64,000 nt of DNA. Source: Loktanella sp. PT4BL (lineage in GTDB: Bacteria; Pseudomonadota; Alphaproteobacteria; Rhodobacterales; Rhodobacteraceae). A program made the translations under genes and the position numbers. Shown in pieces: positions 1 through 64,000 of the stretch. The stretch is taken from NCBI RefSeq assembly GCF_003201935.1, contig NZ_QJJL01000002.1, forward strand, positions 806,001-870,000, written 5' to 3'. Under the pieces are notes generated by a model. That model saw only the letters and a list, made by a program, of their open reading frames with translations. It was not told where the DNA came from and made no database searches. The first letter of the stretch is position 1. Each line of letters opens with the position of its first letter.

Positions 1-211
1 CGGCAATCTCGGCGCCTTGCGCATCGGTCAGGATCGCTGCGGCCTTCATGCGCAATGCGTATTGGATAAACTCGCCTCCGTGCACGCGCGCGCCCGGCAA
101 TGCGGCAAAGAGATACCCCGGCTTTACCTCGCGGCTATCCACGGCCAGCCCCGTGATCTGCGCCTCTGCGCCACCGCGTGCTGTCAGCCCAAGTTCCGCC
201 AGTGATTTCAT
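1..211 (-). CDS. murE: UDP-N-acetylmuramoyl-tripeptide synthetase MurE, N-terminal part (runs off left edge)
   Basis: Only the first 70 codons are present. The gene continues past base 1. The reading from the ATG at 211 begins MKSLAELGLTARGG and contains VDSREVKPG followed by LFAALPG, the uridine-binding N-terminal domain signature of MurE. MurE adds meso-diaminopimelate to UDP-MurNAc-L-Ala-D-Glu in the cytoplasm during peptidoglycan synthesis. A GAGGGCGGG stretch just upstream is a likely ribosome binding site. It starts 13 bases after the ftsI stop on the same strand, which is the usual dcw order ftsL-ftsI-murE. The ATP-binding and ligase domains lie outside the window. Confidence 0.87.
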   Translation of the reverse strand, partial: MKSLAELGLTARGGAEAQITGLAVDSREVKPGYLFAALPGARVHGGEFIQYALRMKAAAILTDAQGAEIA

Positions 212-224
212 TGCCCGCCCTCGA

Positions 225-2009
225 TCAGTTTGAGGTCAGTGTTACACCGACCTGCTGAGGCCTGTCTACTTGTGGTCGCAGCCCCAAAAGAGGTGCGGTC
301 CGCCGGATCATTTCGGCCGCAATCGGGACCGCAGTCCAACCCGCAGTGCGGCGCGGCTCTGCGCCTGAATTCTCTGATGGCTCGTCAAGCGTGACGACCA
401 GAACGTACTGCGGATCATTGGCAGGGAACACAGATGCAAAGGTCGAAATGACCTTATCATCATAGTATCCGCCACCTGCGGCGCGCGGCTTGTCCGCGGT
501 TCCCGTTTTGCCACCTACAGCATAACCCTCGACCTCTGCGAAAGAGGCCGTTCCGCGCTCAACCACCTGACGCAGCATGCTGCGCGACGCGGCACTTACG
601 GCTTCGGACACCACCCGCGGGCCTGGTTCTGTCGACGTCTGGCGCAGCAAGGTCGGCGTGACGCGCGTGCCGCCGTTCAAGAGCGACGCATATCCCGCCG
701 CCAGATGGACCGGAGAAGAAGACAGACCGTGGCCGTAAGAAATGGTCATCGTCGAAATCTCGGACCAGTTGGGCGGCAGCAAGGGGCGACCGGTTGGGGC
801 CTCGATCATTTCCAGCGGTGTTGGTTCCAGAAATCCAAGCGAATCCAGAAATGCGCGCTGACGTTCGGCGCCAATCTGCATCGCGATCCGCGCCGTCCCG
901 ATGTTCGAACTCTCGACAATCACGTCCGTGGTGCTGAGCTCCGGTCCATAATCATGAAAGTCACGGATGCGGAACCGGCCCCATGTGAGGGGGCCTTGCG
1001 TGTCGATCATCGTATTGGCGTTCACAAGCCCAAGCTCCATTGCTTGGGCGGTCGTGAATATCTTGAAGACCGAGCCAAGCTCGTAGACCCCCTGCACTGC
1101 ACGGTTGAACAAAGGGCTGTCCGATTGGTCACCTGTTGTCAGGACACGCGGGCGGTTGTTGGGGTCAAAGTCGGGCAATGAGACCATCGAAATAATCTCG
1201 CCGGTGTGGATATCCATCAAGACCGACGCAGCCCCTTTGGCATTCATGATCGACATGCCACCTGCAAGCACCTGCTCGGCTGCGGCCTGCACTGTCAGAT
1301 CAAGCGACAATTGCAGCGGCGCACCTTCGTTTGCGGGATCGCGCAAGTAGCTGTCGAACTGGCGCTCAACCCCGGCCACACCGATGACTTCGGCACTGGC
1401 GACACCTTCGCGGCCATAGCTGGCACCACCCAGAATATGTGCAGCCAGCGGGCCGTTGGGATAAAGCCGCATTTCACGCGGTCCGAAAAGCAGACCGGGC
1501 GAACCAATATCATGCACAGCCTGCATCTGCTCGGGACTGATCTGGCGCCTGATCCACAGGAAACGGCGGTCGCCCTGGAAATCCTTGAGCAGTTCTTCTT
1601 CATCAAGTTCGGGGAAAATCTCGGCCAGACCTTTGGCGGCATTGACCGGATCAATCATGTCGCGCGGGTGCGCGTAAAGCGAGTGGGTCTGCAGGTTCGT
1701 GGCCAGAATGCGCCCGTTTCTGTCAACAATATCAGAGCGCTGACCGATAATCGGGTTACCAACGGCCGAGACGCGCGGCTCTTCAGGCACAGACGAAGCC
1801 AAAGTCCCCATCCGCAGACCGATCACCCCAAAAGCACAGAAAAACGCAAGGCCCAGCACCAGCAGACGCCCTTCGGCACGCTGGCGCTGTTTGTCGGCCA
1901 TGGCCTCATGCCGGCGGGCGCGGTTTTCGGCTTCGATCACATCGGGGTTTTCGCCCCGTGCACGGGCATTGAGGATACGGGCCAGCGGGCGAAGGGGAAT
2001 ACGGCTCAC
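225..2009 (-). CDS. ftsI: Septal peptidoglycan transpeptidase FtsI (PBP3)
   Basis: A 594-residue class B penicillin-binding protein that cross-links peptidoglycan at the division septum. It has a cytoplasmic N-terminus, one membrane anchor near residues 48-67, a PBP dimerisation domain, and a transpeptidase domain carrying all three active-site motifs: SVFK at 313-316 (nucleophile Ser313), SSN near 367-369, and KTGT near 501-504. Length and motif spacing are normal for alphaproteobacterial FtsI. The start overlaps the ftsL stop by 4 bases (ATGA), so the two are translationally coupled. murE follows 13 bases downstream. No internal promoter is evident, so expression should come from the mraZ leader. 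Confidence 0.96.
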   Translation of the reverse strand: MSRIPLRPLARILNARARGENPDVIEAENRARRHEAMADKQRQRAEGRLLVLGLAFFCAFGVIGLRMGTLASSVPEEPRVSAVGNPIIGQRSDIVDRNGRILATNLQTHSLYAHPRDMIDPVNAAKGLAEIFPELDEEELLKDFQGDRRFLWIRRQISPEQMQAVHDIGSPGLLFGPREMRLYPNGPLAAHILGGASYGREGVASAEVIGVAGVERQFDSYLRDPANEGAPLQLSLDLTVQAAAEQVLAGGMSIMNAKGAASVLMDIHTGEIISMVSLPDFDPNNRPRVLTTGDQSDSPLFNRAVQGVYELGSVFKIFTTAQAMELGLVNANTMIDTQGPLTWGRFRIRDFHDYGPELSTTDVIVESSNIGTARIAMQIGAERQRAFLDSLGFLEPTPLEMIEAPTGRPLLPPNWSEISTMTISYGHGLSSSPVHLAAGYASLLNGGTRVTPTLLRQTSTEPGPRVVSEAVSAASRSMLRQVVERGTASFAEVEGYAVGGKTGTADKPRAAGGGYYDDKVISTFASVFPANDPQYVLVVTLDEPSENSGAEPRRTAGWTAVPIAAEMIRRTAPLLGLRPQVDRPQQVGVTLTSN

Positions 2010-2365
2010 AGATCGTTCTCCATCGCTTTCAATTGATCATACGACAGTTCGATCGGGTTTGTGATCGGCAGGATCGGCGGAAGCGGATAAATGATCTGGT
2101 CCACGGCGCCAAAGGCATCCGGCATCAGGGGCAGCAGACCCAGACGATCAAAATTCAGATCCGCCAGATCGGCCAGACGGTCGGGACGGTTCAGATAGGC
2201 CCATTCGGCACGCAACATGCTGATACGTTCGTGTGCCGCGCCAATCTGCCCGTGCAGGTCACGCACTTCCGCGATGGCTGCTTGGGTCTTGTAATTCTCG
2301 TGATAGGCCCAAAACGCGAGCCCCATGACGGCCATAGCTGTCAAAACATAAAACAAACCCCGCAC
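2006..2365 (-). CDS. ftsL: Cell division protein FtsL
   Basis: A 119-residue bitopic membrane protein with a short N-terminal tail, a single membrane span (about residues 3-22, LFYVLTAMAVMGLAF) and a periplasmic heptad-like helix (about 28-70). This is the FtsL layout; FtsL forms the FtsQLB complex that activates FtsWI. It begins with GTG, and the stop of rsmH abuts it directly (TAAGTG), so there is no gap. It overlaps ftsI by 4 bases. Sequence conservation in this family is low. The call rests on size, topology and its place between rsmH and ftsI. Confidence 0.85.
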   Translation of the reverse strand: MRGLFYVLTAMAVMGLAFWAYHENYKTQAAIAEVRDLHGQIGAAHERISMLRAEWAYLNRPDRLADLADLNFDRLGLLPLMPDAFGAVDQIIYPLPPILPITNPIELSYDQLKAMENDL

Positions 2366-3346
2366 TTACCGGCCCCCTTTCTTCTTTTTCATCGGCATCC
2401 CCAAGAGCGCCGGATCAATCGCTTCGGCTGGCGCATCTGTGCGGATGGCCACGCGCAACTTGGCCGAACGCGACCGTGGGTTCTCGGCCAGTTCCTGTTC
2501 ATCCGGTCCGATCGCCTTGCGCTTCTCGATGCGCCAGGCAGGCGTCACCTGTTCCGTTTCTGGTGCATAACGGTTTGCGTTAGCCGTATTGCCGGAACGT
2601 GCCTGCAAGAACCGTTTCACCATACGGTCTTCGACGGAATGGAAGGTGACAACTGCCAGTTGGCCACCGGGTTTCAAGGCGCGTTCAGCGGCCATCAGGC
2701 CTTCGGCCAATTCGCCGTATTCGTTGTTCACCGCAATGCGCAGCGCCTGAAAGGTGCGCGTCGCGGGATGTGATTGGCCGGGTTTTGCGCGCGGCAGACA
2801 GCCCTCAACGATCTTGGCCAGTTGTAGTGTTGTCGTCAGCGGGCGCGCTGCAACAATCGCCTTGGCGATCCGCCGCGATGCGCGCTCTTCGCCGTAAAGA
2901 TAGATGATGTCGGCCAACTCGGCTTCATCAGCCGAATTGCAAAGATCAGCGGCAGAAGGCCCGTCCTGCGACATCCGCATATCAAGCGGCCCGTCGCGCA
3001 TAAAGGAAAAGCCACGTTCGGCCAGATCAAGCTGCATTGAACTGACCCCGAGATCGAGCACGACACCATCGAGATCGGTGCCATATTCATCCAGTTTCGA
3101 AAAGACGCCCGCGACCGTTTCAATCCGGTCGCCATAGTCGCCGATCCAGTCCGCCGCCATCTCGAAGGCCAGCGGGTCACGGTCCACGCCGATGACTTTA
3201 TCCGCCCCCGCTGCCAGCAATGCGCGCGTATAGCCACCGTTACCAAATGTACCATCCAGCCAGACCCCGGAAACAGGCGAGACCGCTGCAATGAGCGGTC
3301 TGATCAGTACGGGGATATGCGGTGATTTTTCAGCGGCAGCAGACAT
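2366..3346 (-). CDS. rsmH: 16S rRNA (cytosine-1402-N4)-methyltransferase RsmH
   Basis: A 326-residue SAM-dependent methyltransferase, formerly MraW, that modifies C1402 in the ribosomal P site. The N-terminus reads HIPVLI, then [14 protein letters not shown] (SAM-binding motif I), [11 protein letters not shown], and later [11 protein letters not shown] and [14 protein letters not shown], all hallmarks of the family. [15 protein letters not shown] near the middle is the conserved C-terminal block. It lies 3 bases after mraZ and abuts ftsL, as is standard in dcw clusters. Confidence 0.96.
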
Positions 3347-3349
3347 GGG

Positions 3350-3841
3350 TCATTCATCCAATAGGATGAGCGGGTCAAAGTCTTCCCCCTGCTCGTCCAG
3401 CCAGCCGGTGACCCCTTCGGACACCGCGCCAAAGACGTCTGCTTTCCAGATTTCGAAATAGTCACCGAGGCCCACGAACGTCAGTTCGCCATCGGTCAGG
3501 CCCAGTTTTTCGCGCTGTTTGATCGGCATGACGGTGCGCCCGTCTTTATCAACGTCCAGCTTGATGGACTGACCGATAATCAGAAGCGACAGCTTGCGCT
3601 TGCGTTCCGAACCGCGCGGCAAGGCCTTGATCTGGGCCGCCAGCGCGTTGAATTCATCAACCGTATAGCCCTGCAGGTTATTTTTCAGGTGATCGCCGTA
3701 AAGCAGATACATGCGGGGAAAAAGGCCCGGAGCCCAGTCAGGATCGCCCGCTTCAAGCACACGGCGGAAATCAGCAGGGATCGACATGCGCCCCTTTCCG
3801 TCCACCTTCTGGGTGTGTGTGCCCGTGAAACTTTGATCCAC
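3350..3841 (-). CDS. mraZ: Transcriptional regulator MraZ
   Basis: A 163-residue protein with two AbrB-like swapped-hairpin repeats: KVDGKGRMSIPADFRRVL near residues 12-30 and a second around DKDGRTVMPIKQREKLGL. MraZ binds its own promoter and tunes expression of the dcw operon; in E. coli it represses. It is slightly longer than the usual 143-155 residues because of an alphaproteobacterial insertion. It is the first gene of the operon and is preceded by an unusually long leader. Its start is supported by the typical opening MDQSFTGTHTQKVDGKGR. No clear MraZ box array could be assigned by eye in the leader. Confidence 0.95.
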   Translation of the reverse strand: MDQSFTGTHTQKVDGKGRMSIPADFRRVLEAGDPDWAPGLFPRMYLLYGDHLKNNLQGYTVDEFNALAAQIKALPRGSERKRKLSLLIIGQSIKLDVDKDGRTVMPIKQREKLGLTDGELTFVGLGDYFEIWKADVFGAVSEGVTGWLDEQGEDFDPLILLDE

Positions 3842-3884
3842 TGCCCCTTGCGTCCTTACACCCCCGAATTTGCCTTAGATGTGA

Positions 3885-4127
3885 AAACGGCGGATTGATC
3901 TGCTGCCACTGATCAATCCGCCGTCTCGTCCCTTACGGGAAGTCCGACTGCGCGTGCCACCTGGGGGGATGTCTGCTCGCTCACGCGCCGGATCTAGTTT
4001 CGGTAATGGCGAAGCCTGTATGAAACCTGCTTTTGCCGGTTGGGGTTCTTAATTTGCCCCTTTGAAGTCGTGTTCGTCATTACCGTGAAACAGTTGTGGC
4101 ACCAGTTGCCGCTTCGATCAACAGTTT
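3885..4127 (-). ncRNA. Extended dcw 5' leader, candidate UpsM-like sRNA
   Basis: The minus strand between a candidate promoter near 4160-4134 and the hairpin ending near 3885 would give a leader RNA of about 240 nt, upstream of mraZ and ending in a stem-loop followed by TTTTC. In R. sphaeroides the dcw cluster is preceded by a long leader that gives the abundant sRNA UpsM by partial termination. The position and architecture here match, but I cannot compare primary sequence. No reading frame in this stretch looks like a gene. Both ends are estimates. Confidence 0.5.
3887..3924 (-). terminator. Perfect 14-bp hairpin in the mraZ leader (partial terminator)
   Basis: ACGGCGGATTGATC at 3887-3900 and its exact reverse complement at 3911-3924 enclose a 10-base loop. 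Read on the minus strand the stem is followed by TTTTC, a short U-tract, about 45 bases upstream of the mraZ start. It fits an intrinsic or partial terminator that releases a leader sRNA before the dcw genes. Confidence 0.65.
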
Positions 4128-4133
4128 TTTGGG

Positions 4134-4160
4134 ATTTTATGGTACTACATGGTGTTTCAA
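4134..4160 (-). promoter_or_regulatory. Candidate dcw promoter
   Basis: On the minus strand TTGAAA (4160-4155) and TAAAAT (4139-4134) are 15 bases apart. The same stretch also reads as CTTGAAA, 12 bases, CCATAA, which resembles a heat-shock sigma (RpoH) promoter. Spacing is short for a housekeeping promoter. TTGACG at 4233-4228 is an alternative -35. No promoter could be fixed with certainty. Confidence 0.3.
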
Positions 4161-4482
4161 GGGTGCCCCGCGAACAACATGTGGATGAAATCGCACTTGA
4201 GTATCGCAATTGTAGCGGTAATTTTGACGTCAAACACAATATGTAGTGATAAATTTATGACTTCTTGATGCCGCTAAATCTTCCGGTTTTTCCGGCCATG
4301 GAAACAGCTATTCAACGTCAGAACTGAAACTAGAGCAAATTTGATCAGTTCAGACGAAGAATCCTTGCCGCGTTTGATTCGTTGAACAAGAAGATTCCAT
4401 GAAATCCCGATTTGATCCTGTCGGCGCTCGGCAGGTTCTGCTGTCTAGGAGTCTGAAGCTGATTTTGGCTGCGGTGCTCTCT
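4161..4482. other. Intergenic region without a recognisable gene
   Basis: These 322 bases between the GNAT gene and the dcw leader are more A+T-rich than their surroundings. They contain a short hairpin CCGG-aaaaa-CCGG near 4290 (minus-strand reading) and possible -35 and -10 hexamers, but no reading frame with database-like features and no tRNA. They probably hold upstream promoter elements for the dcw leader and the 3' end of the acetyltransferase transcript. Confidence 0.4.
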
Positions 4483-4977
4483 TCACTCAGGCGCCGTATC
4501 AATCAGCCGTTTATGCATGACATAGGCGTCAACAAAGCCCTGCGACGGATGTGCAAACGCATCAGGGATCGTGCCGACAGTGGTAAAGCCCAACCGATGC
4601 CACAGCCGGACAGCGCCGGTATTGCTGGCAAGAACCAAGTTGAACTGCATCGCATGGTAGCCCAGCGCGCGTGCCGCCTTCTGGCTGTGGACGCACATCT
4701 GCGCGGCCAGCCCCTGCCCCCGCGCGGCAGGTGCTACGATATAACCACAGTTGCAGATATGCGCGCCGCCACCGGCCTGGTTTGTCTTAATATAGTAGGT
4801 GCCGATGATCCCGCGGGTGTCTTCAGCCACGAAACAGGCCGCGCGGCCCGTCCAATAACGCAGGGCATCTTCCTTGCCGATTGCGGGATCCACCGCATAA
4901 GTATCGCCTGCGCGAAAGACATCACGCAACAGCGGCCAGATGGCATCAAAGTCCGCAGCCCCGGCCTTGCGGATCAT
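4483..4977 (-). CDS. GNAT-family N-acetyltransferase
   Basis: A 164-residue single-domain GNAT protein. The acetyl-CoA pyrophosphate-binding motif A is VAPAARGQGLAAQMC near residues 82-96, preceded by a beta-strand (GAHICNCGYIV) and followed by the motif B region ASNTGAVRLWHRLGF, which is typical of the superfamily. The substrate cannot be told from sequence. The start codon shares one base with the mrp stop (TGATG), so the gene is probably translated from the mrp transcript. Family members acetylate amino acids, polyamines, antibiotics or proteins. Confidence 0.85.
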   Translation of the reverse strand: MIRKAGAADFDAIWPLLRDVFRAGDTYAVDPAIGKEDALRYWTGRAACFVAEDTRGIIGTYYIKTNQAGGGAHICNCGYIVAPAARGQGLAAQMCVHSQKAARALGYHAMQFNLVLASNTGAVRLWHRLGFTTVGTIPDAFAHPSQGFVDAYVMHKRLIDTAPE

Positions 4978-6050
4978 CAGGCCATGCCACCTTCGATAAA
5001 GCGCCGCGCCAAGGCACGGTAGGCATCGGCCATCGGCCCGTCGCCCGCCGCAATCGGCGTCCCACCGTCGCCTGCAAGCCGCGTATCAAGATCAATCGGC
5101 AGTGAACCGAGGAAAGGCACCCCGATCTTCTGGGCCTCGGCAGCAACACCGCCATGACCGAATATCTGCGATTCATGCCCGCAATTCGGACAGTGGAAGG
5201 TCGACATATTCTCGATCAACCCCAGAACCGGTGTGCCAAGGTTGTTGAACATATCGAGCGCCTTGCGCGCATCAATCAGCGCCACATCCTGCGGCGTGCT
5301 GACGACAACCGCTCCGGTCAGTTCGGTTTTCTGGCACAGTGTCAATTGCACATCACCTGTCCCGGGCGGCAGATCGACGATCAGCACGTCAAGTTCGCCC
5401 CACTGGACCTGTCCCAGCATCTGCTGCAAAGCCCCCATCAACATCGGTCCGCGCCAGACAACAGCCTTTCCTTCCTCCAGCATCAGACCAATGGACATCA
5501 TCGTGACGCCATGCGCCTGCAGCGGAATGATGGTCTTGCCATCCGGGCTGCCGGGGCGCTTGTTCACGCCCATCATGCGGGGCTGCGACGGGCCATAGAT
5601 ATCCGCATCCAGCAGGCCCACCCGACGCCCCTCGCGCGCAAGCGCAACCGCAAGATTGGAAGACACAGTAGATTTACCGACCCCGCCCTTACCTGAACCA
5701 ATCGCCAGAATGCGATCGACACCGGACACCTTTGCAGGTCCAGCCTGCGGCGTCGGGTGACGCCCGACCTTCAGCGAGGGTGGCGCGGCAGGTGTTGGTG
5801 CCGGACCATGCGCCGTGAGCACTACAGAGACCGCCTCAACACCGGGCAAACGGCGCACGATATCTTCCGCTGCGCGGCGGACCCCGTCCATTTTGGCGGC
5901 CTCGGCCGGATCAGCCGCCTCAATCACGAAACGAACGGCACCATTCTCAATCGTCAAGGCGCGGATCATGTCGCGCGACACGAGATCCTCTCCGCCGGGC
6001 AAAGTGAGTCGGGACAGAGCGCCTAAAATTTCATCGCGTGTGACAGCCAT
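4977..6050 (-). CDS. mrp: Mrp/NBP35-type iron-sulfur cluster carrier ATPase
   Basis: A 357-residue protein with an N-terminal DUF59 (MIP18-like) domain in residues 1-80, a proline-rich linker, and a deviant-Walker P-loop NTPase domain starting [11 protein letters not shown] at 118-128. A CPNC pair at 287-290 is the Fe-S ligand motif that bridges the dimer. Mrp/ApbC proteins carry [4Fe-4S] clusters to apoproteins in the cytoplasm. The DLPPGTGD motif near 226 is also typical. It is transcribed with the GNAT gene downstream. The 248 bases upstream, shared with the divergent DUF1127 gene, hold its promoter, which I could not place. Confidence 0.94.
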
Positions 6051-6194
6051 TACAGGACCCTTGTTTCGTTTGTGTTCAAATTCGCGCCAACCTTTGGCAG
6101 GTTTATGTCGGAGCGCAAGGCCTCGGGCGCCGATGCTTAATTTTGTGACAGTTTCATAACAATAGGTCAGGAGTGCTTATGCATTTACCGCATA

Positions 6195-6230
6195 GCTGCA
6201 TTGCAGAAAGATCTATTGTGCAACTGCAGC
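6195..6230. promoter_or_regulatory. Imperfect inverted repeat between mrp and the DUF1127 gene
   Basis: GCTGCATTGCA (6195-6205) pairs with TGCAACTGCAGC (6219-6230) with one bulged base and a 13-base spacer. It lies about 70 bases upstream of the DUF1127 start, in the only intergenic region that can hold the promoters of mrp and of the DUF1127-sRNA unit. It could be an operator or a hairpin in the 5' leader. No clear RpoH-type promoter was found by eye. Confidence 0.35.
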
Positions 6231-6298
6231 ATAATCATACATCTTGGTCACAACACAGCGGCAGAAGTCGCAGAGCAAACAGATAATAGAGTAGTAAA

Positions 6299-6514
6299 AT
6301 GACCGTTCGTACCGAAACATTCTTCACTGGCACTTCCTTGGGTGAGCGTATCGCTTCATTCCGCGCCGAGCTTGCCGTGAAAGCCGCCAAGCGCCGCGTT
6401 TACAATCAAACGCTGAGCGAACTGCAAAGCTTGTCTTCGCGTGACCTTGCCGATCTGGGCATGTCGCGCAGCATGATCCAGTCTGTCGCCTATGAGGCCG
6501 CATACGGAAAGTAA
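6299..6514 (+). CDS. DUF1127 small protein, CcaF1-like
   Basis: A 71-residue protein with a C-terminal DUF1127 (YjiS-like) domain: YNQTLSELQSLSSRDLADLGMSRSMIQSVAYEAAYGK, where the L-x-x-L-S-x-R-x-L-x-D-x-G core is diagnostic. Arg- and Lys-rich helices precede it (residues 17-35). In R. sphaeroides a DUF1127 protein of this kind, CcaF1, is an RNA-binding protein encoded directly upstream of the CcsR sRNAs and co-transcribed with them. Here too an array of CCUCCUCCC stem-loops begins 13 bases after the stop. It likely takes part in maturation or turnover of those RNAs. Homology to CcaF1 in particular, rather than to other DUF1127 proteins, is inferred from context. Confidence 0.88.
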   Translation: MTVRTETFFTGTSLGERIASFRAELAVKAAKRRVYNQTLSELQSLSSRDLADLGMSRSMIQSVAYEAAYGK

Positions 6515-6527
6515 TTCACGAATTCAG

Positions 6528-6555
6528 ATCTGCTACCTCCTCCCTTTAGGCAGAT
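6528..6555 (+). ncRNA. CcsR-like stem-loop 1 (CCUCCUCCC in loop)
   Basis: ATCTGC (6528-6533) pairs with GCAGAT (6550-6555) and exposes CCTCCTCCC at 6536-6544 in a 16-base loop. It is the first of seven tandem elements downstream of the DUF1127 gene, and its stem is the shortest. Confidence 0.8.
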
Positions 6556-6560
6556 TTGAA

Positions 6561-6597
6561 CCAAGGCCCATCGCTTCACCTCCTCCCGAGGCTTTGG
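6561..6597 (+). ncRNA. CcsR-like stem-loop 2
   Basis: CCAAGGCC (6561-6568) pairs with GGCTTTGG (6590-6597), one G-U pair. The 21-base loop holds CCTCCTCCC at 6579-6587, preceded by CA, so that the 16S rRNA tail sequence CACCTCCT occurs intact. Confidence 0.82.
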
Positions 6598-6605
6598 GTC
6601 AGCAA

Positions 6606-6648
6606 TAAGGTGGCGGCATCCACCTCCTCCCGGGTGCCGCCGCTTTAT
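6606..6648 (+). ncRNA. CcsR-like stem-loop 3
   Basis: GGCGGCA (6612-6618) pairs with TGCCGCC (6635-6641). Outer pairs ATAAGG and CTTTAT extend the stem. CCTCCTCCC lies at 6623-6631 in the loop, again inside CACCTCCT. Confidence 0.85.
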
Positions 6649-6657
6649 CATACCAGT

Positions 6658-6693
6658 TTCGGAACCGCCCATCCTCCTCCCGGGTGGAACCGA
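6658..6693 (+). ncRNA. CcsR-like stem-loop 4
   Basis: TCGG-aa-CCGCCC pairs with GGGTGG-aa-CCGA around a loop with CCTCCTCCC at 6673-6681. The symmetric AA/AA internal loop and the conserved pairing on both sides of it support a selected RNA structure rather than a chance repeat. Confidence 0.82.
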
Positions 6694-6702
6694 TGATACC
6701 GC

Positions 6703-6733
6703 AGGCCGCGCTCACCTCCTCCCGAGCAACGCC
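6703..6733 (+). ncRNA. CcsR-like stem-loop 5
   Basis: GCTC and GAGC close a 10-base loop ACCTCCTCCC (motif 6715-6723). GGC and GCC pair outside a 3 x 3 internal loop. CACCTCCT is intact. Confidence 0.75.
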
Positions 6734-6742
6734 AGCGAGGAC

Positions 6743-6782
6743 GCGCCTTGCTTCTTCTCCTCCCGAGACGCAAGGAGGCGCT
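6743..6782 (+). ncRNA. CcsR-like stem-loop 6 (degenerate motif)
   Basis: GCGCC-TTGC pairs with GCAA and GGCGC with a 3-base bulge. The loop motif at 6756-6764 is TCTCCTCCC, the only copy with its first C replaced, so CTCCTCCC remains. Confidence 0.75.
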
Positions 6783-6793
6783 GATAAATAAAG

Positions 6794-6833
6794 ACGGTCA
6801 TGTCCACCTCCTCCCGGGCATGGCCGTTTTTTT
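6794..6833 (+). ncRNA. CcsR-like stem-loop 7, also the intrinsic terminator of the array
   Basis: A 12-bp stem (6794-6805 with 6816-6827, two G-U pairs) encloses the 10-base loop ACCTCCTCCC (motif 6807-6815) and is followed by seven T (6827-6833). It is thus both the last motif-bearing element and a Rho-independent terminator for the DUF1127-sRNA unit. On the minus strand the same hairpin is followed by CTTTATTTATC and sits at the stop of the Lrp gene, so it may terminate from both sides. Confidence 0.88.
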
Positions 6834-7281
6834 ATGCGCGCACGTCTTTCGGCGACCCCATCACCATATAGCTCGTGATCGAACGCACATGCGGCACAGT
6901 TCCCAATATATCGGTGTGAAACGCCTTATAGGCGCGCAAATCCGCAACCTCGACACGCAGCATGTATTCGAACGCCCCTGCGACATTGTGACATTCAGTT
7001 ACCTCATCGGTGCGTTCCATCGCCTGTTCGAATGCCGTTTGCGCAGCCTTTGTATGTTCCGACAGGCCAACGGCAACATAAACCACAAAAGCGCGACCGG
7101 TCTGGGCGGGGTCCAGACGCGCGCGGTAGCCCTTGATCACGCCCGATTTTTCCAGTTCCTGTACGCGTCGTAAGCAAGCCGACGGCGACAGGCCGACCCG
7201 GTCCGCAAGTTCGATATTGCTGATCCGCCCGTCACGAGAAAGACAGCGCAATATATTGTGGTTAATTGAATCAATTTTCAT
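6832..7281 (-). CDS. Lrp/AsnC-family transcriptional regulator
   Basis: A 149-residue regulator from the ATG at 7281. An ATG at 7284 and a TTG further up also keep the frame open, but MKIDSINHNILRCL is the usual family start. Residues 1-50 form the winged helix-turn-helix (NIELADRVGLSPSACLRRVQELE) and 70-140 the RAM effector-binding domain (AFEYMLRVEVADLRAY). The divergent LysE-type exporter gene starts 75 bases away across an inverted repeat, a common pairing in which the Lrp protein senses an amino acid and controls its export. Its TAA stop lies inside the T-tract of the sRNA array terminator. Confidence 0.92.
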   Translation of the reverse strand: MKIDSINHNILRCLSRDGRISNIELADRVGLSPSACLRRVQELEKSGVIKGYRARLDPAQTGRAFVVYVAVGLSEHTKAAQTAFEQAMERTDEVTECHNVAGAFEYMLRVEVADLRAYKAFHTDILGTVPHVRSITSYMVMGSPKDVRA

Positions 7282-7310
7282 CATAAGTTGCAGAGATATT
7301 GTAAAAACGC

Positions 7311-7340
7311 ACAACTTGGCAATTTCATTGTGCCAGTTGT
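7311..7340. promoter_or_regulatory. Candidate Lrp-type operator between divergent genes
   Basis: ACAACTTGGCA (7311-7321) and TGCCAGTTGT (7331-7340) form an inverted repeat with a single bulged T and a 9-base spacer. It is centred in the 74-base gap between the Lrp gene and the exporter gene. The size suits an Lrp/AsnC dimer site. Confidence 0.5.
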
Positions 7341-7355
7341 CGCGCAATATTGCTT

Positions 7356-7955
7356 ATGACTTATGAAATCCTCATCGCACTTGTCGGCTTTGCCTTTGCA
7401 AGCTCGGTCACACCGGGGCCGAACAACCTGATGCTCATGGCCTCGGGCGCAAACTACGGGTTGCGGCGCACATTGCCGCATATGCTGGGGATTTCCCTTG
7501 GCCATGCGTTTATGGTGGCGATGGTCGGCATTGTCTTGCTGCAGATTTTCATGACCTATCCAGTGCTGAACATCGCGCTAAAGGTGCTCAGCGCCACCTA
7601 TATGCTGTGGCTGGCGTGGAAAATCGCCAACGCTGTCCCGCCTGAGGCAAAAGAGGTGACGGGCAAACCGTTCACTTTCCTTCAGGCCGCAGCCTTTCAA
7701 TGGGTCAATCCCAAAGCGTGGTTCATGGCGATCACCGCGATCAGCGCCTATGCGCCGCAAGATCGCGGATTGATTGTCGGCTCTGTGATGGTCGCCGTCG
7801 TCTTTGCCGCTGTGAACCTGCCGTCCGTCACCGTTTGGGCATGGATGGGCGTACAGGTGCGCCGCTGGCTCGGCACCGCACGGCGCCTAAGGGGCTTCAA
7901 CGTGACGATGGCCGTTCTCTTGGTGGTCTCGCTCTACCCTATGCTGACGCACTAA
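7356..7955 (+). CDS. LysE/RhtB-family amino-acid exporter
   Basis: A 199-residue inner-membrane protein with about six hydrophobic spans and the N-terminal LysE signature [20 protein letters not shown] near residues 16-35. The family exports lysine, homoserine, threonine or similar amino acids by proton exchange. The ATG at 7356 is chosen over a TTG two codons upstream. It is divergent from the Lrp regulator that probably controls it. Its end overlaps the end of ureG by 17 bases in convergent orientation. The substrate is not deducible. Confidence 0.9.
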
Positions 7956-8562
7956 GCCCGCCTGCCTCTTTGATGAAATCCACAACGGCATCGACGCCTT
8001 TACCGTGGCGAAGTGCACAAAACACAAACGGACCATCCCCGCGCATCCGCTTGCTGTCACGGTCCATGACGTCCAATGAAGCGCCCACGTGGGGGGCCAG
8101 ATCGGTCTTGTTGATCACCAGCAGATCGGACCGCGTGATCGCAGGGCCACCTTTGCGGGGGATTTCCTCGCCTGCCGCGACGTCGATCACATAGATCGTC
8201 AGGTCCGCCAGTTCGGGGCTGAACGTGGCAGAGAGATTGTCACCGCCGCTTTCGATCAGCACCAGATCAAGCACGGCGTGGCGCTTTTGCATCTCGGCCA
8301 CCGCCGCCAGATTGATCGAGGCATCCTCGCGGATTGCCGTATGCGGGCAGCCGCCCGTTTCCACGCCGATCACACGGTCTTGCGGCAGAATTTGCATCCG
8401 CATCAGGGCCTCGGCGTCTTCCTGTGTGTAAATATCGTTGGTAATCACACCGATCGAATAGGTCGGGTGCAGCGCACGCGCCAATGCTGCCGTCAGCGTT
8501 GTCTTGCCTGCCCCGACAGGGCCGCCGATACCCACGCGAAGCGGTCCATTCATAGCCGTCAT
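7939..8562 (-). CDS. ureG: Urease accessory GTPase UreG
   Basis: A 207-residue SIMIBI-class GTPase that drives nickel delivery to apo-urease. Near the N-terminus [21 protein letters not shown] is the P-loop (about residues 9-29). [17 protein letters not shown] near 68-84 contains the CPH nickel-binding motif. [10 protein letters not shown] is the guanine-specificity motif. Length is typical. It is the last gene of the ureDABCEFG operon and overlaps ureF by 4 bases. Confidence 0.97.
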
Positions 8563-9206
8563 GACCGGAAAATCCTTGGTTGAAGTGTTTCGTGCCGCAT
8601 GGCGGCGATATCGGACAGAAAGGCGGTGCTTTGTAAGTCATCGCATCCTAGCGCGGCCGTGGCTTGTGCCACCTCTTCGCAGAGCGGCGCAAGGTCCGAG
8701 AGCACCGCCTGCCCTTCGGTCTGACCCAATGGCATCAGGCGTTGCGCCGCAGAAATCAGGTTGCTGGTGACGGCGTGCAGATACATGGCAGCGGTTAGGG
8801 TGACGTCAATCCGTAGCTCTGCGGCGGCAGCACCAACGGCGACGGGATAAAGGTATTCAGCACCCTGAGCACCCCAGATCGCACCGGTGGTTTTGCAAAA
8901 GGCAGCTCCTTGCAAGGCTTGTTCCAACTGCCGCTCACGCGAGGCGGCAAAGGCCCGCGCGGTCGCATCAACTGCGGCAAGTGCGGCATCATCTTTGGCG
9001 GCATAAGCCGCGCGTAACAGGATACAATCATTGCGCCCGCTGCCATGGGCGATCACATCCGCCAGCCATGCTGCCAGATCATCGCCCGAGGTAACCCACC
9101 CCGCCCGAACCGCGGCCTCAAGCCCGTGCGAATAGGCGAAGGCCCCGACCGGAAAGGCAGGCGAAAGCCATTGCGCCAAGGTCAGGATGTCGCGGTTAGT
9201 GGTCAT
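8559..9206 (-). CDS. ureF: Urease accessory protein UreF
   Basis: A 215-residue all-helical protein that works with UreD and UreG in urease activation and acts on UreG as a GTPase regulator. The ATG at 9206 gives the normal start [33 protein letters not shown], with the conserved [16 protein letters not shown] block. A longer in-frame reading lies inside ureE and is not used. It overlaps the 3' end of ureE by 11 bases. Confidence 0.95.
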
Positions 9207-9669
9207 GGGCCGTGGCGACATGTTCGTGGGAATGGGTGCGTCCGTGGCCATATGCGCCACCTTCGGGGGTAAATGCTGCCGTCACAGGTGTGACCGTGGC
9301 ACCGACATGTTCCAGCATGTGTCCGATCACCGGATCGGCCTGGATCAAAAGGTGATCATCCGCAATCTGGCAAGGCGTATGGCGGTTGCCCACATGCCAC
9401 GCCACGCGCACAAGGTCGGCGGCGGTGACGCGATAAAGCGCCTCTTGGGCCGCGCAAATCTCAACCAGACGCCCGTCGTCCAGTTCCAGAGCGTCCCCAT
9501 GATCCAGCGACATCGTCTGCGCCAGATCAATCAGGAAAGGCTCGCCGGTGGTGGTCATCAGCCGTTTGCGGCGCAGGAACCGCGCGGCATAATCAAGTTC
9601 GCATTGCGCGGCAAGGCCGGACCAATGGCCTGCACGGTGAATGGTTTGCGCGATAGGTAACTGTTGCAT
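9196..9669 (-). CDS. ureE: Urease accessory nickel metallochaperone UreE
   Basis: A 157-residue protein with an N-terminal peptide-binding-like domain and a C-terminal metal-binding domain (YRVTAADLVRVAWHVGNRHTPCQI, whose GNRH is the conserved nickel-binding histidine region). It ends in a His-rich tail, [16 protein letters not shown], which can bind extra nickel. It hands nickel to UreG. It starts 8 bases after ureC. Confidence 0.95.
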   Translation of the reverse strand: MQQLPIAQTIHRAGHWSGLAAQCELDYAARFLRRKRLMTTTGEPFLIDLAQTMSLDHGDALELDDGRLVEICAAQEALYRVTAADLVRVAWHVGNRHTPCQIADDHLLIQADPVIGHMLEHVGATVTPVTAAFTPEGGAYGHGRTHSHEHVATAHDH

Positions 9670-9677
9670 GGTGCCCC

Positions 9678-11387
9678 TCAGAACATGAAATAGCGCTGCG
9701 CCATTGGCAGCGTCTCAGCCGGTTCGCAGGTCAGCAAGACACCATCGGCGCGCACCTCGTAAGTTTCGGGATGGACGTCGATTTTCGGCAGAGCGGCGTT
9801 CAGCACCATGTCGGTCTTACTGATTTTGCGCACATTCTTGATCGCCACGGTCTGTTTAGCCAGACCAAGGGTATCGCGCAAACCCGCAGCCTCTGCCGCA
9901 CCGGAAATAAAGCTGACAGAGGTGTGCCGCAGCGCGCTACCATAAGACCCGAACATGGGCCGCGTATAAACGGGCTGGGGCGTCGGGATCGAGGCGTTGG
10001 GATCACCCATTTGCGCCACCACAATCATGCCGCCCATCAGCACCATCTCGGGTTTCACCCCAAAAAACGCGGGCGACCACAGCACCAGATCGGCCCGTTT
10101 GCCGACACTGATATCGCCCAGCACGTGGGATACACCTTGGGCAATCGCGGGGTTGATCGTGTATTTCGCGATGTAGCGGCGCACACGGAAATTATCGTTC
10201 TCGCCGGTTTCCTCAGCCAGCCGCCCGCGTTGCTTTTTCATCTTATCGGCGGTCTGCCATGTGCGGATAATCACCTCACCCACGCGGCCCATGGCCTGAC
10301 TGTCGGAGGCGATGATCGAAAACGCGCCCATGTCATGCAGAATATCCTCGGCTGCGATGGTTTCGCGGCGGATACGGCTTTCCGCAAAGGCGATATCCTC
10401 AGGGATGGATTTGTCGAGGTGGTGACAGACCATGAGCATGTCCAGATGCTCTTCCAACGTGTTCACCGTGAAAGGCCGTGTGGGGTTGGTCGAGGATGGC
10501 AGGACATTCGCATCGCCACAGATTTTAATAATGTCCGGCGCGTGCCCGCCACCTGCCCCTTCGGTATGGAAGGCATGGATCGTGCGGCCTTTCATCGCCG
10601 CCACGGTATGTTCGACAAAGCCCGATTCATTCAACGTATCGGTGTGGATCATCACCTGCACGTCCATGTCATCAGCGACCGACAGACAACAATCAATCGC
10701 GCCGGGTGTCGTGCCCCAATCCTCGTGCAGTTTCAGCGCACAGGCCCCGCCTTTGACCATTTCCACCAGAGCATCAGGCTGGCTGGCGTTGCCTTTGCCC
10801 GACAGACCGATGTTCATCGGGATGCCATCGAAAGACTGCAACATACGCCCGATATGCCAAGGCCCCGGCGTGCAGGTCGTGGCCAGCGTGCCATGGGCTG
10901 GCCCCGTGCCGCCGCCAAAGCAGGTGGTCACACCGGAATGCAGGGAATCCTCCATCTGCTGGGGGCAGATAAAGTGGATATGGCTGTCCATGCCACCTGC
11001 GGTCAGGATGCGGCCCTCGCCCGCGATCACCTCGGTGCCGGGGCCTACGATAATATCGACACCGGGCTGGGTGTCGGGGTTCCCGGCCTTGCCGATGGCA
11101 TGGATCAACCCGTCTTTCAAAGCAACGTCTGCTTTGTAGATACCGGAATGATCCACGATCAGCGCATTGGTGATCACCGTGTCAACGGCCCCGCCTGCGC
11201 GGGTGACCTGGGATTGGCCCATACCGTCGCGGATCACCTTACCACCACCGAATTTCACCTCTTCACCATAGGTGGTCAGGTCGCGCTCAACCTCGATCAC
11301 CAGATCGGTGTCGGCAAGGCGGAGCCTGTCACCGGTGGTGGGGCCGTACATTGCGGCATATTGCGCGCGGGAAATCTCGACGGGCAT
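9678..11387 (-). CDS. ureC: Urease alpha subunit (catalytic)
   Basis: 569 residues, the normal length. The bi-nickel site is complete: His136 and His138 (HIHF), carbamylated Lys219 (ALKLHEDWG), His248, His274 and Asp362, with the catalytic flap [22 protein letters not shown] near 318-340 holding the general acid histidine. It hydrolyses urea to ammonia and carbamate in the cytoplasm. The start overlaps the ureB stop by one base (TAATG). Confidence 0.98.
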
Positions 11388-11692
11388 TACAGGTCCCCCA
11401 TGATCTGTTGATTAAAGCCGAAAATGCGCCGCGCGCCACTGATCGGGATCAGCTGCACTTCGCGGCGTTGACCAGGTTCGAAACGCACAGCGGTGCCCGA
11501 GGCAATATCAAGCCGCATACCGCGCGCGGCAGAACGATCAAACTCAAGCGCTGGATTGCTTTCGGCGAAATGATAGTGGCTGCCGACCTGCACCGGCCTG
11601 TCGCCGGTATTGGCAACCATGAGTGTGATGGCATCAGCGCCTGCGTTCAGAACAAGTTTGCCATCGGCGGGAAAGAGTTCTCCGGGGATCAT
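11387..11692 (-). CDS. ureB: Urease beta subunit
   Basis: 101 residues beginning [11 protein letters not shown], with [24 protein letters not shown], the most conserved block of the beta subunit. It is the structural partner of UreA and UreC in the (alpha-beta-gamma)3 enzyme. It sits 6 bases after ureA, and its stop overlaps the ureC start. Confidence 0.97.
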
Positions 11693-11698
11693 ATGCGC

Positions 11699-12001
11699 CT
11701 ACCTGATTGGGTTGTGAACTGTGACAAGCTTGGTGCCATCTGGAAATGTGGCCTCGACCTGCACTTCGTGGATCATCTCGGCGATCCCTTCCATGCACTG
11801 GTCTTTGGTAATGACGCGCCCGCCCGCCTCCATCATATCGGCAACGGAGCGACCATCGCGCGCGCCCTCAACGACCGCATCGGTGATCAGGGCAATTGCC
11901 TCGGGATGGTTGAGTTTCACACCGCGCGCCAGCCGCTTGCGCGCCACCTCGGCGGCCATGGCGATCAGCAATTTGTCTTTTTCGCGGGGGGTCAGTTGCA
12001 T
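11699..12001 (-). CDS. ureA: Urease gamma subunit
   Basis: 100 residues beginning [39 protein letters not shown], the canonical gamma-subunit start, and ending [10 protein letters not shown]. Separate ureA and ureB genes are the usual bacterial arrangement. It lies 3 bases after ureD. Confidence 0.97.
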
Positions 12002-12004
12002 GGC

Positions 12005-12805
12005 TCAAAGCCTCCATGAAATGGGCAGGGAATTGTTCGTCAGACGGCTGAGGATCGGCATCAGATCACGGCGCAACACAAAGCTGTCTTCGGCCAGCTG
12101 GCGTATGACCAGCACATCATCGGCCAGCAGGCTGGCACCTGCAGTGGGCGGCAACATGGCGCGCAGGACGTCCAGTTGCGCAGCGGCATCCGGGCGGACC
12201 AAAACAAGACTCGCCATTGCACGTGCACCATCCGCAATCGCACGGCGGGCAACATGGGCGGCTGCGTCACCAGAAAAATCTATGCCGTCGATATAGATCG
12301 GCGCACCATCACGATCGATGCGGATACGGTCCTCAAAGTAGATCTGGCGGAGTGTTTCTTTCATCGCAGCACGCCCCAGCACGACGGGCTCAACCATCAG
12401 CAGGTTCGCGTTGCCATGCAGGTCAATCTGCAACCGCCGCCGCAGGGCGCAATGATCAAAGAGGATCAATTCCTGAGGGAGCCAGTGAAGCGTAGCATCT
12501 GCGTCAACCGTCAGGGTGGTTTCAACGCGGCCAATTTCGCTGACTTGCGCGCGATAGGCGCGCTCGGCAGCCTGTGTGGTCAGTGTCAGCGCACCGCCGC
12601 CCTTGACCGTCGCGGCTAGTGTATAATGATCGCCTCCAGTGATCCCGCCTGCGGTATTCACAAGGATTGCTTCCAGCCCTTTGTTGAAATTGCGCGGAAA
12701 AACCAGTTTGGACGATCCCGCATGGCGCAGATCAACAAGCCCCGTTCGCCCAGTCACATCCCCTGCCACAGTCAAAGACGCACTGCCCCGCGCACGCAGT
12801 TGCAC
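12005..12805 (-). CDS. ureD: Urease accessory protein UreD
   Basis: A 266-residue scaffold protein for urease maturation, recognised by LVNTAGGITGGDHY near residues 48-61 and TTQAAERAYRA near 78-88. The only standard start codon that gives full length is GTG at 12805. The frame stays open upstream to a stop near 12860, and a GGAG lies 35 bases upstream of the GTG, so the true start could be an unusual codon slightly further up. It is the first gene of the operon. Confidence 0.92.
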   Translation of the reverse strand: MQLRARGSASLTVAGDVTGRTGLVDLRHAGSSKLVFPRNFNKGLEAILVNTAGGITGGDHYTLAATVKGGGALTLTTQAAERAYRAQVSEIGRVETTLTVDADATLHWLPQELILFDHCALRRRLQIDLHGNANLLMVEPVVLGRAAMKETLRQIYFEDRIRIDRDGAPIYIDGIDFSGDAAAHVARRAIADGARAMASLVLVRPDAAAQLDVLRAMLPPTAGASLLADDVLVIRQLAEDSFVLRRDLMPILSRLTNNSLPISWRL

Positions 12806-13160
12806 TGCTTGCGCGTCTTGCGGCGTGATATGGACGGGACGGTTAATTTGATGCTCCGGAGATTCTTATTTCGCTTAGAGTTTGCGCATAAACTGTGCGG
12901 CGAAGGCAGGCCTTCACACTGCATGCGACACCGCTTTTCTCAAATGCCTATATATTGTGCAGTAAACCCGGAAACTGCCCATTGGACTGGCGGCGAACCC
13001 ACAGTTGCGCGAACAACGCGCTCAGGCAAAACACGGCACGGCAGGCTATTTATCACCCGCGGCAATAAATCCCGCGGCCTTGCATCCGAGACGGTTTACC
13101 TCTTGCGCGTTTCGCACTACGCAATTCAGGAATGTTAGCGCTAAAACAAGGAGCCGCATC
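12806..13160. other. Intergenic region between divergent ureD and alpha-glucosidase genes
   Basis: 355 bases that must hold the promoter of the urease operon (minus) and of the alpha-glucosidase (plus). Visible elements are a TATATATTG stretch near 12948 and the LacI-type palindrome at 13135-13144 close to the glucosidase start. I found no gene, tRNA or clear NtrC/sigma-54 site by eye. Confidence 0.5.
13135..13144. promoter_or_regulatory. LacI-type palindrome upstream of the alpha-glucosidase
   Basis: TTAGCGCTAA is a perfect palindrome with a central CG, as is typical of LacI-family operators, 16 bases before the glucosidase ATG. The same ten bases occur upstream of glgB at 23516-23525. Placed this close to the ribosome binding site it should act as a repressor site. 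Confidence 0.6.
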
Positions 13161-14771
13161 ATGCGCGAATGGTGGCGAAGTGCCGTGATTTATCAGGTCT
13201 ATCCGCGGTCGTATCAGGACAGCACCGGCGACGGCGTTGGTGACCTGCGCGGCATCACAAGCCGCCTTGACCATATCGCGGAACTGGGGGTCGATTGCAT
13301 CTGGCTGTCGCCGATCTTCAAATCGCCACAGGCCGATATGGGCTATGATGTGTCCGATTATCTGGCCGTGGATCCGCTGTTCGGTGATCTGGCCGCCTTT
13401 GATACGCTGATCACAGAGGCCCATGCGCGCGGCCTGAAGGTGATCGTCGATCAGGTGCTGTCACACACCTCGGACAAACACGAATGGTTCAAGCAATCGC
13501 GCCTGAGCCGCGATAACGAGAAATCAGACTGGTACGTCTGGGCTGATCCGCTGCCTGACGGTTCGCCGCCTACAAACTGGCATAGCCATTTTGGCGGTCC
13601 CGCTTGGGAATTCGATCCGCAGCGCGGGCAGTATTACCAGCATAACTTTCTGACCTCGCAGCCGGATCTGAACTTCCACAATCCTGATGTCGTTGAAGCA
13701 ATCCTCGAGACCTGCAAATTCTGGCTAGATCGCGGCCTTGACGGGTTCCGCCTTGATACGGTCAACTATTATTTCCACGACAAAGAGTTGCGCTCAAACC
13801 CGCCGGCACAAACACGCCCGCAGGTGATGGCGACCGATCTCTATGGGATGCAACGCAATCTTTATAACAAGACACGGCCCGAAAACCTCGGATTTCTGGA
13901 AAAGCTGCGCAAGCTGACCGACCAATACGACGACATCATGATGGTCGGCGAAGTGGGCGAAATGGGCCACCGCTCTATCGAGATTATGGGCGAATATACC
14001 GCTGGCAATACCCGTCTGCACATGGCCTACAGCTTTGCGATGCTGGGCCCTGATTTCAACGCCGAGCATTTCCGCAATTGCATCGAAGGCTTTCAGCGCG
14101 GCGCGCCCGACGGCCACCCTTACTGGTCCTTCAGCAACCACGACGTACCGCGTCAGGTGACCCGCTGGGCCGAGCATGCGGTGTCAGAAGACAGTATGGC
14201 GCGGTTCGCCTGTGCGATGCTGATGTCATTTGAAGGCACAATCGGCATCTATCAGGGCGAAGAGCTGGGCCAGACCGAAACCGAAATGGAATATCACGAG
14301 CTGACCGATCCGCCCGCATTGCGGTTCTGGCCGTCGGTCAAAGGCCGCGACGGCTGCCGCACACCGATGGTCTGGGAAAAGGACGCGCCGAATGCCGGCT
14401 TTTCAACGGGCAAGCCTTGGCTGCCCGTCAAGGCCCCACAAGCGGCAAAAGCGGTGGATCAACAGCAAGGGCCGGACAGCATCCTGTCCTACTACAAAGA
14501 CATGATTGCCTACCGCAAAAACAGCCCCGCGCTGACACGCGGCAAGACCACGTTCATCAACCTGCCCGAACCGCTTTTGGCCTTCACCCGCCAAGCCGAG
14601 GACGAAACGCTGACCTGTGTTTTCAACCTCTCCAAGATCACCCATGAGCTCGCGTTGAAAGCCCCCGCAGAGATTGCCGTGGGACAAGCGGCCAGCATCA
14701 ATGTGGATACGCTGACGCTGGAAGGCAACGGTTTTGCCTACCTCAAGCACGGGCCGAAAGCGCCGCTCTAG
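13161..14771 (+). CDS. GH13 alpha-glucosidase (oligo-1,6-glucosidase type)
   Basis: A 536-residue cytoplasmic glycoside hydrolase. The start at 13161 is backed by AAGGAG 8 bases upstream and by MREWWRSAVIYQVYPRSYQD, the usual opening. The four GH13 regions are present: DQVLSH near 97-102, nucleophile Asp199 in DGFRLD, the acid/base Glu in MVGEVGE near 261-267, and SNHD at 325-328. It releases glucose from maltose, sucrose or isomaltose-type sugars; the exact linkage is not fixed by sequence. It converges on the glycogen operon and overlaps the pgm stop by 4 bases. Confidence 0.93.
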   Translation: MREWWRSAVIYQVYPRSYQDSTGDGVGDLRGITSRLDHIAELGVDCIWLSPIFKSPQADMGYDVSDYLAVDPLFGDLAAFDTLITEAHARGLKVIVDQVLSHTSDKHEWFKQSRLSRDNEKSDWYVWADPLPDGSPPTNWHSHFGGPAWEFDPQRGQYYQHNFLTSQPDLNFHNPDVVEAILETCKFWLDRGLDGFRLDTVNYYFHDKELRSNPPAQTRPQVMATDLYGMQRNLYNKTRPENLGFLEKLRKLTDQYDDIMMVGEVGEMGHRSIEIMGEYTAGNTRLHMAYSFAMLGPDFNAEHFRNCIEGFQRGAPDGHPYWSFSNHDVPRQVTRWAEHAVSEDSMARFACAMLMSFEGTIGIYQGEELGQTETEMEYHELTDPPALRFWPSVKGRDGCRTPMVWEKDAPNAGFSTGKPWLPVKAPQAAKAVDQQQGPDSILSYYKDMIAYRKNSPALTRGKTTFINLPEPLLAFTRQAEDETLTCVFNLSKITHELALKAPAEIAVGQAASINVDTLTLEGNGFAYLKHGPKAPL

Positions 14772-16399
14772 GTGATCACATCGGGCGCATCGCGTCCGGT
14801 GAGCGCCTGCAAATCCGACAGACCAAGTGCTGCATCGCGCACAGCAGCCAGCACCTGTTCCGGATCGTCCATGAGACGGTCCGGATCGGTCACCAACTGT
14901 TCCAGATAAAGCCGGATCGTTGCACCCTGCGTGCCCGTTCCTGACAGGCGGAACACCGCACGCGCGCCGCCTTCAAAATTGATCCGGATGCCCTGGCCTG
15001 TGGATTTTGAGCCATCAACGGGGTCGAGATAGGCGAATTCATCCGCTTCTGAAACGGTCATACCGCCAATCGTGGTGCCTGCCAGCGTGGCGAGCTTGCC
15101 ACGCAGAGCATCCATCATGTCATGGGCTGGCGCGCTTTCGACATCCTCATAATCGTGGCGCGCGTAATAGCAGCGCCCGTGCGCCTTCCAAAGATCCGCC
15201 ATCAGGTCAGACACGGATTGCCCGGTCTCGGCCAGAATGTTCAGCCACAGCAGCACCGCCCAAAGCCCGTCTTTCTCGCGCACGTGATCCGAACCTGTAC
15301 CGGCGCTTTCCTCGCCGCAGAGCGTGACCTTGCCCGCATCCAGCAGGTTGCCAAAGAACTTCCACCCCGTCGGCGTTTCAAAGCAATCAATCCCGAGGCT
15401 TTCCGCCACACGGTCCACCGCACGCGAAGTCGGCATCGAGCGTGCCACACCAGCAAGACCACCCCGGTAGGCAGGGGCCAGATGCGCCTTGGCTGTCAAG
15501 AGCGCCAGACTGTCAGACGGTGTGACATAGGCCCCCCGCCCCACAATCATATTGCGGTCACCGTCCCCGTCAGAAGCGGCACCGAAATCAGGTGCGCCCG
15601 GGCCATACATCTTGTCCATCAAAGTCTTGGCCCAGATCGGGTTGGGGTCAGGGTGGCCCTTGCCGAAATCGGGGCTTGGGATGCCGTTGATGACCGTGCC
15701 TTTCGGCGCACCCAGCATCCCCTCAAGGATCGCGTGGGCGTAAGGCCCCGTGACCGCATGCATGGCGTCAAAGCACATGGTAAAACCACCGGCAAAGAGC
15801 GCACGGATTTTGTCGAAATCAACGATAGTTTGCATGAGAGCCGCATAGTCGGCGACCGGATCAACGATCTCGACTTTCATCCCTTCGACTGATTGTTCGC
15901 CCAGCGCGCCAAGGTCGATATCCGCGGCTGCAACAATACGGTAAAGGTCAAGCGTCTTGGTGCATTCGTAAATCTTATCAGTGACGGCCTCGGAAGCGGG
16001 GCCACCGTTCGGTCCATTGTATTTCAACCCGAAATCCGCATCCGCACCACCGGGGTTATGGCTGGCCGAAAGGATCAAACCACCATCCGCTTTGCGCAGG
16101 CGGATCATATGCGACGCAGCAGGCGTGGACAGAATACCGCCCTGCCCGACGATGCATTTCGCGGCACCATTCGCAGAGGCCATGCGCAAAATGATCTGAA
16201 CCGCGTCATCATTGAAGAACCGCCCATCGCCACCCACGACCAGCGTCTTGTCCACGACACCGCCGATCCCGTCAAAGATCGCCTGGACATAGTTTTCCAG
16301 AAAATGCGGACGGCGGAACACGGCTGTCTTCTTGCGCAACCCACTGGTTCCAGGCTTTTGCCCTTCGATCGGAGTGGTCCGTACATTTTGCATCGGCAT
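14768..16399 (-). CDS. pgm: Alpha-D-glucose phosphate-specific phosphoglucomutase
   Basis: 543 residues from the ATG at 16399, which has GGGAGG about 8 bases upstream. The family serine loop SASHNPGGAD is at 111-120 (phosphoserine Ser113), the metal loop DGDGDRNM is in the middle, and the sugar-binding loop GEESAG near 377 is present. It interconverts glucose-1-P and glucose-6-P and so links glycogen synthesis and breakdown to glycolysis. It is the last gene of glgBCAX-pgm, 31 bases after glgX. Confidence 0.95.
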   Translation of the reverse strand: MPMQNVRTTPIEGQKPGTSGLRKKTAVFRRPHFLENYVQAIFDGIGGVVDKTLVVGGDGRFFNDDAVQIILRMASANGAAKCIVGQGGILSTPAASHMIRLRKADGGLILSASHNPGGADADFGLKYNGPNGGPASEAVTDKIYECTKTLDLYRIVAAADIDLGALGEQSVEGMKVEIVDPVADYAALMQTIVDFDKIRALFAGGFTMCFDAMHAVTGPYAHAILEGMLGAPKGTVINGIPSPDFGKGHPDPNPIWAKTLMDKMYGPGAPDFGAASDGDGDRNMIVGRGAYVTPSDSLALLTAKAHLAPAYRGGLAGVARSMPTSRAVDRVAESLGIDCFETPTGWKFFGNLLDAGKVTLCGEESAGTGSDHVREKDGLWAVLLWLNILAETGQSVSDLMADLWKAHGRCYYARHDYEDVESAPAHDMMDALRGKLATLAGTTIGGMTVSEADEFAYLDPVDGSKSTGQGIRINFEGGARAVFRLSGTGTQGATIRLYLEQLVTDPDRLMDDPEQVLAAVRDAALGLSDLQALTGRDAPDVIT

Positions 16400-16430
16400 A
16401 TCTCGTCCTCCCTTTCGTCGTTGTCGCAGA

Positions 16431-18515
16431 TTACCTCTCTGCGCTTTCGTGTGAAAATACCACAACGCTGTCTGCCGCGACGGTGAGCCCCGGCGTCACT
16501 TTAATGGCATCCTCCTGGCTGGTATCAAAGCGACGCACCCACTGGTCGCCTTCTGGCAACTCGGGTGCCGTAATCTCAACCGCCTCCCCGCGGTTCAGAA
16601 CGACCAACAAAGCGCCTTCACGTTTGACATATTCCGGTGATCCCGACGCCATGCGCATTTCGACCACCAAGGTATCGAGGCCCGCGTCGTCCCAATCCTC
16701 TTGGCTCATCGCCTTGCCGTCGACACGCCGCCAGAACAGATCAGGCTCGCCATCAATCAGGCGTTGGCGCGAATGCAGAAAACGGGTCTGGCGCAACAGC
16801 GGATGCATTTTGCGAAAGGCAATCGCCTGCTGGCAGAAGGTAAAAAACGGGTCTTCTTTGTCAGGCCAGTTGACCCAGCCGATCTCGTTGTCCTGACAAT
16901 AGGCATTGTTGTTGCCACCTTGCGAATTGCTGAGCTCATCCCCCGCCAGCACCATCGGCGTGCCTTGGGACAGCATCAATGTGGCCATCATGTTGCGCTT
17001 GCGGCGCATACGCGCGGCATTGATATCCGCGTCCTTGGTTGGCCCTTCAATACCCATATTGTCCGAATAGTTGTGCGCATGACCGTCGCGGTCATCCTCG
17101 CCATTGGCCTTGTTATGCTTCCGGCTGTAGCTGACGGTGTCGTGCAAGGTGAAGCCGTCATGCGCCGTCAGGAAATTCAGAGACGATGTCGCCGCACGCC
17201 CGTCATGGTCAAAATAGGGCGCAGAGCCTGTGAGCCGTTCCGCCATGTCAGGGACCTTGCCCGCATCCCCGCGCCAGAATTCACGTACATTGTCGCGGTA
17301 TTTGTCGTTCCATTCGGCAAAGGGTGCCGGGTATGCACCAAGTTGATATCCCCCCGGCCCGATATCCCAAGGCTCCGCGATCAGCTTGACCTTGTTCAGC
17401 ACAGGGTCCTGCCCGATCGCACGGAAGAACGGCCCGTCGCGTTCAAACCCCCGAGCGGTGCGCCCAAGTGCTGTGCAAAGATCAAAGCGGAAGCCATCCA
17501 CATGCATGACCTCAACCCAGTAGCGCAGACTGTCCATCACAAGCCGGATCACAAAGGGGTTTTCGAAATCAAGCGTATTCCCGCAACCTGCGTCGTCGAT
17601 GTAGTAACGCGGATTATCGGCCAGACGGTAGTAGCTGGCGTTATCCAGTCCCCGGAACATCAGTGTCGGCCCAAGCTCTGAGCCTTCGGCGGTGTGGTTA
17701 TAGACCACGTCCAAAATCACCTCGATGCCCGCGGAATGGAAGCGGCGCACCATCTGCTGGAACTCGGCAATATCCGTGCCTTGCATATAGCGCGGATCGG
17801 GGGCGAAGAACCCATAAGTCATGTAACCCCAATAGTTCGTCAGCCCACGATCCAGCAGGAATTTGTCGTTTATAAAGGCCTGGACCGGCAAAAGCTCGAC
17901 GGCCGTAACACCAAGATTATTGAGATGCTCAAGGATCGGGTCCGAGGCCATCGCCAGATAGGTTCCGCGATTGGGAATATCGGGACGACCGGCTGTCAGG
18001 CCTTTGACATGGGCCTCGTAGATGACTGTGCTTTCCATCGCATGGTGGGGCTCGTTCGCGTTGTTCCAGTTGAACGTTGGATCAACAACGACACAGCGCG
18101 GCATGTATGGCGCGCTGTCGGTCTTGTCGAAACTGAGGTCCTTGTCCTTATGCCCTGTTTGATATCCGAAGAGCGCATTATGCCACGTCGGATGGCCCGT
18201 CAGTTGCTTGGCGTAGGGATCAATCAAAAGTTTGTACGGATTAAAGCGGTGCCCCTCTTCGGGCGCATATGGCCCGTCCATCCGGACACCGTATTGCTGG
18301 CCTGCCTTCATTCCGGGGAAATAGCCGTGCCAGACATGGCCTTCCCGTTCTGGCAGCGTGATGATCTGGTTCTCAACACCATTCTCATCAAACAAACACA
18401 GCATCACCTTGGTGGCATGGCGCGAAAAAATTGCAAAGTTTACGCCGTCAGGGTCCACCGTTGCCCCAAGAGGTGTCGGACGACCGGGCCGGATTGCGAA
18501 AGGTCCAAGGTTCAA
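16431..18515 (-). CDS. glgX: Glycogen debranching enzyme GlgX
   Basis: A 694-residue GH13_11 enzyme (isoamylase-like) with an N-terminal CBM48 (residues 10-110, RPTPLGATVDPDGVNFAIFSRHA) and the catalytic domain with DVVYNHTAEG, nucleophile Asp in DGFRFDLCTALG, LIAEPWDIG (acid Glu) and FLTAHDGFTLHD. It trims short limit-dextrin branches. The start codon is TTG and overlaps the glgA stop as TTGA, with GAGG 7 bases upstream. No ATG lies close to the expected start. Confidence 0.95.
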   Translation of the reverse strand: MNLGPFAIRPGRPTPLGATVDPDGVNFAIFSRHATKVMLCLFDENGVENQIITLPEREGHVWHGYFPGMKAGQQYGVRMDGPYAPEEGHRFNPYKLLIDPYAKQLTGHPTWHNALFGYQTGHKDKDLSFDKTDSAPYMPRCVVVDPTFNWNNANEPHHAMESTVIYEAHVKGLTAGRPDIPNRGTYLAMASDPILEHLNNLGVTAVELLPVQAFINDKFLLDRGLTNYWGYMTYGFFAPDPRYMQGTDIAEFQQMVRRFHSAGIEVILDVVYNHTAEGSELGPTLMFRGLDNASYYRLADNPRYYIDDAGCGNTLDFENPFVIRLVMDSLRYWVEVMHVDGFRFDLCTALGRTARGFERDGPFFRAIGQDPVLNKVKLIAEPWDIGPGGYQLGAYPAPFAEWNDKYRDNVREFWRGDAGKVPDMAERLTGSAPYFDHDGRAATSSLNFLTAHDGFTLHDTVSYSRKHNKANGEDDRDGHAHNYSDNMGIEGPTKDADINAARMRRKRNMMATLMLSQGTPMVLAGDELSNSQGGNNNAYCQDNEIGWVNWPDKEDPFFTFCQQAIAFRKMHPLLRQTRFLHSRQRLIDGEPDLFWRRVDGKAMSQEDWDDAGLDTLVVEMRMASGSPEYVKREGALLVVLNRGEAVEITAPELPEGDQWVRRFDTSQEDAIKVTPGLTVAADSVVVFSHESAER

Positions 18516-19942
18516 GGTGTTGCCTCTGTCAGGTCTGCATAGATGGCTTTATACGCCAAGGCCGAGGTCTCCCAGCCGACAGGTTGTTTCATGGCGTTGC
18601 GCTGCATCGCTTTCCACGTTTTGCCGTCCGCGTAAAGATCGCCAAGGCGGGTGAACGCATTGGCAAGCGCCTGTGCATTGATCGGAAAGAACTGGACGCC
18701 AGTTGCAACACCACGCGCAAGGGCTGCGGGTGAGGCATTGATCACCGTATCGGCCAGACCACCAGTCAGCGCCACCAGTGGCACGGTGCCATAGCGCAAC
18801 CCGTAAAGCTGGGTCAGGCCGCAGGGTTCGAACCGTGAAGGCACAAGGATTGCATCGCCCCCTGCCATCATTTTGTGGGACAGCGCTTCGTCATAGCCGA
18901 TTTTGACAGCAACATTTGGGTTACTTGTTGCGGCTTCCAATAAAGCCACCTCAAGCTTGGGATCACCCGAACCCAGAAGCGCCAACTGACCGCCGCGATC
19001 CAACAGTGCAGGCAGCGCCTCCAACAACAGATCAATCCCCTTCTGCTCGGTCAGGCGGGAAACGAGAACACAGAGCGGACCATCCGATTTGCCAAGCCCG
19101 AAGGTTTTGCGGAGCGCTTTCTTGTTAGCGTCTTTCCCGCTTGCCGTTTTGTATGGTGTGATATTCGGATCGGTCTGCGGATTCCACGCATCCAGATCAA
19201 TCCCGTTAACGATCCCCGAAAGGTCCGCCTGTCGCATGCGTAAAACGCCGTCCATACCGATGCCGAATTCAGGCGTCAGCAACTCTTCTGCATAGGTTTG
19301 CGAGACCGTATTGATTTTGGCAGCACCGACCAATCCCGCCTTGAGTGCCGATATCTGCCCCCAAAATTCAAAGCCTTCGGTCGTAAAGCGCGCAGGATCA
19401 AGACCAAGTGCTTTCAGCTTGCCTGCATCCGCATTCCCTTGGAAGGCGATGTTGTGGATCGTAAAAACAAAGGGCACATCAACGTCCAAGTCCCGCATAT
19501 ATTCAGGCGTAAGGCCCGCTTGCCAGTCATGACCATGCACGATGTCAGGCGTCCAGCCGTCCACCCCTTCGGCCGCGATCATTGCGCCCACTTTGCAAAG
19601 CGCTGCAAAGCGTTCGGGGTTATCAGGCCAGTCACGGCCCGTGGCATCACCATAAATCGCACCATCGCGATCATAAAGATGCGGGGCGTCAAGGATCAGC
19701 AGATCGACACCCGCGATGTTGCAGGCGCGCAGTTTCGCCGCGCCGCCAAACAGGTCTTTGTAGGTCGCCACCACCTTTGCCTTGCCAATCTGCCCCAGCA
19801 CCACACGGTACCCGGGCAGCAGAACGCGCACAGCCACACTGTGCTGCGCCAATGCGCCGGGCAAAGCGCCCGCCACATCCGCGAGCCCGCCGGTCTTCAC
19901 CAGCGGCGCGCATTCCGAGACGACAAAGAGGGCTTTGGTCAT
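18512..19942 (-). CDS. glgA: Glycogen synthase GlgA
   Basis: A 476-residue GT5 enzyme from ATG 19942, which overlaps the glgC stop as ATGA. The ADP-glucose-binding KTGGLADV motif is at about residues 16-23. [10 protein letters not shown] and the C-terminal [19 protein letters not shown], with the catalytic Glu, are present. It extends alpha-1,4-glucan chains using the ADP-glucose made by GlgC. Confidence 0.97.
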
Positions 19943-21195
19943 AAAGCAGCGGCCCTTTTGTTCAGCATATCCTGGGTAATCAGGGTAATACCGCGGTCGG
20001 TGACACGGAACCACTTGGCATCCTCATGCGGGTCCTCACCCACCACAAGACCCTCGGGGATCACAACACCACCATCGACAACGACCTGACGCAGTCTGGC
20101 CGAGCGGTGGACGACGACATCAGGCAATATAATGGCGTGATCCAGCACGGCGTAGGAATTGGTGTGCACATTGGTGAAAAGCACCGAATTGCGCACCTCT
20201 GTCCCCGATATGATGCAGCCGCCCGATACCATCGACGAAATCGCCATCCCGCGCCTGTCGCGTTCATCATGGATGAATTTTGCAGGCGGCACGCTTTCGT
20301 TATAGGTCCAGATCGGCCAGTTCTTGTCCCAGAGATCAAGCTCGGGCGTGAAATTGGTCAGGTCGATATGGGCCTGCCAGAAGGCATCAACGGTTCCGAC
20401 GTCTTTCCAGTAGGCCGGCGCGCCGTCGGCGCGGACGCAGCTTTCGTCGAAACGGTGCGCCATGGCTTTGCCGTTCTTGACGATATCGGGGATGAGATCG
20501 TTGCCGAAATCATTCGAGGAATTGGGGTCTTCGGCGTCTTTGATCAGCAGATCACGCAGGAATTTCCAATCAAAGACATAAATCCCCATCGACGCCAGCG
20601 CCATATCGGGGTTGTCGGGCATGCCCGGCGGATCGGCCGGTTTTTCCAGAAAACTGGTGATCCGCCCCTCGGCGTCGGTATCCATGACACCAAAGGCCGT
20701 GGCCTCCTGACGCGGAACAGTCAGACAACCGACGGTGACATCAGCGCCGGATTCCACATGCTGGCGCAGCATGATTTCGTAATCCATCTTGTAGATATGA
20801 TCGCCCGCAAGGATGATCACGTAATCAACATTATAACTGTCGACGATGTCGATGTTCTGGGTCACGGCATCGGCGGTGCCTTTGTACCAGCTTTCATTAC
20901 CTCCGCGCTGAGAGGCGGGCAGCACATCGAGAAACTCGTTGCGTTCAGCACGGAAAAAGTTCCAGCCGCGCTGGGTATGACGGATCAGGCTGTGCGCTTT
21001 GTACTGCGTGGCAATCGCCATTTTGCGGATGCCGGAATTGACGGCATTCGACAGAGCAAAGTCAATAATTCGTGCCTTGCCGCCAAACGGCACCGCAGGT
21101 TTGACGCGGCGGTCGGTCAGTTCCTTCAGGCGGCTTCCCCGTCCCCCTGCCAGCACGAAAACCATAGATCTTTGTGTGATACGCTTTGTTGGCAT
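19939..21195 (-). CDS. glgC: Glucose-1-phosphate adenylyltransferase GlgC
   Basis: 418 residues. The N-terminal nucleotidyltransferase signature [36 protein letters not shown] is intact. FRAERNEF and [11 protein letters not shown] follow, and the C-terminal left-handed beta-helix repeats are visible. It makes ADP-glucose, the committed step of glycogen synthesis, and is normally controlled by glycolytic intermediates. It lies 28 bases after glgB with a strong GAGGGGGAG ribosome site. Confidence 0.97.
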
Positions 21196-21223
21196 GTCGT
21201 CTCCCCCTCTTTTATCTTTAATT

Positions 21224-23422
21224 TTACGTAGTTTGCTTACGCAGAACGACCACCGACAAGGGCGGCAGCGTCAGCCGGATCGACTGCGCCTGCCCGTCAG
21301 CGGGGCTATTTTCCGTCGTGCATCCTCCCAGATTACCACGGTTGTCACCGCCATAGACGGCGGCGTCAGTATTCAGCACTTCCTCCCAGAAACCGGCCTC
21401 TGGCACGCCGACCTGAAAGCCCTCACGGGTCACGGGCGTAAGGTTGCAAACCACCACAACCGGTGCATCACCCGCGTTGCCACGGCGCAGAAAAGCAATT
21501 GTCGATTGGCTCGGATCATTGCTAATCCACTGGAAACCCGCCGCTTCGCAGTCTTTGACGTGCAGGCTGGGCGTTTCACGGTACAGCCTGTTCAGGTCAC
21601 GCACCAACTGCTGCACGCCCTTGTTGGCGGGCTGCTCGGCCGCACCCCAATTCAACTCCGCGTCGTGGTTCCATTCCTCGGGCTGGGCGAACTCGCACCC
21701 CATGAACAAAAGCTTCTTGCCCGGTTGGGTCCACATGAAAGCATAATAGGCGCGCAGGTTGGCGAATTTATCCCATTCGGTTCCGGGCATTTTGGCGATC
21801 ATAGAGCCTTTGCCATGGACCACCTCATCATGGCTGATCGGCAGGATGAAATTCTCGGTAAAGGCCCAATCAATCGGGAAGGTCATCAGATGGTGATCAT
21901 ACTGGCGATAGATCGGGTCTTTTTCCATGTAGCGCAGGGTGTCGTTCATCCACCCCATGTTCCATTTGTACCCGAACCCAAGCCCACCCGCATGCACCGG
22001 CTGCGACACACCGGGGAAAGATGTACTTTCCTCGGCCACGGTCATGATGCTGGCATCAGCCCCATAGGCTGCAATGTTCATATCCTGCAAAAAGGCGATC
22101 GCCTCGTAATTCTCGCGCCCGCCGTCTTTGTTGGGCACCCATTCGCCATCGGCGCGCGAATAATCACGGTAAAGCATGGACGCCACGGCATCGACCCGCA
22201 GACCGTCAAGATGGTATTCCTCAAGCCAATAAAGCGCGTTGGCCAGAAGGTAATTCTTCACCTCGCGCCGCCCGTAGTTCGGGATCAACGTGTTCCAGTC
22301 CTGATGGAACCCTTCGCGCGGATCAGCATGTTCATAAAGCGCCGTGCCATCAAATTTCGCGAGACCATGCGCATCCGTCGGGAAATGCCCCGGCACCCAG
22401 TCCAGCAGGACGCCGATGCCTTCGGCATGGGCTGTATCCACCAGATCACGGAATTCATTCGGGGGACCAAATCGGATTGTGGGTGCATAAAGCCCTACAG
22501 GCTGATAGCCCCATGATCCGTCAAAAGGAAACTCGGAGACAGGCAGCAGTTCGATATGGGTAAAGCCCATGTATTTCGCATAAGCGATCAGATCGCGGGC
22601 ATGTTCCTTATAGCTCAGCGGCCGCCCACCATCATCATAGCGCCGCCGCCAAGAGCCCAGGTGCACCTCATAGATCGTCATCGGGCTGGCCCGGTCAGCA
22701 CGCGCAGCGCGCGACTTCATCCATTGGGCATCTTTCCAGCCGTAGCCCGCAAGATCACGCACGACCGACGCCTGTTCTGGCGGATGTTGCGAGCCAAACC
22801 CCATCGGATCGGCTTTGTCGCGGGTCTGTCCATCAGCCCCGGTGACCTGATATTTGTAAAGGGCACCATCGCCAACCTGGGGGATAAAAATCTCCCACAC
22901 ACCGGTTTGCCCTACGGGTCGCAAAGCGTGGCGGCGTCCGTCCCATGTATTGAAATCGCCAATCACGCTGACGCGCTGGGCGTTGGGGGCCCAGACGGCG
23001 AAATGGGTGCCCGCAACACCCTGATGTTTCATCACATGCGCGCCCAAAGCGCGCCAAAGCTCTTTATGGGTGCCTTCACCGATCAGGTATTCATCGACAT
23101 CGCTGAGCACCGGATCAAAGGCATAGGGATCGCGTGTGGTAAAGGTGCTGCCGTCTGGGTAGCGCATGGTCAGCGTATAGGTTTTACCTGCCACAGGTGC
23201 CGCAAAAACATCGCCCGCAATACGCGCCAGAGGGGTGTCTTTCCCTGCAACAGTGGCAAAAACCTCAACCGCTGCCGGCTGGAACGTGACAATCCAGCGT
23301 TTCCGGCCACTTTTATGCGGCCCCAAGACCTCATAGGGCGCCGCGTGTCCCCCGCCATTCAGCGCCACCAGTACATCCTGCGTCAGAAAATCCGGTCTAT
23401 CGACGCGATCAGAATTTGTCAT
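21224..23422 (-). CDS. glgB: 1,4-alpha-glucan branching enzyme GlgB
   Basis: A 732-residue GH13_9 enzyme with two N-terminal CBM48-like modules (about residues 30-110 and 130-215) and the catalytic barrel. [10 protein letters not shown], nucleophile Asp in [17 protein letters not shown], the acid Glu in VAEEST and [14 protein letters not shown] are visible. It creates alpha-1,6 branches in glycogen. It is the first gene of the operon. GGAGTGACACC precedes the ATG, and the upstream gap carries a LacI-type palindrome. Confidence 0.96.
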
Positions 23423-23515
23423 GGTGTCACTCCGACGAATTTCTTTACATGCAAGACACTGCTACCTAACGAGGCTGACTCAAGCAGTGCCACCACGCTA
23501 CGTCAACCAAAAGGG

Positions 23516-23525
23516 TTAGCGCTAA
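23516..23525. promoter_or_regulatory. LacI-type palindrome upstream of glgB
   Basis: TTAGCGCTAA, extended here to GTTAGCGCTAAC, lies 94 bases upstream of the glgB start, between glgB and the isomerase gene. On the minus strand a TTGACG hexamer follows it about 10 bases later and could be the -35 of the glgB promoter. It is identical in its ten-base core to the site before the alpha-glucosidase. Confidence 0.6.
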
Positions 23526-23541
23526 CGCTACATGACCCGAC

Positions 23542-24786
23542 TTACGTCCCGGGTGCAAGCACCAGACGTGACAGACGACCCGCCAAAGGTAACAAACAGG
23601 CCTGCAATGAATGGTAGATATCAGGCTTGCCGGTGAAGATTGAACTTGTGGGCTGGCCATGGTCGTCAATGGCAGGATACCAGCCGCCGCGCGCGTGATC
23701 GACGAAATGCGCATCCGCGAAAGCCCACAACCGCCTGTACCAGATTTCATCGGCTGGGTTTCGGTCCATGACAATCAGGGCCGTCACCGCACCAATCGCC
23801 TCGGTAACGGGCCACCAGAACCGCGATCCATCGGCAACCTTTCCGTCAAAATCAAGCGTATAGGCCAAGCCACCCTCCGGTAGCCATGCATCGGCAAGGG
23901 CACGTTCAATCAGTTTGCGCGCAGCTTTGGGTGCGCCGTTCGCAGGCCGCCCGGACAAATCCCAGTGCTGGAGCGCCAAACGCCCCAGTTCAAACGAATG
24001 GCCCGGCGTGGTGCCCATAGGGCGGAACATATGATTGCCCGCGTAGGCACGATCAATCTTCCAATCGTTCGTATAATGCTCGGGCAAACGCCAAGCATTC
24101 TGCGGTGCCATCTGATGGAGGAAAAAATCGAGGATACGTCCGGCACGGTCAAGAAACATGGCCTCACCCGTCGCTTCATATGCTGCCAGCAAAGCCTCGA
24201 CACCGTGCATATTGGCATTCATCCCGCGATAGGTGGAAAACGGGGTCCAGTCGCGGTTCCATTCGTCGCTGAACAGACCGGCGTCTTCCTCCCAGAACCT
24301 TCGGTCAAGCACCTCGGCGATATCCGTCAAAAGCGCATCAGCGTCTGGATGACCCGCGATCTTTGCGCTGCTCGCGGCCAGCAAGACAAAGACATGGCCA
24401 TAAGCCAGCTTGCGTTCATCATGCACGCCCTTGTCCGACAGCGCCCAAAAATAGCCGCCATGCACAGGGTCTTTGTGGTGACTTGCAATATAGGCCATGC
24501 CCCGATCAATGATCCGGTCTGCTCCTTGATACCCGCGCAAGTGGCCAAGGCTGTAGGCGTGGATCATGCGCGTGGTCGCATGCAGTTCCTGCACATCCGA
24601 ACCCAGCACTTCGCCGCCGTGATCCAGCATTGAAAAGCCCGGCGCGTCCCCTGCACTGGCAGCGAAAAATCTCAACTGGCTTTCACTTTGGGCACCAAGC
24701 CAGGCGCGATGACGCGCATCGTCCATCCAGAAACCCTGTGCGTCAGCGGCTCCGGGATTTCCACCTTGTATGTCAGTCATCGTCAT
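23542..24786 (-). CDS. AGE-family (N-acylglucosamine 2-epimerase-like) aldose-ketose isomerase
   Basis: A 414-residue (alpha/alpha)6-barrel protein of the AGE/YihS family. Recognisable blocks are ATTRMIHAYSLGH, DPVHGGYFWALSD, YGHVFVLLAASS, MNANMHGVEALLAAYEATG, GHSFELGRLALQ (the conserved metal or catalytic His region) and the C-terminal RGGWYPAIDDHGQP with KPDIYHSLQACL. The family contains D-mannose isomerase, YihS sulfoquinovose isomerase and GlcNAc epimerase; mannose-fructose isomerisation would suit the polyol genes upstream, which yield fructose. It lies 79 bases after mtlK and upstream of glgB. ATG 24786 or 24780 could be the start. Confidence 0.82.
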   Translation of the reverse strand: MTMTDIQGGNPGAADAQGFWMDDARHRAWLGAQSESQLRFFAASAGDAPGFSMLDHGGEVLGSDVQELHATTRMIHAYSLGHLRGYQGADRIIDRGMAYIASHHKDPVHGGYFWALSDKGVHDERKLAYGHVFVLLAASSAKIAGHPDADALLTDIAEVLDRRFWEEDAGLFSDEWNRDWTPFSTYRGMNANMHGVEALLAAYEATGEAMFLDRAGRILDFFLHQMAPQNAWRLPEHYTNDWKIDRAYAGNHMFRPMGTTPGHSFELGRLALQHWDLSGRPANGAPKAARKLIERALADAWLPEGGLAYTLDFDGKVADGSRFWWPVTEAIGAVTALIVMDRNPADEIWYRRLWAFADAHFVDHARGGWYPAIDDHGQPTSSIFTGKPDIYHSLQACLLPLAGRLSRLVLAPGT

Positions 24787-24805
24787 TGCGGCACCCTGCT
24801 TTGGC

Positions 24806-24824
24806 TGTCTTGCTCTGCAAGACA
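24806..24824 (-). promoter_or_regulatory. Short perfect hairpin between mtlK and the isomerase gene
   Basis: TGTCTTGC (24806-24813) and GCAAGACA (24817-24824) form an 8-bp perfect inverted repeat with a 3-base loop, about 20 bases upstream of the isomerase start. There is no U-tract on either strand, so it is more likely an mRNA processing or stabilising hairpin, or an operator, than a terminator. Confidence 0.4.
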
Positions 24825-24865
24825 AATATCCGAAGCTCCATCATCGTGATGCAAGAGAGGAAAAT

Positions 24866-26365
24866 CTAGCCCGCAACCGTGAGATAGGCGCGGATCGTTG
24901 CCGTCGTGCCTTTTGTCCAGAGCATGTCGAGCCACGCCGCAAAGGCATCGGCGAAACGTGCCTCATGACCGAGTGTGCCGTAATACTTTGTCTGCTTGAG
25001 CCACAGCGCCGGATTTTCGCGCGCATATTGCGCCAATGACTGTAACGTATCCCAATTGGGATCATTCGGCGCAATCTCGCTGCCATCTTCGCGCAGGCCT
25101 GCACACATGCGCGCCCAGATTGCCTCAACCAATGCAAGCCCTGCAACAGGCGTGCCCGCCGCCAATCCGTCCTGAATGGACGGGATCAGGAATCCGGGGT
25201 GCCGCGATGAGCCGTCAAAGGCCACACGCCGCGTCGTGTCGACGATCCGTGTGTTGGAGAACCGGCGCGAAATCAGATCAACATAGGCATTGGGTTCCAT
25301 GCCGGGCACCGCTTTGAGGTGCGGCAGGATCTCTGAAGTAGCAACCTTTTCAAAGAGCGCACGGATATCGTCATTGGCCATACATCCCGAGATCGTCTCG
25401 ATCGACAGCAACTCGCCCGCGTTCGCAATGATCTGGTGGCCGCCGTTCAGCACGCGGATCTTCATCGCCTCAAAGTCATGCACATCATCGGTGAAGGTCG
25501 CACCAACAAGGTCCCAATCGGGCCGGCCAGCGCAAAAATCATCCTCGATCACCCACTGGCGAAAGGTCTCGTGGGTCACAGGGCAGGCGTCATCAATGCC
25601 GAGGCTGCGCACGAGCGCAAGTTCATTCGGACCCGTCGCAGGCACGATGCAATCGACCATCGAGTTGGGGAAACTGGCGTTGTCATTGATCCAGTCCGCG
25701 AGGTCCGGATCAGAAAGGCGCGCCAAGGATACCACTGTTTGGCGCAGGATCGCGCCATTGCCTTGCAGGTTGTCGCAACACAGGCAGGTGAAAGGGCCAA
25801 CCCCCGCGGCACGACGCTTTTTAAGGGCCGCGATCATCGCACCAAAGGCGGTGACGGGTGCGTCCGGCGTCTTTGCGTCATGCAGGATATCAGGGTGCTC
25901 GGCATCAAATCCCTTGGTGGCGGGATCCAGATAGTAACCACCTTCGGTGACGGTCAGCGCGACAATGCGGATTGCAGGGTCGGCCATTTGCGTAATCAGC
26001 GCGGCGTTGCTTTCCTCAACCGGCACGAAATCGATCATGGAACCGACAACCTCGGCTGTGCTGCCTGCCGGATCCAAGGCAATCAGTGTGGTCAGGTAAT
26101 CCTGTGCGGCCAATCGTTCACGCTGCGCCGCGTCGCCAGCACGCACGCCAGCTCCGACAATCGCCCAGTCATGGGCCAGTCCCTTTTGCATCAGGCGATG
26201 CAAGTACCATGCCTGATGCCCCCGATGGAAATTGCCCAGACCGATATGGACGATCCCCGCCGTCAGCGCGGAGCGGTCGTAGGTTGGCCGCAAGATATCC
26301 TCAGGCAACTCTGCAAGCGTCTGATCACTCAGTTTCACCAGATCGGTTCTCTGCCGGATATTCAT
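24866..26365 (-). CDS. mtlK: Mannitol 2-dehydrogenase (polyol dehydrogenase)
   Basis: A 499-residue member of the long-chain mannitol dehydrogenase family. The N-terminal Rossmann part has IVHIGLGNFHRGHQAWYLH (about residues 38-56). The C-terminal domain carries the conserved DNLQGNG and FMKIRVLNGGHQ-like block (DFEAMKIRVLNGGHQIIANAG, with the catalytic Lys region just before it). It oxidises D-mannitol, and often arabitol or sorbitol, to the ketose with NAD. ATG 26365 shares a base with the smoS stop (TGATG); an in-frame ATG at 26377 is an alternative. Order and partners match the R. sphaeroides polyol operon. Confidence 0.9.
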   Translation of the reverse strand: MNIRQRTDLVKLSDQTLAELPEDILRPTYDRSALTAGIVHIGLGNFHRGHQAWYLHRLMQKGLAHDWAIVGAGVRAGDAAQRERLAAQDYLTTLIALDPAGSTAEVVGSMIDFVPVEESNAALITQMADPAIRIVALTVTEGGYYLDPATKGFDAEHPDILHDAKTPDAPVTAFGAMIAALKKRRAAGVGPFTCLCCDNLQGNGAILRQTVVSLARLSDPDLADWINDNASFPNSMVDCIVPATGPNELALVRSLGIDDACPVTHETFRQWVIEDDFCAGRPDWDLVGATFTDDVHDFEAMKIRVLNGGHQIIANAGELLSIETISGCMANDDIRALFEKVATSEILPHLKAVPGMEPNAYVDLISRRFSNTRIVDTTRRVAFDGSSRHPGFLIPSIQDGLAAGTPVAGLALVEAIWARMCAGLREDGSEIAPNDPNWDTLQSLAQYARENPALWLKQTKYYGTLGHEARFADAFAAWLDMLWTKGTTATIRAYLTVAG

Positions 26366-27132
26366 CAACTCATCCAATTCCCGCCATCGACGTTGTAAGT
26401 CTGCGCAACGATATAATTTGCCGCATCGCTGGCCAGAAAGACGGCCATCCCTGTCAGGTCCTCGGCAGTGCCCATCCGGCCAAAAGGTACCGCCTCGCCC
26501 ACTTCTTTTTTCTTCTGCCCGGGGGCCTTGCCTTCGTATTTGGCAAAAAACGCATCCACCCCGTCCCAGTGTTCGCCGTCCACCACTCCGGGTGCGATGG
26601 CGTTGACGTTGATCCCGTGGGCGATCAGGTTTAGCCCTGCCGATTGCGTTAGGCTGATCACTGCTGCCTTGGATGCGCAGTAGACCGAAACAAGGGCTTC
26701 ACCCCGCCTGCCTGCCTGTGACGCCATGTTGATGATGCGGCCCTTGATACCCCGTTCGATCATATGGGCTGCAACGGCCTGCATCGTGAACAGGGTGCCT
26801 CCGACATTGATGTCAAAGACACGCTGATAGTCGGCGCGCGTGATCTCTGAAATCGGGGCTGCCGTAAAAATCGCAGCGTTGTTGATCAGAATGTCGATCT
26901 GGCCCAGCCCCTCGGCGGCCTCGCCAACCGCCGCCTCAATGCTGGCTTGATCGGAAACATCCATCCTTACAGCCACAGCACCTTGGATCCCGGACGCCGC
27001 CTCCTGCGCCCGCGCCAGATCAATATCCGCAATCGCAACGCGCGCGCCTTCAGCCGTATAGGCCTTCGCGAAGGCAAGCCCGATGCCGCGGGCGGCCCCT
27101 GTAATCAGCGCAGTTTTACCGGCCAGTTGCAT
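26365..27132 (-). CDS. smoS: Sorbitol dehydrogenase, SDR family (SmoS-like)
   Basis: A 255-residue classical short-chain dehydrogenase. The cofactor motif TGAARGIG is near residues 11-18. An Asp at the end of beta-2 (IADIDLARA) indicates NAD preference. NNAA and the catalytic Ser-Tyr-Lys set (NMASQAG, then YCASK near 153-157) are present. It closely resembles the polyol dehydrogenase SmoS, which converts sorbitol to fructose and also galactitol. It is coupled to smoK and mtlK by one-base overlaps on both sides. Confidence 0.9.
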   Translation of the reverse strand: MQLAGKTALITGAARGIGLAFAKAYTAEGARVAIADIDLARAQEAASGIQGAVAVRMDVSDQASIEAAVGEAAEGLGQIDILINNAAIFTAAPISEITRADYQRVFDINVGGTLFTMQAVAAHMIERGIKGRIINMASQAGRRGEALVSVYCASKAAVISLTQSAGLNLIAHGINVNAIAPGVVDGEHWDGVDAFFAKYEGKAPGQKKKEVGEAVPFGRMGTAEDLTGMAVFLASDAANYIVAQTYNVDGGNWMS

Positions 27133-28136
27133 CAGTCAATCCGCAGACCTTGAGCATCAAAGCGGTGGAGTTCGTGCATCCGCGGATTCAGATGGATCGT
27201 GTCACCATGCGTCAGGTTGATGTCGCCAATTGCACGGACAGTGATCGTCTCTGTCAGACCAGTATTGTGGATATGGAAGAACGTATCAGAACCAAGGTGT
27301 TCGGCCACGCCGACAGAGCCCTGCCACATGCCGTCGCTTTCGACCACGTCGATATGCTCGGGGCGAATTCCGATCGTGGCCGCATCATGCTTGGCAGCCT
27401 CTTCGCCACCGATCAGGTTCATCTTGGGTGAGCCAATAAAGCCTGCCACAAAAGTGTTGCGCGGGCGGCGGTAGAGTTCGAGCGGAGAGCCGACCTGTTC
27501 GATCACACCGGCCTGCAAGACCACGATCTTGTCGGCCATTGTCATCGCTTCGACCTGATCGTGGGTCACGTAAACCATGGTCGTCTTGAGCTTTTTATGC
27601 AGCTCGGAGATTTCCATCCGCATGCCAACACGCAAAGCCGCATCAAGGTTGGACAAAGGTTCGTCGAACAGGAAGGCCGAAGGTTCGCGTACAATGGCAC
27701 GGCCAATCGCCACGCGCTGACGCTGACCACCAGACAACTGCCCGGGACGCCGGTCGATATAATCGGCAAGGTTCAGCACCTCGGCTGCGGCATTCACGCG
27801 GCGGTCAATTTCGGCGGGGTCCATCTTGGCCATCCGCAACGGGAAAGCGATGTTCTTGCGCACCGACATATGCGGGTAAAGCGCATAGGACTGGAACACC
27901 ATCGCAAGGCCGCGCTTGGCGGGTACCAGATCGGTGGCGTCTTTGCCGTCGATCTCGATATGGCCCGATGAGATGTCCTCAAGCCCTGCGATCAGCCGCA
28001 AAAGTGTGGATTTACCGCAGCCAGATGGGCCGACAAAGACCGTGAACTCGCCATCGTGGATGGTCAGATCAAGCGGTGGAATGACCTGTACGTCGCCAAA
28101 AGACTTGGTCACCTGCTTCAGTTCGATTTGTCCCAT
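27132..28136 (-). CDS. smoK: Polyol ABC transporter ATP-binding protein (SmoK-like)
   Basis: A 334-residue ATPase of the MalK/UgpC type. Walker [10 protein letters not shown] (about 37-45), signature [15 protein letters not shown], Walker [14 protein letters not shown] and the H-loop [11 protein letters not shown] are all intact. A C-terminal OB/TOBE regulatory domain (residues 240-334) follows. It energises the SmoFG permease for sorbitol and mannitol uptake. Confidence 0.94.
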
Positions 28137-28148
28137 GTCTACAGTTCC

Positions 28149-28979
28149 TTATTTCACCGCGCCGAACGTCAGGCCGCGGACAAGTTGTTTCTGGCTGAAC
28201 CAGCCAAGGATGAGGATCGGCGCAATCGCCATGGTCGAAGCCGCACTGAGCTTGGCAAAGAACAGACCCTCGGGGCTGGAATAGCTGGCGATAAAGGCGG
28301 TCAATGGTGCGGCGTTGACGGCTGTCAGGTTCAGGGTCCAGAAGGCCTCGTTCCATGCCAGAATGAAGTTGAGCAACATGGTCGACGCAATGCCCGGGAT
28401 TGCCATTGGCGTGAGCACATAGAGCAGTTCCTGTGGCAAGGTTGCACCGTCCATGCGGGCCGCCTCAAGGATTTCGCCGGGAATTTCCTTGAAGTAGGTA
28501 TAGAGCATCCAGACGATAATCGGCAGGTTGATCAGCATCAGGACAACCACCAGACCGGCACGGCTATCCAGAAGTCCCAGCTGGATGAACAGCAGGTAGA
28601 TCGGATAAAGCACACCCACCGCAGGCAACATCTTGGTCGAGAGCATCCAGAGCAGGATGTCTTTCGTCCGCTTGGATGGCACAAACGCCATCGACCAGGC
28701 AGCGGGAACCGCAATCGCAACACCTATCAGCGTCGACAGACCCGCGATGATGATCGAGTTCCACAAGAAGCGGGCATAGTCCGAGCGCTCCAACACAACA
28801 CGGTAGTTTTCGAGCGTCCAATCAAACCCGAGAAAGATCGGCGGCGCCGCAATCGCCTGTGCTTCGGTCTTGAAGCTGGTCAGGATCGTCCAGAGGATCG
28901 GAAAGAAGATCAGCAGGCCAATCGCCCATGCGGCGGTGGTGTTGAGAAGCTTCCGGCGGGGGGTAACAGAGCGTGCCAT
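28149..28979 (-). CDS. smoG: Polyol ABC transporter permease (SmoG-like, MalG type)
   Basis: A 276-residue inner-membrane permease with six spans. The EAA loop LEAARMDGATLPQELLYVLTPMAIPGI sits about two-thirds along. It starts 4 bases after smoF and ends 12 bases before smoK. Confidence 0.92.
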   Translation of the reverse strand: MARSVTPRRKLLNTTAAWAIGLLIFFPILWTILTSFKTEAQAIAAPPIFLGFDWTLENYRVVLERSDYARFLWNSIIIAGLSTLIGVAIAVPAAWSMAFVPSKRTKDILLWMLSTKMLPAVGVLYPIYLLFIQLGLLDSRAGLVVVLMLINLPIIVWMLYTYFKEIPGEILEAARMDGATLPQELLYVLTPMAIPGIASTMLLNFILAWNEAFWTLNLTAVNAAPLTAFIASYSSPEGLFFAKLSAASTMAIAPILILGWFSQKQLVRGLTFGAVK

Positions 28980-28983
28980 GATA

Positions 28984-29847
<864 letters not shown>

Positions 29848-29930
29848 TTGGATGCATCTCCTCTGGTCACAACCACGGAATAATTACGCGTTGTTGTCAG
29901 GTGAAAGTGTAAGTGCAGAAGGGTTTTGCA

Positions 29931-29961
29931 CCAAGGGGCAGCTACGGGTACTGCCCCTTGG
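29931..29961 (-). promoter_or_regulatory. Stem-loop between smoE and smoF
   Basis: An 11-bp perfect stem (CCAAGGGGCAG with CTGCCCCTTGG) and a 9-base loop lie just after the smoE stop, with no U-tract. By analogy with malE-malF, such hairpins protect the 3' end of the binding-protein mRNA, so that this subunit is made in excess over the permease. Confidence 0.6.
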
Positions 29962-29974
29962 CCTGGGAGGAGTG

Positions 29975-31288
29975 CTAGCGGTAGCCAGCAGCTTCCATTG
30001 CTTCGTTGGTGATCGCCTGAGCTTTGGCGAGCGCCTCTTCGACAGTCTGCTGACCGGCATATGCGGCAGAGAATTCCTGGCTTACTTCCGACGCAATGCC
30101 TGCAAACTCCGGGATCGCAGCGAACTGAACACCAACATATGGGCTTGGCTCAACGGTCGAGTTGTTCGGATCAGCCGACAGGATCGAGTCCAGCGTCATC
30201 TGCGCGAAAGGCACCGCCTGGTAGTTGGGGTTTTCGTACAGGGATGTACGCGCACCGGGAGGAACGTTTGCCCAGCCTTCGTTGGCTGCAACCAGCTCGA
30301 TGTAGTCCTTGGACGTGGCCCACTCGATGAACTGCTTGGCTTCTGCTTCCTGCTGTGTGCCCGCAGGAATTGCCAGCGCCCATGCCCAGAGCCAGTTGGA
30401 ACGCTTGCCCAGACCGTTGTCAGGTGCCAGTGCGAAACCAACGCTGTCAGCAACAGTCGAGTCAGCGCCTGTCACGAAGGATGCCGCAACAGTCGCGTCA
30501 ATCCACATGCCGCACTTGCCCTGGTTGAACAGCGACAGGTTTTCGTTAAAGCCGTTGGTCGCGTAACCGGCAGGGCCGCTTTCATCCATCATGCCCTTGA
30601 AGAAGTTCAGCGTGTTCGCCCAAGCTTCTGTGTCGAACTGTGCGTTCCAGTCCATGTCGAACCAGCGTGCGCCGAAAGAGTTGGACATTGCTGTGATGAA
30701 AGCACCGCCCTCACCCCAACCGGCCTTGCCGCGCAGGCAGATACCGTTGATTTCGGCGTCGCGGTCAGTCATCGCAGCCGCGGCTTCGCGGATGAATGTC
30801 CATGTCGGCGCAGTTGGCATTTCCAGGCCAGCGGCTTCCATCAGGTCTGTGCGATACATGACCATTGAGCTTTCGCCGTAGAATGGCGCTGCAAAAAGTG
30901 TCCCGTCATAGGAAAGACCGCCGGCCATCGCAGGCAGGATATCGGCCGCATCGTATTCTGCGGACAGATCATCCAGTGCAACCAGCCAGCCGTTTGCACC
31001 CCAGATCGGTGTTTCGTACATGCCGATAGTCATGATGTCGAACTGACCACCGTTTGTGGTGATGTCAGTTGTTACGCGCTGGCGCAGAACGTTTTCTTCC
31101 AGCGTCACCCATTCAACGGCGATCCCTGTTTCTGCAGTGAATTGATCGGTGTAACCCTGCATACGGATCATGTCGCCGTTGTTCACGGTCGCGATGGTGA
31201 TCGTTGCGGAGTGTGCGTCTGCGAAAGCGCCGCCAGCTGTGACCAGCGTAAGCGCAGTGGCAGCACAAAGAGTGCTCTTCAAAGACAT
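29975..31288 (-). CDS. smoE: Polyol ABC transporter substrate-binding protein (SmoE-like)
   Basis: A 437-residue family 1 extracellular binding protein. A signal peptide (MSLKSTLCAATALTLVTAGGAFA) is likely cut before DAHSATITIATVNNGD. It continues with the MalE-like GMYETPIWGANGWL and FAAPFYGESSMVMYRTDL blocks. It captures sorbitol and mannitol in the periplasm. It is the first gene of the operon. The LacI-type operator lies 71 bases upstream. Confidence 0.92.
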   Translation of the reverse strand: MSLKSTLCAATALTLVTAGGAFADAHSATITIATVNNGDMIRMQGYTDQFTAETGIAVEWVTLEENVLRQRVTTDITTNGGQFDIMTIGMYETPIWGANGWLVALDDLSAEYDAADILPAMAGGLSYDGTLFAAPFYGESSMVMYRTDLMEAAGLEMPTAPTWTFIREAAAAMTDRDAEINGICLRGKAGWGEGGAFITAMSNSFGARWFDMDWNAQFDTEAWANTLNFFKGMMDESGPAGYATNGFNENLSLFNQGKCGMWIDATVAASFVTGADSTVADSVGFALAPDNGLGKRSNWLWAWALAIPAGTQQEAEAKQFIEWATSKDYIELVAANEGWANVPPGARTSLYENPNYQAVPFAQMTLDSILSADPNNSTVEPSPYVGVQFAAIPEFAGIASEVSQEFSAAYAGQQTVEEALAKAQAITNEAMEAAGYR

Positions 31289-31358
31289 CCGGTGTTCCTC
31301 CCTATTGGATGTGATGAACCCACGCTAAGGGAAAGAACAACGCGCCGTCAACTAAATT

Positions 31359-31372
31359 TTTACGCGCGTAAA
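31359..31372. promoter_or_regulatory. LacI-type operator of the polyol operon
   Basis: TTTACGCGCGTAAA is a perfect 14-bp palindrome between the regulator stop (31384) and the smoE start (31288). It has the CG-centred form typical of LacI-family sites. A two-mismatch copy precedes the regulator gene itself. Confidence 0.7.
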
Positions 31373-31383
31373 GTATTTAGAGG

Positions 31384-32409
31384 CTAGGCCGAGTCCCGCA
31401 GGACGAGCTTGCCCTCTATTCGCGTGCTTTTCCAAGGTGATACATCGCCGTCGATCGCCTCAAAAAGCGCCTCGGCGGCACGCTTCGAAACGGCGTCATA
31501 GTCATGTGAAATCGTCGTGAGCGGCGGGCAGGTATAGCGCGAATGCGGATGCCCGTCCTGCCCGGCCACACGAATCGTACAGTCAGGTCCGCGCCCCACA
31601 CGGACGTTCCGTTCATAACAGGCCGTTAAAAGACCGATCGCCAAACGGTCATTGCTGCACAGGACCGTATTGGTGCCAAAGCTCCGGTTCGCCAAGGCAT
31701 CATGCCCCCCCAGACGCCCGATCTCTTCAAAGCCCCAGCCTTCACCTTCAACCGAAATCACCTGCGGCGTATAGCCGAAGGTTTCCATGGCGGTCAGATA
31801 GGCTTGCCTGCGCCTGTGCGCGTTCGGGTTTGCCGGTGTCTTCATCTCGAAAAAGCAAGGGGGTTCGCCGGTGCGGCAGAGATAGTCCGTAATATGCGAT
31901 GTAAACTGAAAGTTATCCGATCCCACAAAGGCCAGACCCAGCTGATCCACGCTACTGTCAAAAATCAAAGTCGGCACATCCCGACAGAATTTCTCCAAGG
32001 CGACGCGGTCCGATGCGCGCCCCAAGGGTGCCAATAGAACACCTGCCGGCTTCATCGACCGAAGGTTGTCAAGAACCTCGACTTCGAGAGCAGGATCGCC
32101 ATGCGCGCTGAACAGCGTGGGCCGATAGCCCGCATCAAGACAGCGCTGTTCCAGGTTGCGCGCGATTTCGGCGAAATAAGGGTCTGTCAGCAATGGGACC
32201 ACAATCCCGACATTCTTGGTCAGCTTGCGGTTCTGGTTCATCGCGAAAATATTGGGCCGGTAGTCGTATTTCTCAACCGCCGCTTCGATCTTGGCACGGG
32301 TCGATTGGCGCACGCTGTCGGGATTGTTGAAGAACTTTGACACCGTCGGCCGCGAAATACCGCTGACGGCTGAAAACTCTTCCATATTCTTGATCTTTTT
32401 CTCGGCCAT
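31384..32409 (-). CDS. LacI-family regulator of the polyol operon
   Basis: 341 residues from ATG 32409 (AAAGGA upstream). A longer frame to 32472 exists, but it would run through the upstream operator copy. The helix-turn-helix MEEFSAVSGISRPTVSKFFNNPDSVRQSTR (about 9-38) ends in the hinge KYDYRPN. A periplasmic-binding-like sensor domain follows (VGIVVPLLTDPYFAEIARNLEQ, then the C-terminal YTCPPLTTISHDYD). It probably represses smoEFGKS-mtlK until a polyol binds, and represses its own gene. Confidence 0.9.
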   Translation of the reverse strand: MAEKKIKNMEEFSAVSGISRPTVSKFFNNPDSVRQSTRAKIEAAVEKYDYRPNIFAMNQNRKLTKNVGIVVPLLTDPYFAEIARNLEQRCLDAGYRPTLFSAHGDPALEVEVLDNLRSMKPAGVLLAPLGRASDRVALEKFCRDVPTLIFDSSVDQLGLAFVGSDNFQFTSHITDYLCRTGEPPCFFEMKTPANPNAHRRRQAYLTAMETFGYTPQVISVEGEGWGFEEIGRLGGHDALANRSFGTNTVLCSNDRLAIGLLTACYERNVRVGRGPDCTIRVAGQDGHPHSRYTCPPLTTISHDYDAVSKRAAEALFEAIDGDVSPWKSTRIEGKLVLRDSA

Positions 32410-32458
32410 CGCGACCCATCCTTTGTACCGAGCGCACTTTTCCATCGGAAACAATTTC

Positions 32459-32472
32459 TTTGCGCGCGTCAA
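32459..32472. promoter_or_regulatory. Near-copy of the polyol operator upstream of the regulator
   Basis: TTTGCGCGCGTCAA differs from TTTACGCGCGTAAA at two of 14 positions and lies 50 bases before the regulator start, which suggests autoregulation. Confidence 0.5.
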
Positions 32473-32507
32473 GAATGAAGTTTGATTAATCTTTTACAAG
32501 CCGAAAC

Positions 32508-32538
32508 AAAAAATGCGCCACGGTTTCCCGCGGCGCAT
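32508..32538 (-). terminator. Intrinsic terminator of the 5'-nucleotidase gene
   Basis: On the minus strand an 11-bp stem (one G-U pair) with a GAAA tetraloop (32513-32538) is followed by six T (32513-32508). It lies 22 bases after the stop of the 5'-nucleotidase gene. This is a textbook Rho-independent terminator that also insulates the regulator gene downstream. Confidence 0.88.
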
Positions 32539-32559
32539 CCGATGTTTCACCAAGTCAGC

Positions 32560-34122
32560 TTAGCGCATGGTAATGCGACCGTCCGTATAAGGCTGGTAGG
32601 GTGCGTTCGCGGCAAGGTACTCTGCCGTGACATCAGCCAGATCGGGGCCATAGTCATAGGCATTCATCGCATCCTCGAACATGCTGTAACCATCACCGCC
32701 ATTGCGCACGTAGTTGTTTGAAACCACGCCGTAGGTTGCTGCCAGATCAATCGGCGCGCCACCGACCATCACGTCAGAAATACGCGAACCGGGCGCTGCA
32801 GCAGCATCAACCGTAAAGGACATGCCTGCGACCTGAGGGAAGCGGCCTGCACCCTCTTCAATCTGGCCAACACCGTTTTCAAGCGCCGCGACGATATCTG
32901 CGCCAGTCACCTGAAAGGTCGACAGCGTGTTCTGGAAAGGAAGCACCGACAGCACTTCGCCCATGGTCACTTCACCGGCGTCGATGGTTGCGCGCAGACC
33001 GCCACCGTTCTGGATTGCGATCTGGATACCCTGATCCTTGACACGATCAAGCATCGCATCCGCCACAAGGTTGCCCATCGGGCATTCCATCGCACGGCAG
33101 ACTTCGCGGTCACCGGTGATCACATCTGCAGCCTCGGCGACAATGCGGGTCTTCATGACCTCGATAGGACCGGCCAGTTCGGCGACACGCGCAACTGCGG
33201 CTTCATCCTCAGCCACGCTGGCATCCAGCAGATATGTATCACCCGTCGCAGATGTCAGATTGCCGGCGTCGTCGAACACCAGTGTCAGATGACCAATGTA
33301 TTTTGAATAGGCATAGGCCTGCACAACGGGCACGTCACCAACCATCGTCGGATAGGCCATCGCACCTTCTTCGGTGTTTGAAAACAGCGTGTGCGAGTGA
33401 CCACCCACAACCGCATCAATGCCTGCAACACTTTCGGCAATCGCCATATCCTTAGTCACACCAACGTGGTTGAGCGCGATAATCTTGGTCACACCGTCCG
33501 CTTCCAGAGCCGCGACGTCCGCCGCAAGGCTCTCGGTCTCGGGTGTGAAAATCACGGCGTCCGACGGACTGGATGTTTCAGCCGTATCAACAGCCAGTGC
33601 CGAAATGATACCAATCCGCTCGCCACCGACTTCGAGAACGACGTGGTTGTCCACCTGCCCTGCCAGAATGTTCGAGCTTGAAACATCAATATTGCCCGAG
33701 ATTACAGGGAAGGACACAGCGTCAGTCAGCTTGCGCAGACCTTCGTCACCGTCATCGAATTCGTGGTTGCCAACCGCCATGACATCATAGCCGATCAGTT
33801 CCATGAATTCAGCTTCCACATCCCCTTTGTAGGTCGTGTACATCAGGCTGCCCTGATACTGGTCGCCTGCATCAAGAAGAATGACGTTTTCGCCAGCCAA
33901 CTCTTCGCGCAATTCGTTGATTTTCGTAATCACCCGCGCGATCCCGCCAAAGCATTCACCAGCCGCGTTATCTTCGGCACTACAGGTGGAATCGAAGCGG
34001 TTGATCGGCTCGATCCGGCTATGCAGGTCATTGGTGTGAATAACGTGCAAAGTATAATCAGCCATAGCTGTGCTTGCCATCATGGCCATGGCACAGGTCG
34101 TTGTCATGATACGTAACATCAT
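32560..34122 (-). CDS. Secreted 5'-nucleotidase / 2',3'-cyclic phosphodiesterase (UshA-like)
   Basis: A 520-residue periplasmic enzyme. The signal peptide ends around STAMA, before DYTLHVIHTNDLHSRIEP. The metallophosphatase domain has the metal motifs HTNDLHS, DAGDQYQG, VGNHEFDDG, NHVG and GGHSH. The C-terminal nucleotide-binding domain includes AIQNGGGLRATIDAGEVTMGEVLSVLPFQNTL and NNYVRNGGDGYSMF. It dephosphorylates extracellular nucleotides for phosphate and nucleoside recovery, a natural partner to the salvage operon at 48729-53214. The gene is monocistronic with its own terminator. Confidence 0.93.
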   Translation of the reverse strand: MMLRIMTTTCAMAMMASTAMADYTLHVIHTNDLHSRIEPINRFDSTCSAEDNAAGECFGGIARVITKINELREELAGENVILLDAGDQYQGSLMYTTYKGDVEAEFMELIGYDVMAVGNHEFDDGDEGLRKLTDAVSFPVISGNIDVSSSNILAGQVDNHVVLEVGGERIGIISALAVDTAETSSPSDAVIFTPETESLAADVAALEADGVTKIIALNHVGVTKDMAIAESVAGIDAVVGGHSHTLFSNTEEGAMAYPTMVGDVPVVQAYAYSKYIGHLTLVFDDAGNLTSATGDTYLLDASVAEDEAAVARVAELAGPIEVMKTRIVAEAADVITGDREVCRAMECPMGNLVADAMLDRVKDQGIQIAIQNGGGLRATIDAGEVTMGEVLSVLPFQNTLSTFQVTGADIVAALENGVGQIEEGAGRFPQVAGMSFTVDAAAAPGSRISDVMVGGAPIDLAATYGVVSNNYVRNGGDGYSMFEDAMNAYDYGPDLADVTAEYLAANAPYQPYTDGRITMR

Positions 34123-34273
34123 AGGTCTAGGTCCCCCAAGGTTGGAATGTTGTCAGAGTGGCGAGGCGATTTGCGAGAGTCAAATTTAATAACTGCCTAG
34201 TTTAGTGGCCCTTGCGTCAACTGACTGTGCGTGGATGCTTGACCAACGCATGTGTAAAAGCCATGACACGCCC

Positions 34274-34603
34274 ATGCTGATTTATAAAATATTCCGGGCC
34301 GATGAATGGGCCGCCCTGCAGGCCGCTGGCGAAACCGTCGGTGCACCAATTGATGTGGCAGATGGCTATATCCATTTCTCGACCGCTGCGACCGTGGCCG
34401 AGACGGCGGCCAAATACTTTTCCGGCGTTGAAGGGCTGGTGCTTTTGGCGGTCGAGGCCGACACGCTGGACCCGCTGAAATGGGAGCCCGCGCGCGAAGG
34501 TGTGCTCTTCCCACATCTTTACCGCAAACTGCGCATGGACGATGTGGTATGGAGCAAGCCACTGCCTGTGGTGGACGGCGTGCATCAGTTTCCGGAGCTG
34601 TGA
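34274..34603 (+). CDS. DUF952 family protein
   Basis: 109 residues from ATG 34274 ([19 protein letters not shown]). [20 protein letters not shown] and [13 protein letters not shown] identify DUF952, a small fold of unknown function related to ADP-ribosyltransferase-like proteins. Its stop shares one base with the pyrD start (TGATG), so the two are co-translated, an arrangement I associate with this bacterial group. Confidence 0.88.
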
Positions 34604-35655
34604 TGAAGGCGCTAGAACAAATCGGTCTGCCCGCGCTGCGCCTGCTTGACCCCGAGACAGCACATGGCCTCGCGCTCAAGGCGTTGAACGCCGGGCTTGG
34701 TCCGCGCAGCGGTCCCGTGACGTCCCCGCGATTGCGCACCACCTTGGCCGGACTGGACCTGCCGAACCCTGTCGGTCTTGCCGCCGGTTTTGACAAGAAC
34801 GCCACCGCTTTGCACGCCCTGTCCAAAACCGGTTTTGGCTTTCTTGAGGTCGGCGCCGCAACCCCCCGCCCCCAGCCCGGCAACCCGAAACCGCGCCTCT
34901 TTCGCCTGACCCAGGATCAGGCCGCGATAAACCGCTTCGGGTTCAACAACGACGGGATGGAGGCGATTGCCGCCCGCCTTGCCCAGCGGCCTAAAGGTAC
35001 CGTGATCGGCCTCAACCTTGGGGCCAACAAGGATAGTGCCGACAAGGCCGCAGATTTCGCAACGGTGCTGACGCGCTGCGGTCCGGTCGTGGACTTTGCG
35101 ACTGTCAATGTCTCCTCGCCCAACACCGAAAAGCTGCGTGATCTGCAGGGCAAGGCCGCCCTTGCCGCGTTGCTGGACGGGGTGATGGAGGCACGCGCGG
35201 CATTGGTTGACCCGATCCCTGTATTCCTGAAAATCGCACCGGACCTCAGCGCCGATGAAATTGCCGAAGTGGCCGAGGTCGCAAATGCGTCAGGCATTGA
35301 TGCGATCATCGCCACGAACACCACACTTGATCGCGCGGGTCTGCATGGGCCGCATAAGGCGGAAATGGGCGGGCTCTCCGGCCAACCGCTGTTTGAAAAA
35401 TCCACGCGGGTGCTCGCGCAACTGGCAGGGCTGACGACACTGCCGATTATCGGTGTGGGCGGCGTTGGATCGGCGGAGCAGGCCTATCAGAAAATCCGCG
35501 CAGGAGCCTCTGCGGTGCAGCTTTACACAGCCCTTGTCTACAGCGGCATTTCCCTCGCAGGTGAGATCGCACAAGGCCTCGACACTCTGCTGCAACGTGA
35601 TGGTTTCGCGACTGTCGCCGACGCTGTGGGATCAGGGCGCGGCGACTGGACTTGA
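34603..35655 (+). CDS. pyrD: Dihydroorotate dehydrogenase (quinone), class 2
   Basis: A 350-residue flavoenzyme of de novo pyrimidine synthesis. Start [28 protein letters not shown] gives the membrane-associating N-terminal helices of class 2. [47 protein letters not shown] and VNVSSPNT (catalytic Ser) follow. It passes electrons to ubiquinone at the inner membrane. It overlaps the MATE gene by 24 bases, convergent. Confidence 0.96.
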
Positions 35656-36969
35656 GCGTGGCCTGTCGGCCTCGGCCTCGAGCGCGGGGTATCTCCACGC
35701 CAGCGTTGCACCGCGCACCACGAAATTGAGCAACAAGCCAATCCAGAGCCCGTGGTTTTGGAAAAGTGCCATCAGCGGCAACACCGTGGCGAAATAGACC
35801 AGCGCGGAAATCACCATCATGTTGCGCATGTCCTTGGTGCGGGTGGCACCGATGAAAATCCCGTCCAGCATCCATGCCGCGACGCCTACAATCGGGGCCA
35901 GCACCATATAGGGCAGGTAAATGCGCGCGACCTCGCGCACTTCGGGTGCAGTTGTCATGACATCAATCACCCGCCCGCCAAAGAGCGCGAAACTCAGCGC
36001 GAGGATTGCACAAACAATGCCGCCCCACAGACTGCTTAATAGCGCGCTGCGCCGCAACGCGGCCCGCACACGCGCGCCCAGCGCCTGACCGACGAGCGCC
36101 TCTGCAGAGAAAGCGAACCCGTCAAGCGCGTAGGCGGTGACCTGCAAAAACTGCATCAGGATCTGGTTGGCGGCCAATTGCACATCGCCAAAGTCCGCGC
36201 CGAAGAACAGGAAGCTCACAAAGATCGCCTGCAAAAGCACCGAGCGGATCAGGATGTCGGAGTTGACCAGCGCCATGTGCCGCAGCCGTATCAGATCGAA
36301 CACCCGCGCCGCCGACAACCAGGCAGCACGCCCAAAGACACTGCGGCAAAACCACAGCCCCAACACCAGACCGCCCCATTCCGCTATGAACGTGGCCCAA
36401 GCCACCCCCTCAACACCCCAGCTCAGTTGCAGGCCAAGCCAGAAACTCAGGGCAATATTCGCTCCATTCATCCCCACCTGAATGACCAGCACCGCCCGCG
36501 TGCGTTCCTGCGCGATCAGCCAGCCGGTAATACCATAAAGCGCAATTGTGGCAGGGGCAGACCAGACGCGGATGACCATATAGTCGCGCGCCAAGGCTTC
36601 CACCTCGGCGCTTGCAGGGGATATCCAGAAGGCGGCGTTGAAAATCACCACCTGCGCGATGATCATGACAAGGCCCGCCGATATGCCGATCAAGAGCGCG
36701 CGCGACAAAAGCGCATCTACCTCATCCCTGTCCCCTGCCCCGCTTGCCTGAGATGTCAGGCCCGTAGTCCCCATGCGCAGGAAACCGAAAATCCAGTAGA
36801 TCGCGGACAGGATAATCGCGCCGATGCCCACTGCGCCAATCGGTGCGGCCTCGCCCAACTGCCCGACAACAGCGGTATCGACCACACCGAGGATCGGGAC
36901 CGTCGCATTCGACAGCACAATCGGCAAGGCAATTGCAAGCACCCGTTTGTGGGTGAGTGCGCTAGCCAT
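35632..36969 (-). CDS. MATE-family efflux transporter (DinF-like)
   Basis: A 445-residue protein with about 12 membrane spans and the MATE start [27 protein letters not shown]. Such exporters use proton or sodium gradients to expel drugs or metabolites; the substrate is unknown. Its start overlaps the stop of the upstream thioesterase gene by 8 bases, so three genes (two thioesterases, then this) form one unit. Confidence 0.9.
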
Positions 36970-37456
36970 CGCGTTCGGGCATCAGGAAATGACCCGTGGC
37001 AGAGGCAAAAAGACGACTGCGGTTATCCTGCCATGTTTCGACATGGACAGAGGCATAGCGCCGGCCCGAACGGTTGACACGCGCACGCGCATAGGCATCG
37101 CGCGGCAGACCCGACCGCAGATAATCGACGGTAAAGTCGATCGTCTTTGGCAGTTGAATGCGCGGCGCATCGTCCGTGTACTTGCCCGCCTCCATATCCT
37201 CCCAGATCATGGCCCAACTCAGTTCAACAATCGCGGTCACTTCCAGAAAGGCGGCCGTGACACCGCCGTGCAAGGCCGGCAACATCGGGTTGCCGATCAG
37301 TTTATCATCGTAGGGAAGAATAGCGGTCAGCTCATCGCCGCGCCGGTCAATCTTGATCCCCAGAAACTGGATATAGGGCACGCCTGCGACCAGCGTAGCA
37401 AGGGTCGCATCGCGGCGCTGTTTGATGACTTGCACGGGTTCAGGGCGACGGCTCAT
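36962..37456 (-). CDS. PaaI/hotdog-fold thioesterase, second copy
   Basis: 164 residues with a hotdog fold. The active-site block [21 protein letters not shown] carries the HGG motif, and [27 protein letters not shown] is the usual central strand set. It probably hydrolyses an acyl-CoA thioester. It is coupled to the sister gene upstream by ATGA and to the MATE gene downstream. Confidence 0.85.
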
Positions 37457-37893
37457 GATTTGCCCCTTTCAATCGTAAAGGCGCCCGTTGCCGTGGCGAC
37501 CGGGCGCGAGGGGTCTGCATCCACAGCCGTGGCGCGCACAAAAGCAACCGAACGGGTCACGTGATAGCACTCTGCCGTCGCCGTGATCCGGTCACCGGGG
37601 GTGGCGGGGCGCATATAGTCGATGCGCAAATCCAGCGTCGCCGTCGCAAGTGCTGCCGCCGGATGCGCCATCACGGCCGCCCCTGCGCAGGTATCCATAA
37701 GCGCCGAAACAGCGCCTCCGTGGATGACCCCTGTTTCGGGATCACCGATGAAACGGGCATCATAATCCATGGCGATCACAGCCTTGCCGTCATCAATTTC
37801 GGTCACCTGCATGCCCAAGGCCTGGGCATGCGGGATTGCGGCAATAAACTGGCGGGCCAATTTATCGCGGCGGGTTTTCTGCGCATCAGACAT
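37453..37893 (-). CDS. PaaI/hotdog-fold thioesterase, first copy
   Basis: 146 residues. [25 protein letters not shown] carries the HGG motif and an Asp near the catalytic position. [36 protein letters not shown] is typical of PaaI-type enzymes. It shares a recognisable layout with the adjacent copy, though identity is low, so the pair is an old duplication or a heterodimer. The substrate is not deducible; the nearby beta-oxidation genes suggest acyl-CoA turnover. Confidence 0.87.
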
Positions 37894-38026
37894 GTGTGCT
37901 CCTGAAAGGTTCTTGAGATGGGTAACGCTGAATTGCGGTTTTGACCACCTCTACGCGCCTGGTGGCTAGCAATCCATATTGCCCCGTTTCTTTGTTGCCG
38001 CTACCATTGCGCCGAGGGAGAAGCAG

Positions 38027-38395
38027 ATGTCCGAAACACGGCTGTCATTTAAAGAGATGTGCGCGAAATTCGACGTCACACCGCGCACTTTGCGATACTA
38101 TGAGTATATCGAACTCTTGCGGCCCGAACGCGAAGGACGGTCGCGCTTTTATGGCGCAAAAGAACTTGCGCGCATGACACTGATCCTGCGCGGACGGCGG
38201 TTCGGCTTTTCGTTGGAGGATATCCGCCAATGGCTCTTGATCTACGAACATGAGGGCACCGAGGCGCAGATGCACGAATGGGTGACACTGGCGGACAAGC
38301 AACTGGTCGAGCTTGCCGAGCAGAAAAAGCAGCTTGAAGATACGATTGCCGAACTCAAGAACCTGCGGGACGAGACGGCAAAGACCCTCGGATAG
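38027..38395 (+). CDS. MerR-family regulator, copy 1
   Basis: 122 residues from ATG 38027 (GGGAGAAG upstream). The N-terminal MerR winged helix SFKEMCAKFDVTPRTLRYYEYIELLRPEREG lies at residues 6-36, and a C-terminal coiled coil (MHEWVTLADKQLVELAEQKKQLEDTIAELKNLRDE) forms the dimer. It has no cysteine-rich effector site. It is a close relative of the next gene and ends in its own terminator. Homologues near acyl-CoA dehydrogenase genes act as fatty-acid catabolism regulators. Confidence 0.88.
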   Translation: MSETRLSFKEMCAKFDVTPRTLRYYEYIELLRPEREGRSRFYGAKELARMTLILRGRRFGFSLEDIRQWLLIYEHEGTEAQMHEWVTLADKQLVELAEQKKQLEDTIAELKNLRDETAKTLG

Positions 38396-38449
38396 GCGAC
38401 AGCGCCCGTCAACGCGACTCAGCAACACCAGTAAAAATTACGGTTTAGA

Positions 38450-38480
38450 GGGAAAAACGCCGCGTTTTCCCCGTTTTTTT
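38450..38480 (+). terminator. Intrinsic terminator after the first MerR gene
   Basis: GGGAAAAACG and CGTTTTCCC form a 9-bp stem with one bulged A and a 3-base loop, followed closely by seven T (38474-38480), 55 bases after the stop. Confidence 0.8.
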
Positions 38481-38530
38481 ATTGCGCATCACCCAGCGTC
38501 ACCTTTCCTGACCTTTCGTCAACCGAACCG

Positions 38531-38560
38531 TGACGCCACGTTACGTTTACGTGCGCGTCA
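38531..38560. promoter_or_regulatory. 30-bp palindromic operator candidate before the beta-oxidation genes
   Basis: TGACGC and GCGTCA at the outer edges and ACGT repeated inside give TGACGC-c-ACGT-n7-ACGT-gc-GCGTCA, a nearly symmetric 30-base site between the two MerR genes. It is the likely binding site of one or both MerR proteins in the promoter of the second copy and the fad genes. Confidence 0.5.
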
Positions 38561-38636
38561 ACTTTACTTGTATGCTGTCTATATCCTTTGCAGTTGCGTG
38601 GCATTCGTTAACCCCATGCACAGAAAGATATGAGTG

Positions 38637-39038
38637 ATGACGACCGATACATTGAATATCCGTCAGATGTGTGACGCCTTTGATGTCACACCACGCACGC
38701 TTCGTTTTTACGAAGCCAAAGAACTGCTTTTTCCAATTCGGGAAGGCCAGCGCCGCCTTTTCACCAAACGCGACCGCGCGCGCCTGAAGTTGATTTTGCG
38801 CGGCAAACGCTTTGGCTTCTCGTTGGAAGAAATCCGCCAATTGCTTGACCTCTACCACATGGACGACGGGCAAGAAGCGCAACTGTCAAAGACCTACGTT
38901 CTTGCTGAACGCCACCTTGCCGACATGGAGGCCCAGAAGGCCGAGTTGGAAGAGGCGATTGGCGAGTTGAAAGAACAGATGGCGTGGGGCGCTGAAAAGC
39001 TTGCCCAACTGGCCAAAGAAAAAACGGCTGCTGCCTGA
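38637..39038 (+). CDS. MerR-family regulator, copy 2
   Basis: 133 residues from ATG 38637; a GTG one codon earlier is possible. NIRQMCDAFDVTPRTLRFYEAKELLFPIREGQRRLF is the winged helix. RLKLILRGKRFGFSLEEIRQLLDLY is nearly the same as in copy 1. The coiled coil (ADMEAQKAELEEAIGELKEQM) follows. It lies 41 bases before the acyl-CoA dehydrogenase gene, so it likely controls that operon and itself. Confidence 0.9.
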   Translation: MTTDTLNIRQMCDAFDVTPRTLRFYEAKELLFPIREGQRRLFTKRDRARLKLILRGKRFGFSLEEIRQLLDLYHMDDGQEAQLSKTYVLAERHLADMEAQKAELEEAIGELKEQMAWGAEKLAQLAKEKTAAA

Positions 39039-39079
39039 CACCTAGGTGAAGCCCCAAAACGACCAACCGGAGACTACAG

Positions 39080-40855
39080 ATGCCAAGCTACAATGCACCC
39101 ACCAAAGACATCCAGTTTGTACTGCATGACCTGTTGAAAGTCAGTGAACAGGACATTCCGGGTTTCGAGGACCTTGACCGCGACTTTACCGCCGCTGTGG
39201 TCGAAGAGGCGGGCAAAGTGGCCTCTGAAGTGCTGCATCCGCTGAACGTGGTCGGCGACAAAGAGGGCTGTGTGCTGGAAAACGGTGTTGTACGCACGCC
39301 AACCGGTTTCAAGGAAGCATTCCAGCAGATGAAAGACGGCGGCTGGACCGCGATGGACTGTGACCCCGAGTATGGCGGTCAGGGCCTTCCTTATGTCATG
39401 CACACAGCGGCACAGGAGCCTTTTGTGTCCGCGAATATGGCGTTCAACATGTATCAGGGCCTGACACACGGCGCCTATTCCGCGATCTATGCGCACGGGT
39501 CTGACGCGCAAAAGCAGACCTACCTGCCAAAGCTGACCACTTGCGAGTGGACCGGCACAATGAACCTGACCGAACCGCACTGCGGCACCGATCTGGGCCT
39601 GATGCGCACCAAGGCTGTGCCGAACGGTGACGGGTCTTACAAAATCTCTGGCCAGAAGATCTTTATCTCGGCTGGTGAGCACGACATGGCGGAAAACATC
39701 ATCCACCTTGTTCTTGCAAAAATTCAGGGCGGGCCTGAGGGCATCAAAGGTGTGTCGCTTTTCATCGTGCCAAAGTTCATGGTCAACGATGATGGCTCGC
39801 TGGGTGCGCGCAACGGCGTGTCCGTGGGCAAGATCGAAGAAAAGATGGGCATCCATGGCAACTCGACCTGCGTGATGAACTATGACGAGGCGACCGGTTT
39901 CCTTGTTGGTGAGGAACACAAGGGCATGCGCGCTATGTTCACCATGATGAACGAAGCGCGTCTGGGCGTGGGCCTGCAAGGTTATGCGCAAGCGGAAGCG
40001 GCCTATCAGAATGCGGTTGCCTATGCCAACGACCGCTTGCAAGGGCGCGATGTGACCGGTGCCAAGAACCCTGACGGCCCCGCCGATCCGCTGATCGTGC
40101 ACCCTGATATTCGCCGTAACCTGATGGACCAGAAGTCCTTTGTAGAAGGTGCACGCGCATTCACATTCTGGGGGGCCTACCTGATCGACCGGGCCCACAA
40201 AAACCAGGACAAAGACGCCGATGGCCTGATTTCTCTCATGACGCCTGTGATCAAAGGCTTCCTGACCGACAAGGGCTTTGAATACGCGACAGCCGCACAG
40301 CAGGTGTACGGCGGCCACGGCTACATCGAAGAATGGGGCATGTCCCAATACGCCCGTGATGCGCGGATCGCGATGATCTATGAAGGCGCGAACGGCGTGC
40401 AGGCGCTTGACCTCGTGGGTCGCAAGCTGGCGCTGGATGGCGGCAAGCATGTGATGGCCTTCTTTGAGATGGTCAAAACCTTCATCAAGGAAAACGAAGG
40501 CAATGAGGCCCTGAACAAGGACTTCTTGGTTCCACTCAAAGCGGCGTCAAAGGATTTGCAAGCTGCCGGCATGTACTTCATGCAAAACGCGACCAAGCCG
40601 AACAACGCGCTGTCAGGGTCATATGACTTCATGCACATGATGGGCCACGTCTGCCTTGGCCTGATGTGGGCGCGCATGGCGAAAGCGGCAATGGAAGCAC
40701 TTGAAAGCGGCGCATCCGACACCGCGTTCTATGAAACCAAGATCGCGACCGGCCGCTACTATATGGCCCGCCAACTGCCTGCCACTGCGATGCACCTCGC
40801 ACGCATCAACACCGGCGGCGAGACTGTCATGGCGTTAGAAGCTGCAAACTTCTAG
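39080..40855 (+). CDS. Acyl-CoA dehydrogenase (FadE/DmdC-like)
   Basis: 591 residues, longer than the classic 380-residue enzymes, with the extra C-terminal domain found in the 3-methylthiopropanoyl-CoA dehydrogenase (DmdC) group. [23 protein letters not shown]-type FAD-binding block, [15 protein letters not shown], and [20 protein letters not shown], with the catalytic Glu, are visible. It forms the 2,3-enoyl-CoA from acyl-CoA and gives electrons to ETF. With thiolase and FadB-type genes downstream a general fatty-acid role is more likely than DMSP degradation alone, but the family cannot be separated by eye. Confidence 0.88.
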
Positions 40856-40862
40856 GCTCGAC

Positions 40863-40890
40863 AAAGGCGCGTCGCTTTTGACGCGCCTTT
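40863..40890 (+). terminator. Hairpin after the acyl-CoA dehydrogenase gene
   Basis: AAAGGCGCGTC (40863-40873) and GACGCGCCTTT (40880-40890) form a perfect 11-bp stem with a 6-base loop, 8 bases after the stop. No U-tract follows, so it may attenuate or protect the transcript rather than end it fully. Confidence 0.5.
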
Positions 40891-40942
40891 GTCCGCTGCG
40901 GAAACAACCGTAGCCGCGATCGGGTTGGGAGGCCTGCACGAC

Positions 40943-41575
40943 ATGATGAAATTGCACTGCTTTGGCGAAAGTGGCCATTCCTACAAGGTCGCGATGGCGC
41001 TCTCGATGATGGATGTCGAGTGGGAGCCGGTTTTCGTCGACTTCTTCAAAGGCGAAAGCCGCAGCCCGGAATACCGCGAACTCAACATTATGGGCGAAGC
41101 GCCCGTGCTGGAAGACGGTGAACTGACCCTGACGCAATCGGGCGTGATCCTTGATTACCTCAGCTCAAAGACAGGCAAAATGGGCGGCCGTTCCGCTGAT
41201 GCACGCCGTGAAGTGCTGCGGTGGATGTTCTTTGACAACCACAAAGTCTCGAGCATTGCAGGCATTCTGCGGTTCCAAATGAACTATCTGCCGGAAGAGA
41301 AACGCAATGCCGATGTCATCGCCTTTCTGGCGGGGCGTCTGGCCGGCGCACTCAAAACGCTTGACGACCAGTTGAGCAATCACGCGTGGCTTGCCGGTGA
41401 TGACATCACCGTCGCCGACCTGAGTTGCGCAGGCTACCTGTTTTACCCCGAGCCGTTCACATTTGACCGTGCCGATTACCCCAATATCAACCGCTGGCTT
41501 GATGCCATCGCCGCCCAGCCCGGTTGGAAACCACCTTATGAATTGATGCAGCGCGCCTTTCCTGCGCCTGCGTAA
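40943..41575 (+). CDS. Glutathione S-transferase family protein
   Basis: 210 residues from ATG 40943 (GGGAGG 10 bases upstream). The thioredoxin-like N-terminal domain reads LHCFGESGHSYKVAMALSMMDVEWEP and LNIMGEAPVLEDGELTLTQSGVILDYL, where EAPVL and QS are the glutathione-binding elements. The all-helical C-terminal domain contains LAGDDITVADLSCAGYL. The substrate is unknown. It sits within the fad cluster, between the acyl-CoA dehydrogenase and the thiolase. Confidence 0.9.
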   Translation: MMKLHCFGESGHSYKVAMALSMMDVEWEPVFVDFFKGESRSPEYRELNIMGEAPVLEDGELTLTQSGVILDYLSSKTGKMGGRSADARREVLRWMFFDNHKVSSIAGILRFQMNYLPEEKRNADVIAFLAGRLAGALKTLDDQLSNHAWLAGDDITVADLSCAGYLFYPEPFTFDRADYPNINRWLDAIAAQPGWKPPYELMQRAFPAPA

Positions 41576-41587
41576 CCGGAGGACACT

Positions 41588-42799
41588 ATGACCGAAGCCT
41601 ATATCTATGATGCCATCCGCACCCCGCGCGGCAAGGGCCGCAAGGACGGCAGCCTGCACGAGGTGACATCCGCGCGCCTGTCCGCGGGCGTGTTGAATGC
41701 GCTGAAAGAGCGTAACAACCTCGAAGGTCACGCCGTTGAAGATGTGATCTGGGGCAACGTCACGCAAGTTGGCGAACAGGGCGGCTGCCTTGCGCGCACG
41801 GCCGTGCTGGCATCGGATCTGGATCAGTCCATCCCCGGCCTCGCGATCAACCGGTTCTGTGCCTCGGGCATGGAAGCGGTGAACCTTGCCGCCAATCAGG
41901 TGAAGGGCGGTGCAGGTCAGGCCTATATCGCGGGCGGCGTTGAAATGATGGGCCGTGTTGCCATGGGTTCGGATGGCGCGGCCATTGCCGTTGATCCGTC
42001 GATTGCAATGGAGACGTATTTTGTCCCGCAAGGCATCTCTGCCGATATCATCGCCACCGAATATGGATTCAGCCGTGATGATGCCGACCAGCTTGCGATG
42101 GAAAGCCAGAAGCGCGCGAAAGCCGCTTGGGACGACAAGCGCTTTGATAAATCCGTCGTCACTGTGCGCGATATCAACGGTTTGGCCATTCTGGATCACG
42201 ACGAATACATGCGCCCCGAGACGAACATGCAAACACTGGGTTCACTGAACCCTGCGTTTCAGGCCATGGGCGAAGTCATGCCCGGCTTCGACAAGGTTGC
42301 GTTGATGAAGTACCCGCATCTGGAGCGGATCAACCACATCCACCATGCGGGCAACTCTTCGGGGATCGTGGACGGCGCCGCTGGTGTTCTGATCGGGTCC
42401 AAGGAATGGGGCGAGGCGATGGGCCTCAAACCGCGCGCGCGGATCAAGGCGACTGCCAAGATCGGGACCGATCCAACGATCATGCTGACCGGGCCTGTTC
42501 CTGTGACCGAAAAAATCCTCAAGGATTCCGGCATGAGCATCAGCGACATTGATCTTTTCGAGGTCAACGAAGCTTTCGCTTCGGTCGTGCTGCGCTTCAT
42601 GCAGGCCTTTGATGTGGACAACAGCAAGGTCAACGTCAACGGCGGTTCCATCGCGATGGGTCACCCGCTGGGCGCGACCGGTGCGATCATCATCGGCACA
42701 TTGCTGGACGAACTGGAGCGCACGGGCCAAGGCACAGGCCTTGCCACCCTTTGCATCGCATCCGGCATGGGGGCCGCGACGATTATCGAGCGGGTATAA
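41588..42799 (+). CDS. Acetyl-CoA C-acyltransferase (thiolase, FadA-like)
   Basis: A 403-residue degradative thiolase. Nucleophile Cys91 lies in INRFCASGMEAVNLA. The C-terminal catalytic His and Cys motifs are NVNGGSIAMGHPLGATGA and LATLCIASGMGAATIIE. NEAFA near residue 322 is present. It cleaves 3-ketoacyl-CoA to acetyl-CoA and a shortened acyl-CoA. It starts 12 bases after the GST gene with a GGAGGA ribosome site. Confidence 0.95.
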   Translation: MTEAYIYDAIRTPRGKGRKDGSLHEVTSARLSAGVLNALKERNNLEGHAVEDVIWGNVTQVGEQGGCLARTAVLASDLDQSIPGLAINRFCASGMEAVNLAANQVKGGAGQAYIAGGVEMMGRVAMGSDGAAIAVDPSIAMETYFVPQGISADIIATEYGFSRDDADQLAMESQKRAKAAWDDKRFDKSVVTVRDINGLAILDHDEYMRPETNMQTLGSLNPAFQAMGEVMPGFDKVALMKYPHLERINHIHHAGNSSGIVDGAAGVLIGSKEWGEAMGLKPRARIKATAKIGTDPTIMLTGPVPVTEKILKDSGMSISDIDLFEVNEAFASVVLRFMQAFDVDNSKVNVNGGSIAMGHPLGATGAIIIGTLLDELERTGQGTGLATLCIASGMGAATIIERV

Positions 42800-42802
42800 G
42801 CA

Positions 42803-43285
42803 ATGGCGTCAGAAATCACCGAAGAAATGGCAGTCGAAATTTACCAGCACCTGCTGGACAAAATCTGCGCTGCCTATTTCGAGAATGATTTCGACGCTTT
42901 TCAGAACGCCTTACATGTCCCCCATCGATACAGCACCAAGGGAAATGAGCAGCTGATCACGACCTGTGCCCAGATGAAAGAGGCCTTTGACGCGTTTCGC
43001 GGTTACCTGAAAGGGCTTGGTGTGACCGATTTCATCCGGATCTGCACCGGTGCTGCGGTATTGACGCCAACTAAAATCATCGCGTCACACACCACCGAGT
43101 TATTGCGCAACGGCAACCGGTTGCGTGATCCCTATGAGGTCTGGGCAACCTTGGAATTCATCGAAGGTACATGGCGGGTCACATCGTCCGAGAATGCCAT
43201 CAACGATACCTCGTGGCAGGCGATGGCCTTTCGCCAAGGCGCCACACTCAAAGATACACCGCGCCCGGCGCGGACTGAACAATAA
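42803..43285 (+). CDS. Unknown protein within the beta-oxidation operon
   Basis: 160 residues beginning MASEITEEMAVEIYQHLLDKICAAYFENDFDAF. It has no signal peptide or membrane span. The pattern of an N-terminal helix, FENDFDAFQNALHVP, and a C-terminal strand-rich half (LEFIEGTWRVTSSENAI) looks like an NTF2/SnoaL-like cone fold, but I do not recognise a named family. It is 3 bases after the thiolase and 22 bases before fadB, so it is co-expressed with them. Codon use looks like its neighbours. Confidence 0.8.
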   Translation: MASEITEEMAVEIYQHLLDKICAAYFENDFDAFQNALHVPHRYSTKGNEQLITTCAQMKEAFDAFRGYLKGLGVTDFIRICTGAAVLTPTKIIASHTTELLRNGNRLRDPYEVWATLEFIEGTWRVTSSENAINDTSWQAMAFRQGATLKDTPRPARTEQ

Positions 43286-43307
43286 CCTCCCGGATTTGGA
43301 GAATGAA

Positions 43308-45506
43308 ATGACCGACTTTACCATGACCACTGACGCCGATGGCGTCGCAACGATTGTCTGGGACACGCAAGGCAAATCCATGAACGTGATGAACCAGCAA
43401 GGGTTCACCGATCTGGACGCACTGATTGATCAGGCGCTTGCAGATGACGGCATCAAGGGTGTCATCATCACATCCGGCAAGGAGGGCTCTTTTGCGGGCG
43501 GTATGGACCTGAACATCATCGCCAAGATGAAAGACAGCGCAGGAGACGATCCTGCGCGCGGCCTGTTTGACGGCCTGATGGGGATGCACGCGATCCTGCG
43601 CAAGATCGAACGCGCAGGCATGGACCCCAAGACAAATAAAGGCGGCAAGCCCATAGCAGCCGCCCTGCCCGGCACAGCCCTTGGCATCGGCCTTGAAGTG
43701 CCGCTGGCTTGTCACCGCATTTTTGCTGCCGACAACCCCAAGGCCAAGATCGGCCTGCCGGAAATCATGGTCGGTATTTTCCCCGGTGCTGGCGGCACGA
43801 CACGTCTGTCGCGTAAGCTGGGCGCAATGGGCGCATCGCCGCTCTTGCTTGAGGGCAAACTGAACGACCCGCAAAAGGCAAAAGCGGCTGGCGTGATTGA
43901 CGAGGTGGTTCCTGCGGGCGAACTGCTGTCCGCTGCGAAAGCATGGGTTCTTTCCGAGCCGAATATCGTCAAACCATGGGATGAAAAGGGCTATAAAATG
44001 CCTGGCGGCGCACCATACCACCCTGCCGGTTTCATGACCTTCGTGGGCGCATCGGCAATGGTCAACGGCAAGACCCAGGGCGTTTACCCTGCGGCCAAGG
44101 CCCTGCTGTCGGCTGTCTATGAAGGGGCGCTGGTACCTTTTGACACGGCCCTGAAAATCGAAGCGCGCTGGTTCACAAATGTCCTGATGAACCCCTCGTC
44201 CTCAGCCATGATCCGCAGCCTTTTCATCAACAAGGAAGCTTTGGAAAAAGGTGCCAACCGTCCCGAAGCCCCCGACCAGAAGGTCAAAAAAGTGGGCGTC
44301 ATCGGCGCGGGCATGATGGGTGCGGGCATTGCGCTGGTCTCGGCGCTGGCTGGCATCGAAGTTGTCCTGATCGACAGTACGCAAGAGGCCGCAGACAAGG
44401 GCAAGTCTTATACCGAGGCACATCTCGACAAAGGCATGGCCCGCAAGAAAGTGACCCAAGAGAAGAAAGACGCCGTCCTTGGCCTGATCAATGCCACCAC
44501 CGATTATGACGCGCTCAAGGGCTGCGATCTGATCGTGGAGGCGGTGTTCGAAGACGTGGGTGTCAAAGCAGAAGTCACAGCCAAGGTGCAAGCCGTAACC
44601 GGCCCTGACTGCATCTTCGCAACCAACACATCGACCCTGCCGATCACCGAACTGGCTAAGGCATCGAAGGATGCCGAGAAATTTATCGGCATCCATTTCT
44701 TCAGCCCTGTGGACAAGATGCTGCTGGTCGAGATCATCAAGGGTAAAGAGACCGGAGACGTGGCAGTAGCAAAGGCGCTCGACTATGTGCGCCAGATCAA
44801 GAAGACCCCGATCGTCGTCAATGACGAACGGTTCTTCTACGCCAACCGCTGCATCATTCCCTACATCAACGAAGGTATTCGGATGGTGAAGGAAGGGGTG
44901 GAACCGGCCCTGATCGAAAATGCCGCCAAACTGGTCGGCATGCCGCTAGGACCGCTGCAACTGGTCGATGAAACCTCTGTCGATCTGGGCGTGAAGATCG
45001 CCAAGGCGACCAAAGCCGCGATGGGCGATGCCTATCCTGATGGTGAGGTGGACGAGGTGCTGTTCTGGATGTTTGATCAGAACCGTCTGGGCCGCAAATC
45101 CAACGCGGGCTTCTACAGCTACGACGACAAGGGCAAACGTCTGGGTCTGTGGGATGGGCTTGGCGCACAGTACCCTGTAGCCGATGAACAGCCTGACCTG
45201 ATCACGGTCCAGCACCGCCTGCTGTTCGCACAGGTCCTCGAAGCGGTCCGCGCGTTGGAAGAAGGCGTTCTCGAGGACATCCGCGAAGGCGACGTCGGCG
45301 CGATTTTGGGCTGGGGCTTTGCACCATGGTCGGGTGGCCCGTTCAGCTGGCTGGATATCATCGGCGCGCCTTATGCCGCGGAGCGGTGTGATCAACTGAC
45401 CGAAGAATTCGGCGCACGTTTCACAACACCTGCTCTTTTGCGTGAAATGGCTGATAAAGGGCAAGAGTTCTACAAGCGCTTCAGCGCAGCAGCCCAAGCG
45501 GCCTGA
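43308..45506 (+). CDS. 3-hydroxyacyl-CoA dehydrogenase / enoyl-CoA hydratase fusion (FadB/FadJ-like)
   Basis: 732 residues from ATG 43308 (GGAGAATGAA upstream). The N-terminal crotonase domain (about 1-290) has SGKEGSFAGGMDLN and LPGTALGIGLEVPLACH with PEIMVGIFPGAGGTTRL, which holds the catalytic Glu. The NAD-binding domain opens VGVIGAGMMGAGIALVSALAG near 326-346. IGIHFFSPVDKMLLVEII is the 3-hydroxyacyl-CoA dehydrogenase signature with the catalytic His. It carries out the second and third steps of beta-oxidation. It is the last gene of the operon, followed by a strong terminator. Confidence 0.95.
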   Translation: MTDFTMTTDADGVATIVWDTQGKSMNVMNQQGFTDLDALIDQALADDGIKGVIITSGKEGSFAGGMDLNIIAKMKDSAGDDPARGLFDGLMGMHAILRKIERAGMDPKTNKGGKPIAAALPGTALGIGLEVPLACHRIFAADNPKAKIGLPEIMVGIFPGAGGTTRLSRKLGAMGASPLLLEGKLNDPQKAKAAGVIDEVVPAGELLSAAKAWVLSEPNIVKPWDEKGYKMPGGAPYHPAGFMTFVGASAMVNGKTQGVYPAAKALLSAVYEGALVPFDTALKIEARWFTNVLMNPSSSAMIRSLFINKEALEKGANRPEAPDQKVKKVGVIGAGMMGAGIALVSALAGIEVVLIDSTQEAADKGKSYTEAHLDKGMARKKVTQEKKDAVLGLINATTDYDALKGCDLIVEAVFEDVGVKAEVTAKVQAVTGPDCIFATNTSTLPITELAKASKDAEKFIGIHFFSPVDKMLLVEIIKGKETGDVAVAKALDYVRQIKKTPIVVNDERFFYANRCIIPYINEGIRMVKEGVEPALIENAAKLVGMPLGPLQLVDETSVDLGVKIAKATKAAMGDAYPDGEVDEVLFWMFDQNRLGRKSNAGFYSYDDKGKRLGLWDGLGAQYPVADEQPDLITVQHRLLFAQVLEAVRALEEGVLEDIREGDVGAILGWGFAPWSGGPFSWLDIIGAPYAAERCDQLTEEFGARFTTPALLREMADKGQEFYKRFSAAAQAA

Positions 45507-45511
45507 ACGAT

Positions 45512-45550
45512 TATGGCGCACCCCACCCATGGGGTGCGCCATAGTATTTT
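45512..45550 (+). terminator. Strong terminator of the beta-oxidation operon
   Basis: A perfect 14-bp stem (45512-45525 with 45530-45543) with a CCCA loop is followed by GTATTTTTC, 5 bases after the fadB stop. The A+T-rich stretch up to 45655 behind it holds no gene and likely carries the promoter of the acyl-CoA synthetase. Confidence 0.85.
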
Positions 45551-45759
45551 TCTATCATAATCAATGCTTTGAATTGCGTATTTCAAGGCGAGAGTTTCGA
45601 CACACAGCGCTGCCTTCAAATTTATATTTAGTATTATAGCTAAGTATTGATGTACGGAGGGCAATCCCGCGGACCCCTCGCAGGCCAATTCCCACTTTCC
45701 AAGTCCACAACATAGCGCAATACTCGCCGTCCAAAGACAATCTGCGGGAGGATCATGTC

Positions 45760-47385
45760 ATGGGTTGGATGCGCGATGAAACCGGGCTTGAGAAGCGGGC
45801 GGCGAACTATGTCCCGCTGACGCCTTTGTCGCATTTGCAGCGCGCCGCACTGATCTTTGCTGATCGTGAAGCGGTGGTCTATGGCAAGACCAGAATAACC
45901 TATGCCCAATATTACCGGCGGGTCTCGCGGTTGGCCTCGGCGCTGACCAAGGTTGGTGTGCAACCGGGTGACGTCGTGGCAACACTCCTTCCCAATATCC
46001 CTGCGCAATCCGAAGCAGCCTTTGGTGTTCCCGCCTGTGGTGCCGTCCTGAATACGATCAACACCCGTCTGGATGTGGATACGGTGGCCTATATCTTTGA
46101 CCACGGCGAAGCGAAGGTCGCTTTGGTAGACAGCCAGTTCCTGCCGCTTGCCATGGCCGCAATCGACATAATGGAGGGCCCTGCCCCCTTGATCATCGAA
46201 GTGCCTGATGATCAGGCCGGGGTCCATGCAATGGGCGCGCAGCAGAATTACGAAGATTTTCTGGCGACAGGAGATCCCGAATTTGCTTGGATCCTGCCAC
46301 AGGACGAATGGGAAAGCCTCGCGCTCAATTATACATCCGGCACCACCGGCCGCCCCAAAGGCGTGGTTTATCATCACCGTGGTGCATACCTGATGACGAT
46401 GGGTACACCGATCAGCTGGGAGTTACCGCTCTTTCTGCGCTACCTGCAAATCGTCCCGCTCTTTCACTGCAATGGCTGGAACCACACGTGGATGCTACCG
46501 GCCTTGGGCGGCACTGCGATCTGTTGCCGCGACATAACGGCCAAGGCAATCTATGACGCGATTGGCGATGAAAAGATTACGCATTTTGGCGGCGCGCCAA
46601 TTGTGCTCAATTTGCTGGTAAACGCGAAAGACGCCGAACGCCGCGCCTTTGATCATGTGGTTGAGGTCTTTACTGCCGGCGCGCCCCCTGCCCCTGCAAC
46701 GCTGGCCGCGATCGGCAAACTGGGGTTCAACGTGAAACAGGTCTACGGGCTGACCGAAACCTACGGGCATGTCACCGAATGCATCTGGGAAGACGCATGG
46801 GATAGCTTGCCCGAAGCCGACCAGGCGGCGATCAAGGCACGCCAGGGCGTCGGCTTTCCAATCATGGAAGATGTGACCGTGGTCGATGAACACATGCGGC
46901 AAGTCCCGCGTGACGGAGCGACACAGGGCGAGATCGTCATGCGCGGGAACGCTGTGATGAAAGGCTATCTCAAGAACCCCCAAGCCACGGAAAAGGCCTT
47001 TGCTGGCGGGTATTTCCATTCCGAGGACCTCGCAATCCAGCACCCGGGCGGGGCGATGCAAATTTCCGACCGTGCCAAGGACATCATCATTTCCGGCGGT
47101 GAGAACATCAGTTCGGTCGAAGTCGAGGGCGCGCTGATGCACCATCCGGCAGTGAACCTTTGTGCAGTGGTTGCCAAACCGGACGACAAATGGGGCGAAG
47201 TGCCCTGTGCTTTTGTAGAACTGAAGGATGGCGCCAGCGCGGAAGAAGCAGACATCATCGCTTTCACGCGGACGCGGTTGGCAGGGTTCAAATGCCCCAA
47301 GAAAGTCGTGTTCCAGGAACTGCCCAAAACCTCGACCGGAAAAATCCAGAAGTTTGAGCTGCGCAATCTGGCGAAGACGTTTTAG
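45760..47385 (+). CDS. Acyl-CoA synthetase (AMP-forming), medium/long-chain type
   Basis: 541 residues of the ANL superfamily. The P-loop-like motif is LNYTSGTTGRPKGV (about 190-203), followed by YGLTETYGH, FHSEDLAIQHPGGAMQISDRAKDIIISGGENISSVEVE and the C-terminal catalytic Lys in PKTSTGKIQKFELR. It activates a carboxylic acid to its CoA ester. Relatives include FadD-type and DmdB-type ligases; the nearby fad genes favour fatty acids. GGGAGG precedes the ATG at 45760. An ATG at 45755 is out of frame. Confidence 0.92.
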   Translation: MGWMRDETGLEKRAANYVPLTPLSHLQRAALIFADREAVVYGKTRITYAQYYRRVSRLASALTKVGVQPGDVVATLLPNIPAQSEAAFGVPACGAVLNTINTRLDVDTVAYIFDHGEAKVALVDSQFLPLAMAAIDIMEGPAPLIIEVPDDQAGVHAMGAQQNYEDFLATGDPEFAWILPQDEWESLALNYTSGTTGRPKGVVYHHRGAYLMTMGTPISWELPLFLRYLQIVPLFHCNGWNHTWMLPALGGTAICCRDITAKAIYDAIGDEKITHFGGAPIVLNLLVNAKDAERRAFDHVVEVFTAGAPPAPATLAAIGKLGFNVKQVYGLTETYGHVTECIWEDAWDSLPEADQAAIKARQGVGFPIMEDVTVVDEHMRQVPRDGATQGEIVMRGNAVMKGYLKNPQATEKAFAGGYFHSEDLAIQHPGGAMQISDRAKDIIISGGENISSVEVEGALMHHPAVNLCAVVAKPDDKWGEVPCAFVELKDGASAEEADIIAFTRTRLAGFKCPKKVVFQELPKTSTGKIQKFELRNLAKTF

Positions 47386-47396
47386 GCAGGCGGCAG

Positions 47397-47613
47397 GATG
47401 CCTCCGGCGGAAGTTTGATTGGACATGGAAAATCAAGGCTTCGTTAACCAAGCAACTCTAGACTCGCGGCTACGGTACAGGCGGAAGCGTTGATGACCGT
47501 GACGTGGAAAGTCGCGCTGGCGGGGATCTGAAAAGATCAGCCTGGACCGGGCAACCGGCCAGCGCGCAACCTTTCCACTTTCCATGTCCAATCAAACTTC
47601 CGCCGGAGGCATC
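47397..47613. repeat. Perfect 35-bp inverted repeat pair around a structured 147-bp core
   Basis: Bases 47397-47431 and 47579-47613 are exact reverse complements over 35 bases. The arm starts GATGCCTCCGGCGGAAG and ends with GGACATGGAAA. The core (47432-47578) has further nested pairing: GTGGAAAG with CTTTCCAC, GCGCTGGC with GCCAGCGC, and CCGG-gcaa-CCGG. It lies 11 bases after the acyl-CoA synthetase stop and fills most of the 323-base gap to the next gene. It could be a MITE-like element, two inverted copies of an intergenic repeat, or a long structured RNA. A 12-codon frame (MTVTWKVALAGI, 47493-47531) inside is probably chance. Confidence 0.85.
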
Positions 47614-47708
47614 AGGTCGTGCTCCGCATGATGCCACCCGCTGGTTGTTTCCGACATGACAACCCAGTCCGAAATCAGTACTCTGTTACCAAAAGGGCAT
47701 AAGAGCAG

Positions 47709-48725
47709 ATGACGGCACTGGACCGATATGTACGGCTGGAAAGCGAAGCGCTCTGGCGGTCTGAGCCGGAAGGGCAGCGTCGTGATGTCACGCTGTCGTT
47801 CGGCGATGCGACACTTGTGATTGCAGATGCTACGGGGCGTCCTTTGGCCCATTGGTCGCTGCCTGCGTTGATCCGGCAAAACCCCGAGGAGACGCCCGCA
47901 ATCTACGCGCCAGACGAAGAGGCCAGCGAGATACTGGAGATTGCTGACAGCACCATGATCGAGGCGATCGAGGAGGTGCGCAAGGCCTTGGCAAAGTCGC
48001 GGCCCCATCCGGGAACACTGCGCCATTGGCTGACGGCCGGTCTGATCGTTGTAACCCTGCTCTTGGCCATCTTCTGGCTACCCGGTGCGTTGACACGGCA
48101 GACCCTTGCTGTGGTGCCAGCCCCCAAGCGCATGGAGATCGGAACGAAACTTCTGGGCTATGTGCAGGAAGACACCGGTGCGGCCTGTCAGTCGCCACGG
48201 GCAAATGCTGCGGCGGGACGTCTGGCACGGCGGCTTTTCGGGCCGCAAACCGCAGCGCGGATCATTGTGGTACCCGCGCTTGCGCAGGGCGCGTTGGCTT
48301 TGCCGGGTGGCATCGTCGCACTGGATTACGGGGTATTGCAGCTTTCGGATGATCCGGCGGTTGCGGCGGGTTTTATTCTTGCCGCGCGCGCCTCGGTCCT
48401 GCACATGGATCCGCTGGAAGCCTTGCTGCAACAGGCCGGGCTTGGCACCACATTCCGCCTGCTGACAACCGGCGAAGTTCCGGACGCAATCCTGCGCGAC
48501 AATGCGGCAATGCTATTGGCGGGCGCTGCCGCGACACCAGATCCGACGCTTCTGCGTCAAACGCTGGCGGCGGCACAGATACCCCAGACCCCTTATTTGG
48601 CTGCCGTAGATGCCCGCAGTGGCACGATGCCAGAAATCGGCCCTGATCCGCTTGACGGCCAGACCGTCCCCCTCATCCTGACAGATAGCGACTGGGTCAG
48701 CCTACAGAATATCTGCAATATCTAG
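47709..48725 (+). CDS. Membrane-anchored protein resembling an M48 peptidase without the zinc motif
   Basis: 338 residues. A cytoplasmic N-terminal part (1-105) is followed by one membrane span (about 107-125, LTAGLIVVTLLLAIFWLPG) and an outer domain. There ALPGGIVALDYGVLQLSDDPAVAAGFILAAR (about 197-228) lines up with the M48 pattern ALPGG...LL...L..VLAHEIAH, but the His-Glu-x-x-His position reads AARAS, so it should not be an active zinc protease. I do not recognise a named family. It stands alone between the inverted-repeat element and the convergent upp gene. Confidence 0.75.
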   Translation: MTALDRYVRLESEALWRSEPEGQRRDVTLSFGDATLVIADATGRPLAHWSLPALIRQNPEETPAIYAPDEEASEILEIADSTMIEAIEEVRKALAKSRPHPGTLRHWLTAGLIVVTLLLAIFWLPGALTRQTLAVVPAPKRMEIGTKLLGYVQEDTGAACQSPRANAAAGRLARRLFGPQTAARIIVVPALAQGALALPGGIVALDYGVLQLSDDPAVAAGFILAARASVLHMDPLEALLQQAGLGTTFRLLTTGEVPDAILRDNAAMLLAGAAATPDPTLLRQTLAAAQIPQTPYLAAVDARSGTMPEIGPDPLDGQTVPLILTDSDWVSLQNICNI

Positions 48726-48728
48726 GCG

Positions 48729-49361
48729 TTACTTTGTCCCGAACATCCGGTCACCGGCATCGCCGAGCCCGGGCACGATATAGCCCTTCTCGTTGAGATG
48801 GCTGTCGATCGCGGCTGTCACGATCGGCACATCGGGATGGGCTTCGCGCATGCGCGCAATCCCTTCGGGGGCTGCCAGCAGGCAAAGGAACCGGATATTT
48901 GTTGCCCCTGCCTGTTTCAACAAATCAATTGCCGCAACAGAGGAATTGCCGGTTGCCAACATCGGATCGACGGCAATGACCAAACGGTCCTCTAGTTCTG
49001 TTGGTACCTTGAAATAATACTGTACCGGCTTGAGTGTTTCCTCATCGCGGTAAAGGCCGACAAAACCGACACGGGCAGACGGGATCAATTCCAATACCCC
49101 ATCCAGAAGCCCGTTCCCCGCCCGCAGGATCGACACAAGTGCCAGCTTCTTGCCGTCAATTACCGGCGCATCCATGGGTTCCAGCGGCGTGTCGATACGT
49201 TTGGTTGTCATCGGCAGGTCGCGGGTCACCTCATAGGCCAGCAACTGACTGATCTCACGCAACAACTGCCGGAAAACGGCTGTGGACGTATCCTTTTGGC
49301 GCATCAGTGTCAGCTTATGCTGGACCAACGGGTGGGTGACGTGTGTGACGTGTTCGGTCAT
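48729..49361 (-). CDS. upp: Uracil phosphoribosyltransferase
   Basis: 210 residues. Start [24 protein letters not shown], then [14 protein letters not shown], the PRPP loop [20 protein letters not shown], and the uracil-binding C-terminus [19 protein letters not shown]. It converts uracil and PRPP to UMP. It is the last gene of the salvage operon, coupled to add by ATGA. Confidence 0.97.
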
Positions 49362-50347
49362 GGGGTGGGCTCCAGTCTTTTGGCAATGCGGGCTTTGGTG
49401 GCGTCATCGCAGAAGGCTGCGGCAAGTGCCGTTTCATTCAGGGATTTAAGATCGTCTTCATCCCAGCCAAAGGTGCGGTGCAGCATCTCGTATTCGTCGG
49501 TCATTGTCGTGTGAAAGAAGGGCGGGTCATCTGTTGAAACAGTCACCTTCACACCGGCGTCACGCAGTTTCGCAATCGGGTGGCTGTCCCAGTCTTTGAC
49601 AGCTTTCAAAACCACATTCGAGCCCGGGCAGACCTCGAGCACGATCTCCTTCTCGGCGATCTCTTCAATCAGGGCAGGATCGCTTATCGCCCCGATCCCG
49701 TGGCCGATCCGCGCCACTTGCAAATCGCGCAGGGTTTCAGACACCATTGCCGCCCCACCCCATTCACCCGCGTGGCAGGTCAACGGCATTCCAGCCTCGC
49801 GGGCCATATCGAAGCTGTAACTGTAATCACCGGGGCGACCGACCATCTCACCACCGGCCATGCCGTAGCCCACGATGAAGTCGCCAAAGGTTTCAGCCGC
49901 ACAGCGCGCAGCGGGTTTGCAGGCCTCGGGCCCGAAATGGCGGATGCCTGTCACGATCCCTTTCAGCGTAATCCCCAGCTTTTCGTCCGCTTCGGCTGCC
50001 GCATCTTGTATCGCGGCAAGATAGTCTTTCCACGCCGCCAGATCGCCACCGCCGCAAAAATCAGGTGACACGAAAGTCTCCATATAGACGACACCGTGAA
50101 ATGCCGTTTCTTCCAGCACAGCCATGGTGAGGCGGCGGAAATCCTCGGGCGTTTGCAACGTCGTGCAAGCGGCCTCATAAACCTTCAGGAAATGGTCGAA
50201 ATCGCGAAAGGCATAGCCGCCGTCGGCCGTGAATATCTTGCTGATGTCGATCTTCTTCTCCGCAGCCAGCCCTTTGATAAAATCCGGCGGCGCGCAACCT
50301 TCGAGATGTGTATGCAGCTCGACTTTGGGGAGGGTGCGAAAACTCAT
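49358..50347 (-). CDS. add: Adenosine deaminase
   Basis: A 329-residue metal-dependent deaminase. Zinc ligands are in ELHTHLEG (about 10-17), TCHAGEWGG and [37 protein letters not shown] holds the substrate-site His. It converts adenosine or deoxyadenosine to inosine. It overlaps deoB by 4 bases and upp by 4 bases. Confidence 0.95.
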
Positions 50348-51519
50348 AGAAAGCTCTTTCCTTGGCCTGCGTAAGGCACATTCAAATGGGCGGCAACGGT
50401 GGCGGCCACGTCGACAAATTGCAGCTGGCCCAGCGCGCGCGCACCCAAGCCATGCACCAAAACCGGAACACGTTCACGGGTGTGATCGGTGCCGGCCCAT
50501 GTGGGGTCATTGCCATGGTCTGCGGTGACGATCAACAGATCATCGGGTTTGAGTTTGGGCAAAAGTGCCGCCAGTTCCCCGTCAAACCACTGCAAATGGT
50601 CGCGGTATCCAGCCGCGTCGCGCCGATGTCCGTATTCGCTGTCAAACTCGACCAGATTGGCAAAAACAAAATCCCCGTCCGCCGCCTCGTCCGCCAGATC
50701 ATGGATATGCCCCATCAGGGCCGCATCCCGCCCTTTGCGCAGATCATCAATCCCACGCATCGAGAAGATGTCGCCGATTTTTCCGACGGCATGTACAGTG
50801 CGCCCTGCATCATGGACATAATCGCAAATCGTAGGCGCCGGCGGCGCGATGGCGAAATCCTTGCGGTTGGCGGTGCGTTTGAAATTGCCGACTTCGCCAA
50901 GGAACGGACGGGCGATGACCCGCCCGACCCGCATGTCATGCACGGCGGGGGCAAGGTCATGGCAGAGCTTGATCAGCCGCTCTAACCCGAACGCCTCTTC
51001 ATGGGCGGCGATCTGAAGCACGCTATCGGCCGATGTATAACAAATCGGCCAACCCGTGCGCAGGTGTGCTTCGCCCTCTTCATCCAGCACCGCCGTGCCC
51101 GATGCATGACGATTGCCCAGGATACCTTCGGTGCCCGCCAATTCACAGATCAGCGCAGTAAGCTCCGGTGGAAAGGCAGGATCGGTATCGGGAAACACAT
51201 GCCAGTCCCACGGCACCGGCACACCGGCCAGTTCCCAATGGCCTGACGGCGTATCCTTCCCGCGCGAGATTTCCGTTGCTGCGCCCCATGCGCCTGTTGG
51301 GGTGGCATCCAGACCGACCGCTGCCTCGCCCGACGCGAGCTTTACCGCAGCTCCCAGACCCAGCGCCTCAAGTGTCGGCACATTGAGGCCGACATCCCGC
51401 GCAATGTGACCGACGGTATTGGCACCTGTATCGGGCAGTTGACCATTGAAAAACTGGTCCGCGTCCGGTGCCCCGCCGATCCCGACGCTGTCAATGACGA
51501 TCAAAAAGGCGCGTGCCAT
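50344..51519 (-). CDS. deoB: Phosphopentomutase
   Basis: A 391-residue alkaline-phosphatase-superfamily mutase. The opening MARAFLIVIDSVGIGGAPDA has the metal-binding Asp. Further motifs are SRGKDTPSGHWE (phosphoacceptor Thr region) and LLIVTADHGNDPTWAGTDHTRERVPVLV. It converts (deoxy)ribose-1-P to the 5-phosphate. Its start shares one base with the deoA stop. Confidence 0.96.
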   Translation of the reverse strand: MARAFLIVIDSVGIGGAPDADQFFNGQLPDTGANTVGHIARDVGLNVPTLEALGLGAAVKLASGEAAVGLDATPTGAWGAATEISRGKDTPSGHWELAGVPVPWDWHVFPDTDPAFPPELTALICELAGTEGILGNRHASGTAVLDEEGEAHLRTGWPICYTSADSVLQIAAHEEAFGLERLIKLCHDLAPAVHDMRVGRVIARPFLGEVGNFKRTANRKDFAIAPPAPTICDYVHDAGRTVHAVGKIGDIFSMRGIDDLRKGRDAALMGHIHDLADEAADGDFVFANLVEFDSEYGHRRDAAGYRDHLQWFDGELAALLPKLKPDDLLIVTADHGNDPTWAGTDHTRERVPVLVHGLGARALGQLQFVDVAATVAAHLNVPYAGQGKSFL

Positions 51520-52820
51520 CAGGTCATTCCTTCAATAACCAGCGGGCCGGGGGTGACCGCCTCACCGATTGTCATGGCGGCCTGAACCGCCATCGCAGCG
51601 GCAATGGCCGCATCCTCATCAGCGGCATGGACCACGCAAAGTGGATCGCCGCGCGAAACTTTTGCACCAAGCCGGACGACCTCGGTTAAACCCACCGCCG
51701 GATCGACCTGATCGGTTTCCACATTCCGTCCGCCCCCGAGGGCCACGACCGCAAGGCCCAGCGCCTCACCATCAATGGCCGAGATATAGCCCGACGCAGG
51801 CGCAGTCACATCGCCCACAACGGGCGCCTTGGGCAAATGCGTATGCCAGTCCTGCGCCATATCGGGCGGGCCGCCCAAGGCTGCAATCATCTGGGAAAAC
51901 CGCTCCATCGCGGCACCGCTGCTCAGGGCCTCCTTGACACGCTGCACGGCAGCAGCGGTCTCTTCGCCCTGCATCATCAAAAGCTGGGTACACAGCCCGA
52001 CAGTCAGGTCATAGAGCCGCGGTGCGACCTCTGTATTGCCCGCCAGCACCTCCATACAGATCGCCACCTCGACCGCATTGCCCAGCGCGGGGGCCAGAGG
52101 TTCATTCATATCCGTGATCATTGCCGCCGTGGTACAACCCGCACCATTGGCGGCAGTTACCAGCGCCCGTGCCAGCGCACGCGCCTCATCATGCGTTTTC
52201 ATAAACGCACCCGTACCACATTTGACGTCCAGTATCAGGCTATCCAGCCCCGCCGCCAACTTCTTGGACAGGATCGACGCTGTGATCAGATCAATGCTCT
52301 CGACGGTCGCCGTAACATCGCGGACCGCGTAAAGGCGGCGGTCGGCAGGGGCAATCTGGCCGGTCGCACTGACAATCGCGCAACCCACCTCGCGGGTGAT
52401 CAGGCGCAACTGCTTTTCAGAGACGTTGATGTTCACACCCGGGATCGCTTCAAGCTTGTCCAGCGTGCCGCCGGTATGCCCCAAACCACGCCCTGAAATC
52501 ATCGGGACATAGACGCCGCAGGCCGCAAGCACCGGCGCGAGGATCAGCGACACGCAATCGCCCACACCACCGGTTGAATGTTTGTCAATCACTGGGCCCG
52601 GCAAATCCCATGTCATCACGTCGCCACTATCACGCATCCCGATCGTCAGCGCCGTGCGCCCCGCATCACCCAGCCCGTTCAACACCACCGCCATGGCAAA
52701 AGCACCCGCTTGCGCGTCACTTACCGCACCACTGGCCAACCCTTTGGCGAACCATGTCAGTTCCTCCTGCGTGGGGGCCTTCTTGTCCCTGACAGCGGCG
52801 ATGATGGCACGGGCGTCCAT
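51519..52820 (-). CDS. deoA: Thymidine phosphorylase
   Basis: 433 residues with the family signature KHSTGGVGDCVSLILAPVLAACGVYVPMISGRGLGHTGGTLDKLEAIPG near residues 80-128 and LDVKCGTGAFMKT. It cleaves thymidine or deoxyuridine with phosphate. It begins one base after the cdd stop. Confidence 0.97.
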   Translation of the reverse strand: MDARAIIAAVRDKKAPTQEELTWFAKGLASGAVSDAQAGAFAMAVVLNGLGDAGRTALTIGMRDSGDVMTWDLPGPVIDKHSTGGVGDCVSLILAPVLAACGVYVPMISGRGLGHTGGTLDKLEAIPGVNINVSEKQLRLITREVGCAIVSATGQIAPADRRLYAVRDVTATVESIDLITASILSKKLAAGLDSLILDVKCGTGAFMKTHDEARALARALVTAANGAGCTTAAMITDMNEPLAPALGNAVEVAICMEVLAGNTEVAPRLYDLTVGLCTQLLMMQGEETAAAVQRVKEALSSGAAMERFSQMIAALGGPPDMAQDWHTHLPKAPVVGDVTAPASGYISAIDGEALGLAVVALGGGRNVETDQVDPAVGLTEVVRLGAKVSRGDPLCVVHAADEDAAIAAAMAVQAAMTIGEAVTPGPLVIEGMT

Positions 52821-52821
52821 G

Positions 52822-53214
52822 TCAGACGCGGCTCATATAGTCTGCGTCGAAACTGCCCGGCAACAGGGTCGCGACCGTGGTTTCATGCACGATGCCATCG
52901 GTTGTCGTAAGGGTCACTTTGACGTCGCCCTTGGCAAATTCAGCTATTTTCTGGCGACATCCGCCACAGGGGCTGACGGGTTTGGGGCTGTCGGCGATGA
53001 CAGCGATTTCGGCGATTGCAGTATCACCTGCCGCAATCATCGCGGCAATCGCGCCAGCCTCGGCGCAGGTGCCTTCGGGATAGGCCACGTTCTCGACGTT
53101 GCAGCCGACATGTACAGCACCCGAGGTCGCCCGCAGCGCCGCCCCGACTTTGAATTTCGAATATGGCGCATAGGCGTTTTCGCGTACCGCGCGCGCGTGA
53201 TCAATCAATGACAT
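52822..53214 (-). CDS. cdd: Cytidine deaminase
   Basis: 130 residues from ATG 53214 (GGAGG 5 bases upstream). Zinc motif TCAEAGAIAAMIAAG and PCGGCRQKIAEF are intact, and the opening ENAYAPYSKFKVGAALRA is typical of tetrameric CDA. It deaminates cytidine to uridine. It is the first gene of cdd-deoA-deoB-add-upp, 59 bases after the cupin gene stop, which may share the transcript. Confidence 0.96.
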   Translation of the reverse strand: MSLIDHARAVRENAYAPYSKFKVGAALRATSGAVHVGCNVENVAYPEGTCAEAGAIAAMIAAGDTAIAEIAVIADSPKPVSPCGGCRQKIAEFAKGDVKVTLTTTDGIVHETTVATLLPGSFDADYMSRV

Positions 53215-53273
53215 GAGACCTCCGGTATTGATGGTGTCCAGAGTGTGACGGACCGCGTGCGGATGCAAGAGGC

Positions 53274-54359
53274 TTAGGTCGTTGCAAAGACGCCCGGCAA
53301 GGTTACTTCAAGTAGCTCCAGATCATCCGAAGGATCGGCATAGCGCGTCTGCATACCCGGAGGGATCACAAAGGCATCACCGGGGGACAAAGTGAACGGG
53401 TCTTTGCCCTCTCCTTCCAATGTCATCGTGCCTTCCATCACAAAAGTAAAATGGATGTCGGCATCATGGCTGGACCAAACCGGGTCGCCCGCGCCTTTGC
53501 GCAGGACATGTACACCTGCAACGCCTTTCGTATTTGTCGCAATTGTCGTGTCACGCGCGATGAAACCTGGCAGGCGGGCAGGCTCCCACGCGGCCTTTGC
53601 CCCTTCGTTGAAGACAAACTTCTGTCCCTGCCATTCGCGATCAGGCCGCAGGTGCGGTGTCGGCAACGTCATGTCGTGATCAATCTCGGTGATGTGTTCT
53701 GCGGGCACACCGATTTCGATCACTTCAATCCCGTCCGAGGCTTCCAGCACGCGGTGGCGGATTTCGGGGGGCTGGATAAAGCAATCACCTGCGGTTAGGC
53801 GGATCGGGGGACCTTGGTCCTCATAGACCACATCGACCCAGCCACGGTAGCAGAAGATCAACTGAAACCCGACCTTGTGAAAATGCACCATATCCGGAAC
53901 CGGCCCGCCGTCTGGAATACGAATATGGCTGGCAATTATCGACCCGCCCAATCGGGTCGGGATCAGGTCACGGTATTGCATCCCTGCGCGGCCAATCACC
54001 CAAGGGGCCTGATCCGCAAGGCGGCGAACGACAAAGGCGTGATCGGTTGGCGGCAGTTCCAAGGGCGGGTGCAGCGGATGCACCTCAACCCGTGTGCCAC
54101 CCGGGGATGTCAGCGTCTTTTGCCCATCCGCAAATCCTGCATCATCCGTCAGAATACGCAAAAGGCCAGGGCTATCGCCGGTGCCTTGATCAAGCCGCAC
54201 CCGCACACCGTGACCGGAATAAACCGCCACGGAGGGGTCATCGGCAGGATAAATCATATCCAGCCGCATCCCCAAGGTGCCGCCGAAAAATCCAAGATCA
54301 GCCCGCAGGTCTGTTGTCGGCAGGCACAGTTCGGCGCGTATTTCATTCAACTCTGTCAT
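53274..54359 (-). CDS. Bicupin protein with an N-terminal VOC/glyoxalase-like half domain
   Basis: 361 residues from ATG 54359. Residues 5-55 (LCLPTTDLRADLGFFGGTLGMRLDMIYPADDPSVAVYSGHGVRVRLD) look like one glyoxalase-fold module. They are followed by two cupin domains: DMVHFHKVGFQLIFCYRGWVDVVYEDQ...CFIQPPEIRHRVLE and WSSHDADIHFTFVMEGTMTLEGEG...AFVIPPGMQTRYAD. The histidines could bind a metal in each. The substrate is unknown. Gentisate-like dioxygenases and ureidoglycine-type enzymes share the bicupin layout. It lies upstream of cdd and is divergent from maeB. Confidence 0.78.
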   Translation of the reverse strand: MTELNEIRAELCLPTTDLRADLGFFGGTLGMRLDMIYPADDPSVAVYSGHGVRVRLDQGTGDSPGLLRILTDDAGFADGQKTLTSPGGTRVEVHPLHPPLELPPTDHAFVVRRLADQAPWVIGRAGMQYRDLIPTRLGGSIIASHIRIPDGGPVPDMVHFHKVGFQLIFCYRGWVDVVYEDQGPPIRLTAGDCFIQPPEIRHRVLEASDGIEVIEIGVPAEHITEIDHDMTLPTPHLRPDREWQGQKFVFNEGAKAAWEPARLPGFIARDTTIATNTKGVAGVHVLRKGAGDPVWSSHDADIHFTFVMEGTMTLEGEGKDPFTLSPGDAFVIPPGMQTRYADPSDDLELLEVTLPGVFATT

Positions 54360-54450
54360 CTTTTGCACCCTGTCCTTGTCGCAAAATATTTGCAAGAGTA
54401 GGCGCTACGCAATTGACCCCGCGCTGTGCTTTCCGTAGGGACAAGGGAAA

Positions 54451-54470
54451 ATGGTTTAACGTTAAACCAT
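54451..54470. promoter_or_regulatory. Perfect 20-bp palindrome upstream of maeB
   Basis: ATGGTTTAACGTTAAACCAT equals its own reverse complement and ends 14 bases before the maeB ATG, just ahead of the GGAGG ribosome site. The AACGTT centre is the form used by LacI/GalR-type repressors. Its location suggests a repressor site for maeB. Confidence 0.7.
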
Positions 54471-54484
54471 ATTTGGAGGACGCT

Positions 54485-56764
54485 ATGACAGACGATGCAA
54501 AAGACAGCCTGAGAGAGGCCGCACTTCACTATCATAAGTACCCCAAGCCCGGAAAACTCGAAATCCGCGCCACCAAGCCGCTGGCCACAGGCCGCGACCT
54601 TGCGCGCGCCTATTCCCCCGGTGTTGCCGAGGCCTGTATCGAGATCAAGAATGATCCCGACACCGCCCGCGACTATACCTCGCGCGGCAATCTGGTGGCG
54701 GTTGTCACAAATGGCACGGCCGTCTTGGGCCTTGGCAACATCGGTGCGCTGGCCTCCAAACCGGTGATGGAAGGCAAGGCGGTTCTGTTCAAGAAATTCG
54801 CCAATATCGATTGCTTTGATATCGAACTGAATGAACCCGACCCGGAAAAGCTCGCCGATATCGTCTGCGCGCTCGAGCCGACATTCGGCGCGATCAACCT
54901 TGAAGACATCAAGGCCCCTGATTGCTTTATCGTCGAGAAAATCTGCCGCGAGCGGATGAATATCCCCGTTTTCCACGATGACCAGCATGGCACAGCAATT
55001 GTCGTAGGTGCCGCGGCAACCAATGCTTTGCGGATCGCTGGCAAAACATTCGAAGAGATCAAGATCGTCAGCACGGGCGGCGGTGCGGCGGGCATTGCCT
55101 GTCTGAATATGCTGCTGAAACTGGGCGTGAAGCGCGAGAATGTCTACCTTTGCGATATCGAGGGCCTTGTCTACGAAGGCCGCGAAAAAGACATGACGCC
55201 ACAAAAGGCCGAATACGCCCAAGGGACAACGCCTGCAACGCTGGCCGAAGTGATTGAAGGCGCTGACCTGTTCCTTGGATTGTCCGGACCTGGCGTTCTC
55301 AAGCCCGAGATGGTTGCCAAAATGGCCGAGCGCCCGATCATTTTTGCATTGGCCAACCCCAACCCTGAAATTGACCCCGAAGCAGCCCGCGCAGTGAACC
55401 CCAACGCGATCATCGCCACGGGGCGCAGCGACTTTCCAAACCAGGTCAACAACGTCTTGTGCTTCCCTTTCATCTTCCGCGGGGCGCTGGATGTTGGCGC
55501 GACCGAGATCAACGACGAGATGAAGATTGCCTGCGTCGAAGGCATCGCCGCACTTGCCCGCGCCACAACAAGCGCCGAGGCCGCAGCGGCCTATCAAGGC
55601 GAGAAACTGACCTTCGGGGCCGATTATCTGATCCCGAAACCCTTTGATCCGCGCCTGATGGGTGTTGTCGCCAGCGCCGTGGCCGGTGCCGCGATTGAAA
55701 CAGGTGTCGCCACCCGCCCTGTCGACGATATGCAGGCCTATAAGGCGGCACTTGACGGTTCCGTGTTCAAATCCGCCATGATCATGCGTCCTGTGTTCGA
55801 GGCTGCGCGCACAGTCACCCGCCAGATCGTCTTTGCCGAGGGCGAGGACGAGCGCGTGCTGCGTGCCTCTCAGGCGATTATGGAAGAAACCACAGATACG
55901 CCCATCCTGATCGGCCGTCCCGAGGTGATCGCGGCACGCTGCGAACGCGCAGGCCTGAAAATCAGACCGGGTGTGGATTTCAGCATCGTGAACCCCCAGG
56001 ACGACCCGCGTTATCGGGATTATTGGGGCACCTATCACGATCTGATGGCCCGTAGGGGGGTGACCCCTGATCTGGCCAAGGCCGTGATGCGCACCAACAG
56101 CACCGCGATTGCCGCCGTCATGGTGCAACGCGGCGAGGCTGACAGCATGATCTGTGGCACATTCGGCCAGTATCTCTGGCACCTCAACTACGTCAGTCAG
56201 GTGCTGGGCACTGACGGCTATCACCCCATTGCGGGCCTGTCGTTGATGATCCTTGAGGATGGCCCGCTCTTTATTGCCGACACCCAAGTGCATCCCGAAC
56301 CAACGCCCGCCCAAATCGCCGAGACCGTGATCGGAGCGGCACGGCACGTGCGCCGCTTTGGTGTCGATCCCAAAATCGCACTGTGTTCGCATAGCCAGTT
56401 CGGCAACCTTGAAAGCGACAGCGGACGCCGGATGCGTGCGGCGATGGAAATCCTCGACAGCGCACCGCGTGATTTTGCTTATGAGGGCGAAATGCATGTC
56501 GATGCCGCTTTGGACGTGGAACTGCGCAATCGCGTCTTCCCTGCGGCGCACCTGCCCGGTGCGGCAAATACGCTTGTGTTTGCCAACACAGATGCAGCCT
56601 CTGGCGTGCGCAATATCCTGAAGATGAAGGGTGGCGGGCTTGAAGTCGGGCCGATCCTGATGGGCATGGGCAACCGCTGTCATATTGTGACACCGTCGAT
56701 CACCGCGCGCGGTCTTTTGAACATGTCCGCCATCGCAGGGACGCCCGTGGCGCATTACGGCTAG
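54485..56764 (+). CDS. maeB: NADP-dependent malic enzyme with phosphotransacetylase-like C-terminus
   Basis: 759 residues. GGAGGACGCT precedes ATG 54485. The malic enzyme domain (about 1-430) has AYSPGVAEACIEI, VTNGTAVLGLGNIG, HDDQHGTAI and the Rossmann motif STGGGAAGIACLNMLL. The C-terminal part (about 440-759) is a phosphate acetyltransferase fold (QIVFAEGEDERVLRASQ, ESDSGRRMRAAMEIL) that in this family has lost transacetylase activity and serves regulation by acetyl-CoA. It decarboxylates malate to pyruvate and makes NADPH. A longer frame upstream runs through the divergent gene and is not used. Confidence 0.96.
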   Translation: MTDDAKDSLREAALHYHKYPKPGKLEIRATKPLATGRDLARAYSPGVAEACIEIKNDPDTARDYTSRGNLVAVVTNGTAVLGLGNIGALASKPVMEGKAVLFKKFANIDCFDIELNEPDPEKLADIVCALEPTFGAINLEDIKAPDCFIVEKICRERMNIPVFHDDQHGTAIVVGAAATNALRIAGKTFEEIKIVSTGGGAAGIACLNMLLKLGVKRENVYLCDIEGLVYEGREKDMTPQKAEYAQGTTPATLAEVIEGADLFLGLSGPGVLKPEMVAKMAERPIIFALANPNPEIDPEAARAVNPNAIIATGRSDFPNQVNNVLCFPFIFRGALDVGATEINDEMKIACVEGIAALARATTSAEAAAAYQGEKLTFGADYLIPKPFDPRLMGVVASAVAGAAIETGVATRPVDDMQAYKAALDGSVFKSAMIMRPVFEAARTVTRQIVFAEGEDERVLRASQAIMEETTDTPILIGRPEVIAARCERAGLKIRPGVDFSIVNPQDDPRYRDYWGTYHDLMARRGVTPDLAKAVMRTNSTAIAAVMVQRGEADSMICGTFGQYLWHLNYVSQVLGTDGYHPIAGLSLMILEDGPLFIADTQVHPEPTPAQIAETVIGAARHVRRFGVDPKIALCSHSQFGNLESDSGRRMRAAMEILDSAPRDFAYEGEMHVDAALDVELRNRVFPAAHLPGAANTLVFANTDAASGVRNILKMKGGGLEVGPILMGMGNRCHIVTPSITARGLLNMSAIAGTPVAHYG

Positions 56765-56862
56765 TTAAGTTTTTGACTAGATCGGTCATTTGCGCCGCAG
56801 CGATGCTTGCAGAGGCCTGACCCGAACCTTAACAATCCTGCCAACACGTTTGGGAGGACGAC

Positions 56863-58755
56863 ATGGGATATGCTGAGGTTTATGGCGCGTGGCAGAACGA
56901 TCCGGAAGGTTTCTGGATGGAGCAGGCCAAGTCAATCGACTGGGTCACCCCCCCGACAAAGGCGCTTGATGACAGCAAGGCCCCGCTTTACCGCTGGTTC
57001 ACCGATGCCGAGGTGAACACCTGTTATAACGCTGTAGACCGCCATGTGGAAAACGGGCGTGGCGAACAGCTGGCCATTATCTACGACAGCCCCGTCACCC
57101 ATACCAAGCACACGATCACCTATGCCGAATTGCAGACGCGCGTGGCCTCGCTTGCGGGGGCCTTGCGCGCCAAAGGCGTCGAGAAAGGTGACCGCGTCAT
57201 CATCTACATGCCGATGATCCCCGAAGCGCTCGAGGCGATGCTGGCTTGTGCGCGACTGGGCGCGATCCACTCGGTTGTTTTTGGTGGCTTTGCGGCAAAC
57301 GAACTGGCAGTGCGCATTGATGACGCCACCCCCAAGGCGATCATCGCGGGGTCCTGCGGGATCGAGCCGGGGCGCGTCGTGCATTACAAGCCTCTGCTGG
57401 ACGGGGCCATTGAGATGGCGACGCACAAGCCCGATTTCTGCGTCATCTTTCAACGCGAACAGGAAGTTGCCGCCTTGATCGAGGGGCGTGATTACGACTG
57501 GCACGGGTTTCAGGCCGGTGTTGAACCTGCTGAATGTGTGCCCGTCAAAGGCGATCACCCCGCCTATATCCTCTACACCTCGGGCACGACCGGCGCGCCC
57601 AAAGGTGTTGTGCGCCCCACCGCAGGCCACCTTGTGGCGCTGAACTGGACGATGAAGGCGATCTACAACGTCGATCCCGGCGAAGTTTTCTGGGCCGCCT
57701 CGGATGTGGGGTGGGTCGTGGGCCATTCCTATATCTGCTACGCGCCCTTGATCCACGGCAACACCACCGTCGTCTTCGAGGGCAAGCCGGTAGGCACACC
57801 CGACGCAGGCACCTTCTGGCGTGTCATTGAAGAATATAACGTCAAATCCTTCTTCACCGCCCCCACGGCCTTCCGCGCGATCAAACGCGAGGACCCCAAG
57901 GGCGAGTTGATCAAGAACTACGATATTTCCGGCCTGCGCGCGTTATATCTGGCAGGTGAGCGTGCGGACCCTGACACGATTCAATGGGCCCAGCGTATTA
58001 TGGGCGTGCCGGTCTATGACCACTGGTGGCAAACCGAGACCGGCTACACCATCGCGGGCAACCCTGCGGGGATCGAGGCGCTGCCCGTCAAGATCGGTTC
58101 GCCCACTGTCGCGATGCCGGGCTATGACGTGCAAATTCTGGATGAAGCGGGCCACCCGATGAAACCCGGCGAATTAGGTGCCATTGCTGTCAAACTGCCC
58201 CTGCCCCCCGGCACGTTGCCGACGCTCTGGAACGCCGAAGACCGCTTTGTGAAATCCTACCTGACGACCTTCCCGGGTTACTATGAAACCGGCGATGCAG
58301 GCATGATCGACGAGGACGGGTACCTCTATATCATGGCGCGCACGGATGATGTGATCAACGTGGCGGGGCACCGGCTTTCGACGGGTGCGATGGAAGAGGT
58401 GCTCGCGGGGCATCCCGACATCGGTGAATGCGCTGTGATCGGGGTGACAGACGAGCTTAAGGGGCAGTTGCCCATGGGGTTTGTCTGCCTCAACAAAGGC
58501 TGCGAAACGACGCCGGAACAGATCGTGAAAGACTGCGTCAAACGGGTGCGCGATACGATCGGCCCTGTGGCTGCGTTCAAACTGGTCGCCGTGGTGGACC
58601 GTCTGCCAAAAACACGGTCTGGCAAGATCCTGCGCGGAACAATGGTCAAGATCGCGGATGGGGCAGACTTCAAGATGCCCGCGACGATTGATGATCCGGC
58701 GATTCTGGACGAGATCAAGGAAGCGCTGAAGCCGTTAGGGTATGCGGGCGGTTAA
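56863..58755 (+). CDS. prpE: Propionyl-CoA synthetase
   Basis: A 630-residue AMP-forming acyl-CoA synthetase of the Acs/PrpE group. The opening MGYAEVYGAWQNDPEGFWMEQAKSIDW is characteristic of PrpE. ATP-binding ILYTSGTTGAPKGV, DHWWQTETGY (acyl pocket Trp region), YYETGDAGMIDEDGYLYIMARTDDVINVAGHRLSTGAMEE and the catalytic Lys in PKTRSGKILRGTM are present. It activates propionate for entry as propionyl-CoA. GGGAGGACGAC precedes the start. It lies 98 bases after maeB. Confidence 0.93.
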   Translation: MGYAEVYGAWQNDPEGFWMEQAKSIDWVTPPTKALDDSKAPLYRWFTDAEVNTCYNAVDRHVENGRGEQLAIIYDSPVTHTKHTITYAELQTRVASLAGALRAKGVEKGDRVIIYMPMIPEALEAMLACARLGAIHSVVFGGFAANELAVRIDDATPKAIIAGSCGIEPGRVVHYKPLLDGAIEMATHKPDFCVIFQREQEVAALIEGRDYDWHGFQAGVEPAECVPVKGDHPAYILYTSGTTGAPKGVVRPTAGHLVALNWTMKAIYNVDPGEVFWAASDVGWVVGHSYICYAPLIHGNTTVVFEGKPVGTPDAGTFWRVIEEYNVKSFFTAPTAFRAIKREDPKGELIKNYDISGLRALYLAGERADPDTIQWAQRIMGVPVYDHWWQTETGYTIAGNPAGIEALPVKIGSPTVAMPGYDVQILDEAGHPMKPGELGAIAVKLPLPPGTLPTLWNAEDRFVKSYLTTFPGYYETGDAGMIDEDGYLYIMARTDDVINVAGHRLSTGAMEEVLAGHPDIGECAVIGVTDELKGQLPMGFVCLNKGCETTPEQIVKDCVKRVRDTIGPVAAFKLVAVVDRLPKTRSGKILRGTMVKIADGADFKMPATIDDPAILDEIKEALKPLGYAGG

Positions 58756-58893
58756 GTCGCGCATGGTGGCTTCGCGCCGAATGTGCCGCCCGAGGCGCGG
58801 GCCGGTTGTGCTTTGGGGGTGTCGTTGTGTGAAACGAAGAAGGCAATTGTGTTCGCATTGCAGTTCTCCATCCGCGCCTCATGGCCCGTGGGT

Positions 58894-59658
58894 TCAGGCA
58901 AACTGCTCCCTGATCAACCGTTCCTCCAGCCCATGCCCCGGATCAAACAGGATCCGGTGGCGGATGCTGGGCTCTGAATGAATTTCCACACTCACCACGT
59001 TGCGCACCGATTTCCCGTCGGCATCGGCCATCACGGGGCGTTTGCCCGGATCAATCACATCAAACCGCACCACGGCCTTTTTCGGCAACAGCGCCCCGCG
59101 CCAGCGGCGCGGGCGGAAGGCGGCCATCGCCGTCAGCGCCAGAACGTCCGACCCGATGGGCAGGATCGGCCCGTGGGCGGAGTAGTTATAGGCCGTTGAC
59201 CCCGCAGGTGTTGCGACCAGCGCGCCATCACAAACAAGCTCGTTCATGCGCAGCTTGCCATCCACAGTAATCCGCAGTTTCGCCGCCTGCGGGCCCGCGC
59301 GCAACAGGCTCACCTCGTTGATTGCCAGCGCCTCATGCATCGCGCCATCAACGGTCAGCGCTGTCATGGTCAGCGGGTTGATCACCTCTTCCTCGGCCTC
59401 ATCCAGCCGCGTCTGCAAATCATCGGCGTGATATTCGTTCATCAAGAACCCGACAGTGCCGCGGTTCATCCCGTAGACCGGCACATCCAATCCCTGTGTG
59501 GCGTGCAGGGTCTGGAGCATGAAACCATCCCCCCCGAGGGCAACGATCACATCAGCCTCATCCTGCGGCACGTCCCCATGCTTTGCGGCCAAAGCGCGCA
59601 AGGCGTTTTGTGCAATCGGCACAGGACTGGCGACAAAGGCGATCTTGGGGCGCGGCAT
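58894..59658 (-). CDS. nadK: NAD kinase
   Basis: 254 residues from ATG 59658, with AAAGG about 10 bases upstream; an ATG five bases earlier is out of frame. The family motif [14 protein letters not shown] contains GGDG with the catalytic Asp, and [29 protein letters not shown] is the second conserved block. It phosphorylates NAD to NADP. It is divergent from glyA and convergent with prpE, with 138 gene-free bases between. Confidence 0.95.
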
Positions 59659-59845
59659 GACATAAAAACCTTTCAGTTCCGATAAGTTGTGCGGTGATCG
59701 GACCCGAAACGCAAGCCGCCGATACGAAACCCTTAATGGCGCGCTCATAAACATCTTGGTCGTTTTGATGCTTTTGGCGCGGCACGACCTAGGGTAAGAG
59801 GGCGCAAGTCTGTTATTTTTTGGCACCTTTAGGGGGGATGCACCC

Positions 59846-61141
<1,296 letters not shown>

Positions 61142-61152
61142 AAGATCAAGCA

Positions 61153-61172
61153 GCCCGGCGGCAACGCCGGGC
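61153..61172. terminator. Hairpin between convergent glyA and the small membrane protein gene
   Basis: GCCCGGCG-GCAA-CGCCGGGC is a perfect 8-bp stem with a stable GCAA tetraloop, 12 bases after the glyA stop. It lacks a U-tract on both strands, so it is only a probable terminator or 3'-end barrier for both genes. Confidence 0.55.
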
Positions 61173-61185
61173 GCACCCCCGCTGC

Positions 61186-61554
61186 CTAGATAAACCCGCG
61201 CACCCACAGCACGCCAAGCAGCAAAACCCCCGTCATCAGCAATGCAAACATGACCGATGCCAGCATATTCAGTGCGGCGTTGCGTCTTTGCGCGCCAATA
61301 TCGACCGTTTCCAGATGGGCCAGTATATTGCGATGGGCCTTTTTTGCCTTGGCCATATCGATCATGCGCGCAAGTTTGGGGTTGTCACTCAGCGCCACGG
61401 CCTGCGCCAGATAGGTGGCATCATTGCGGACGTGGCGAGGCAACTGGCGCCCTGCCCTGCGGATCTGCGCATCCAACGTACGCCCGCGCACGCGCAGCTT
61501 GTCCTGCAACGCGGCACGCACCTCATCCACCATTTGACGCATCGTTTCTGCCAT
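61186..61554 (-). CDS. Small membrane protein of unknown function
   Basis: 122 residues from ATG 61554 (MAETMRQMVDEVRAALQDKL). It is basic and helical over residues 10-85, with one C-terminal membrane span (about 98-118, MLASVMFALLMTGVLLLGVLWV). An in-frame reading extends upstream to 61776 but crosses the divergent hydrolase gene start and lacks family features. I do not recognise a family. The divergent hydrolase gene begins 80 bases away. Confidence 0.7.
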   Translation of the reverse strand: MAETMRQMVDEVRAALQDKLRVRGRTLDAQIRRAGRQLPRHVRNDATYLAQAVALSDNPKLARMIDMAKAKKAHRNILAHLETVDIGAQRRNAALNMLASVMFALLMTGVLLLGVLWVRGFI

Positions 61555-61633
61555 GGGGCCACCGTTAGTGCGTGTCGGAAATTTGCTCAATCCCTCTGGC
61601 ACCCGATGGCACAGACAGGTAGCAAGTAGATGC

Positions 61634-62371
61634 ATGTTGAACACGGTGACATATGACGGGCCTGCGGGCACACCTTTGCTGATCGCGCATGGGCTGTTCG
61701 GGTCCGCGCGGAACTGGGGGGTGATTGCCAAGCGGTTGTCGGCCACGCGACCTGTGATCACCGTTGATATGCGCAATCATGCGGGCAGCGCGTGGTATGA
61801 CAGCCACAGCTATCCCGACATGGCGGCGGATCTGGGCGAGGTTATCACGCAACCCACTGATGTGATTGGACATTCCATGGGGGGTAAGGCGGCGATGGTG
61901 CTGGCGCTGACGCAGCCTGCGCTGGTGAACCGGCTGGTTGTCGCCGATATCGCGCCGGTGACCTATACCCATAGCCAGATGGGGCCGATTGCGGCGATGC
62001 GCGCGGTTGATCTGGCAGGTATCGAGACCCGCGGGGACGCCAAGGCGCAACTGACAGGGCTGGAACCGGGGGTGGCGGAATTTCTGCTGCAAAGCCTTGA
62101 TATAAAAGAGAAACGCTGGCGGCTTAATCTGGATGTGCTGGCCGCCGAGATGGACAAGATCATCGGGTTTCCGGATATTTCTGGGCAGTTCGACGGGCCG
62201 ACGCTTTTCCTGTCGGGGGCCAATTCGCCCTATGTCCAGCGCGAGGCACGGCCGCAGATCAAGGCGCTTTTCCCGGGTGCGATCTTTGCCAAAATTCCCG
62301 GCGCGGGGCACTGGCTGCACGCGGAAAAGCCGCGCGAGTTCACGGCGGCGGTCAGCGCATTTCTGGCGTAA
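61634..62371 (+). CDS. Alpha/beta hydrolase (YbfF-like esterase)
   Basis: 245 residues from ATG 61634. The oxyanion HG motif is IAHGLFGSARNWGVIAK. The nucleophile elbow is DVIGHSMGGKAAMVLAL, with Ser near 91. GPTLFLSGANSPYV holds the acid region and GAGHWLHAEKPREF the catalytic His. It most resembles the YbfF group of acyl esterases. The in vivo substrate is unknown. Confidence 0.9.
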   Translation: MLNTVTYDGPAGTPLLIAHGLFGSARNWGVIAKRLSATRPVITVDMRNHAGSAWYDSHSYPDMAADLGEVITQPTDVIGHSMGGKAAMVLALTQPALVNRLVVADIAPVTYTHSQMGPIAAMRAVDLAGIETRGDAKAQLTGLEPGVAEFLLQSLDIKEKRWRLNLDVLAAEMDKIIGFPDISGQFDGPTLFLSGANSPYVQREARPQIKALFPGAIFAKIPGAGHWLHAEKPREFTAAVSAFLA

Positions 62372-62377
62372 ACATCC

Positions 62378-62410
62378 TGTACACAACGTGTACACAACCT
62401 GTACATACGC
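62378..62410. repeat. Three tandem 11-bp repeats upstream of the entericidin-like gene
   Basis: TGTACACAACG, TGTACACAACC and TGTACATACGC run head to tail with a period of exactly 11 bases, one helical turn. They lie just after the hydrolase stop and about 12 bases before the -35 of the candidate promoter at 62422, the usual place for an activator. Confidence 0.75.
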
Positions 62411-62421
62411 GATGCACTCTC

Positions 62422-62449
62422 TTGCCACGGCGGGGGGCAGTGCTAGGAT
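62422..62449 (+). promoter_or_regulatory. Candidate promoter of the entericidin-like gene
   Basis: TTGCCA (62422-62427) and TAGGAT (62444-62449) with a 16-base spacer. The expected start of transcription is near 62456, with a 25-base leader containing AAGGAG. Confidence 0.5.
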
Positions 62450-62480
62450 TGCGGAAACATCACTCTCGAAGGAGCCTTCC

Positions 62481-62594
62481 ATGACCCGTATCGCCCTGAT
62501 CATCGCCATCCTTGGTCTTGCCGCTTGTGAAACCGTTCAAGGGGTTGGGCGTGATATCACCAACGCGGGCGCGGCGATCGACCGCTCGCTCTAA
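62481..62594 (+). CDS. Entericidin-like small lipoprotein
   Basis: 37 residues: MTRIALIIAILGLAAC, then ETVQGVGRDITNAGAAIDRSL. The lipobox LAAC places the acylated Cys at residue 16, and the mature part of about 22 residues carries the ETVQGVGRDITNAGAAI pattern of the EcnA/EcnB family. AAGGAG lies 7 bases before the ATG. Entericidins are small cell-envelope lipoproteins linked to stationary phase and stress. The true role here is unknown. Confidence 0.85.
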   Translation: MTRIALIIAILGLAACETVQGVGRDITNAGAAIDRSL

Positions 62595-62624
62595 GGGCGG
62601 GGCAAGGGCAGCCCGCCTGCCCAC

Positions 62625-62654
62625 TTGACAGAATTTCTGCACTGCAGCGATACT
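62625..62654 (+). promoter_or_regulatory. Candidate promoter of the 118-residue protein gene
   Basis: A consensus TTGACA (62625-62630) and GATACT (62649-62654) with an 18-base spacer, then an AGGAG ribosome site before ATG 62683. Confidence 0.55.
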
Positions 62655-62682
62655 TCCGGTATTTTTCATCAGGAGTATTGCC

Positions 62683-63039
62683 ATGCCGACCCCGTTTGAC
62701 ATCTGGTCCCCGATTTTCCGCGCGCCGTTTTCCGGTGACGTGACACAAGAGATCACGCCGCGCTTTCTGTCCCCCGACATCAAAGGCAGCCCCGCGATCG
62801 AGGAAAAGGTCGTGCGCGAGGTTGCGAGCTACGGCAAGCAACTCGGCAAAGTGCTCGAGGCCCTGCAGGCGCTCTCGGCCGCGACAGACACACCCCTGCC
62901 CGAGATCGACGCGCTGGTGGCAGAGGTCGAGACGGTGAAAGCAGGCGCGAAAGAGGCGCTGCGGGCCGAGGCCGAAGCGGCGCTCGCGCGGTTGAAGGCG
63001 GTGGATGAGGATGCGTGGCGGGAGGTGCGGGGTGGGTGA
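62683..63039 (+). CDS. Conserved-looking small helical protein of unknown function
   Basis: 118 residues. A start MPTPFDIWSPIFRAPFSGDVTQEITPRFLSPDI is followed by long amphipathic helices (about 38-115) rich in Ala, Glu and Lys. There is no signal peptide or membrane span. AGGAG 7 bases before the ATG and a good promoter support expression. No family is recognised. Confidence 0.7.
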   Translation: MPTPFDIWSPIFRAPFSGDVTQEITPRFLSPDIKGSPAIEEKVVREVASYGKQLGKVLEALQALSAATDTPLPEIDALVAEVETVKAGAKEALRAEAEAALARLKAVDEDAWREVRGG

Positions 63040-63096
63040 AACCCTTTCGTGAGAGGTGGTTTTGTGGGGCGCGTGGGCTTTATGAAGCCTACGGTT

Positions 63097-64000
63097 TCAA
63101 TCACCTTTTGGAGTTAGCATTTTGCCAGCCAGCCCGATTATGGCTGAACTAATCGACGTCCCTTGATATTTGAACTCTTCGGAAGAAACGGATTTCATAT
63201 GTTCGGAAAGTAGCTGCATCTTCATACGTGTTTCCTCGGCGAAACGTTCCTCTTCGGTCAATCCAGCTACTGATGCAGCAGCAGTGGTCACATCTTTTGC
63301 AACAATACTTAACTTAGCAAACTCTAGTCGCTGCCTATTGATTTTCACGATCTCGAAAACCAAACGCCCTACGATAAAACCGCAGGCCTCAATCAGAGCA
63401 AAGGCGACAACCACGAACGGAATTCTGGTCAAAAATATCGTCCAAACATCTACTCCATCTTCAAGGCGCCAAAGCTGTGTCAAATCTATTGCATTGCTAA
63501 AAAGCGAATAAAGTATAATCGCAAGTATCGCCGCAAAGGGCAGACCAATCCAAAGATATGTCTTGATGTTCTGAGTGCCTTGATCTACGAAGCCTTTGAT
63601 TTCTGATGGAAAAAGTCTGATCTCGTTAGTTAGTTCGTCGAGAGTATTGCGATCTGCTGCTATCTCCGACCGAATATTTCTTCGCTCCTCTTGGAGCGTT
63701 TCCACTTCCTTTTGCGCGTCCTTCCTCAGGGCTTCTGACTTCTGTATTTGTTCTTGCGCAGATACTAGACGCCCATCCAAATCCACTTTTTGGTTTGTTA
63801 ACTTTGCAACCTCGGACTGAAGGATACTCCTCTCTTTCTGAAGTGTAGTTAGTCTATCTTCAGCGTTTGCGAGACTTGTCTCTTTCTCAACTACTCCAGC
63901 TTCTCGCGCTGTGAGGCCTTTCACTGCCCACTCAAGGTCATGGAATTGGCTAAGGGTGTAACCCTCAGCGACCACTTTATTAATCTTTACTTGGCCATAC
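63097..64000 (-). CDS. Coiled-coil membrane protein, 5' end beyond the window
   Basis: Read on the minus strand, the frame is open from the right edge to a stop at 63097 and covers about 300 residues. A GTG at 63975 could start it, but the 8 codons upstream (YGQVKINK) continue the frame, so the true start is probably outside. Residues after the GTG run through a long coiled coil (about 20-120, LTTLQKERSILQSEVAKLTNQKVDL and similar), two membrane spans (LWIGLPFAAILAIILYSLF and IPFVVVAFALIEACGFIVGRLVF) and a charged C-terminal tail. It is clearly more A+T-rich than its neighbours (about 37% G+C where counted), which suggests transferred DNA. The function is unknown. Confidence 0.75.
   Translation of the reverse strand, partial: YGQVKINKVVAEGYTLSQFHDLEWAVKGLTAREAGVVEKETSLANAEDRLTTLQKERSILQSEVAKLTNQKVDLDGRLVSAQEQIQKSEALRKDAQKEVETLQEERRNIRSEIAADRNTLDELTNEIRLFPSEIKGFVDQGTQNIKTYLWIGLPFAAILAIILYSLFSNAIDLTQLWRLEDGVDVWTIFLTRIPFVVVAFALIEACGFIVGRLVFEIVKINRQRLEFAKLSIVAKDVTTAAASVAGLTEEERFAEETRMKMQLLSEHMKSVSSEEFKYQGTSISSAIIGLAGKMLTPKGD

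What the first reader, a model, noticed from the sequence alone, without database searches (positions are those of the whole stretch)
47397..47613. Perfect 35-bp inverted repeats around a foldable 147-bp core
The arms match over all 35 bases and then diverge at once at both ends, which is what a bounded element or two inserted copies would give. The arm starts with GATGCCTCCGGCGG, a sequence type I associate with short intergenic repeats in Rhodobacteraceae. The core shows nested pairings of its own. If transcribed from the acyl-CoA synthetase gene it would fold into one very long hairpin. It encodes no plausible protein.
Basis: seen in the sequence. Interest (0 to 1): 0.66.

Follow-up and report, generated by a model that had tools for sequence, protein, structure and literature searches.

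The report
Guide RNA matching its own repeats
The perfect 35-base inverted repeats are two copies of a short sequence scattered through the genome, and between them lies a likely gene for a small structured RNA that carries two segments matching that sequence, an arrangement that recurs across a bacterial family and would be a new kind of RNA-addressed repeat system.

Summary
In detail: two perfect 35-bp inverted arms around 147 bp. The core holds a likely small-RNA gene whose motif occurs in 282 of 394 family genomes; no Rfam model matches it. Its 5' hairpin covaries. The arms are copies of a dispersed element, N4-TATTT-N3-N11 (here TTTGA replaces TATTT). In 181 of 262 loci, where the arm site was placed without using the RNA, the hairpin's tetraloop (positions 2-4, 97-100% identical) and the linker behind it (positions 1-5 and 7-10, 76-99%) match the flanking arm in one register, with G for A at linker position 6. 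This genome has three such RNAs and three matching classes of dispersed sites. In 56 genomes of the genus one site class tracks its cognate RNA, with exceptions. Formally this mirrors REP/RAYT, with a noncoding RNA where the transposase gene would be. I read it as a bipartite guide RNA for dispersed sites; RNA-specified spreading of the repeats is my best guess for function, regulation the main rival. No transcript or protein partner is shown.

The parts
47397..47431 (+). Left arm, 35 bp, 11 nt behind the stop codon of the acyl-CoA synthetase gene: outer GC-rich part GATGCCTCCGGCG (47397-47409) plus recognition site (47410-47431)
47410..47431 (+). Recognition site, class A: N4 GAAG (47410-47413), TTTGA in the place of TATTT (47414-47418), free spacer TTG (47419-47421), N10 GACATGGAAA (47422-47431)
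   Evidence: 25 solo copies in this genome
47444..47464 (+). Promoter-like stretch: one TTAAC half box (47444-47448) and a TAGACT -10-like hexamer (47459-47464). Over 252 loci the conserved pattern is TTAAC-N6-TTAAC (CtrA-box-like) plus A(-13) and T(-9); this copy has only one clear half box
   Evidence: CtrA consensus TTAA-N7-TTAAC as printed in PMC4046655 (passage)
47472..47589 (+). Likely small-RNA gene. Start inferred at the conserved purine 47472. End uncertain: between about 47570 and the first bases of the right arm
   Evidence: transcription not shown
47472..47500 (+). Conserved 5' hairpin ACGGU-ACA-GGCG[GAAG]CGUU-GAUG-ACCGU: two helices with an asymmetric internal loop ACA/GAUG
47484..47487 (+). 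Guide segment 1: tetraloop GAAG, identical to N4 of both arms
47501..47511 (+). Guide segment 2: linker GACGTGGAAAG, matching the arm end GACATGGAAA (best 11-base match: 9 of 11 left arm, 10 of 11 right)
47512..47567 (+). Predicted branched structure with outer stem GCGCUGGC/GCCAGCGC and two inner hairpins. A terminator-like hairpin with U tract is found in its place in 63 of 250 loci
   Evidence: covariation of the inner hairpins judged by eye only
47579..47613 (-). Right arm, exact inverted copy of the left arm (site at 47579-47600)
45760..47385 (+). Upstream neighbour: AMP-binding acyl-CoA synthetase (context, not part of the element)
   Evidence: PF00501, PF13193
47709..48725 (+). Downstream neighbour, no Pfam match at E 0.001 (context)

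Best explanation
The arms are two inverted copies of a roughly 22-bp dispersed recognition element, and the core is the gene of the guide-like RNA that specifies it. SHOWN by sequence: (1) the core belongs to a conserved RNA-gene-like family with a covarying 5' hairpin; (2) the hairpin's tetraloop and the linker behind it match the flanking element in a fixed register (N4-TATTT-N3-N11) and covary with it locus by locus; (3) in this genome each RNA class has its own set of dispersed sites, mostly at gene 3' ends. INFERRED: (4) the RNA is transcribed from a CtrA-box-like promoter as a molecule of about 75-120 nt; (5) it recognises the elements by base pairing, in trans, with the strand complementary to them, at two short stretches separated by TATTT, which a protein may read. 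The frequent G-for-A difference at linker position 6 would then be a G.T or G.U wobble at a fixed place. (6) My best guess for the consequence is RNA-specified spreading and homogenisation of these REP-like repeats, with a protein supplied from elsewhere: the RNA stands where REP systems have their transposase gene.
For: Site placed without the RNA (inverted repeat plus TATTT, 181 of 262 loci; the class A loci, this one included, drop out because they have TTTGA): loop positions 2-4 are 97, 97 and 100% identical to the site; linker positions 1-5 are 98, 90, 88, 80 and 76%, 7-10 are 99, 99, 99 and 93%, position 11 is 66%; position 6 is 33% (RNA G in 145, site A in 151). Mutual information exceeds all 200 shuffles at every position but loop position 1, which is invariant G. 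The best offset behind TATTT is 3 in 168 of 181 (offsets 0-7 tried; identities use the best of offsets 1-4). Permutations across loci: 0 of 20000 reach the observed match for linker (79 loci) or loop (140 of 184 loci). Rare loops go with rare sites, e.g. GTGG with GTGG, GCGG with GCGG. Linker >=8/11 in both arms at 227 of 262 loci; random partner loci give 86 (left) and 119 (right), a shuffled linker 77 (left). Of 845 mismatches 492 keep a wobble pair with the complementary strand, 61 are the reverse transitions. Prediction met: three RNAs, three site classes in this genome. Genus test: 9 of 9 genomes with the cognate RNA have 10-34 sites (its two arms included); 44 of 47 others have 0-3. Orthologous sites follow the genome's own arms in most relatives. 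Class A solo sites, found with a whole-element query, vary at two spacer bases (commonest base 0.56, 0.48) while the matched parts are >=0.92. Four plasmid copies outside the family have one site upstream, picked by eye, matching the linker 11-12 of 14, and no exact inverted second copy. Hairpin: 28 both-sided changes against 5.5 shuffled.
Against: No transcript, binding or mobility data; no protein partner found or searched for. In 40 of 53 loci with both terminator-like hairpin and right arm, the U tract lies within -9 to +5 of the right arm's inner end, so part of the linker-arm covariation may be pairing within the RNA. Neither arm matches at 6 of 262 loci. The copies on two Thiothrix plasmids and on plasmids of Neorhizobium, Cereibacter and Leisingera show no obvious site (by eye). 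G012 (21 sites) and G004 (8) have sites but no cognate RNA was found; G034 (23) has a linker one base off and was scored non-cognate. G036 and G046 carry GACATAGAAA at site A2, unlike their arms. In one search the number of further pair types (9) does not exceed shuffles (8.6). Loci are related by descent, so shuffle and permutation values overstate independence. No insertion boundary with target duplication was shown, so spreading is inferred.
Confidence: 0.6

Rival explanations
1. Regulatory trans-acting sRNA: the RNA (or its tail, antisense to the element) pairs with transcripts that carry the element near their 3' ends and changes their stability; the dispersed sites are its regulon.
For: 46 of 55 solo sites lie next to the 3' end of at least one gene (18 between two sense genes, 16 between convergent genes, 11 behind a gene pointing at them, 1 with no gene called downstream), 5 inside predicted ORFs, 4 between divergent genes. 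Promoter-like and terminator-like signals. G-for-A differences fit G.U pairing in RNA-RNA duplexes.
Against: The two guides have the same sense as the element; 18 of 55 sites lie between two genes reading in the sense direction and would not be antisense in either mRNA. The spacer is free while the five bases before it are constant, which plain antisense pairing would not give (class A). Sites are lost and switch class between relatives.
Confidence: 0.3
2. Folding within the RNA only: linker and tetraloop pair with the RNA's own 3' tail, read from the right arm; left arm and dispersed sites are by-products of the inverted repeat.
For: The U tract lies within -9 to +5 of the start of the right arm's inner end in 40 of 53 loci that have both. 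The window's RNA, if read through the right arm, is predicted to pair linker with right arm.
Against: 17 of 262 loci match on the left only, as do four plasmid copies outside the family. The complement of the tetraloop lies behind the U tract in 45 of those 53 loci, so a terminated RNA would lack it. It does not explain cognate dispersed sites.
Confidence: 0.1
3. Ordinary MITE or REP-type DNA element that carries an unrelated small-RNA gene; the matches come from shared origin of the RNA gene and the arms, not from pairing.
For: Inverted ends, solo copies, empty and switched sites. REP systems look alike (PMC2817692, abstract and passages).
Against: Shared origin would not place two separate segments at a constant spacing with a recurrent G-for-A difference at one position, nor keep loop and site in step across different classes. 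The core is not copied with the arms.
Confidence: 0.1
4. Invertible DNA switch: recombination between the arms flips the core as phase variation of the small-RNA gene or a neighbour.
For: The core reads against the acyl-CoA synthetase gene in 5 of 11 genomes (G036, G003, G046, G042, G010). On a gene tree the label 'minus' needs 4 changes, 2 forced by well-supported branches (empty-site species counted among the others).
Against: Arms at most loci of the family are shorter and imperfect. The promoter-like signals lie inside the arms, so inversion need not change expression. The tree is poorly resolved.
Confidence: 0.05

Closest known systems
REP elements with RAYT transposases (REP/BIME systems; PMC2817692, abstract and passages seen)
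   Same: A gene flanked by two inverted copies of a short repeat; many solo copies between genes; several classes, each with its cognate gene; arms and gene coevolve; copy number follows the presence of the cognate gene.
   Different: Here the flanked gene is a noncoding RNA that itself carries the repeat's specificity. The site has no GT(A/G)G head and no palindrome. No transposase gene lies inside the element.
IS110/IS1111 bridge RNA or seekRNA (PMC11208160, PMC11187229: search listing and abstract starts only; details recalled)
   Same: A small structured RNA with short guide segments that match DNA sites tied to a mobile element.
   Different: No transposase in the element. As I recall, bridge RNA guides pair with both target strands; here both segments have the same sense. 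Dispersed solo sites and inverted flanking sites.
Trans-acting bacterial sRNAs (general knowledge)
   Same: Promoter-like signal, 5' hairpin, terminator-like 3' hairpin in part of the loci, a linker free to pair.
   Different: The gene is flanked by its own matching sequence in inverted orientation, and the matching sites are a dispersed repeat family.
MITEs (general knowledge)
   Same: Short, noncoding, inverted ends.
   Different: Solo arms rather than whole units are dispersed; no target duplication shown; the interior is a conserved RNA-like gene.

Membership tests
REP/RAYT system | Gene flanked by two inverted copies of the repeat | tested here: met
   (inverted-repeat score >=13 in 174 of 262 RNA loci, 26 with arms of another locus, 0 shuffled); 227 of 262 linkers match both arms
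REP/RAYT system | Repeat abundance follows presence of the cognate gene | tested here: met
   for one class in 56 genomes, with exceptions G012 and G004; G034 scored non-cognate but one base off
REP/RAYT system | The flanked gene encodes a Y1 tyrosine transposase | tested here: not met
   147-bp core without a plausible ORF; conserved as an RNA-like hairpin
REP/RAYT system | Repeat is a GT(A/G)G-headed palindrome | tested here: not met
   consensus sites of classes A-C, no head, no palindrome
MITE | Many copies of the whole unit with both ends | tested here: not met
   core single in this genome; dispersed copies are single arms
MITE | Target-site duplication | tested here: inconclusive
   empty orthologous sites seen but too diverged to fix the boundary
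IS110-type bridge RNA or seekRNA | RNA encoded in an element with a DEDD transposase | tested here: not met
   no room for such a gene between the arms; neighbours differ between the loci looked at. A transposase elsewhere in the genome was not searched for
Known Rfam RNA family | Covariance-model match | tested here: not met
   Searches (whole window, gathering; 8 loci each, E-value mode): nothing over the RNA. One search's one hit (mir-3129, 30 bits, gathering 90) lies in L091 at 1278-1359, beside the RNA
Hfq-dependent trans-acting sRNA | Transcript with Hfq-dependent pairing to mRNAs | not testable with these tools
   no expression or interaction data

The most novel reading that the evidence does not exclude
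An RNA-programmed repeat-spreading system: a small guide RNA, cell-cycle controlled through CtrA and flanked by its own recognition sites, directs an unidentified recombinase or nuclease to N3-TATTT-N3-N11 sites at gene ends, reading two short stretches, with one recurrent wobble position that may mark the point of reaction. It would be the RNA counterpart of REP/RAYT, with new specificities arising by joint change of loop, linker and arms.
Probability: 0.35. Interest if true: 0.95.

Novelty: categorically new. Interest (0 to 1): 0.86.

Why it matters
If right, a family of dispersed intergenic repeats gets a cause: each class is specified by a small RNA that carries the address of its own repeats. 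The guide-site code is legible (three loop bases, about eleven linker bases, a fixed register, a recurrent wobble), so specificities can be predicted from sequence across hundreds of genera and tested by changing a few bases. It would add an RNA-guided system unlike CRISPR, TnpB or bridge RNAs, or a new way to build an sRNA regulon. Either way it gives a direct test of how such repeats spread and stay alike.

Tried and rejected
Chance or a simple local inverted duplication: rejected. A known RNA: no Rfam match over the RNA. A hammerhead-like core was considered by eye and dropped, because its first conserved base differs in this copy and stem II does not form. A short leader peptide (MTVTWKVALAGI) was considered and dropped: by eye the frame is not kept in the copies at the other locus. 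Viral carriage: the single viral match (L426) lies inside a coding frame and is taken as coincidence. Plasmids: the whole element has no match at E 0.001; the RNA motif has (at E 10 many rows of 71 and 72 are chance, only rows read are used). Phages gave one weak match at E 1, E. coli none. The wide-family search with the core gave 16 of 295 genomes; six of these loci (L094-L096, L098-L100) look like a conserved coding stretch, not the RNA (by eye).

One search failed because file headers carry no genome handles; one search repeats it with a handle table typed from earlier outputs. The cut of 8 sites was chosen after seeing the counts. Dropped rows: of 17 solo sites of class B with <=2 mismatches, 16 were fetched (C6:133679 left out), and the 8 rows with 3 mismatches were left out;'s rows those clearly unlike the motif were not fetched, and one search's fourth match in this genome (C1:354668, 3 mismatches, in a coding stretch) is not counted as an RNA, though it is one of the 79 loci (L011). 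Controls worth telling: reversed-pattern matches were 7 and 8 by my count, so some of the 3-mismatch rows are chance; a terminator-like hairpin was found in 11 upstream regions against 63 downstream. Classes B and C were found with patterns that leave the spacer free, so their free spacer is partly by construction; class A was not found that way.

Papers: ten answered searches gave no listing that describes this; I saw listings and abstract starts, plus passages of PMC4046655, PMC4809877, PMC5107571 and PMC2817692. No held paper prints any of six motif or arm sequences. Whether Paracoccus denitrificans sRNA 'intergenic 39' or '134' (PMC5107571) is this RNA was not resolved.

Full report
OBSERVATION. 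The two arms are exact inverted copies of 35 bp with 147 bp between them, far beyond chance. They lie between an AMP-binding acyl-CoA synthetase gene (45760-47385) and a gene without Pfam match (47709-48725). The genus is Yoonia by inference: contig G030:C132 (43,063 bp) has the length of a contig titled Yoonia sp..

ARMS ARE A DISPERSED REPEAT. In the window's own genome the arm recurs at 25 other places as a single copy, while the middle of the core has no other strong match.

THE CORE LOOKS LIKE AN RNA GENE. The stretch around CGGTACAGGCGGAAGCGTTGATGACCG is kept, with few changes, in the relatives that have the element. The motif with up to 2 mismatches was found in 282 of 394 genomes of the family (7 matches to the reversed control pattern by my count), and with up to 3 mismatches in 54 of 56 genomes of the genus (8 control matches). 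On 49 aligned copies the hairpin GCGGU-ACA-GGCN[N4]N'GCC-GAUG-ACCGY keeps 99.3% of pairs, with 28 both-sided changes against 5.5 in shuffles; the number of further pair types does not exceed shuffles. RNAalifold finds the same structure by itself. Upstream, 252 loci show TTAAC at -40 and -29 and A(-13)..T(-9); 176 of 252 have a TTAAC-like hexamer within 110 nt. That resembles the CtrA consensus TTAA-N7-TTAAC printed in PMC4046655 (passage). A terminator-like hairpin with U tract was found in 63 of 250 loci, against 5 after shuffling and 11 in upstream regions; in 40 of 53 loci with both, the U tract falls at the inner end of the right arm. No Rfam family matches it.

FLANKING SITES ARE GENERAL. 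Inverted-repeat score >=13 around the RNA in 174 of 262 loci, 26 when up- and downstream regions come from different loci, 0 after shuffling.

THE RNA MATCHES ITS ARMS. First test: the bases after the hairpin match the locus's own arm better than arms of other loci (9.29 against 7.29 of 11, left; 9.28 against 7.59, right; 79 loci; 0 of 20000 permutations). Second: the tetraloop against the four bases before TATTT (3.41 against 2.17 of 4, left; 140 of 184 loci; 0 of 20000 permutations; 108 of 140 exact in at least one arm). Third, without using the RNA to place the site (181 of 262 loci; class A loci such as this one drop out because they have TTTGA): loop positions 2-4 agree in 97, 97 and 100%, linker positions 1-5 in 98 to 76%, 7-10 in 99 to 93%; position 6 agrees in only 33%, the RNA having G in 145 where the site has A in 151; the best register is the same in 168 of 181. 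Over both arms, 492 of 845 mismatches keep a wobble pair with the complementary strand, against 61 reverse transitions. Caution: loci are related, so the shuffles overstate independence.

THREE RNAs, THREE CLASSES. The genome has RNAs at C2:853474 (this one; loop GAAG, linker GACGTGGAAAG), C1:606169 (GGAG, GCGAGGTGATG) and C3:229002 (GGGA, GGCCGGTAATG). The other two classes were then sought: GAGTAYTTnnnGCAAGATGAT gave 19 places with <=2 mismatches, 2 of them the arms, control 0; GGATAYTTnnnGGCCARTAAT gave 16 places, 2 of them the arms, control 3. Of 55 solo sites examined, 18 lie between two genes in the sense direction, 16 between convergent genes, 11 behind a gene pointing at them, 4 between divergent genes, 5 inside predicted ORFs, and 1 has no gene called downstream (gene calls by a codon model of mine).

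ACROSS THE GENUS. Sites of the class GAGTATTT-N4-CAAAGCGAG (<=1 mismatch) occur in 17 of 56 genomes. All 9 genomes whose RNA linker holds AAAGCGA have 10-34 sites; of the 47 others 44 have 0-3. The exceptions are G034 (23 sites; its linker differs by one base), G012 (21) and G004 (8), where no cognate RNA was found.

CONCERTED CHANGE AND SWITCHING. Four solo sites were compared with orthologous places in up to 10 relatives (arms). Where a class A site is present it carries GACATGGAAA in G009 and G013, GACATAGAAA in G044 and GACGAAGAAA in G025 and G010, as their own arms do. G001 has GACATGGAAA at A1 and GACATAGAAA at A3, and its two arms are one of each; G003 likewise has GACGAAGAAA at A1 and GACATAGAAA at A3, and one arm of each. 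G036 and G046 do not fit: GACATAGAAA at A2, while their arms read GACATGGAAA or GACGCAGAAA. At the same gene ends other species carry another class (A1 in G042 and G044; A2 in G001, G003 and G044; a degenerate class-B-like site at A3 in G036 and G046) or none (A1 in G036 and G046; B1 in G010).

ORIENTATION AND MOVEMENT. At the acyl-CoA synthetase the core reads with the gene in six genomes and against it in five. Twelve other species printed have 106-186 nt there instead of about 350. Five genomes carry a related RNA at other places (L047-L051); in the two of these translated, the arm supplies the last codons of the gene before it...AVLPPAGV-stop. The tree cannot settle how often the core flipped.

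OUTSIDE THE FAMILY. The motif occurs on plasmids of Thiothrix, Nitrosococcus, Rhizobium, Neorhizobium and Azospirillum. In Nitrosococcus watsonii pNWAT02, two Rhizobium plasmids and Azospirillum brasilense an upstream site, picked by eye, matches the linker at 11-12 of 14 bases, with no exact inverted second copy in the stretch fetched; this argues against folding onto a right arm as the only cause. Copies on two Thiothrix plasmids and on plasmids of Neorhizobium, Cereibacter and Leisingera show no obvious site (by eye).

INTERPRETATION. [quoted passage not shown] What the pairing does is not shown. Spreading or rewriting of sites by an RNA-guided protein fits the free spacer, the constant five bases before it, the class switching and the concerted change; regulation of transcripts carrying the sites is the strongest rival and does not explain the 18 sense-only sites and the free spacer. 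I put about 0.9 on the anatomy, 0.7 on pairing in trans, and 0.35-0.4 on spreading as the function. No description was found in the searches named under Tried and rejected, which cover open-licence PubMed Central papers only.

Noticed in passing
window 10946-11234 (+): Rfam match to 5_ureB_sRNA (RF02514), 119 bits, full length.
   Followed up: no
L427-L430, L432, L438 (plasmids): The RNA motif sits close to plasmid replication or partition genes in Nitrosococcus, Thiothrix, Rhizobium and Neorhizobium plasmids; perhaps only because these plasmids are compact.
   Followed up: partly
L048, L051: The left arm forms the end of a neighbouring reading frame: the protein (an FAD-linked oxidase by recall) ends ...NPGAVLPPAGV-stop inside the arm.
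   Followed up: partly
L393 (G034), L384 (G026), L395 (G035): A further RNA class with tetraloop GACA and linker CCGACGAAAAAG; its sites were not counted.
   Followed up: no
L424 (G004:C9 start): A copy with right-arm-like sequence in place of the linker directly behind the hairpin, probably a broken RNA gene.
   Followed up: no
L436: Further TTAAC boxes lie about 150 nt behind the RNA in Thalassococcus plasmid pS3A.
   Followed up: no
L165, L179: MAG contigs labelled Gammaproteobacteria and Erythrobacter carry the motif; mis-binning or transfer was not checked.
   Followed up: no
L089: Left arm about 140 nt upstream of the motif, farther than in most loci, with extra sequence between.
   Followed up: no
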